Origin: a virus
IMG/VR virus record: IMGVR_UViG_3300032287_000417
Span: 1 to 31,620 of that record
Length of the DNA: 31,620 bases
Reading direction: 5' to 3' (one strand)
Part shown: one piece after another, positions 1 through 31,620 of the stretch
Numbering within the stretch: position 1 is the first letter of the stretch
Layout: every line of letters begins with the position of its first letter
Translations under genes and position numbers: made by a program
Notes under the pieces: generated by a model
The model's input: the letters and a program-made list of their open reading frames with translations, nothing else
Database searches by the model: none
What the model was told of the DNA's origin: nothing

Positions 1-1
1 T

Positions 2-535
2 AAGATTACCCGTCCGTCGCCCCAACAGATTCGTGACATTATTCTTAATTGGACTCAGCTGTATAGTCCTTCAGAGTGGATTATTGAGAAGAATGCTTTT
101 CAAGCGTTCCTAACTCAAGACGAGGGAATTAAGACCTACCTCTCTAGTCGCGGTGTGATTCTACGTGAACACCATACCGGCTCTAACAAGTGGGACTCAG
201 GTTTCGGTGTTGCTTCAATGGCTACCCTCTTTGGGACTAAACAAGCAGATGGTAAGCACCACCGAGATAATTTAATACATCTACCTAGTGATCAGTCCGA
301 GATGGTCAAGGCTCTTATCGAGCAGTTGATTACTTGGACCCCGACCACTAAGGGTAAGACCGATATGGTGATGGCCTTGTGGTTCTGTGAGATCAGAGCG
401 CGAGAGATGCTCAACTATGGTCAGTACGCAACGCACCACCTCAAAAATCCTTTCCTCTCAAGAGCTGAGATGGGAAGAAGGATCGTCGTCAACATTGACG
501 AGATGCTATTAGAACAACACAAGACATTTATCTAG
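2..535 (+). CDS. Terminase large subunit, C-terminal part (5' end outside window)
   Basis: The reading frame is open from the first bases, so the ATG at 155 is internal and the gene begins upstream of the window. About 177 codons are visible. The terminase large subunit is the ATP-driven DNA-packaging motor, with an RNase H-like nuclease at its C-terminus. The visible part fits that nuclease end: the segment KTDMVMALWF, with its aspartate at 362-364, resembles the last catalytic acid of the nuclease fold followed by a helix, and the tail EIRAREML is typical. The ATPase domain with Walker motifs is not in view. The position just upstream of small genes and the portal supports the call. Seen: sequence and gene order. 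Inferred: family. Confidence 0.8.
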   Translation, partial: KITRPSPQQIRDIILNWTQLYSPSEWIIEKNAFQAFLTQDEGIKTYLSSRGVILREHHTGSNKWDSGFGVASMATLFGTKQADGKHHRDNLIHLPSDQSEMVKALIEQLITWTPTTKGKTDMVMALWFCEIRAREMLNYGQYATHHLKNPFLSRAEMGRRIVVNIDEMLLEQHKTFI

Positions 536-545
536 GGAGATAAAA

Positions 546-989
546 ATGGCAGCAATGAACAAGAAGCTCAGCGCAGCAGAGCTTAAGAAGATAGCAGATC
601 AGGGCAAGCGCGTATCAGTAGGTAAGGCAGCAGGTAAGACTGCAAAGCCTGTAGTCAAGACAACACCAGGGAAAGCAGGACCTGCCTCAAAGGGTGGTCC
701 AAGCATTGCTTCAAGTATTGCAAAGCGTGCAGGAACAGTAGCTCGTGAAGCACGTGACGTTGTCACAGCAGTTGGTTCTGTTGGAACAGCTGCCCTTGAT
801 GCAGCAAAAAACAGAAAAGCTAACGCTCTAAGAGGAGCTGTTAAAGACTTGCCAAAGCAGGTTGCGCAGGTAGCAAAAGCTGCAGCAACAGGTAAGTCAA
901 GCAACGCTGCACTAAAGGTAAACACAGGCAAGAATTCTAGATTCACAGACAAAGCAACTCTTACTCGTCTTGATCGAAAGAAGAAATAA
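546..989 (+). CDS. Small lysine/alanine-rich basic protein, unknown function
   Basis: 147 aa. A good ribosome binding site (AGGGAGA, 534-540) lies 5 bases before the ATG; a second ATG three codons on (555) is an alternative. The protein is very rich in Lys, Ala, Val, Gly and Thr, almost free of aromatics and strongly basic, with stretches such as GKAAGKTAKPVVK that resemble histone H1 or other disordered DNA-binding tails. I recognise no fold. It lies 10 bases after the terminase gene and 2 bases before the next gene, so it belongs to the packaging/portal unit. A role in binding packaged DNA is possible from composition alone. The long antisense frame over it is a composition artefact. Confidence 0.8.
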   Translation: MAAMNKKLSAAELKKIADQGKRVSVGKAAGKTAKPVVKTTPGKAGPASKGGPSIASSIAKRAGTVAREARDVVTAVGSVGTAALDAAKNRKANALRGAVKDLPKQVAQVAKAAATGKSSNAALKVNTGKNSRFTDKATLTRLDRKKK

Positions 990-991
990 CT

Positions 992-1174
992 ATGGCAATC
1001 ACACCAGGTTTTAAGACAAACAACGAAGGCGAAGAAGAATACATTGACAAGGGTGCGGTAACTACTCCGCAATACAACCCATCAGTTGACGCCAAGTATG
1101 CAGCAGGCAAGGCACAAGCCCTTGCTACAGATAAGGTCGAATGGCCAACAAAGGTTAACGGCCTTACTTACTAA
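992..1174 (+). CDS. Small hypothetical protein
   Basis: 60 aa, beginning 2 bases after the preceding stop, so probably translated by coupling; upstream there is only a purine-rich AAAGAAGAAA and no clear Shine-Dalgarno. The protein is hydrophilic and mixed in charge, with an acidic patch EGEEEY near residue 12 and several Tyr/Lys/Ala residues later (residues 35-50). There are no cysteines and no hydrophobic segment. No family is recognised. Its place between terminase and portal, in frame and tightly spaced, supports a real gene. Confidence 0.7.
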   Translation: MAITPGFKTNNEGEEEYIDKGAVTTPQYNPSVDAKYAAGKAQALATDKVEWPTKVNGLTY

Positions 1175-1183
1175 AGGATTCTA

Positions 1184-2941
1184 ATGCTAAATGTTAAAGA
1201 GGTAACTGCAAAGGTATCTCGCTTACAAACTCATTACGCCCAGCGTGATCAGCGTATGCGTGACGTCCTTTCGGTACGTCAGGGAGACATCTCAAAGGTT
1301 TACCCTGCGATGTTCTCGGAGGATTACGCAAAGCCTCTAGTCGCCAATATCATTGACGTCTCTGCTCGTGACCTCGCTGAAGCTATGGCTCCGCTACCGT
1401 CATTTAACTGCTCCGCAGCTAATATGGTATCGGACTCAGCTCGTAAGGCTGCAGATCTTCGTGGTCGTATTGCTAACTACTATATAGATAAGTCTGAACT
1501 AGGCATACAGATGTATACCGGAGCCGATTGGTATAACACCTACGGTCAGCTTATTGCACGAGTAGAGCTAGACTATGACGATAACAACCCAATCATTCAG
1601 CTGATTAACCCATTTGGCGCTTATCCTGAGCTTGACCGTTTTGGTCGTTGCTTATCTTTGACACAAATCGTTGGTATGGATGCACAGAACTTAGCTTCTA
1701 TGTACCCTGAGTTTGCTAATGAGATTATGGGACGCAACCAGTTCACACCTGGTTCCCCATATCTATCTTTGATTCGCTACCACGACAAAGACCAAGACCT
1801 TATCTATCTACCAGATCGTAAGAACCTTGTACTATCTAAGACACCTAACCCAATCGGTGAGTGTATGGTCCGTGTATCTATGCGTCCATCTATTGATGGC
1901 CAAGCACGCGGTCAGTTTGATGATGTATTAGGTGTTCAGTTAGCTCGTGCTCGCTTTGCAGTTCTACAGATTCAAGCAGCTGAGAAGTCTATCCAAGCTC
2001 CTATTGCTATCCCACAAGATGTACAGGAACTGGCCCTTGGTCCAGATTCCATTATGCGTTCTTCTAACCCACAAGGTATCCGCAGAGTTCCCCTAGAGCT
2101 TCCAGCTGGTATCTTTGGTGAGTCAAGTGTACTTGAGCGTGAACTTCGTATGGGTGCTCGTTACCCAGAGTCACGTACTGGTGAGATTAACGCATCTGTT
2201 GTTACAGGACGTGGAGTACAAGCTCTTCAGGCTGGCTTTGATACACAGATCAAGGCAGCTCAAGCACAGTTTGCACGAGTCTTTGTTGAGCTTATTGCTA
2301 TCTGCTTTAAGACAGATGAGAAAATCTTTGGTAATACAGTCAAGGAAATTCGTGGCGTAGACGATGGAACACCGTACACACTTAAGTACACCCCATCTAA
2401 GGCTATCAACGGCGACTACACAGTAGATGTCCGTTATGGAATTATGTCTGGTATGAACCCAAACAACGCAACCGTAGCTTTGCTCCAGATGCGTTCAGAC
2501 AAACTTGTATCACGCGACTATGTTCGTCGTGAACTCCCTATCGAAATCAACGTAACTCAAGAAGAGCAAAAGGTTGACATCGAAGAAATGCGTGATGCGC
2601 TACGCACAGCCGTAGCTCAGACAGCGCTTGCTATACCTCAGATGGTATCTCAAGGTCAAGACCCAACAAAGATCCTCGCATCTTTTGCGGATATGATTAA
2701 GGGACGTCAAAAGGGTCTTAGCATTGAATCAGTTGTGGAGAAGGCCTTTGCGCCTGAACCTCAGCCTGAGATGCCAGCAATGGCACCTCAAGCCCCAGAA
2801 GCAGGTATGGCTCCCGTCTCTGCCTCGCAGCCAAGTATGGAACAACCTGGCGGTGTAGCCCCTGCTCCTGGCGGTCCACAAGCTCCACAAGGTAAACCTG
2901 ATATTGCATCATTGCTCGCTTCAATCGGCGGCGCGGCATAA
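1184..2941 (+). CDS. Portal protein
   Basis: 585 aa, ATG preceded by AAAGGA at a normal spacing. Portals form the dodecameric ring at one capsid vertex, through which the terminase pumps DNA and to which the tail attaches. Position (third gene after the terminase) and length fit. The N-terminal 130 residues have the usual start, with helix, conserved-looking MFSEDYAKPLVANII and a WYNTYG segment near residue 125. A central alpha/beta region follows, with GARYPESRTGEINASVVTG around residues 325-345, then a helical region at about 350-390. The last 60 residues are Pro/Ala/Met/Gln-rich and probably disordered. Family assignment is by recognition of overall pattern and synteny; no single motif proves it. 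Confidence 0.82.
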   Translation: MLNVKEVTAKVSRLQTHYAQRDQRMRDVLSVRQGDISKVYPAMFSEDYAKPLVANIIDVSARDLAEAMAPLPSFNCSAANMVSDSARKAADLRGRIANYYIDKSELGIQMYTGADWYNTYGQLIARVELDYDDNNPIIQLINPFGAYPELDRFGRCLSLTQIVGMDAQNLASMYPEFANEIMGRNQFTPGSPYLSLIRYHDKDQDLIYLPDRKNLVLSKTPNPIGECMVRVSMRPSIDGQARGQFDDVLGVQLARARFAVLQIQAAEKSIQAPIAIPQDVQELALGPDSIMRSSNPQGIRRVPLELPAGIFGESSVLERELRMGARYPESRTGEINASVVTGRGVQALQAGFDTQIKAAQAQFARVFVELIAICFKTDEKIFGNTVKEIRGVDDGTPYTLKYTPSKAINGDYTVDVRYGIMSGMNPNNATVALLQMRSDKLVSRDYVRRELPIEINVTQEEQKVDIEEMRDALRTAVAQTALAIPQMVSQGQDPTKILASFADMIKGRQKGLSIESVVEKAFAPEPQPEMPAMAPQAPEAGMAPVSASQPSMEQPGGVAPAPGGPQAPQGKPDIASLLASIGGAA

Positions 2942-2958
2942 CTCTAAGGGGGTGAAAT

Positions 2959-3099
2959 ATGAACAAGGGATCACAGGCACCAGCACCAATGGCAAAGCCA
3001 ATTCACGGCACTGCAGGCGCAGGAGCTAAGGTAACAGGCGGAGCTGTCAAGCAGCCATACGCTGGAGCAGCAAAGCCAGGCAAGAAAGTAAAGAAGTAA
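2959..3099 (+). CDS. Basic Gly/Ala/Lys-rich micropeptide
   Basis: 46 aa, a short gene easily missed. The ATG at 2959 is preceded by AAGGGGGTGAAAT, a strong ribosome binding site. The product has Pro/Ala-rich, then Gly/Ala/Val, then Lys-rich segments and ends GKKVKK. It is basic, with no aromatic core apart from one Tyr, and probably unstructured. It resembles in style the other small basic proteins at 546, 14605, 14879 and 15058. It lies 17 bases after the portal. No function can be assigned. Confidence 0.7.
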   Translation: MNKGSQAPAPMAKPIHGTAGAGAKVTGGAVKQPYAGAAKPGKKVKK

Positions 3100-3125
3100 A
3101 TAACTTTAGTTGGGAGCCGGACGTA

Positions 3126-3350
3126 GTGCATAATCATAGAGATGAAGTACCGCGTCCGGTACGCCCCACTGACGCTTTAGTAATACTGACTGAGTTTCTG
3201 TTTAACATTAGTCAAGTTATAGCGACATTCTTTGAATCGCTAATGGAACTATCAATTTATCATTCGAATCGCCAAACCAAGATAACCAAGGTTTGGGATA
3301 ACTTCGCACAAGATTTAGAAACCATACAGGAGGATACAGATGGCGCTTGA
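3126..3350 (+). CDS. Small hypothetical protein with hydrophobic helix
   Basis: 74 aa from a GTG start. A GGGAG about 9 bases upstream is the only candidate ribosome binding site, so the start is moderately certain. The middle (about residues 16-43) is strongly hydrophobic to amphipathic (ALVILTEFLFNISQVIATFF), followed by a charged helical C-terminus ending QEDTDGA. It could be a membrane-contacting or helical-bundle protein; no family is recognised. It overlaps the next gene by 11 bases, typical of this operon. Confidence 0.6.
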   Translation: MHNHRDEVPRPVRPTDALVILTEFLFNISQVIATFFESLMELSIYHSNRQTKITKVWDNFAQDLETIQEDTDGA

Positions 3351-3753
3351 TGAAGCGACAAACCCAGTCAAGGGTGTATCAGGTCCTGGTGAATTTTCAA
3401 AGCGCACAGACCTTGAAGTGCAGTCAACCGGTTACGGTGACAAAGCACAGTATCAAACAAACAAGTCTGGAGCACCGCTTGCAACAGCACCAAAGTCACC
3501 TATGCTTTCACAGGCACCTGAAGTTCCTACGGGACAACCTGCTGCTCCATCCGTTGGTCTATATGATCCAACACGACGTCCTGACGAACCAATAACATCA
3601 GGTATTGATATGGGTCCAGGAGTTGGTTCTAGCGCTCTTGGTATGAACAAAGTTCAAGTAAAGCTTTCAGATTCACTTGCTGCAATGCTTGCTTTTGACA
3701 CAACTGGCGAAGTTGCTATCTTGTATCAGGAAGCACTAGCGCGGGGTAATTAG
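3340..3753 (+). CDS. Hypothetical virion-region protein, Pro-rich
   Basis: 137 aa. ATG preceded by CAGGAGGATACAG, a strong ribosome binding site, even though the start lies inside the previous gene. The first 95 residues are low in hydrophobics and rich in Pro, Gly, Ser, Thr and Ala (for example LATAPKSPMLSQAPEVPTG), and probably disordered. The last 35 residues (VQVKLSDSLAAMLAFDTTGEVAILYQEALARG) look like a compact helical segment. Its stop overlaps the GTG of the giant gene by one base (TAGTG), implying coupled translation. Function unknown; an accessory of the following large protein is a guess from coupling. Confidence 0.75.
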   Translation: MALDEATNPVKGVSGPGEFSKRTDLEVQSTGYGDKAQYQTNKSGAPLATAPKSPMLSQAPEVPTGQPAAPSVGLYDPTRRPDEPITSGIDMGPGVGSSALGMNKVQVKLSDSLAAMLAFDTTGEVAILYQEALARGN

Positions 3754-6700
3754 TGACTGATAATATTAAGGCAGCTGCATTAGCAGCTAATCTTCAGGGT
3801 GAGCAAAAGACACAGGTTGATGACCTAGTTAAGGCTCTCTTTGTCCACAAGGAACTTTCAAATCTTCCTAGAGAGGTGGCAGTCAAAAAGGCTGCAGCAC
3901 TTCCTGCTGGACAAAAGCAAGATATGGAAAAGAAGTTTGGCACTGAAGACCCAACGGTTAAACCATCTCGTGGTTGGCTTGGAAGTGCTTGGCATTATGC
4001 AACGTCAGTTACTTTTGGTCCCCTTAAATATGCTTTTAAGGGTCTTGAAGAAATAGGCGATGCAAGTACACGCGCTTACCGTGCTCTTGCTATTCCTTTA
4101 TCAGAAGGTCGCATTGACTTTGAGTGGGCTAAAGCCAACGATAAAGGCGACAAAGTCTATAACGAAGGACGCATTGAAAAAGCCAAAGCTATGTATGGCG
4201 AGGCAGCTGTAACGCTGGCTATGCGTATCAAGGCGGGAGAAGACCCAGAAAAGATTTTTGCTTCAGCAACTGAAGAACAGCGCAAGTATTTAATGCTAGA
4301 TGATCCTAACAACAAGGTTATACCTGGCGTTACAAATGTAGAAAAAGAACGCGCTCTATGGAACGAAGCACTTGGCGTAGTAGACCGTGCTCACTTCTCG
4401 CTTGGCCGTCAGGTAGCTAATGCCATACTTCCAGAGCAACTTGAAAAGAATGGCTTTGTTTATGGACTTGTATCCGGTACTTATGATGCAGCATACCGAG
4501 TTTTTGCAGACCCACTTATCGTTGGTGGTAAGATTCGTGGCGCTTACTCACTTGCCAAATATTCACTTGAAGCAGTTGTCGGTGGCGGTAAGGTAGCTAG
4601 TTATTTTGAAAAAGCAAACACTGTTAATTTCTGGGACCAATATGGTACTAAGTTAACTAATTTTACTAAGGCGCAAGCATCAAAAGACCCAGCACAGATT
4701 GCTTTAGCTCGTAAAGACCTAGCAGTATTTGCACCTGAATTTGGACCAGAGGTAGTTAAGGTCTTTCAGAAGTCTAATGTGGTAGATGCCTCATCTGCAA
4801 AAGCTTATTTCCTTAATACTGAAGAAGCCATAAAGGTAATGAAAGGTGCATCGGAACGTAGACGCGTAATTTTGCCTACACTTGATGCAACACGCAAGGC
4901 ACGAGTAGCTGTTGTTACTCAAGCAGATAAGATTATTAACATTGATCGTTTTGCACCAACAATTATTAATGACCTGTACGGAAAGCTTCCCACAACTGAT
5001 GGTATATCCAAGGCTTTAACAGAAGATGGCAAGCTTATTGGTGAAGCTATTAAGGCGTCTGCCAATCCTAAAAACTTTCTCCGCTATCCATCACAGTATA
5101 TTGGCTATCGTTTAGACAAAGCTAAGGCTAAGTTCAACATTGCACCTTTATTCAAGAACGATATGTTTGACGTAATAGACAAAGATGCGTCAGCACAGGT
5201 ATATCGCCTAGCACGTTTGGTTATGACCAAGCAAGATTCTAAGTTAATCTCTGAAACGTTTGACACAATCGAAGATATTGGTCAGCGCAAGGAAATGGTC
5301 AAGGGTCTATGGGAAACCATTGCTGAAGTTCGTGGATTAAACCTAACAGAATCAGGCCAGAAGATAACACGTCAGGTAGCCGGTAAAGGTGACTCACGTT
5401 TTTCTGTATCTAACTTTGGTGATGACTATGCAGACATTGGAGCAATTCCGTCTGACTACACATCTATGATGACTACACCTAACCTTGTAGATATTGACCG
5501 TGCAGCAGCTCGATCAGGTCTTATCGGTAAAATGCTGAACCAAGCTAACAAGCAATGGGTAGATAATATGACCGGATACTGGTCATTCCTTACACTTGCT
5601 GGCCCACGTTATGCCATTCGTAACGCAGGTGAAGACCTTATGGTCCACCTTGCAACAGGTGGTTCAGCTTGGGGACTAGCTAAGAGTCGCTATCTTTCAA
5701 CACGTGTCAATACAGCGCTAGAAGGCGCACGTGCCAACAAGAGTTGGAATGATAACCCACTCGGTCTTATGATGCGTATGCTTAATAAGAACGAAGCAGC
5801 TAAGTATGAAAAGCAACTTACAGGTCTTGACGACACCCTTCGTTCTGCCAGAGAACAAATCAAAATTAAAACAGCTGAAGCTAAAGCTTCTACAGATCCT
5901 GCAGTTAAATTGTCTTTATCCGCTGAAATTGATGCACTTAAGAAGAGCGTTGCAGGTGGCGCAGTAGGACAGACACGTCAGATTATGGCAACTGCCCTTA
6001 CTTCAGGTCGAGTTAACCGTTATCGCAAAGCACTAGGTATGAGACCTATGTTTGAGGATGAAGCAGAGATTCTTGCTGAGCACCTTATCTATGGAAACCT
6101 AGATAACGCAGCAGCTGAGGTATCAGAAGGCGCATTTAACTTTGCAACAGGTGGTGACTTTGTCACACGCTCAGTTAACTTTACACGCACACACGGTGTT
6201 CGTTCAGAAGCTTTGGTTATCAATGATCCAAAGATTAAGAAAGTATCACGTGAAAAAGGTGATGCAGGGTACGCTCCAGTATCTCTTGGTAATCTTGATG
6301 ATGCTTCTATGATTACGTGGCTTATGCGTATTAACTACTACGCAAACGACGAACTAGGCGCTATTGCTGTAGCAAACCTGAGCAATACAGCTAAGGGTAA
6401 AGAAGAAGCTATCCTTAAGATTATGAAGTGGATGGAAGATAACCCATCTTTCCGTAAAGAAGCACAGCTTGCAGCACGTGGCATTGACGAAAAGACACAG
6501 GCTGAAATTGTCTACCGTCGCGCTAAAGAAATCTTTGAAAAGCGTAGCAAGGTAGCAGGAGCCGACAAAGAAGTTAACTTGGATCTATTAAATAAGATTC
6601 GCACAATGGACAATGAAGGAAACTACATCATCTCAGGGCGTCTTTCTCTTGATGACTTGCCAACTATTGCAGATGATATGCCAGAGTACATCCTTGGACC

Positions 6701-8597
6701 AAAGCTTGTACCTATTGCAGACGGTGGAAACGTAACAGCTTCAACCGTTAACAAGGGTTGGACTTGGCTAGGTATGGCTAACGCACGTATGTCACGTGAG
6801 CCTATTGTATTTAGCGAAATTATTAATATGCGTAAGCAACTAAAGAAGAGTGGCCTTGAAGCTAAGTATATTGAGTCAGTAGTTAGTAAGGTAGATAGCA
6901 CAAACCCTGCAAAGATTGCAGCAGCTACAGATCGCGCTAAGCGTCAGCTGGCTGAGCTTGTAGAAGAACGTGCAGTTGCACAGACTCTTGCATATGTAGA
7001 CAACCCTTTGGTACGTACACAGATTGCTTTTGGAGCGCGTAACTTCTCACGCTTCTATCGTGCTACTGAAGACTTCTATCGTCGTATGTATCGCGTTACT
7101 CGTTACAACCCAATGGCTATCCGTAAGGCAGCCCTTGTAATGGACGGTATTAGCCACAACGGATGGATTCAAGAAGACGATCAAGGCGAAAAGTACTTTG
7201 TGTACCCAGGTCTTGAGCCAATCTACCGTGCAGTTCAAGGAGTTATGCAAGGTTTTGGTATTGATGCTGAGTTTAAGACTCCAATGCCTATTAACTTTGG
7301 CGCACAGGTCAAGATGCTTACACCTTCTTTGAACCAAGACTCTTTAATTCCTACATTTAACGGACCATTAGCAGGCATATCTATCAAGACACTGGCAAAC
7401 CTAGTAGACGTGCTTGGAGCACCAGGCGCTGCTGATAAGATTACAGAACTTGGTCTTGGTAAGTACGCAGTTGGACAGTCTTTCGTATCATCATTCTTGC
7501 CAGCTCACATCAATCGTCTCTATGAGGCTATGGATAAGGATGAGCGTGACTCTCAATACGCTTCAGCGTGGCGTAAGGCAGTAACATATCTTGAAGCTTC
7601 AGGTAACGGACTTCCTAAGAAGTACGATGAACTAGGTCAACTGATTCCACCTACTATTCAAGAACAAGAAACATATCGCCAGCAGGTTAAGAATACAACT
7701 CTTACTATCCTTGGCACACGTTTTGTGTACGGTTTCTTGCTACCAGCATCTCCTCAAGTACAGCTTAAGGATGATATGGCTAAGTGGGTTAAGGACAACA
7801 ACCGAGCTAACTTTAAGCAAGCTTGGAATGGACTCATTGATGAGTACGCAGGAGACTACGACAAGGCTATGGCCAAGTGGGTAGAGCTATTCCCTAATGA
7901 GATTGCTTTTACAATTCCGGAATCAGACAGAAGCACAGTAGCTATTGTTCGATATGCTGAAGAGTCCGGTGACTTTGTAGATCAGAACAAAGGCTTGTTT
8001 AACGCATACCCACAAGGTGCAGCGTTTCTTATCCCTAATAAGTCTGGCTTCTCTTGGGATGCTTACAAGACTATGAAGGATATGGGCATCAAGTACAACA
8101 AGCGGGTAGATGATTACCTTCGTGAGGTACAGACTGCTGCAGACCTTCAGACCTATTATGCCAAGAAGAACGAGTACGAAGCTAACCTAGAAGCTAACCC
8201 TACTGATTTTGGGCGCTCTATGGCTCGTCAAGAGTTCCAAGACTGGGCTAAAATCTTTAAGGCTGGTCGTCCTTTGCTACAAGAAGAGCTTTCACAGGGT
8301 AGTCAAAAGGCTATCAACCGTCAGAATGCAATTAACGATCTTCGCAATATGCTCAATGACCCAAAGGTAAAAGTACGTGGCCCTATACAAAAGTCACTTA
8401 AAGATATGTTAGACCTTTACGATTCATACAAGCTTCAAAAGGATTCTTTGTCTAATATATCAGGGTTTACAAACCTTATTAGCTTTATGAAAGATGACAC
8501 AATCGTACAGATGCGTCAACTTGCACAAAAGAATGAAAACACCAAGAGCGCATACAATGTATTGTTTGCTTCATTACTAGGAGACACTGATGGCTGA
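3753..8597 (+). CDS. Giant 1614-aa protein, candidate internal virion/ejection protein
   Basis: 1614 aa from a GTG that overlaps the previous stop by one base. No enzymatic motif is obvious. The protein is largely helical, charged and low in Cys. A segment near residues 604-630 (YWSFLTLAGPRYAIRNAGED) resembles a motif I associate with very large unannotated actinophage virion proteins. A coiled coil-like stretch follows at about 690-730. The C-terminal 300 residues are Tyr/Asn/Lys-rich helical sequence. No tail-tube or tail-chaperone genes surround it, and it sits between portal and scaffold, so a tape measure is less likely than an internal core/ejection protein of the kind podoviruses carry. 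Function is inference; the gene itself is certain. Confidence 0.75.
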   Translation: MTDNIKAAALAANLQGEQKTQVDDLVKALFVHKELSNLPREVAVKKAAALPAGQKQDMEKKFGTEDPTVKPSRGWLGSAWHYATSVTFGPLKYAFKGLEEIGDASTRAYRALAIPLSEGRIDFEWAKANDKGDKVYNEGRIEKAKAMYGEAAVTLAMRIKAGEDPEKIFASATEEQRKYLMLDDPNNKVIPGVTNVEKERALWNEALGVVDRAHFSLGRQVANAILPEQLEKNGFVYGLVSGTYDAAYRVFADPLIVGGKIRGAYSLAKYSLEAVVGGGKVASYFEKANTVNFWDQYGTKLTNFTKAQASKDPAQIALARKDLAVFAPEFGPEVVKVFQKSNVVDASSAKAYFLNTEEAIKVMKGASERRRVILPTLDATRKARVAVVTQADKIINIDRFAPTIINDLYGKLPTTDGISKALTEDGKLIGEAIKASANPKNFLRYPSQYIGYRLDKAKAKFNIAPLFKNDMFDVIDKDASAQVYRLARLVMTKQDSKLISETFDTIEDIGQRKEMVKGLWETIAEVRGLNLTESGQKITRQVAGKGDSRFSVSNFGDDYADIGAIPSDYTSMMTTPNLVDIDRAAARSGLIGKMLNQANKQWVDNMTGYWSFLTLAGPRYAIRNAGEDLMVHLATGGSAWGLAKSRYLSTRVNTALEGARANKSWNDNPLGLMMRMLNKNEAAKYEKQLTGLDDTLRSAREQIKIKTAEAKASTDPAVKLSLSAEIDALKKSVAGGAVGQTRQIMATALTSGRVNRYRKALGMRPMFEDEAEILAEHLIYGNLDNAAAEVSEGAFNFATGGDFVTRSVNFTRTHGVRSEALVINDPKIKKVSREKGDAGYAPVSLGNLDDASMITWLMRINYYANDELGAIAVANLSNTAKGKEEAILKIMKWMEDNPSFRKEAQLAARGIDEKTQAEIVYRRAKEIFEKRSKVAGADKEVNLDLLNKIRTMDNEGNYIISGRLSLDDLPTIADDMPEYILGPKLVPIADGGNVTASTVNKGWTWLGMANARMSREPIVFSEIINMRKQLKKSGLEAKYIESVVSKVDSTNPAKIAAATDRAKRQLAELVEERAVAQTLAYVDNPLVRTQIAFGARNFSRFYRATEDFYRRMYRVTRYNPMAIRKAALVMDGISHNGWIQEDDQGEKYFVYPGLEPIYRAVQGVMQGFGIDAEFKTPMPINFGAQVKMLTPSLNQDSLIPTFNGPLAGISIKTLANLVDVLGAPGAADKITELGLGKYAVGQSFVSSFLPAHINRLYEAMDKDERDSQYASAWRKAVTYLEASGNGLPKKYDELGQLIPPTIQEQETYRQQVKNTTLTILGTRFVYGFLLPASPQVQLKDDMAKWVKDNNRANFKQAWNGLIDEYAGDYDKAMAKWVELFPNEIAFTIPESDRSTVAIVRYAEESGDFVDQNKGLFNAYPQGAAFLIPNKSGFSWDAYKTMKDMGIKYNKRVDDYLREVQTAADLQTYYAKKNEYEANLEANPTDFGRSMARQEFQDWAKIFKAGRPLLQEELSQGSQKAINRQNAINDLRNMLNDPKVKVRGPIQKSLKDMLDLYDSYKLQKDSLSNISGFTNLISFMKDDTIVQMRQLAQKNENTKSAYNVLFASLLGDTDG

Positions 8598-9201
8598 GAC
8601 ACCTCCAGCAACGTTTACATCGTTTGTTCAAGACTTGGCTAAAAGCAAAGAAGAAACTCGCCTTGTATTTGCTCAGCAATTAAAGAAGGCTGGGCTACTT
8701 AAGGGCGAACCTACTTCTGTCGTAAACAAAACAAATTACTTTGACGCTCTTGGAAGATTAGAAGAGCTTTATGTAAAACGAGTTTCTGTCAATAAGATAC
8801 TTGGAATAGAAACAGACCCAAACCGTATTAACTTTTTAGCAGCATACCTAGCTGAAGGCAACTACGGTACCGGCAGCGATACTGGTGAACCTAAGACTAC
8901 AGCCCAGACTTATATCACAAGCCCAAGTCAAACAGCCAAGCTTGTCAATACAGTTGCTCAGGATCTACTAGGTCGTGACCTTACAGAGGCAGAGCAAGCA
9001 AAGTACCTCAAGCTTGTTAATGCTCAACAGAAGGCAGAGCCAGCTATGCAGACAACTGGTAGTGGCTTTACCACAACACGTGGTGGAGTAGATGAACAAC
9101 AGTTTGTCACAGAACAGATTGCACAAACAGGAGAAGCACGCACTAAGCGTGCAACAGATGCGTACTCAATGATGTTACAGGAACTTGGAGGGCTACAGTA
9201 A
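8590..9201 (+). CDS. Hypothetical protein of internal-virion block
   Basis: 203 aa. The ATG follows an AGGAGA ribosome binding site and overlaps the end of the giant gene by 8 bases. The product is helical and soluble. The N-terminal 60 residues carry charged helices; the middle is Thr/Ser/Gly-rich (about residues 90-110, GTGSDTGEPKTTAQTY); the C-terminal part has a Gly/Thr linker, then an amphipathic helix ending MLQELGGL. No membrane segment or cysteine is seen. Position between two very large genes suggests it is part of the same virion sub-assembly. No family recognised. Confidence 0.72.
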   Translation: MAETPPATFTSFVQDLAKSKEETRLVFAQQLKKAGLLKGEPTSVVNKTNYFDALGRLEELYVKRVSVNKILGIETDPNRINFLAAYLAEGNYGTGSDTGEPKTTAQTYITSPSQTAKLVNTVAQDLLGRDLTEAEQAKYLKLVNAQQKAEPAMQTTGSGFTTTRGGVDEQQFVTEQIAQTGEARTKRATDAYSMMLQELGGLQ

Positions 9202-11225
9202 TGGCTTCAAAAGATTTTGAAGAGTGGCTCAGTGGCCAGCCTCACAAGCGTGATGAAAAAGTACCTACTGGATTTAAGAAGAATACTCTTAAGTATCTTG
9301 TTCCTAGTGGAGTAAAGACCTGGGGCGATTGGTATGACCTAGCCAAGATTATTCCTGATTTTGAAAAGCCACAAGAAAAGAAGCCAGCCAAGGCTAAGGC
9401 TGAAACAGCTCCTGCTAAGTCTGAGGAAGAAAAATACCGTGGAAGCCTTGAACGCCAAAAGGATAAATGGGACGAGCAAATTGGCATTTGGCTTAAAGGC
9501 AACTGGATTAATCCAGGAGAAGATGAAGCCGACATTGTTAGAAGAAATGCTGAAGGTCTTGAAGAAAGATATGGAAATATAAAAAAGAGACTTCTAAAAA
9601 ACCCAGAAAGTCTTGAACTAGCTTACGAACTTAGATACATAAAGTATCAATTTGACGTTGCAAGACGAGTCGCAAAGGCATATAAACTTTCTTCAGAAAG
9701 AATTAAATACGAAGACAATATTAGATACAATGAAGACAAATTGTCTGCACTTGAAAACGCTGGAGAGGGCAACACCCCAGAAGCAGAAAAAATTAAGCGT
9801 CAGCTTGCACGTTCTAGAGCTGCATTAATTCCGGCTAAAGAAGCTCAGGAAGCTTTTGATCCTAAATTTCGACCAGGCACTGTTAAAGAAACAAAGGTTT
9901 CTGTGCCTAAAGAAAGTTCAGGAAACTTTACTAACGAAGATGGACTCTTTGTTAAAGATGGCAAGCCTTATACCGGTCAGTACGTTATGGTTGTTGATGG
10001 CAAGACTCGTAGCTATCAAGTAAAAGACGGTATTGTTCCGACTGGAACTTACACAGTTTACAATCCAAATGGAACTACAAAGACTTTTAACTTTGAGAAT
10101 AAAGAAGTAAAGTCAGAGACAGCTACCTCTCCAACAGGTCCTACCGGACCTACGGGTCCTACAGGCCCTACTGGACCTACAACCACAACAAGTGCAACTA
10201 GCGCTACAAAGTCTACCGGAGCTACAAGTCCTAAAACGCCTAAAGTACCAACTGCACCAAAGCAGACTGCAGCAGAGCGCAGAGCAGAAGGACTTGACTT
10301 AGGCGCTGGTGTTGATAAAGATTTTACTCTTCCTGAAACTATCTTTAATAACGTACCAAGCCTAAAGAAATTGCTTGCGGATTACTCTAATCCAAAAATC
10401 AATATGTCTGATGCGGAATTTCTCAAGAAGCTTCGTAGCGATCCTTGGTACACCAAAAACTCGATGGCTATTAAGAACCGTTATGTTCAGTTCTATAACT
10501 ATCAAGACTTGGTGAAGTCTGGTCAAGCTCAGGGAACAACCCAGTACGAGCAAGACATTGCAATCTTAGAACGTAAGCTTGCAGATAAGGCTCGCGCTGC
10601 AGGTTCAGGACTAGCATCAGACCCAACTGCTCTTCGTAAAGCAGCTGAGAATATGTACATTACCAACGTTGGTATTGACGATGCTATGACTACAGACTTC
10701 ATTGCTGCAGCTATTCGTCCTATCGGATCAGTAATTGCTGGCGTAGGCACAGAAGGATACTCAGGTCAAGCTCTTAAGGACTATCAAGCTATCCAAAGTA
10801 TTGCTAAAGCTAATGGATTCAAGATCAGCGATGTACTACCTGGTGGACAGAATGAACTTCAAGTTCTACAAGGACTTGCTAAGGGAACTATTGACCCAGA
10901 CCGTTTAGCCCAAGATGCACGCAAGCTTGCAGCTCAAGGTCAACCACAATATGTACGCGACCTATTAGGTCAGGGCTACAACCTTGACCAGGTCTATGCA
11001 CCTTACAAGCAGACTATGGCTTCTATCTTAGAGGTTAACCCAGATGAGATTGATCTCAATGACCAGACTCTTCGTTCTGCTATTACCGACAAGGGCGATA
11101 TGAATATCTTTGACTTTAAGAAAAACCTTAAAGCAGATAAGCGTTGGCAGTACACAGAGAATGCTCGTGAAGAAGTATCGAATGTCGCACTTAAAGTCCT
11201 TCGTGACTTTGGATTCCAGGGGTAG
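9201..11225 (+). CDS. Large virion-block protein with internal collagen-like linker
   Basis: 674 aa, ATG overlapping the previous stop by one base. Regions visible: a charged helical N-terminus (1-220, with a Lys/Ala/Glu-rich stretch at 55-80); a beta-rich module at about 245-300 (GLFVKDGKPYTGQYVMV, MORN-like); five collagen-like Gly-Pro-Thr triplets at 312-327; a Thr/Ser/Lys linker; and a helical C-terminal half. The latter contains SDAEFLKKLRSDPWYTKN at about 403-420, which recurs in modified form in the next gene, and ends with a conserved-looking block (LLGQGYNLDQVYAPYKQTM onward). I associate this C-terminal pattern with large unannotated actinophage virion proteins. Function unknown; an internal/ejection protein is inferred from position. 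Confidence 0.75.
   Translation: MASKDFEEWLSGQPHKRDEKVPTGFKKNTLKYLVPSGVKTWGDWYDLAKIIPDFEKPQEKKPAKAKAETAPAKSEEEKYRGSLERQKDKWDEQIGIWLKGNWINPGEDEADIVRRNAEGLEERYGNIKKRLLKNPESLELAYELRYIKYQFDVARRVAKAYKLSSERIKYEDNIRYNEDKLSALENAGEGNTPEAEKIKRQLARSRAALIPAKEAQEAFDPKFRPGTVKETKVSVPKESSGNFTNEDGLFVKDGKPYTGQYVMVVDGKTRSYQVKDGIVPTGTYTVYNPNGTTKTFNFENKEVKSETATSPTGPTGPTGPTGPTGPTTTTSATSATKSTGATSPKTPKVPTAPKQTAAERRAEGLDLGAGVDKDFTLPETIFNNVPSLKKLLADYSNPKINMSDAEFLKKLRSDPWYTKNSMAIKNRYVQFYNYQDLVKSGQAQGTTQYEQDIAILERKLADKARAAGSGLASDPTALRKAAENMYITNVGIDDAMTTDFIAAAIRPIGSVIAGVGTEGYSGQALKDYQAIQSIAKANGFKISDVLPGGQNELQVLQGLAKGTIDPDRLAQDARKLAAQGQPQYVRDLLGQGYNLDQVYAPYKQTMASILEVNPDEIDLNDQTLRSAITDKGDMNIFDFKKNLKADKRWQYTENAREEVSNVALKVLRDFGFQG
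10131..10181 (+). repeat. Short collagen-like (Gly-Pro-Thr) repeat in coding sequence
   Basis: Five consecutive Gly-Pro-Thr triplets (protein residues about 311-327) lie between a beta-rich module and a helical half of the 674-aa protein. The codons vary (ggt/gga/ggc, cct/cca, aca/acc/acg/act), so the repeat is kept at protein level rather than by recent DNA slippage. Confidence 0.85.
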
Positions 11226-11229
11226 TTAA

Positions 11230-12393
11230 ATGGCAACTTATGAAGATAACTTTTCTAATCCAATTACCAGCCAATACGACCCACGTATAGCAGAGAACGA
11301 CCCAGCTGCTGCACAAACTGGCAGAGTAGATAGCGCTGGAAATGTTGTAGAATTTAACCCTGAAATGGTTGGTATGTTTTCAGGAAAGAATCGTCCTAAA
11401 GAGCCTGCTCCAACGTACCAGTCTACTTACACCGATCCCGCAACTGGCGACATCATAGATATCTACAGTGACGGAACAGAGAAGGTTCGTAAATCAGGAA
11501 CTGTTAAGCGCGATGCTGAGTTAGCGGCAAAGACTGCTGCAGCAGATAAAGCTCGTGAAGGTCAATCAGCTTACGACATTTTGTTTAACAAATTTAACCA
11601 GTATGGATTAGGTAGCCTAGTAGAACCTCTTAAGAAATATATAGTAGCAGGAACATCAGATGCTGAATTTACTATGTTACTTCGTGATACAGATGCTTAC
11701 AAGAAGCGCTTTGCAGCTAACGCTCAGCGTGTAGCTAAGGGACTTACAGCACTAGATGAAGCTTCTTATATTGGACTAGAAGACCAGTACCAGAATGTTA
11801 TGCGCCAGTACGGACTTCCTGAAAGCTATTGGAAGAAGGACGCAATGGGAACCCAGGAAGGGTTTACCAAGTTTCTTGCCAACGATGTTTCTGCAGCTGA
11901 AGTAGAAGGTCGCATACAAGAAGCAGCAGACATACTAGATAAGTCTCCGTCCCAGTACCTAGATGCTCTTAAGAACTTCTATCCAGAGATTCAACGTGGC
12001 GACCTTATGGCTTATGTCCTTGATCCAACAAATGGTATCAAGCAGATTCAGTCAAAGGTTGGCGCAGCTAAGATTGGTGGCGAGTATCTTCGTGCAGGAC
12101 TTGGCGCAAGTCAAGGACGTGCTGAGGAACTACAGCGTGAAGGAGTTACCGCAGAGGCTGCTCGTACCGGAGCGCAGGCAATTAAGGAAAATGCCCAGCG
12201 AGGAAGCGAGCTATCAGCTATCTACGGTCAAGGTGGATATGGACAAGAAGATGTTGAAGCTGAGGTCTACAACCTTGGAAATGCAGCTGAAGCCAAGAAG
12301 AAGCGTGAAAAGTTAAGAGGACTTCAAGAGGCCTCCTTTAGCGCCAAATCAGGAGTAGGAGTTCTCGACGCAAATCGAGGCGGTACCTACTAA
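11230..12393 (+). CDS. Virion-block protein sharing a motif with the preceding 674-aa protein
   Basis: 387 aa, ATG 4 bases after the previous stop. The N-terminus (1-90) is Pro/Asp/Thr-rich with a small beta hairpin-like stretch (ATGDIIDIYSDGTEKV). From about 115 it is helical. SDAEFTMLLRDTDAYKKRF at 143-161 matches the spacing and key residues of the segment near 403-420 of the preceding protein (SDAEF, LR, D, Y, basic pair), suggesting a shared module. The C-terminus is Ala/Glu/Lys-rich helix (250-360) ending in a Gly-rich tail. It is the last gene before a 122-base gap. Likely the same sub-assembly as its neighbours; no enzymatic residues identified. Confidence 0.75.
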   Translation: MATYEDNFSNPITSQYDPRIAENDPAAAQTGRVDSAGNVVEFNPEMVGMFSGKNRPKEPAPTYQSTYTDPATGDIIDIYSDGTEKVRKSGTVKRDAELAAKTAAADKAREGQSAYDILFNKFNQYGLGSLVEPLKKYIVAGTSDAEFTMLLRDTDAYKKRFAANAQRVAKGLTALDEASYIGLEDQYQNVMRQYGLPESYWKKDAMGTQEGFTKFLANDVSAAEVEGRIQEAADILDKSPSQYLDALKNFYPEIQRGDLMAYVLDPTNGIKQIQSKVGAAKIGGEYLRAGLGASQGRAEELQREGVTAEAARTGAQAIKENAQRGSELSAIYGQGGYGQEDVEAEVYNLGNAAEAKKKREKLRGLQEASFSAKSGVGVLDANRGGTY

Positions 12394-12403
12394 ATAAAGC
12401 CTG

Positions 12404-12427
12404 CCACTAGAACCACCGGCCTAGTGG
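12404..12427 (+). other. Stem-loop upstream of scaffold/capsid genes (first)
   Basis: A perfect 7-base inverted repeat, CCACTAG and CTAGTGG, is separated by 10 bases. It lies 10 bases after the stop of the 387-aa gene, in the largest gap of the late operon. No T-tract follows, so it is not a standard terminator. It may be an RNA processing or stability element, or an operator. Confidence 0.5.
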
Positions 12428-12454
12428 AGTGATAACAACACCGGTAGTAGAAGC

Positions 12455-12479
12455 CATACAGAATCCCCAAAACTGTATG
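12455..12479 (+). other. Stem-loop upstream of scaffold/capsid genes (second)
   Basis: A perfect 7-base inverted repeat, CATACAG and CTGTATG, encloses an 11-base A/C-rich loop. It lies 36 bases before the scaffold start codon, in the same 122-base gap as the first stem-loop. No T-tract follows it and I see no convincing promoter boxes in the gap. It could shape the 5' end of the capsid message. Confidence 0.5.
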
Positions 12480-12515
12480 AGGTCTGCGATTAACTAAACG
12501 AATGGGAGATGGACT

Positions 12516-12983
12516 ATGTCCAATTTCGAGTACGAGGACGACGAAGACGATTACACAAGCGAATCGAATGATCTCGTCAAACAGTTGCGTAAAGCAAACA
12601 AGCAGAAGGAAAAAGAACTAGCTGAGCTTAAGGCACAGTTTGGTGAAGTTTCCAAAGCACAGCGTGAACGAAACATTAAAGACGTTCTCGAATCTCGTGG
12701 AGTGAATAGCAAAATTGCTAAATTCATTCCAACGGACATTGACCCAACTGAGGAGTCATTGTCTAAGTGGTTAGACGATAATGGAGATGTCTTCGGATTC
12801 TCTGCCACTGAACCTACCAACCAGCCAGCTGTTGACCCAGCTCAAGCTGCAGCATATAAGCGTATGAATAGTGTTACTGAGCAAGGGCTAACGCCTGATG
12901 CTTCAGATGACCTTATGCGTCGCCTTATGTCTGCTAATTCGAAAGAAGAGCTTGACGAAGTTATCAGAATGTCTGGACTCTAA
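12516..12983 (+). CDS. Scaffolding-like protein
   Basis: 155 aa. ATG preceded by GGGAGATGGACT. Scaffolding proteins template capsid assembly and then leave; they are small, acidic and helical and are encoded directly before the major capsid gene, as here. The N-terminus is very acidic (EYEDDEDDYTSE, residues 5-16), followed by a Lys/Glu coiled coil at about 20-50 (LVKQLRKANKQKEKELAELK), then a region with Pro/Asp and an amphipathic C-terminal helix (SKEELDEVIRMSGL). The composition and order match the family, which has no diagnostic motif. Alternative: a capsid-assembly protease or decoration protein, for which there is no evidence. Confidence 0.8.
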   Translation: MSNFEYEDDEDDYTSESNDLVKQLRKANKQKEKELAELKAQFGEVSKAQRERNIKDVLESRGVNSKIAKFIPTDIDPTEESLSKWLDDNGDVFGFSATEPTNQPAVDPAQAAAYKRMNSVTEQGLTPDASDDLMRRLMSANSKEELDEVIRMSGL

Positions 12984-13008
12984 ACCTAACCGAAAGGCAA
13001 CAACCTAA

Positions 13009-13938
13009 ATGGCAATTCCAGGTGGAACACTCACCGGTACATCCGCTATTAGCAACTTGGTGCAAACAGCGTACGATCAGTACGTTCGTATGGCACTTCG
13101 TAGCATTCCAGTAATGCGCGCTCTTGCAGATGTCAAGCCGGTTCAACAGGCGATGCCAGGTTCATCAGTTGTATTCTCAATCTACTCAGACCTCGCTCAG
13201 GCGACAACGACTTTGACAGAAGCATCAGATGTATCTTCAATCGCTCTCGGTAATCCAAATCAGATTACTGTAACACTCAACGAGTACGGCTCAGCCGTAA
13301 CAACAACTAAGAAGCTCAATATGACTTCTTTCAACGATGTTGACGCAGCTCTTGCTGACATCATCGCATACAACGCTGCAGATTCTATTGACGCAGTAGT
13401 TGCATCTGTTCTTACTTCTGGTACGAACATCATCTACGCAGGTACAGCAACAACAACTAACACAATCACTTCAGCAATGAAGATGAGCGTGCAGGACATC
13501 CGTGAGGCTGTCACAGAACTTCGCACAAACAAGGCGCTTCCACGCATTGGCGAGCTTTATGCTGCATACCTTCACCCACGTCAGACTGCTGACCTCCGTG
13601 CTGAAACTGGCACAGGCGGATTCCAGGCTCTCACACAGTACGTAGACCGCACACCATTCGTGGCTGGTGCAGTCGGAGTTATCGAAGGCGCATTCGTCGT
13701 CGAGACACCACGCGTACCATTCGCAGCTAACTCAGGATCAGTCAACGTCTACAAGGCAGTTGTAGCTGGTCGTGAAGCACTTGCTGAAGCACAGGGACAA
13801 GACATCTCAACAGTTGTCGGTCCACAGATTGACGCATTGCGTCGTTACCACACAATCGGTTGGTACTACTTCGGTGGATTCAACCTATTGCGTACATCGG
13901 CTCTTTACCAGATCCAGACTGCAGCAACAAACGGTTAA
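13009..13938 (+). CDS. Major capsid protein, N4-gp56-like
   Basis: 309 aa, HK97-fold type by family recognition. The N-terminus (ALRSIPVMRALADVKPVQQ) and the pattern at 65-110, with Thr-rich strands then ITVTLNEYGSAVTTTKKLN and an Ala/Asp helix (ADIIAYNAADSIDAVV), match the N4-gp56 family of major capsid proteins. A further helix (VQDIREAVTELR) precedes LYAAYLHPRQTADLR, as expected for the spine/P-domain region. The codon choice is regular and C-rich compared with neighbours (many atc, gac, tac), which fits a highly expressed gene. The only purine-rich ribosome site (AAAGG, 12993-12997) is 11 bases from the ATG, an unusually long spacing. Confidence 0.85.
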   Translation: MAIPGGTLTGTSAISNLVQTAYDQYVRMALRSIPVMRALADVKPVQQAMPGSSVVFSIYSDLAQATTTLTEASDVSSIALGNPNQITVTLNEYGSAVTTTKKLNMTSFNDVDAALADIIAYNAADSIDAVVASVLTSGTNIIYAGTATTTNTITSAMKMSVQDIREAVTELRTNKALPRIGELYAAYLHPRQTADLRAETGTGGFQALTQYVDRTPFVAGAVGVIEGAFVVETPRVPFAANSGSVNVYKAVVAGREALAEAQGQDISTVVGPQIDALRRYHTIGWYYFGGFNLLRTSALYQIQTAATNG

Positions 13939-13956
13939 TCATAGTTGATTGACGCG

Positions 13957-13980
13957 GTGGCAGGGGGCAACCCCTGTCAC
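13957..13980 (+). other. GNRA-loop hairpin after the capsid gene
   Basis: A 10-base-pair stem (one G-U pair) is closed by a GCAA tetraloop, beginning 19 bases after the capsid stop. The arms start GTGGCAGGGG and end CCCCTGTCAC. The following sequence (TGAGTAAGTTCACTAAGG) has no T-run, so efficient intrinsic termination is unlikely. A 3'-end stabiliser, processing site or partial terminator is more plausible. Confidence 0.7.
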
Positions 13981-14005
13981 TGAGTAAGTTCACTAAGGAG
14001 AACTA

Positions 14006-14332
14006 ATGGCATATATGGCAACAACACCTTGGGAGTATCAGACCTGGGGCGCAGGTAAACCTTGGCCTGATAAGTACTCACGTCTAGCAGGACGTCCTAT
14101 TACAGGTGGTACTTATGATGGTGAGATTAACCCTTACCTAACCGACATTGCACGTGGTGCTACATTCATTGTCAACGGATCTACTGTAGAAGTTACACTG
14201 TATCCTTATCAGGATGACTTGTATAACGCAGACTGGTACGTCTTGGGTGGGCATACACAAGAGATAACAGACGCGCAGGCTGCAGTTCTTATTGCAGCAG
14301 GCTACGGAGATTACGTGGAGCCAATCGTATGA
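14006..14332 (+). CDS. Hypothetical protein, possible head-completion or decoration protein
   Basis: 108 aa, ATG preceded by AAGGAGAACTA, a strong ribosome binding site. The sequence is Tyr/Gly/Asp/Thr-rich and looks beta-structured, with WYVLGGHTQEITDAQAAVLIAAGYGDYV at the C-terminus. It is the first gene after the capsid, where decoration or head-tail joining proteins usually lie. I recognise no family. The next gene overlaps it by 4 bases (ATGA). The role is positional inference only. Confidence 0.72.
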   Translation: MAYMATTPWEYQTWGAGKPWPDKYSRLAGRPITGGTYDGEINPYLTDIARGATFIVNGSTVEVTLYPYQDDLYNADWYVLGGHTQEITDAQAAVLIAAGYGDYVEPIV

Positions 14333-14589
14333 CATTACATAGAATTCAAACACACCCAGTAGAAGTAGAAGGTTGCTTCGGGTGCAAGGTAGGAAGCCTC
14401 CAGCTATCAGTAGGAGATGCACGTCACGATGGAGTGATGAGCGCTAAGGCGCACGACAAGGAACTGGGTTCATACTACGACGCTTTGCGTCAGGGAGTAG
14501 AGCCAGTATCTACAAGAACAAAAGATATTGAGGCAGCAGTCCGTTTATCAAATGATACCGGTGTTGCTTTCAACGCTAACGCACTATAA
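14329..14589 (+). CDS. Small protein with CxxC motif
   Basis: 86 aa, starting in an ATGA overlap with the preceding stop. The N-terminus reads HPVEVEGCFGCKVGSLQLS, a Cys-x-x-Cys motif (residues 16 and 19) in a pattern I have seen in small actinophage proteins near capsid genes, though I cannot name the family. The remainder is charged and helical (MSAKAHDKELGSYYDALRQG) and ends FNANAL. With only two cysteines, a zinc site would need a second subunit or other ligands. Unknown function. Confidence 0.7.
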   Translation: MTLHRIQTHPVEVEGCFGCKVGSLQLSVGDARHDGVMSAKAHDKELGSYYDALRQGVEPVSTRTKDIEAAVRLSNDTGVAFNANAL

Positions 14590-14604
14590 ACAAGGAGAAA
14601 CAAA

Positions 14605-14766
14605 ATGGCAGATAAGGGCGACAAGTCACAATCAACTGACTTCGTACCATTCGATAGAGTATCAAAGGGTGGGATTCCTGCCTCTATGCCTATCGGTGGA
14701 GTACCAGTAGTAGCATCAGCATCAAAGGCAACTTTCGCTGGTGGCAAGAAATCGGTGAGCAAGTAA
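14605..14766 (+). CDS. Miniprotein of capsid-tail interval
   Basis: 53 aa. Starts 15 bases after the previous stop with an AAGGAGAAACAAA ribosome binding site just before ATG. The product has a hydrophilic start, a short Pro/Gly/Val-rich middle (GGIPASMPIGGVPVVASAS) and a Lys-rich end. No cysteines or clear fold. Its stop overlaps the next ATG (TAATG), so it is part of a coupled chain of three very small genes. Confidence 0.68.
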   Translation: MADKGDKSQSTDFVPFDRVSKGGIPASMPIGGVPVVASASKATFAGGKKSVSK

Positions 14767-14879
14767 TGTGCGCTGTATGCGGTTGCGGTTACGCAACATA
14801 TGACGATCTTGAAACAGGCGCTGGCAAGGGTGAGATGGAATGGAAGAATGAACTCACCGAGAAGTCAGAAGCCGAATAA
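14766..14879 (+). CDS. 37-aa Cys-rich micropeptide
   Basis: 37 aa. Starts on the last base of the preceding stop (TAATG) and ends on the next start (TAATG). The N-terminus MCAVCGCGY holds three cysteines (Cys-x-x-Cys-x-Cys) and is followed by an acidic/Lys-rich tail. A metal-binding knuckle that may need dimerisation is possible. Perfect start-stop overlaps on both sides make a chance frame unlikely. Function unknown. Confidence 0.62.
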   Translation: MCAVCGCGYATYDDLETGAGKGEMEWKNELTEKSEAE

Positions 14880-15058
14880 TGGCACCGAAGAAGCATCCAG
14901 GATTCAAGGCAGTACAGAAGAAAGTTGCTGCCAAGCAAGGTGTCTCGATGGAACGTGCGGGTGCGATAGTTGCTGCGGGTGCGAGGAAAGCATCCCCAGC
15001 TGCGATTAAGAAGAACCCAGCATTGAAGAAAGTATCAGGCGTTAAGAAAGGTAAGTAA
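14879..15058 (+). CDS. 59-aa basic helical miniprotein
   Basis: 59 aa, coupled at both ends by one-base TAATG overlaps. Strongly basic. The pattern HPGFKAVQKKVAAKQG, then AGAIVAAGARKAS, then NPALKKVSG recurs, as far as I recall, in small unnamed proteins of many tailed phages, usually near other tiny structural-region genes. Two amphipathic Ala/Lys helices are likely. It could bind nucleic acid or be packaged; that is inference from charge. Confidence 0.7.
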   Translation: MAPKKHPGFKAVQKKVAAKQGVSMERAGAIVAAGARKASPAAIKKNPALKKVSGVKKGK

Positions 15059-15360
15059 TGGCAACTCCAGCGTGGCAAAGAGCAGAAGGTAAAAACCCTA
15101 AAGGTGGGCTTAATGCTAAGGGACGTGCTAGTGCTAAGGCACAAGGCTCTAACTTAAAGCCACCAGTGAAAGCTGGTGATAACCCACGTAGAGCAAGTTT
15201 CCTTGCGCGTATGGGTAACGCACCAGGGCCAGAGAGAAAACCTAACGGTGACCCAACACGTTTGTTGTTATCACTACAAGCGTGGGGTGCATCCAGTAAA
15301 GCAGATGCTAAGAAAAAAGCAGCAGCTATTTCTAAGCGTAATCAAACAAAGAAGAAGTGA
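15058..15360 (+). CDS. Small basic protein, resembles DUF6321-type proteins
   Basis: 100 aa, starting on the last base of the previous stop. The pattern WQRAEGKNPKGGLNAKGR, then LKPPVKAGDNPRRASFLARM, then PTRLLLSLQAWGASSKADA is a conserved small-protein family that I believe is catalogued as DUF6321 and is common in phages; the DUF number is from memory and should be checked. It is Lys/Arg/Gly-rich and ends in a poly-Lys tail. The family has no established function to my knowledge. It sits in the capsid-to-tail interval with other basic miniproteins. Confidence 0.78.
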   Translation: MATPAWQRAEGKNPKGGLNAKGRASAKAQGSNLKPPVKAGDNPRRASFLARMGNAPGPERKPNGDPTRLLLSLQAWGASSKADAKKKAAAISKRNQTKKK

Positions 15361-15370
15361 GGTGGAGTAG

Positions 15371-15660
15371 GTGCCATTAGGAATATACGGGTCAACACTC
15401 AATGACGAACTCAATCGTCTAGCTAACGGTGGCACCTACCCTGCTATCCAACTTTACAAGGACCAGGCAGGGGCAGCTCAAGCTTGGGCTGCAGCTAGGT
15501 CAGTATCGCTAGGTACCATTACGGATCTAGTAGGTGTGCTTAATCTTATTAACGGTGTTACAGACCGCAAGCTATTCTTAGATGTAGCAGGTGTATGTAA
15601 TTCACTAGCTGGTACTACACAGCTTGAGCCAGCGGCAGCTCTACGACAGGTGGCTTCGTA

Positions 15661-15661
<1 letters not shown>
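15371..15661 (+). CDS. Hypothetical structural-region protein
   Basis: 96 aa from GTG, with GGTGGAG three bases before the start. Residues 25-50 are Ala/Gln-rich helix (YKDQAGAAQAWAAARS), followed by helices containing ITDLVGVLNLINGV and LDVAGVCNSLAG. There is no membrane-type segment. It overlaps the next ATG by one base. The short helical protein and its position before a beta-sandwich protein would suit a connector or chaperone, but I recognise no family. Confidence 0.68.
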
Positions 15662-16910
<1,249 letters not shown>

Positions 16911-16920
16911 GAGATAACTA

Positions 16921-17226
16921 ATGCCACAAACATCGAAAGCTCTTTATCGGGGCGCTGCATCAACGACTGTAACTACTACGTTATATACCGTGCCAGCTTC
17001 AACAACAACTGTTGTGACTGACATTCTGGTAGCTAACACTGCAGGTACAGCGGGATCATTTACCTTGTACCTCAACGGTACAATCATTGCCAACACAGTA
17101 ACCGTTGGAGCATACGACACAACCGTTATTCCACTCAAGCAAGTACTTGCAACCACTCAGACTATTCAAGGCGGAGCATCTGCCACAACAATAAACTTCT
17201 CCATCTCAGGTGTGGAGATTTCCTAA
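16921..17226 (+). CDS. Small beta-rich fibre-region protein
   Basis: 101 aa, ATG preceded by AGGAGATAACTA. Thr/Val/Ala-rich with alternating strands (STTVTTTLYTVP, TTTVVTDILVANTAG, SFTLYLNGTIIAN, TINFSISGVEIS), indicating a compact beta-sandwich. The sequence type (LYTVPASTTTVVTDILVANT) is common in small phage head or tail accessory proteins. It lies between the collagen-like fibre and the paralogous receptor-binding-type set; a fibre cap or decoration role is only positional inference. Confidence 0.72.
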   Translation: MPQTSKALYRGAASTTVTTTLYTVPASTTTVVTDILVANTAGTAGSFTLYLNGTIIANTVTVGAYDTTVIPLKQVLATTQTIQGGASATTINFSISGVEIS

Positions 17227-17850
17227 GTGGCCAATAACAATCAGATTTACAAGATGAGTAATGCGGGTGGCTTTAAGAGCCTTAACCGCTATTACGATAT
17301 GTTGGCTGGCAATACTGTGTGGAACCCTTGGGAGCCGCAGGGTGCCTATGATGCTTTGGCTACAGTTACTGTGCCATCAGGTGGCGCTGCATCTGTAACA
17401 TTTGCTGGCATTCCAACTACCTATAAGCATTTGCAGATTCGTATGATGGCTCGTTCAACAGTAGCTGGTTCAGAAGATTCAGTGCTTATGCGATTTAACG
17501 CAGACACCGGATCTAACTACAGCTATCATTTCTTGTTTGGAAATGGCTCATCTGCTAACGCATCTGCTACAAGTAGCGCGGCATTTATATATCCTTGGGC
17601 AATACCTGGTGCAACCTTTGCAAGTAACGCTTTTGGAGTTCAAATAATGGATATTCTTGATTACGCAAATACTAGCAAGAATAAAACAACTAGAAATTTT
17701 GCTGGCTATGATGACAACTCAACAGGCGGAAGAATAGCTTTTACATCTGGCGCTTGGTACAACACTAGCGCTGTAACATCTATATCAATTACAGCTGGCA
17801 GTGCAAACATTGCTCAATACTCTTCTTTTGCTTTATATGGGGTAAAATAA
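17227..17850 (+). CDS. Receptor-binding-type beta protein, paralogue 1 of 3
   Basis: 207 aa from GTG, immediately after the previous stop; GGAG lies about 9 bases upstream. Residues 1-38 are a unique N-terminus with NRYYDML and WNPWEPQGAYDALAT, plausibly the attachment part. From about 40 onward it is clearly homologous to the next two genes: AASVTFAGIPTTYKHLQIRMMARST, a middle NTSKNKTTRN region, WYNTSAVTSISIT and the ending SSFALYG. This domain is beta-rich, Asn/Ser/Thr/Tyr-rich and resembles surface-exposed phage adhesins. The gene is richer in AT and in aga/aat codons toward its 3' end than the capsid genes, as expected for fast-evolving tips. Confidence 0.75.
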   Translation: MANNNQIYKMSNAGGFKSLNRYYDMLAGNTVWNPWEPQGAYDALATVTVPSGGAASVTFAGIPTTYKHLQIRMMARSTVAGSEDSVLMRFNADTGSNYSYHFLFGNGSSANASATSSAAFIYPWAIPGATFASNAFGVQIMDILDYANTSKNKTTRNFAGYDDNSTGGRIAFTSGAWYNTSAVTSISITAGSANIAQYSSFALYGVK

Positions 17851-17851
17851 T

Positions 17852-18340
17852 ATGCCAACTAATACATATGTAGCCCTTGCTACTCAGACACTTGGTAGTG
17901 CTGCAGCATCAGTAACCTTTAGCTCTATCTCACAAACTTATACAGATCTTGTGATTGTCTGTAACACAGGAGCTACTTCATTAGCAAATGACTATGTTCG
18001 TCTTAATGGAGATACTACCTCCAATTATTCTTGGACTAGAATATATGGAACAGGTAGCGTTGCTGGGTCTTCAAGAAGCGCAAACGATTCAGGAATGATT
18101 GTAGGAGATGTAACCACCTCTATTGCAGTTACACAAACAATTACTGTTCAAAATTATTCTAATACAACCACTAACAAAACAATTCTTGCAAGAAGCTCCG
18201 CAACTAATAGCGCTGCAACAGCATCAGTGGGGCTTTGGAGAAACACAGCTGCGGTTACTTCAGTGACTTTATATCCAAACGGAACAACTTGGCTATCAGG
18301 CTCAACCTTTACAATTTATGGAATATTGGCGGGGAGCTAA
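17852..18340 (+). CDS. Receptor-binding-type beta protein, paralogue 2 of 3
   Basis: 162 aa, one base after the previous gene's stop. It is nearly the bare domain: TYVALATQTLGSAAASVTFSS (start), TYTDLVIVCNTG, TTNKT in the middle, LWRNTAAVTSVTLYPNG and STFTIYG at the end, colinear with paralogues 1 and 3. It lacks the longer N-terminus of paralogue 1 and the glycine-rich extension of paralogue 3. Expected role: part of, or alternative to, the tail tip that contacts the host surface. Domain-to-domain identity looks low to moderate, so the duplication is old or the proteins are evolving quickly. Confidence 0.75.
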   Translation: MPTNTYVALATQTLGSAAASVTFSSISQTYTDLVIVCNTGATSLANDYVRLNGDTTSNYSWTRIYGTGSVAGSSRSANDSGMIVGDVTTSIAVTQTITVQNYSNTTTNKTILARSSATNSAATASVGLWRNTAAVTSVTLYPNGTTWLSGSTFTIYGILAGS

Positions 18341-18342
18341 CA

Positions 18343-19713
18343 ATGCCAAACAATTATATCCTTTTAGACCGTATTGAACTCAATGCATCAGCTGCATCAG
18401 TTGTTTTTAGCAACATTCCTCAGACCGGTTATACCGATTTGAAAATTGTTATTTCAGCGCGGTCAACAGCAACTCCAGGCAATCCTGATGATGGTTTATT
18501 TTTACAAGTCAACTCCATTGCATCTGGTTATTCCAATAAAACTGTATATGGAACTGGTGCAAGTGCGTTATCTTCAAGTAATGCCTATGGAGTAACTTCC
18601 AAAACATATATCTCTGCATTGACCACAGCTAATGCAACAGCAAATACTTTTGGAAATACAGAAGTTTACATACCAAACTATGCTGGCTCAACAAACAAAT
18701 CAATGTCTATTGATGGTGTGATAGAGAACAACGCTACATCTTCAATCGCAAATCTTACTGCTGCACTTCTATCAAATACTGCTGCAATTTCTAGCCTTAC
18801 CTTAACACCAAACACTGGTTCATTTGTACAATACTCAACCTTCTCACTCTATGGCCTAGCAGCAGTAGGTACAACACCTGCTATCGCACCAAAGGCTAAT
18901 GGCGGTAACGTCATTGGAACTGATGGCACTTACTGGTACCACGCATTCCTTAGCAATGGAACCTTTACACCGCAGGTAACACTTACTTGCGACTACTTAG
19001 TAGTAGCAGGTGGTGCTGGTGGTGGTGCAGCTGATGCTGGAAGTACCAACTATTCTGGTGGTGGTGGTGCTGGTGGACTTCGTTCAACAGTAACAGCAAC
19101 CGGTGGCGGTGGTTCATTAGAATCAGCAATCGGTGTTGCATCAGGAACTAACTACACAATTACTGTTGGTGCTGGCGGTACAGCAACTGCTGCTGCTTGG
19201 ACTAGCGGTAGCTCTTCTACGTTTTCAACAATCACAGCAACTGGTGGTGGAATTGGTGCAGGATTAAACTCAAGTCCTGGGTGGGTTGCACCAGGCACCG
19301 GCGGATCTGGTGGTGGTGGTTCTGAAGCAGACACAGCTGGTGCCGCAGGTACTGCAAACCAAGGTTATGCTGGAGGAACTTCTCCTGGCGGTCCTTCTGG
19401 TAATGCTGGTGGTGGAGGCGGTGGAGCAGGCGCCGTAGGTGTCAACGGAACTACTAACAACGGTGGTGCCGGTGGCGCTGGTGTAGCTATCTCAGCTTTT
19501 GCAACTGCAACAGGAACTGGTGTAAGCAACTACTACGCTGGTGGTGGTGGAGGTTCAGGCAGTTCTACTGCAGGGGCTGGAGGCTCTGGCGGTGGTGGAG
19601 CCGGTAACGCAACAGCAGGTACCGTCAACACCGGTGGCGGTGGTGGCTCAGGTAGTCGCTCAGGCGCTGCAGGTGGTTCAGGTATTGTTATTATCAGATA
19701 TTTAGTAGCTTAA
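18343..19713 (+). CDS. Adhesin-like tail protein: paralogue 3 fused to polyglycine domain
   Basis: 456 aa. I place the start at 18343 (MPNNYILL), 2 bases after the preceding stop with GGGGAG upstream; an earlier in-frame ATG at 18235 would overlap the previous gene by over 100 bases and add 36 residues unlike the paralogues. Residues 1-171 repeat the domain of the two preceding genes (AASVVFSNIP, YTDLKIVISARST, LLSNTAAISSLTL, STFSLYG). Residues 188-220 (TDGTYWYHAFLSNGTF, then CDYLVVAGG) start a glycine-rich domain that runs to the end with GGGG/GGAGG runs, closing IVIIRYL. Such domains form polyglycine-helix sandwiches in some phage tip adhesins. The same module recurs at 23065-23859. Confidence 0.82.
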   Translation: MPNNYILLDRIELNASAASVVFSNIPQTGYTDLKIVISARSTATPGNPDDGLFLQVNSIASGYSNKTVYGTGASALSSSNAYGVTSKTYISALTTANATANTFGNTEVYIPNYAGSTNKSMSIDGVIENNATSSIANLTAALLSNTAAISSLTLTPNTGSFVQYSTFSLYGLAAVGTTPAIAPKANGGNVIGTDGTYWYHAFLSNGTFTPQVTLTCDYLVVAGGAGGGAADAGSTNYSGGGGAGGLRSTVTATGGGGSLESAIGVASGTNYTITVGAGGTATAAAWTSGSSSTFSTITATGGGIGAGLNSSPGWVAPGTGGSGGGGSEADTAGAAGTANQGYAGGTSPGGPSGNAGGGGGGAGAVGVNGTTNNGGAGGAGVAISAFATATGTGVSNYYAGGGGGSGSSTAGAGGSGGGGAGNATAGTVNTGGGGGSGSRSGAAGGSGIVIIRYLVA

Positions 19714-19725
19714 AGGAGAAATAGA

Positions 19726-20043
19726 ATGTCACATTGGGCAGAGATAGATAACAGCAACACAGTCCTACGGGTTCTAGTTGGGGACAACGCAGATCCGGCA
19801 GGAGATGAAGGCTACCAATGGTTACTTGATAACCTTGGCGGTACTTGGATTAAGACAAGCTATAACGCAACCATCAGGAAAAATTACGCAGGAGTTGGGT
19901 TCCAGTATGACTCAGAGCGTGATGCCTTTATCCCGCCTAAGCCAGAGTGCCACCCTGATGCAATCACATTTGATGAGGCAACCTGCCTATGGTCTTGCCC
20001 TGATGCCACTCACGTAGTTATCCAAGGAGAAGAAAATGTCTGA
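19726..20043 (+). CDS. Conserved small phage protein of fibre region (WI-TSYN / KNYAG type)
   Basis: 105 aa, excellent ribosome binding site AAAGGAGAAATAG. The pattern MSHWAEIDNSNTVLRVLVGD, then GGTWIKTSYNATIRKNYAGVG, then YDSERDAFIPPKP, and a C-terminal segment with Cys and Trp (CLWSCP) matches a small protein widespread in T4-like cyanophages and other aquatic phages, usually near fibre or structural genes; this is from memory. Its function is not established to my knowledge. The stop lies 8 bases inside the next gene. Confidence 0.8.
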   Translation: MSHWAEIDNSNTVLRVLVGDNADPAGDEGYQWLLDNLGGTWIKTSYNATIRKNYAGVGFQYDSERDAFIPPKPECHPDAITFDEATCLWSCPDATHVVIQGEENV

Positions 20044-20260
20044 TAAGAAGCTAATCGTAGACCTAGCTACAAATACACAGCGCTATGTTGACCTGACAGC
20101 TGAGGAAATCCAACAGCGTGAGCTAGATGCTATTGAGGCAGCTACTCGCAAGGCTGAAGAAGATGCAACAGCTCAAGCCAAGGCAGATGCTAAGGCATCA
20201 GCTCTTGCAAAACTACAGGCGCTAGGCCTTACTTCAGAAGAGGCAACTGCTATCCTTTAA
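20036..20260 (+). CDS. Small helical protein, tail-fibre-region accessory
   Basis: 74 aa, ATG preceded by AAGGAGAAGAAA, overlapping the previous gene by 8 bases. Short beta start (KKLIVDLATNTQRYVDL), then a long Ala/Glu/Lys coiled coil (residues about 22-58) and a final small helix ALGLTSEEATAIL that looks like a UBA- or Ter-like helical hairpin. Similar 'start plus coiled coil plus LxxLGLT' proteins lie beside fibre genes in many phages and may be fibre chaperones or stalk pieces. Role inferred. Confidence 0.72.
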   Translation: MSDKKLIVDLATNTQRYVDLTAEEIQQRELDAIEAATRKAEEDATAQAKADAKASALAKLQALGLTSEEATAIL

Positions 20261-20262
20261 GG

Positions 20263-21348
20263 ATGAAGATAGCCGTATATACCATATGCAAAAATGAGGA
20301 GAAGTACGTTGAAAGCTGGTACCAGTCTTCCAAGGAAGCCGACTACCATCTCCTCGCAGATACAGGCTCAACCGACAAGACCGTCGGTATTGCTGTTGGT
20401 CTTGGAATCAAAGTTGTGCGTATTGGTATCAATCCGTTTAGGTTTGATGACGCAAGGAATGCGTCGTTAGCTTTAGTACCAGATGATATTGACTACTGCA
20501 TTGCACTAGATGTAGATGAAGTGTTAGCACCAGGTTGGCGTAAGCACCTAGAAGAAGCACACGCTAAGGGTATTGATCGTCCCACCTATCGTCGTATTGA
20601 ATCCTTTAAGGAAGACGGTAGCCCTGAAGCTGAGTTTGATGGGTTCAAGGTACACCGTAGGAACGGTATACGTTGGCACTATCCAATCCACGAAGTACCT
20701 CACTGGTACGGCGAGGGTGAAGAAGTTAAAGAACGTATAGATGGCTTTGAGATACATCATCACCAGAACAAAGAGACATCACGTGGGCAGTACCTGCCTC
20801 TACTAGAGATGGCAGTTCGAGAGAACCCAGATGCCAGAAACTTGTACTACTTAGGTAGGGAGTATACCTACTACAAGCGTTATGAAGAAGCTGCAGATAA
20901 CCTTAAGAAATATCTGGAGCTATCAGTCTTTCCACAAGAGAAGAGCGCAGCGTGCAGAATGCTGGGCAAGATAGATACTGATAACGCAGAAGAGTGGTTC
21001 ATCAAAGCCACAGAAGAATACCAATGCCGCGAGTCAATGCTGGCACTGGCTAACTACTATTACTTAGAGAAGCAGTGGGATGAGTGCAACCTAGTTGCAA
21101 AGCAAGCCCTGCTCTTTACAGAAAAGCCAATGGAGTTCCTAGCTGAAGGTTGGGCTTGGACACATATGGCAGATGATCTTGTTGCAGTTAGTGCGTGGCA
21201 ACTTGGTAACTTTACAGAAGCACTAGAGCACGGTCTGAAGGCGTTAGCAATAACACCTGATGATGAAAGATTACAGAGCAACGTCACGTTCTATCAAGGG
21301 AAAATAGATGCCAAGCTTAACTCAACTGATGTCAGAGGTGCAGACTAA
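20263..21348 (+). CDS. Family 2 glycosyltransferase with helical-repeat C-terminus
   Basis: 361 aa. The N-terminus MKIAVYTICKNEE is the GT2 nucleotide-sugar-binding start; ADTGSTDKT (32-40) is the Asp-Thr-Gly-Ser motif, and DVDE (83-86) replaces the usual DXD for metal-diphosphate binding. HEVPH at 143-147 and a His-rich HHHQNK at 165-170 follow. Residues 175-350 are helical with TPR-like repeats (ARNLYYLGREYTYYKRYEEA; MLALANYYYLEKQWDECN; WQLGNFTEALEHGLKAL). GT2/TPR enzymes transfer sugars to proteins or glycans, so modification of virion proteins or of the host surface is possible. The ATG follows the previous stop by 2 bases with no separate Shine-Dalgarno gap, so reinitiation is likely. 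It overlaps the next gene by 41 bases. Confidence 0.85.
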   Translation: MKIAVYTICKNEEKYVESWYQSSKEADYHLLADTGSTDKTVGIAVGLGIKVVRIGINPFRFDDARNASLALVPDDIDYCIALDVDEVLAPGWRKHLEEAHAKGIDRPTYRRIESFKEDGSPEAEFDGFKVHRRNGIRWHYPIHEVPHWYGEGEEVKERIDGFEIHHHQNKETSRGQYLPLLEMAVRENPDARNLYYLGREYTYYKRYEEAADNLKKYLELSVFPQEKSAACRMLGKIDTDNAEEWFIKATEEYQCRESMLALANYYYLEKQWDECNLVAKQALLFTEKPMEFLAEGWAWTHMADDLVAVSAWQLGNFTEALEHGLKALAITPDDERLQSNVTFYQGKIDAKLNSTDVRGAD

Positions 21349-22210
21349 CCTGCAAGGTTACTCACTTCGACAGGACAGAATTACCAACCTAGCCACACCT
21401 GGTGGTATTACTGCAACAGACCTTGTTATCAAGATTGGTCAAGCAGATAACCTAGCCAAGGGCCTTATCCAGATTGACGATGAGCTTATCTTTATCTCAT
21501 CTTTTGACCGACAGAACCTCACACTTAACGTAATGCCAGGCTTTGGTCGTGGCTTTATGGGTACAACACCAAGCCCACACTCAGAGAACGCACAGGTAAC
21601 ACTGACACCTACATTCCCAAAGGTGACAATTCAGCAAGCTATCAACGACACTATCAACGCCTTGTATCCAAAGCTCTTCGGTGTATCGTCAACAACATTC
21701 CCATACAACGCAGCACAGATTGCCTATCCACTACCAGATGATGCACGTGATCTGCTCTACATATCTTGGCAGACACCTGGCCCATCTAAGGAATGGCTAC
21801 CAGTAAACCGCTGGGGTCTTGACCGTATGGCTAACGTCAGCGCATTTAATACTAACAAGGTAGTCAACATCTACGACAAGGTCGTACCAGGTCGTACAGT
21901 GCAGGTCTACTACTCAATCATTCCTAATACTCTTACTAACTCTAACGATGACTTTGCTACCGTTACTGGTTTACCAGAATCATCACGAGATGTAGTAACA
22001 CTTGGCGCAGCCTATCGTCTGCTCTCATACCTTGACACAGGCCGTATCAACCTTATGTCAGCTGAAGCTGATAACGCAGATACCAAGCTTCCATCAACAG
22101 CTGGTGCTACAGCATCTAAGTACATCTTTGCTCTATACCAACAGAGACTACAAGAAGAATCAACCAAGCTCCAGGATCGCTTCCCGATCCGTGTCCACTA
22201 CAGCCGATAA
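21308..22210 (+). CDS. Tail adaptor / tail-tube-like protein of a short tail
   Basis: 300 aa, ATG with AAGGGA upstream, starting 41 bases inside the glycosyltransferase gene. It has a helical start (SLTQLMSEVQTNLQGYS), a beta-barrel-like segment with LIQIDDELIFISSFD and the pattern GFGRGFMGTTPSPHS, a helical part (TIQQAINDTINALYPKLFG), then strands and a C-terminal helical region (LGAAYRLLSYLDTG; YIFALYQQRLQEES). Mixed helix plus barrel with a C-terminal helix resembles podoviral head-tail adaptor proteins (T7 gp11 type), which sit under the portal. No sequence motif is diagnostic; this is pattern plus genome type. Confidence 0.6.
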   Translation: MPSLTQLMSEVQTNLQGYSLRQDRITNLATPGGITATDLVIKIGQADNLAKGLIQIDDELIFISSFDRQNLTLNVMPGFGRGFMGTTPSPHSENAQVTLTPTFPKVTIQQAINDTINALYPKLFGVSSTTFPYNAAQIAYPLPDDARDLLYISWQTPGPSKEWLPVNRWGLDRMANVSAFNTNKVVNIYDKVVPGRTVQVYYSIIPNTLTNSNDDFATVTGLPESSRDVVTLGAAYRLLSYLDTGRINLMSAEADNADTKLPSTAGATASKYIFALYQQRLQEESTKLQDRFPIRVHYSR

Positions 22211-22219
22211 GGAAAACCA

Positions 22220-23065
22220 ATGACCCGCCTATACTCCTCAGTTTCAGTAGAGACAACGCTATCTGCTGGTATTACAAACTCACAGACAACTATGCCTGTA
22301 GCTGCAGGTACCGCTGCAGCACTTCTTGGTGGCGTAACTCTTGCCGCTGGCAACGTAGACCAGTTCACAGTTGCTATTGACCCAGACACAGCTAACGAAG
22401 AAATTGTATTTATCACTGCCAACTCTGGCGATAACTTTACTATTGTCCGTGCTCGCTCTGGTACATCTGGTATTGCTCACAACTCAGGTGCTCTAGTCCG
22501 TCACGTAATGACATCTAATGATCTTGATTTTTTCAAAGTAGCTATCCAGCCAAGCATTGTTACAGCTAAGGGTGACATTATTGGAGCATCAGCTTCAAGC
22601 ACACCTGTACGCGTTGCTGTAGGAACAGACGGTCAGGTACTCACAGCTGACTCAGTACAAGCAAAGGGAGTTAAGTGGGCTACACCAGCTGTTGGTGATG
22701 TAACTCTTACCGGAACTCAGACTCTTACTAACAAGACTTTGACAGCTCCAGTAATCACAACACCCAAGACAACACTTGGTTTTAATGCACAGACAGGTAC
22801 AACATACAGTCTTGTATTAGCAGACAAGGACAAGATTGTTACTCTTAGCAACGCATCAGCAATTACCTTAACTATTCCTAACGGAATCTTCTCTGCTGGA
22901 GACTTTGTAAACATCCAGCAAATTGGCGTAGGTCAAGTAACCGTTGCTAATGATGGAACAACATCCTTTACTGGTACTGGCACCAAGCTTAGAGCACAGT
23001 ACTCAGCAGCAACTATTATCTGCATAGGAACTAACACGTTCACTTTGGTGGGTGACATTCTCTAA
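22220..23065 (+). CDS. Tail fibre-like structural protein
   Basis: 281 aa, ATG preceded by AAGGAAAACC. The first 95 residues form a beta-domain with an [14 protein letters not shown] pattern and [20 protein letters not shown] phage-fibre linker follows ([19 protein letters not shown], near 137-155), then [21 protein letters not shown], a repeat-like linker frequent in phage tail fibres, and a C-terminal beta domain ending FTLVGDIL. It is followed by another glycine-rich gene with a one-base overlap. I judge fibre-like identity good, exact role unknown. Confidence 0.75.
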
Positions 23066-23859
23066 TGCCAATACTCGGTATCTTAGGATCGGGTGGGCGT
23101 AAGCCAATAGTCACAGGCGGAACGCTTTACTCAGACGCAACATATTATTACAGAGCCTTTACTGGCAATGGCACATTAGCTGTTACCCGTTTTAATTTAA
23201 CAGCTGATGTACTTGTTATTGCAGGTGGTGGCGGAGGTTATGTCAGCGGTCTATCTGCTGGTGGAGCTGGAGGCTATCGTTATTTTTCAGCATTAAGTTT
23301 GACTCCTGCTAACTACGCTTGCACTATTGGTAATGGAGGGGCAGGCGAAACTGCTTATGCAGCCAACAATAACACCAAGGGTGGCAACTCATCTATTATT
23401 GGTGGAGCTATTTCTTACTCATCAACAGGTGGCGGTACTCCAGGACCAAACGCTAACGGCGGCTCTGGTGCAGGAGGCGGAGGCACTGGAAACCAAGGCG
23501 GCTACACCCCAGTAGAGGGTTACAACGGAGCAACCTTTGCATCAGGTGGCGCTGGGGGCGCAGCTCTCAACACACCAATTTACGGAACAGCAGGACCTGG
23601 ATCCGCAGCACAATCTACTTGGGGTCAAGTTACTGGCTTAGGTCAAAACGTATCTGGAACTTATTACTTTGCTGGCGGTGCTGGTAATGGTAAGGACACA
23701 TACCAAGGCATTCCACAAGGTGCATCAGGTGCTGGTCAATCAGGAGCAGGTGGTGGTGGTTTAGCTGGTGGTCGTGACGCAGGAGAAAGTTCCTGGTATG
23801 CAGCAGGCAACGGTGTTAACGGAGCAATCATTGTTCGATACTTGAAGACGGCGGTGTAA
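23065..23859 (+). CDS. Glycine-rich adhesin-like protein
   Basis: 264 aa, ATG overlapping the preceding stop by one base. Residues 13-55 (TGGTLYSDATYYYRAFTGNG then LTADVLVIAGGGGG) match the start of the glycine-rich module in the 456-aa protein at 18343, and the C-terminus (GAIIVRYL) matches its end (GIVIIRYL). Between them lie GG/GGA/GGG-rich stretches with interspersed Asn, Ser and Tyr. A polyglycine-type tip domain is expected, so this is a second copy of the same adhesin module without the preceding beta domain. Receptor unknown. Confidence 0.78.
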   Translation: MPILGILGSGGRKPIVTGGTLYSDATYYYRAFTGNGTLAVTRFNLTADVLVIAGGGGGYVSGLSAGGAGGYRYFSALSLTPANYACTIGNGGAGETAYAANNNTKGGNSSIIGGAISYSSTGGGTPGPNANGGSGAGGGGTGNQGGYTPVEGYNGATFASGGAGGAALNTPIYGTAGPGSAAQSTWGQVTGLGQNVSGTYYFAGGAGNGKDTYQGIPQGASGAGQSGAGGGGLAGGRDAGESSWYAAGNGVNGAIIVRYLKTAV

Positions 23860-23860
23860 T

Positions 23861-25825
23861 ATGGCTTATGGTTCAGACATAACAGATCCAATACCCTATC
23901 CATTATCCAACCCTGCAGGTGGGCAGAACTATGCCTCTACCGGTATCTCATACGATATTGCTATTGCTGCTCAACCGTTCTTTCTAAACAACACAGACGA
24001 GACGCCTTACCGCAGAGTCACAGCGCAGTATCGTAAGCAGCAGCTTGATACTACACGTGAGCCTGGTGAGCAGACGCTCACTGGTTGGTGGCTACGTAGC
24101 CAGTCCACATTCCACTATGGCCAAGGCATTAAGTTCTTCGAGCCAGCTCAGGATGAATCGCTACGCTTCCAGTATACCTGGAGCAAGGGTTGCAACATCT
24201 GGGAAAAGGGTCAGGTCACACTCCTTAAAAGCGTAAACAATTACTCGACTACTACCAATAACCTTCAGAGTAACAACCGTCCATATCAGTCAACTCGATC
24301 TATCCGCTATAGCAACAAGGATGCAGTCCTTGTTTGGGATGGCTACAAGATTAACAAAGTTGAGGCAGACGGAACTGTGGTCAACTTTGTAAGCAACACA
24401 GTAGGTGTGGATAACCCTATCTTCTCTGTATGTGATGACGGTACTACTGCTTACTGGGTCACTAATGACACAACAACGGGCAAGCTTCAAGTCTTTAAGA
24501 AGGTACTTACCGCACCATTAGCCACTGCTGCTACATCTATGTTCATTATAGCTGGTGTTGTGGTGACTAACGCTGTCATTGAGTTCACTAAAGAACGTTT
24601 GATTCTTGCTGCCAACAACTCTGTATATGAGTTTGCAACCACTAGAACAACCGCACCAACTGCAGTTTATGACCATCCTAACACTGCGTACACCTATTCC
24701 AGTATCACATCTAGCGGTGCTGCTATTTACCTTGCAGGATATAACGGTATCCAGTCAGCTATTCAGAAGTTTACCTTGACTGGAACAGGTGCTATGCCTA
24801 CCCTAGCATCTGCTATTACGGCAGCTGAGCTACCAGTAGGTGAAATAACCTACAAGATTTTCTACTACCTTGGCTTTATGGCTATAGGCACAAGCCTTGG
24901 CTTACGTATAGCGCAAGTATCAGACACCGACGGATCTATTGCATATGGTCCGTTACTCTTTGAATCAGAGCAGCCTGTCTATGATGTAGCTGGCTTTGAC
25001 AAGTACCTCTGGTGTACCACTAACGTTGATGGCAGCCCTGGCGTAAGCCGCGTAGACCTTGGCACACAGATAGGTAACAACCTTGTCTTTGCCTATGCCT
25101 GGGACTTATACGACCCAGCTAAGACAGGCTTCCTTACTACAGCGTGCGCCTTCCTTGGTAACAGTAATCGCCTAGCTTTCTGTACAGCTGACAACGGCGC
25201 AGAAGATGGCTCTATCTATCTTGAGTCAGCAGATGTTCTAGTACCTTCAGCTGAACTGCGTACCGGTTATATCCGTTACAACACACTTGAGCATAAGATA
25301 TTTAAGCTGATGACACCACGCTTTAACACAGCCAACGGTGGACTAAGCATTGTATCTATTGACCAGAATGATGTTGAGTATAACTTGGGTTCCTATGACC
25401 AAGGATCATTCATTGACCAAGTAGGTATCAGCTACCCACAGGGAGCACAACAGTTCCTTGGGTTTAAGTTTACCTTTACTAGGTCTACTACTGACAACAC
25501 ACAGGGGCCAATCTTTACTGGCTACCAGGTCAACACTCTTCCATCTATTCCACGCCAGCGCCTTATCCAGTACCCAATCTTTATGTATGACTACGAGATG
25601 GATAAGTTCAATAACCCTACAGGTTATGACGGATACGCTTTCAACAGACTATCAACGATGCAATCTATTGAAGACATCGGTGACTTAGTAAGAGTTGAAG
25701 ACTTCCGTACTGGTGAGTCCTACCTTGGACTTATCGAAGAGATGGACTTTATTAACAAGACACCTACCGACAAGCGATACTCCGGATTCGGTGGCTTGCT
25801 TCTAGTAACCATAAGGACAGCTTAA
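23861..25825 (+). CDS. Large tail protein (nozzle- or beta-propeller-like)
   Basis: 654 aa, ATG one base after the previous stop. Largely beta, with many Tyr, Asn, Thr and Gly and repeated strand-turn units (for example DAVLVWDGYKINKVEADG; TKERLILAANNSVYEFATT; YKIFYYLGFMAIGTSLGLRIA; DKYLWCTTNVDGSPGVSRVD), compatible with a beta-propeller. The C-terminal 150 residues contain strand-rich LVRVEDFRTGESYLG. In podoviruses the adaptor gene is paired with a large beta-propeller nozzle protein (T7 gp12 type); here the 300-aa adaptor-like gene lies 1.6 kb upstream with two fibre genes between. Alternative: minor tail protein. Identity uncertain. Confidence 0.65.
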   Translation: MAYGSDITDPIPYPLSNPAGGQNYASTGISYDIAIAAQPFFLNNTDETPYRRVTAQYRKQQLDTTREPGEQTLTGWWLRSQSTFHYGQGIKFFEPAQDESLRFQYTWSKGCNIWEKGQVTLLKSVNNYSTTTNNLQSNNRPYQSTRSIRYSNKDAVLVWDGYKINKVEADGTVVNFVSNTVGVDNPIFSVCDDGTTAYWVTNDTTTGKLQVFKKVLTAPLATAATSMFIIAGVVVTNAVIEFTKERLILAANNSVYEFATTRTTAPTAVYDHPNTAYTYSSITSSGAAIYLAGYNGIQSAIQKFTLTGTGAMPTLASAITAAELPVGEITYKIFYYLGFMAIGTSLGLRIAQVSDTDGSIAYGPLLFESEQPVYDVAGFDKYLWCTTNVDGSPGVSRVDLGTQIGNNLVFAYAWDLYDPAKTGFLTTACAFLGNSNRLAFCTADNGAEDGSIYLESADVLVPSAELRTGYIRYNTLEHKIFKLMTPRFNTANGGLSIVSIDQNDVEYNLGSYDQGSFIDQVGISYPQGAQQFLGFKFTFTRSTTDNTQGPIFTGYQVNTLPSIPRQRLIQYPIFMYDYEMDKFNNPTGYDGYAFNRLSTMQSIEDIGDLVRVEDFRTGESYLGLIEEMDFINKTPTDKRYSGFGGLLLVTIRTA

Positions 25826-26025
25826 TGACAGCGCAAGACTATGCAACAGTATTAATTGCAGTAGGTACAATTATTGGTGGCTTTGCCACAGCAATACGTT
25901 GGATGGTCAAGCATTATTTAACAGAACTTAAACCCAATTCTGGCAGCAGTATGAACGACAGATTGACCAGAGTTGAAAGCAAGCTTGAAATTATTTACGA
26001 TCTGATTACAAAGGATAAGATATGA
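25825..26025 (+). CDS. Holin-like membrane protein
   Basis: 66 aa, ATG overlapping the previous stop, AAGGA upstream. One hydrophobic segment at residues 6-26 (ATVLIAVGTIIGGFATAI) is followed by Arg-Trp and Lys residues, then a polar coiled coil (RLTRVESKLEIIYDLI) at the C-terminus. Single-span proteins with a charged tail right before an endolysin gene are typical small holins, which make pores in the membrane at lysis. The next gene is an M15-type endolysin with a 4-base overlap, which strengthens the call. No experiment or named family is claimed. Confidence 0.72.
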   Translation: MTAQDYATVLIAVGTIIGGFATAIRWMVKHYLTELKPNSGSSMNDRLTRVESKLEIIYDLITKDKI

Positions 26026-26471
26026 TTGCATTAGCAAAGAGAGCAGCACCGTCTGCTATCGCAGCGTTACGTCAGGCCACAGCCCTGCGCCCTAAGCGCA
26101 AGAAGGCAAGTGATGGACTACTACCATCTAAGGACCACGTTAAGCAGAACCCAAACTCTGACCACAACTCAGGCTATGCAGTGGATGTAACACACGACCC
26201 ACACTTTGGTATTGATTGCGCCTTTGCATTCATCAAGCTACAGAAGGACCCACGTGTTAAATACCTTATCTTCAACGGCAAGATTTGGTCTAAAGAAAAG
26301 GGCAACCGTGATTACACCGGACCTAACCAACACAACAAGCATCTTCACATTAGTATCAAGGAGACCTGTGGTAATGACACATCACCCTGGTATCCCTGGC
26401 TAGGTGAAGTAAAAACAATCAACAAAGTGAAGGCAGCTGTTAAGCCTTTACCTAAGAAGGAGGCAAAATGA
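26022..26471 (+). CDS. Endolysin, M15-type zinc D,D-/L,D-peptidase
   Basis: 149 aa, AAAGGA 5-6 bases before the ATG. The motif SDHNSGYAVD (residues 46-55) supplies His48 and Asp55 as zinc ligands, and KHLHI (106-110) ends with His109 as third ligand: the His...Asp...His-x-His layout of peptidase family M15 (VanY/L-Ala-D-Glu peptidase fold). The product should cleave peptide stems of the cell wall. The N-terminus (about 1-30) is basic with a short hydrophobic run and the C-terminus is Lys/Pro-rich, possibly for wall or membrane contact. There is no separate cell-wall-binding repeat. It lies between two small membrane-protein genes in a lysis cassette. Confidence 0.85.
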   Translation: MIALAKRAAPSAIAALRQATALRPKRKKASDGLLPSKDHVKQNPNSDHNSGYAVDVTHDPHFGIDCAFAFIKLQKDPRVKYLIFNGKIWSKEKGNRDYTGPNQHNKHLHISIKETCGNDTSPWYPWLGEVKTINKVKAAVKPLPKKEAK

Positions 26472-26632
26472 AGTTAACATCTAAGCAGGTTCTGTTTGGT
26501 GCTACTGGTTTCCTAGTAACCTGGCAAGCAACAAACTTTGCACTTGACTACCGAGTGATCCTATCTTGTGTAGTTTCATTGCTCATTGCTGGAGGAAATC
26601 CAGGTAAGGCAATAGCTGCTGCAAAGAAGTAA
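26468..26632 (+). CDS. Second small membrane protein of lysis cassette
   Basis: 54 aa, missed by longer-length cutoffs. The ATG at 26468 is preceded by AAGGAGG and overlaps the endolysin stop by 4 bases (ATGA). Two hydrophobic stretches are visible: residues 8-20 (LFGATGFLVTWQ) and 30-42 (VILSCVVSLLIAGG), with Lys at both termini, so it may be a two-span holin or antiholin partner of the 66-aa protein. Its stop is followed within 25 bases by a strong terminator, so it closes the late operon. Confidence 0.72.
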   Translation: MKLTSKQVLFGATGFLVTWQATNFALDYRVILSCVVSLLIAGGNPGKAIAAAKK

Positions 26633-26652
26633 AGTTTGACTGCGAGGCTACA

Positions 26653-26690
26653 GCCCTCCACCCTTAACGGGGTGGGGGGCTTCTTTTTTT
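26653..26690 (+). terminator. Rho-independent terminator of the late operon
   Basis: An 11-base-pair stem (one T-G pair), arms GCCCTCCACCC at 26653-26663 and its partner at 26670-26680, has a 6-base loop and is followed at once by TTCTTTTTTT. It starts 20 bases after the last lysis gene stop and is the clearest intrinsic terminator in the window. It acts on rightward late transcription. Confidence 0.9.
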
Positions 26691-26700
26691 ATGTCCAGAC

Positions 26701-26763
26701 AGAACAAAACCCACCATATCTTTCTTACCTGAACCCAATCAGGTAAGCCCGTCAAGGTGGGTT
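26701..26763 (-). terminator. Nested inverted repeat, probable leftward terminator
   Basis: Outer arms of 8 bases (AACCCACC at 26708-26715, GGTGGGTT at 26756-26763) enclose a perfect inner 9-base hairpin (CTTACCTGA, loop ACCCAA, TCAGGTAAG; 26724-26747). Equal 8-base spacers lie on each side. Read leftward, the outer stem runs directly into TTTTGTTCT, a modest U-tract, which would end transcripts from the minus-strand gene. The double nested structure is more elaborate than a minimal terminator. It may also be part of a small RNA. Confidence 0.6.
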
Positions 26764-26812
26764 ATGCCCAGCACTCATAGGTGATAAAAGTAAAACCCCT
26801 ATTAGTAGCTGT

Positions 26813-26842
26813 ATAATAATCAAATGTTTTCTGGGTTGTCAA
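26813..26842 (-). promoter_or_regulatory. Candidate leftward sigma70-like promoter
   Basis: On the minus strand TTGACA (plus positions 26842-26837) is a perfect -35 box. An 18-base spacer leads to TATTAT (26818-26813), a 5/6 match to the -10 box. It overlaps the 3' end of the minus-strand zinc-ribbon gene and would start RNA near 26806, just before the nested hairpin. A perfect hexamer can occur by chance, and the host's own promoter consensus is unknown, so this is moderate evidence. Confidence 0.4.
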
Positions 26843-27077
26843 CTGGGCAAGGCACAACTACCAAGGCACCACAGCTGTAGCAGGTAGCGTCAAGGGCATA
26901 CCAGACCAGCTCATATTCTTCGAAGGAGGCTGCGACGTTAAAGACCTGGGACCCACAGGAGCATACGTGGATAGGGCCAAAGTCCCGCAGATCGGCACCG
27001 TAAGGCTCAGGAAGGAGGTCGTAGAGCTTACGTCTACCCCGCATTCTTGGCAGGGTTGGTAGACGGAACAAGCTCAC
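26820..27077 (-). CDS. Zinc-ribbon protein, only leftward gene
   Basis: 85 aa from GTG, preceded on its strand by GGAGG four bases away. After a basic N-terminus (RLPTLPRMRGRRK), two Cys pairs are visible: CSC at 39-41 and CYSC at 66-69, with another Cys at 77, separated by VFNVAASFEEYELVWYALDA. This resembles a small zinc-ribbon type common in actinophages (a CxCG...CxxCG pattern). It is transcribed away from the replication arm and against the late arm, in the switch region, so a regulatory or host-takeover role is plausible but unproven. The minus-strand coding quality is supported by the Cys pattern and ribosome binding site. Confidence 0.75.
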   Translation of the reverse strand: MSLFRLPTLPRMRGRRKLYDLLPEPYGADLRDFGPIHVCSCGSQVFNVAASFEEYELVWYALDATCYSCGALVVVPCPVDNPENI

Positions 27078-27192
27078 TGGGCCTCCAACTCTGTCGGCCC
27101 GTGAGGGCCATACCGTAATTCGCCTTACGGCTCATAGTATAATCAGCCTAGTATAAAGATAGAAAGCCGACACGCCGTGCTAGGATTAAGGT
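27078..27192. promoter_or_regulatory. Divergent control region between early arm and leftward gene
   Basis: 115 bases between diverging genes. It contains a GTGA-loop hairpin (GGCCC/GGGCC, 27096-27109), an inverted repeat CCGTAA-(6 bases)-TTACGG at 27113-27130, and two direct copies of TAGTATAA (27136-27143 with TATAAT at 27138; 27150-27157 with TATAAA at 27152). Read on the minus strand the first copy gives ATTATACT, so both directions have -10-like boxes. No good -35 box pairs with them, suggesting activator or phage-factor dependence. The inverted repeat just upstream of the first -10 box is where an operator would be expected. Confidence 0.55.
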
Positions 27193-27522
27193 ATGCCTAG
27201 AATCTACTCAGTAAAAATCTTCGGTCAGAGGTACAAGATTGACTATAAGCACCACGATGAAGATAGTTACGGTGTGACTGTATCCGAGAACAATCGGATT
27301 AGTATGCGTCACAACCTACCTGAAGACAAGATGATTCACGTGCTGATGCACGAGGTTACTCACGCTGTTATTCACGAGTCAATGCTCTCTTTGCGTAAAC
27401 GATTCGATGTCGAGGAAGTGTGCGACCTGGTCGGCTACCATATTGTGGATGTACTTAAAGATAACCCAGCTCTGAGAGAATGGTTATTCAATGATAGAGA
27501 ACCCGAAAAGGAGATAGATTAA
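27193..27522 (+). CDS. HEXXH metalloprotein, small ImmA/IrrE- or SprT-like
   Basis: 109 aa, first gene of the rightward early arm. HEVTH at residues 53-57 is a zinc-metallopeptidase motif in a helix (VLMHEVTHAVIHE), and E74/E75 (EEVCDLVGYH) in the next helix may supply a third ligand. The N-terminal 50 residues are beta-rich (YSVKIFGQRYKIDYK; SENNRISMR), as in small ImmA/IrrE- or SprT-type proteins. Such proteins often cut repressors or regulators in phages and mobile elements. It lacks an obvious DNA-binding domain. The location beside the divergent control region is suggestive; substrate unknown. Confidence 0.78.
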   Translation: MPRIYSVKIFGQRYKIDYKHHDEDSYGVTVSENNRISMRHNLPEDKMIHVLMHEVTHAVIHESMLSLRKRFDVEEVCDLVGYHIVDVLKDNPALREWLFNDREPEKEID

Positions 27523-27523
27523 A

Positions 27524-27622
27524 ATGGTTATTGCTTTCTTATTTGGTTTGTTGATAGGCTTCGTTGCAGCATACGGATTTGATACGTGGCTTGTCTGGAG
27601 GGACAATCGTAAATGGCAATAG
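27524..27622 (+). CDS. 32-aa single-span membrane micropeptide
   Basis: 32 aa, ATG with AAGGAG upstream and one base after the preceding stop. A single hydrophobic segment (VIAFLFGLLIGFVAAYGF, residues 2-19) is followed by a charged tail WLVWRDNRKWQ. It overlaps the next gene by 10 bases, as is usual here. The strong ribosome binding site supports real translation. A membrane-targeting or host-modulating peptide is a guess. Confidence 0.6.
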   Translation: MVIAFLFGLLIGFVAAYGFDTWLVWRDNRKWQ

Positions 27623-28572
27623 AGGATCCAAAGGAATTACTTTTACACGTACTACATAACAAAGATGCTAGTCGTGACCGCAGTAAGCAGACACAGGTAG
27701 GTCCATCAGAGATAGGTAGCTGTCGCCGTAAGGTCTGGTACCGTCTTAATGCACAACCTGAGACTAATGAGAACCAGTCAAAGCTTGCAGCGATTATGGG
27801 TACTGCTATCCACGCAGCCATTGAAGAGGCTATCGGTCACTTTGATCCTGAAGGTAAAGAGTATCTGGTCGAGACAGCTGTTGAGTATGGCGATATGAAG
27901 GCGCACGTTGACCTGTTTGTACCTAGTACTGGAGCTGTTATTGACTGGAAGACCAGCAAGGTGAAGAACCTTAGCTACTTCCCATCAAAGCAACAGCGCT
28001 GGCAGGTACAGGTCTATGGCTACCTGCTATCTAAGAACGGTCACGAGGTCAAGACAGTTAATCTAGTAGCTATCGCACGTGATGGTAGTGAGAAGGATGT
28101 CAAGGTACACACTGAACCTTACGACGAGGCTATTGCACTAGAGGCATTTGCTTGGTTGAACGAGGTCAAGTCTAGTGTTACTCTTCCTGAACCTGAGAAG
28201 GATCAGTCCTTCTGCAAGGATTACTGCCAGTACTACGATGCCACAGAGCAGATGGGTTGCGGTGGCTTAAAAAAAGAACGTATCGTCCTTAGTGAAATTG
28301 TTATTGAGGACGAGGCTATTGACAAGAATGCCCTTCTGTATCTACAGTTGGACAACAAGATAAAGGAACTGGAAAAGGAAAAGGATTCCTTGAAAGCTTC
28401 TTTTGAAGGTACCACCGGAACTACACCTAGCGGTGTAGAAATAAGCTGGACAACAGTTAAGGGTCGCGAGACTATTGACTCTAAGGAAGTTGAGAAACTT
28501 CTAGGGTTCGTACCAAAGGTTGTTGGTAACGAATCAGTAAGACTAAACATCAAAACTATCGGAGGAAAGTAA
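27613..28572 (+). CDS. Cas4/RecB-like PD-(D/E)XK nuclease with Cys cluster
   Basis: 319 aa, GGAGGG upstream of the ATG. Core nuclease residues: GSCRRKVWY near 35-43, GTAIHAAIE (His67), HVDLF (Asp100), VIDWKTSK (Asp111, Lys113) and QVQVYGYL (Gln131-Tyr135): the RecB-nuclease pattern. Cys37 plus Cys201, Cys205 and Cys216 could bind an iron-sulphur cluster as in Cas4 and AddB, though the C-terminal spacing (3 and 10 residues) differs from the common 2 and 5. C-terminal coiled coil (about 243-268), then SGVEISWTTVKGRETIDSK, a module often found behind phage recombination exonucleases. Probable 5'-3' exonuclease in recombination or replication. No integrated Cas system is present. Confidence 0.85.
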   Translation: MAIEDPKELLLHVLHNKDASRDRSKQTQVGPSEIGSCRRKVWYRLNAQPETNENQSKLAAIMGTAIHAAIEEAIGHFDPEGKEYLVETAVEYGDMKAHVDLFVPSTGAVIDWKTSKVKNLSYFPSKQQRWQVQVYGYLLSKNGHEVKTVNLVAIARDGSEKDVKVHTEPYDEAIALEAFAWLNEVKSSVTLPEPEKDQSFCKDYCQYYDATEQMGCGGLKKERIVLSEIVIEDEAIDKNALLYLQLDNKIKELEKEKDSLKASFEGTTGTTPSGVEISWTTVKGRETIDSKEVEKLLGFVPKVVGNESVRLNIKTIGGK

Positions 28573-28941
28573 ATGGCTGCACCAGAATCAACGAAGTACC
28601 AGATTAACTACAAGTTATCTGACGGAACACTTATCAATCTTTACGCAAAGGATGTACGCGATCTTGAGTCAGGTCTTGCTGACCTGGGTATGGTCTCAAC
28701 ACTTATCCGTTCAACAGGGGCTGACCTTGGTGGCGGAGCAACAGTTGCAGCAGTAGCTGCAATCACACAATCATTTCCTACTGCGACAGTAGTAGCAGAA
28801 GCACCAGCAGGTGGCAACCAGTGCCGTCACGGAGCTATGTCATTTAAGTCAGGTGTATCAGCTAAGGGTCCTTGGCAGGGCTGGATGTGTGCTGCACCAA
28901 AGGGCGCATTGGATAAGTGCGACACTATCTGGGTTCGATAG
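28573..28941 (+). CDS. Conserved Cys/His-containing protein after the nuclease
   Basis: 122 aa, GGAGGAAAGTAA before the ATG and no gap to the nuclease gene. The N-terminal half is beta-alpha (YQINYKLSDGTLINLYAKD, then a helix), the middle is Gly/Ala/Thr-rich (GGGATVAAVAAITQSFPTAT) and flexible, and the C-terminal 40 residues carry CRHGAMSFKSGVSAKGPWQG then CAAPKGALDKCDTIWV, a small zinc-knuckle-like patch. The tight linkage to the nuclease suggests a DNA-metabolism partner (for example ssDNA binding), but I do not recognise a defined family. Confidence 0.72.
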   Translation: MAAPESTKYQINYKLSDGTLINLYAKDVRDLESGLADLGMVSTLIRSTGADLGGGATVAAVAAITQSFPTATVVAEAPAGGNQCRHGAMSFKSGVSAKGPWQGWMCAAPKGALDKCDTIWVR

Positions 28942-28944
28942 CAC

Positions 28945-29208
28945 GTGCGTGGGCCTTGGAGTTACGAGGACCCACGTTGTAAGGGCATTGACACAGAGTT
29001 CTTTTACCCCCCTGAAGCTGGCGAAGCTGCAGCTGACATACAAGTTATCCGATCTATATGCGGTAATTGTGTACACAAAGAGGAGTGTGCAGAGTGGGGT
29101 ATTAAGAACGAACGCTACGGTATCTGGGGTGGGTTAACTCAGTTCGAGAGAGGTAGATTTCGTTCAGCACGTGGAATAGTTATTCCGTTTGGGGAGTTCA
29201 GTGCTTAG
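28945..29208 (+). CDS. WhiB-family transcriptional regulator
   Basis: 87 aa from GTG. Four cysteines in the WhiB pattern: Cys12, then Cys39-x2-Cys42-x5-Cys48, with the signature GIWGG at residues 58-62, followed by a basic tail (FERGRFRSARG) as in the DNA-contacting C-terminus. WhiB proteins carry a 4Fe-4S cluster and interact with the main sigma factor; they are found in Actinobacteria and their phages, which indicates the host group. Phage copies can alter host transcription. The gene is encoded within the replication arm, 3 bases after the previous stop; its last bases overlap the ATPase start. Confidence 0.92.
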   Translation: MRGPWSYEDPRCKGIDTEFFYPPEAGEAAADIQVIRSICGNCVHKEECAEWGIKNERYGIWGGLTQFERGRFRSARGIVIPFGEFSA

Positions 29209-30079
29209 TTTACAACGTGCGTGGGGAACAGTCCTCACCAAAGCAACACCACTTCCTGATGTTTGGAAAGGGCTTGCAGCCAAACAGATCCAGTTCCGGA
29301 GAGGACAGGTCTGTATGGTTGCAGCCGCACCCAACGCTGGTAAGTCTATGTTCGCATTGATTTACGCTATTAAAGCAAAGGTTCCTACTTTGTTTTTCTC
29401 AGCTGATACTGATACTACTACCGTGATGATGCGTGCAGCAGCACACTCATCCGGTCACAATCAGATGACAGTTGAGCAATCACTATCAGCAGATAGTCAT
29501 TACTACGATAAGCACTTTGATAAGCTGAGCCACATCAAGTGGGTCTTTGATTCATCACCATCACTCGATGATATTGAGTTAGAGATTAAAGCTTATGTTG
29601 AACTATACGGTGAGGCACCACAGCTCATTGTGGTAGATAACCTAATGAACGTTGCAGCTGAGACTGATAACGAGTGGGCTGGTCTACGTGCAATTATGAT
29701 GGAGCTTCACGATATGGCACGCAAGACTGAGGCTTGTGTCTTGGTATTGCACCACGTATCTGAGCAGACAGAGTATGGATCACCTACTAGGCCATCTCAT
29801 AGACGAGCTATCCAAGGCAAGGTAAGTCAATTACCTGCACTGATACTGACTCTAGGTTATGATGCTATCAACGGTGACTTGAACATAGCTGCTGTTAAGA
29901 ATCGGTTTGGACCACACACAGCTGATGGCAGTGATTACATAACACTTAAGGTGAACTATGGTTCCTGTCAAATATCAGATAAAAACGCCTTCGGCGAAAT
30001 GCTTGGACGAGATGCACGCTTTGGGTATACTGGTAACTATGTACCTGAACACGACGAGTATGGAAATGAGATTGAGTAA
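29201..30079 (+). CDS. DnaB/RecA-like ATPase (probable replicative helicase)
   Basis: 292 aa with the GTG at 29201 (GGGGAG four bases upstream, 8-base overlap with WhiB); a TTG 12 bases upstream is possible but has worse spacing. Walker A APNAGKS at 43-49, Walker B LIVVD at 142-146, a LVLHHVSE strand at 181-188 (sensor-like), and KNRFG at 233-237, where DnaB-type motors have their basic finger residues. It lacks the DnaB N-terminal domain, giving a compact AAA_25/KaiC-like or helicase core of the size many phages use. Presence of primase parts downstream supports a helicase role at the phage fork. Confidence 0.82.
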   Translation: MLSLQRAWGTVLTKATPLPDVWKGLAAKQIQFRRGQVCMVAAAPNAGKSMFALIYAIKAKVPTLFFSADTDTTTVMMRAAAHSSGHNQMTVEQSLSADSHYYDKHFDKLSHIKWVFDSSPSLDDIELEIKAYVELYGEAPQLIVVDNLMNVAAETDNEWAGLRAIMMELHDMARKTEACVLVLHHVSEQTEYGSPTRPSHRRAIQGKVSQLPALILTLGYDAINGDLNIAAVKNRFGPHTADGSDYITLKVNYGSCQISDKNAFGEMLGRDARFGYTGNYVPEHDEYGNEIE

Positions 30080-30237
30080 TGGCTAACACAGAGATGCAAC
30101 ATTTAAGAAAAGAAATCAAGCAACTCAAAGCTGATATGGCTAACCTTGTAATGGCGTTGATTGAACTCAAGGTCTTTAAGATCAAGATTGATGAAGATGG
30201 TAACGCTGTCTACGATACCGGTAAAGATGGCAAGTAG
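30079..30237 (+). CDS. Small coiled-coil protein
   Basis: 52 aa, starting on the last base of the helicase stop (TAATG) and overlapping the next gene by 11 bases. Residues 3-30 are a Lys/Glu/Leu coiled coil (MQHLRKEIKQLKADMANLV) followed by KVFKIKIDEDGNAVYDT and a short Lys-rich end. Coupling to the helicase gene suggests an accessory role, but no family is recognised. Confidence 0.65.
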   Translation: MANTEMQHLRKEIKQLKADMANLVMALIELKVFKIKIDEDGNAVYDTGKDGK

Positions 30238-30583
30238 ATACGACAGAGTAAAGGGCGCAGTCTTTGAGACTGACGTAATGAAATTCTTGCGAGGCGTACC
30301 AGGTGTCCTGGCGGAACGCCTGACTAAAGCCGGAAGCAAGGATGAAGGGGACCTAGTATGTATAGTTGCGGGAAAGACTTACATCCTAGAGTTAAAGAAT
30401 AGAAAGTCCTTGAACTTACCAGAGTTCTGGGCTGAGGCTGAAGTTGAGGCGCAGAACTATGCAAAGGCGCGGGGTATTGGGGAAGTGCCACCGGCTTATG
30501 TAATAGTGAAGCGTCGCAACTCCAGCATAAGTAAAGCTTGGGTGATCTGTTCACTTGAGCAATGGATAGAGGAGAAGCAATGA
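30227..30583 (+). CDS. Holliday-junction-resolvase-like PD-(D/E)XK nuclease
   Basis: 118 aa with the ATG at 30227 (MASRYDRVKG); an upstream ATG at 30161 would overlap the preceding gene by a long stretch and adds residues unlike the family. The layout is that of small resolvase/VRR-type nucleases: an early Glu (VFETDVMKFL, Glu14), KDEGDLVCI with Asp42, LELKN with Glu55 and Lys57, then a helix with Gln76. Such enzymes cut branched DNA, useful for resolving replication and packaging intermediates. Ribosome signal is weak (CCGGTAAAG). Confidence 0.78.
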   Translation: MASRYDRVKGAVFETDVMKFLRGVPGVLAERLTKAGSKDEGDLVCIVAGKTYILELKNRKSLNLPEFWAEAEVEAQNYAKARGIGEVPPAYVIVKRRNSSISKAWVICSLEQWIEEKQ

Positions 30584-30795
30584 TAGATAGTCCACCTGAA
30601 TATCAATTAACGTGTAACTGTGGTATGAAAATTTCAGGAACTAATGAGAATGGTCTTGTTAGTTTAATGAAAAGACATCTTGAGTCTGGAAAGTTTCATA
30701 CAGCTTGGATGCACTTTCACAATGTAAAAGACGACCAACCAACCGAGCTAATAAAGATACTTAGTGAGGCAAAACATATGACAAAAGGACTATAG
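30580..30795 (+). CDS. Small zinc-finger-like protein
   Basis: 71 aa with ATG at 30580 (GGAGAAGCA upstream; ATGA overlap with the previous stop). An in-frame ATG at 30562 is less likely. CNCG (Cys12, Cys14) then His33, His40, His45 and His47 in KRHLESGKFHTAWMHFHN look like a Cys/His metal site. The pattern 'CxCG...H...G.xH' occurs in small actinobacterial and phage proteins of unknown role. AT-rich codon use (aat, aaa, ata) is stronger than in its neighbours, a possible sign of recent arrival. Confidence 0.7.
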   Translation: MIDSPPEYQLTCNCGMKISGTNENGLVSLMKRHLESGKFHTAWMHFHNVKDDQPTELIKILSEAKHMTKGL

Positions 30796-31011
30796 ATGGC
30801 GGTAGCCATTAGATCCCTTGGTCGTAAACGGCGTACCGCACAGCGTGGTAAACCGATGAGTCAATCCCAGAGATGGGGAAAGGTAGTAACGATAATGCCA
30901 GTACCAGAAGGAGTAATCAGTACATCAACAGGTCCAGTGGACCCAGCTGTTGAAGAAGTAGTAGAGTTAGTAGAAGAAGAACTACCCAAGGTAGAAGCAG
31001 ATGATATGTAA
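30796..31011 (+). CDS. Small protein, basic head and acidic tail
   Basis: 71 aa, AAAGGACTATAG before the ATG. The N-terminal 30 residues are basic (RSLGRKRRTAQRGKPMS); the C-terminal 25 are acidic (VEEVVELVEEELPKVEADDM). This bipolar pattern suggests a nucleic-acid or protein binder with autoinhibitory tail, but it is not a recognised family. Overlaps the next possible gene by 11 bases. Confidence 0.65.
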   Translation: MAVAIRSLGRKRRTAQRGKPMSQSQRWGKVVTIMPVPEGVISTSTGPVDPAVEEVVELVEEELPKVEADDM

Positions 31012-31189
31012 CGCTTGCCAATACAAGATGCACCGACAATGTAAAGGATGCCCGTGTCAACATCAGACTGGTCCAGGTCACGTAAATCCAAAGGCTTTAA
31101 GGGGGACGTTGACGCTAACTCCATCCCAATCGGACCCATTGTCACCTACTTCGGAGGCGAAGTCAGGGATGGAAAGTCAGCATCGGTAA
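31001..31189 (+). CDS. Possible Cys-rich micropeptide overlapping the primase zinc-finger gene
   Basis: 62 codons if translated to the stop. The first 30 residues hold six cysteines (CNACQYKMHRQCKGCPCQHQ), which looks like a real metal-binding module, whereas residues after about 32 are low-complexity Ser/Pro/Thr and may only read through the overlapping gene. AAGG lies about 9 bases before the ATG. The first part is not shared with any other frame used here, but most of the gene overlaps the primase zinc-finger gene in another frame. The gene could be real, with an odd tail; confidence is moderate. Confidence 0.4.
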   Translation: MICNACQYKMHRQCKGCPCQHQTGPGHVNPKALRGTLTLTPSQSDPLSPTSEAKSGMESQHR

Positions 31190-31431
31190 GGTGCTGTCTT
31201 CACGCTGACACTCGCAGGTCAGCTGTCATTAACACGTACGATAACTTGTACTACTGCCACACCTGTGGCAAGGGGGGCAATGCGGCTAACCTTGTCTGCA
31301 TACTAGAGAACTTGGAGTTTAAGGATGGCCTCAAACGCGCAATCGAAATTGCTGCTGGAAGCGGCGCAACGGTACGCTCAGGAAATAAGTCCGGAGGCAA
31401 TCGTCGCGCTACTAGAACGTGGGATCTCTGA
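31048..31431 (+). CDS. Primase zinc-binding (CHC2-type) protein
   Basis: 127 aa from ATG 31048; a GTG at 31054 has better spacing to AAAGGA (31041-31046) and may be the true start. Residues 26-85 hold the CHC2 zinc ribbon: VRCCLHADT with Cys49 and His52, then YYCHTCGKGGNAANLV with Cys70 and Cys73. In DnaG-type primases this ribbon recognises template start sites and is fused to the TOPRIM catalytic core. Here it ends 54 residues after the last Cys, and the catalytic part is a separate gene in another frame that begins 107 bases before this stop. Confidence 0.85.
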   Translation: MPVSTSDWSRSRKSKGFKGDVDANSIPIGPIVTYFGGEVRDGKSASVRCCLHADTRRSAVINTYDNLYYCHTCGKGGNAANLVCILENLEFKDGLKRAIEIAAGSGATVRSGNKSGGNRRATRTWDL

Positions 31432-31620
31432 AGAGGTAGCAGCTAGGTTCCAGCTTGGTACTATCACCGACCCTATCAACGGTCACGAGATGTACGAGGG
31501 ATGGATTTCTATTCCATACATCACTGCTATGGGTCACTGCGTAGGCTTTAAGTTCCGTAGGTTAGATGATGGTAAGCCTAAGTATGGTAGCCCAGTAGGG
31601 CAGAAGGCACACCTATACAA
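31325..31620 (+). CDS. Primase catalytic (DnaG/TOPRIM-type) N-terminal part, runs off the window
   Basis: The frame is open from 31307 to the window end; ATG at 31325 is preceded by GGAG with 7-base spacing. The visible 98 residues match the start of phage DnaG-type primase cores: LLEAAQRYAQEISPEAIVAL, LERGISEEVAARFQLG, then MYEGWISIPYITAMGHCVGF and KFRRLDDGKPKYGSPVGQK. The TOPRIM acidic residues lie beyond the window. It is in a different frame from the zinc-finger gene, so the primase is split in two genes with independent start signals, or joined by frameshifting. Incomplete at the 3' end. Confidence 0.8.
   Translation, partial: MASNAQSKLLLEAAQRYAQEISPEAIVALLERGISEEVAARFQLGTITDPINGHEMYEGWISIPYITAMGHCVGFKFRRLDDGKPKYGSPVGQKAHLY

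Follow-up and report, generated by a model that had tools for sequence, protein, structure and literature searches.

Receptor-binding fibres of phages are almost always homotrimers, so that every chain does each job three times. Glycine-rich adhesin tips carried on such homomeric fibre trimers have been described for S16-type gp38 and for gp24 of the myocyanophage Pam3 (PMC12892980, PMC9608196). A different arrangement is found in the virophage DSLV2 and in Aquatic Virophage 1, which possess three consecutive paralogous tail genes that fall into positional clades (PMC12724248). These tail proteins (196-247 aa, with Pfam PF07484 collar domains and modelled on T4 gp37) were co-purified as a 1:1:1 heterotrimer, reported to be a fibre with a receptor-binding head (PMC12724248). 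Our search of the literature on heterotrimeric tail fibres returned no tailed-phage case, only the DSLV2 virophage and the head cement of phage T1, which is weak evidence since most subscription journals and preprints were outside its scope.

Here we analyse three genes, A, B and C, of the IMG/VR virus record IMGVR_UViG_3300032287_000417 (31,620 bases; the whole of this stretch is referred to as the window). As in DSLV2, the window has three consecutive paralogues that are kept as a set (225 of 231 complete arrays) and that group by position, not by genome. Unlike in DSLV2, the genes belong to a tailed phage, and a heterotrimer is proposed here from the genes and a structural model, whereas the DSLV2 complex was co-purified. 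PF07484, the domain of the DSLV2 proteins, gave no match in A, B or C even at E-values up to 1; the window genes thus appear to work like the DSLV2 tripartite tail without being members of its family. The division between an anchor arm and a glycine-rich tip, which is present in the window family, is absent from the passages on DSLV2 that were consulted (PMC12724248). C resembles S16-type gp37/gp38 and Pam3 gp24 in its layout, with a glycine-rich adhesin lying distal to a beta domain. However, gp24 is a homotrimer and S16-type gp38 is a separate protein seated on the gp37 trimer, whereas in the window family the tip forms part of the same polypeptide as the domain in one or at most two of the three paralogues, the remaining one always lacking it.

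Three consecutive paralogues with different added parts

The three consecutive open reading frames listed by the initial annotation are present as stated (Table 1), and they share a homologous, colinear beta domain of ~165 aa. Using B as the query against its own genome, tblastn recovered A at 38% identity (E 5.8e-16) and C, over its N-terminal part, at 41% (E 2.1e-15), with no match elsewhere in the record. Pairwise scores among A, B and C lie 18-20 SD above those of composition-preserving shuffles, none of 500 shuffles scoring as high, while nearly all pairings with further proteins of the window that are rich in beta structure or repeats stay close to zero in the same test. Together with the alignment, these results bear out the common domain that had been proposed from shared motifs; the motifs are indeed colinear, although 'NTAAVTS', which had been assigned to the middle of the domain, lies in its C-terminal third. 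The three proteins also differ in their added parts as had been described, i.e., an N-terminal arm on A, none on B, which is a bare domain, and Gly_rich_2 on C, where the Pfam match (E 5.6e-21) reaches 76.0 bits against a gathering cut-off of 24.3. Pfam and PHROGs searches returned nothing for A or B. The end originally given for the system, 18855, is near the end of the domain of C, and the system extends to 19713.

Table 1 Coordinates of the three genes, their parts and the two downstream neighbours in the window
Feature	Position	Strand	Description
ORF A	17227-17850	+	207 aa, GTG start
A N-terminal arm	17227..17340	+	38 aa, VANNNQIYKMSNAGGFKSLNRYYDMLAGNTVWNPWEPQ; putative virion anchor; such arms on A only
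A paralogous beta domain	17341..17850	+	residues 39-207; clade A ('HLQIR', 'DILDY')
ORF B	17852-18340	+	162 aa
B paralogous beta domain alone	17852..18340	+	162 aa; clade B ('YTDLVLV', 'NYSNTTTYKT', 'GLWRNTAA')
ORF C	18343-19713	+	456 aa counted from ATG
C N-terminal paralogous beta domain	18343..18867	+	residues 1-175; clade C ('YIPNYxGSxxKSxS', 'ENN')
C C-terminal glycine-rich tip	18955..19701	+	residues 205-453; Pfam PF21722 Gly_rich_2
105-aa protein, phrog_7759	19726..20043	+	neighbour of triplet in some relatives
74-aa small acidic/helical protein	20036..20260	+	triplet's most constant neighbour, without family match

The genes are inherited as whole triplets

Relatives were collected from IMG/VR and GenBank, and A, B and C each served as a separate seed for loci, so that one member did not force the presence of the others. 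Each scan contributed its best 80 matches ranked by similarity, and the counts therefore describe the close family; the search favoured close relatives of A, B and C and under-sampled distant single-copy ones. After redundancy removal at least 373 loci were kept, in 231 of which the array is flanked by at least 1 kb on both sides (complete arrays). A profile of the three domains recovers about three domain copies per locus in the IMG/VR relatives. Among the matches listed, 215 of the 231 complete arrays are ABC, nine are ABCABC and one is ABCABCABC, giving 225 arrays of the (ABC)n type. The other six comprise an ABCABC array whose first C is fused to its second A in one protein via an FN3-like segment (L280), an ABC array whose A is split into two frames by a frameshift (L287), an ABC array with a remote fourth relative (L261), and three distant loci, the sole single copies among the 231 (Streptomyces phage Intolerant, L160; Erythrobacter phage vB_EliS-L02, L161; and L014). 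Besides these explained cases, no array of one, two, four or five genes was seen in the close family (231 complete arrays). The triplet family is very common in aquatic viromes, being found on at least hundreds of IMG/VR contigs. A scan of 84,980 cellular genomes gave only two matches (L312 and L313). These contigs belong to a single MAG of an uncultured actinobacterium, which hints weakly either at an actinobacterial host or at phage contigs in the bin.

Position within the array, rather than genome of origin, determines similarity. The nearest neighbour in other genomes occupies the same position for every domain of the three-copy arrays (343 of 343); mean identity is 44-49% for the same position versus 31-34% for different positions, even inside one genome. 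In the tree, A, B and C are each set apart as one clade by a single branch (support 99, 83 and 99, respectively), two changes account for all position labels, and class assignment has a margin of no less than about 10 bits in all of the cases listed. In seven larger arrays that we examined, with six to nine genes, the order is (ABC)n throughout and the copies of the unit are 34-50% identical. This order, at such low identity between units, indicates that the triplication is ancient, that duplication acts on whole triplets, and that single members were not lost. Mirror-tree comparison of A, B and C showed a weak correlation of their distances (Spearman 0.30-0.34), with the same nearest genome in only 4-5%. 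Inter-chain covariation (mean-field DCA/MI) exceeded that of shuffles and was dominated by a subfamily split common to all three genes; a comparison of AB, BC and CA with the reverse pairings, as a sign of a fixed cyclic order, revealed no difference.

Arms, tips and gene spacing are position-specific

N-terminal extensions are a property of A. These are short arms, e.g., MPILGxxAS..SG or the SNAGGFKSLNRYYDMLAGN of the window, or longer FN3-type arms (L250, L326, L252, L479, L259, L261, L242, L281 and L162), and the FN3 arms extend A only, B and C normally beginning at the domain. No two A copies of the nine-copy array (L495) share the same arm. C-terminal glycine-rich tips are distributed differently: among three-copy arrays, 161 have none, 19 have one on C only and 34 on both B and C, and A never bears one. 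A tip on B only was assigned by the automatic rule in 3 of 342 triplets, all of them incomplete or multi-array. One A gene (a 497-aa ORF in L427) has a glycine-rich segment ahead of the domain, the sole N-terminal, A-borne case seen.

The genes abut or overlap, with median gaps of 2 nt between A and B and -1 nt between B and C, as expected under coupled stoichiometric synthesis. Junctions of over 200 nt occur at 14 A-B and 10 B-C boundaries. ORFs of 100-190 aa that by eye resemble free-standing HNH homing endonucleases are found exactly between A and B or between B and C (e.g., L039, 1578-1982 and 2488-2973; L238, 1361-1915 and 2413-2835; L276, 1261-1662), the triplet itself being intact. The fused protein of L280 (5989-7299) consists of a C domain, the FN3-like segment and an A domain and bridges two ABC triplets; this natural fusion suggests that triplets can be linked in series.

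Predicted packing and fold of the domains

For structure prediction, we made use of a locus (L190) in which the three genes lie in one frame, parted by a few codons and stops; reading the stops as Gly gives a natural A-B-C string with linkers of 18-20 residues, for which the alignment was built from 10 same-frame ABC and 17 BC strings. The AlphaFold2 model of this string has a pTM of 0.83 and a mean pLDDT of 82.9, and only the arm and the linkers are disordered. By our estimate, three domains without a defined mutual arrangement would give a pTM of roughly 0.35-0.4. The model predicts, with confidence, that A, B and C pack together in a defined way, and is compatible both with a heterotrimer and with homotrimers of a conserved interface. 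Instead of the unrelated families or differing folds that would have argued against paralogy, all three domains show the same strand order within this one model. The model of full-length C of the window (mean pLDDT 90) has a well-ordered glycine-rich part with few regular strands.

A sequence search of the PDB found no relative of the domain. When the fold of the domain monomer was compared with the PDB, the best matches were concanavalin-A-like lectin sandwiches, namely laminin LG, ERGIC-53 and galectin, and these were weak (E 0.01-0.2, low TM); Foldseek of the fused model against the PDB was uninformative, and a fold search of BFVD yielded only unnamed phage proteins and glycine-rich proteins. 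The profile of C weakly matched the Pam3 tail fibre across the glycine-rich part (E 0.003); the Pam3 fibre was not among the PDB fold matches listed.

Genes neighbouring the triplet

A homologue of the 74-aa protein is present in 229 of 281 loci, in 188 of them directly downstream of the array, and this protein is a possible assembly factor or chaperone. The 105-aa phrog_7759 protein has homologues in 79 of the 281 loci, directly downstream in 64. Just upstream of the triplet, the window encodes a collagen-like repeat protein (15996-16910), which matches Pfam Collagen and tail-fibre PHROGs and in which a non-collagen domain separates two collagen stretches. Further downstream are a protein combining glycosyltransferase family 2 with TPR (20263-21348), located inside the structural gene module, and a second Gly_rich_2 protein of 264 aa that resembles the tail of C (23065-23859; shuffle z 10).

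Discussion

We consider it likely that A, B and C are the chains of one obligate 1:1:1 heterotrimeric host-facing fibre or adhesin. The shared beta-sandwich-like domain would be supplied once by each chain, and the three domains would pack round a pseudo-threefold axis; the N-terminal arm of chain A would anchor the trimer to the virion, while chain C, and in some relatives B too, would bear a C-terminal glycine-rich receptor-binding tip. An obligate heterotrimer would account for the strict set of three, for its duplication as a set and for the placement of arm and tip at separate positions. Points against the heterotrimer model are the weak mirror-tree signal among A, B and C, the subfamily split that dominates the inter-chain covariation, and the tips on B as well, which the model does not demand. 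Receptor binding is suggested by the tail-fibre neighbourhood, which also points to a location on the tail, by the glycine-rich tip and by the weakly lectin-like fold. C1q, of the vertebrate complement system, likewise has three paralogues, A, B and C, that form an obligate heterotrimer of specialised chains; its fold and function are different, and the comparison with the window genes is an analogy only.

The set may have originated when a single-copy fibre gene, whose product was probably a homotrimer, was triplicated and the copies specialised, after which it would be inherited and duplicated only whole. Distant copies of the domain occur in gp29 of Streptomyces phage Intolerant and in the tail fibre of Erythrobacter phage vB_EliS-L02 (annotated as such), where the domain sits at the end of, or within, a longer protein with a long N-terminal part; these single-copy proteins are presumably homotrimeric.

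The main rival explanation is a series of stacked homotrimers, A3, B3 and C3, in one fibre with A proximal and C distal, in the way that gp34, gp36 and gp37 of T4 stack serially into one fibre. Such a stack would also explain why the genes co-occur in a strict order, with arms on A and tips on C; the C-FN3-A protein of L280 could represent a longer stack; and, phage fibres being normally homotrimers, an interface shared among paralogues would also yield a high pTM. Nevertheless, B and C consist of the domain without any stalk or helix for stacking, a stack does not readily accommodate the tips that 34 ABC arrays carry on B, the middle chain, and domains of equal length and one fold resemble protomers rather than layers. 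Moreover, a stack would be expected to vary in its number of layers, and arrays of one, two, four or five genes are absent from the close family besides the explained cases. Overall, we regard stacking as unlikely, though it is the most plausible of the alternatives.

The initial annotation had offered two readings, a hetero-oligomeric tip or alternative receptor modules, and was half right, in that its interpretation is partly supported. The hetero-oligomeric tip is now well supported by comparative genomics and modelling (triplets, positional orthology, triplet duplication and position-specific extras). The other reading, in which three alternative or redundant receptor-binding modules each form their own homotrimer for a different receptor, has in its favour that the domains differ by 60-70% and that their attachments differ. 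We disfavour it and hold it to be very improbable, because interchangeable modules would come, go, swap or be reordered singly, none of which is seen in 231 complete arrays that keep and duplicate the set whole; in addition, B and C lack an anchor arm. Decoration of the head by a heterotrimer or a protein set has a precedent in the mixed trimers of phage T1, whose head cement proteins are 1:2 heterotrimeric (PMC11945409). However, we found no similarity to cement proteins, and the neighbours of the triplet are a collagen-like tail-fibre-type protein, phrog_1084/3304 (L-shaped tail fibre assembly) and the tail-fibre-like p281, which makes a head location improbable, albeit somewhat less so than alternative modules.

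Returning to the heterotrimer, we lean towards the broader view, with less assurance than for the trimer itself, that a tailed-phage family swapped a homotrimeric fibre for an obligate heterotrimer of anciently diverged paralogues, thereby splitting anchor from tip, presenting three unlike faces, and giving rise to multi-fibre arrays by duplication of whole heterotrimers. This widespread and unannotated fibre is probably heterotrimeric, a 1:1:1 heterotrimer with different domains having already been published for virophage DSLV2. If the proposal is true, the two cases together would point to a repeated evolution of three-gene heterotrimeric fibres. In such an obligate heterotrimer, attachment could be carried out by one chain and host recognition by another, and a single adhesin could sit on a threefold support without symmetry mismatch. 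Since A and B have no PHROG or Pfam model, giving the family a name would allow a set of tail-fibre genes to be annotated in a very large number of uncultivated phages.
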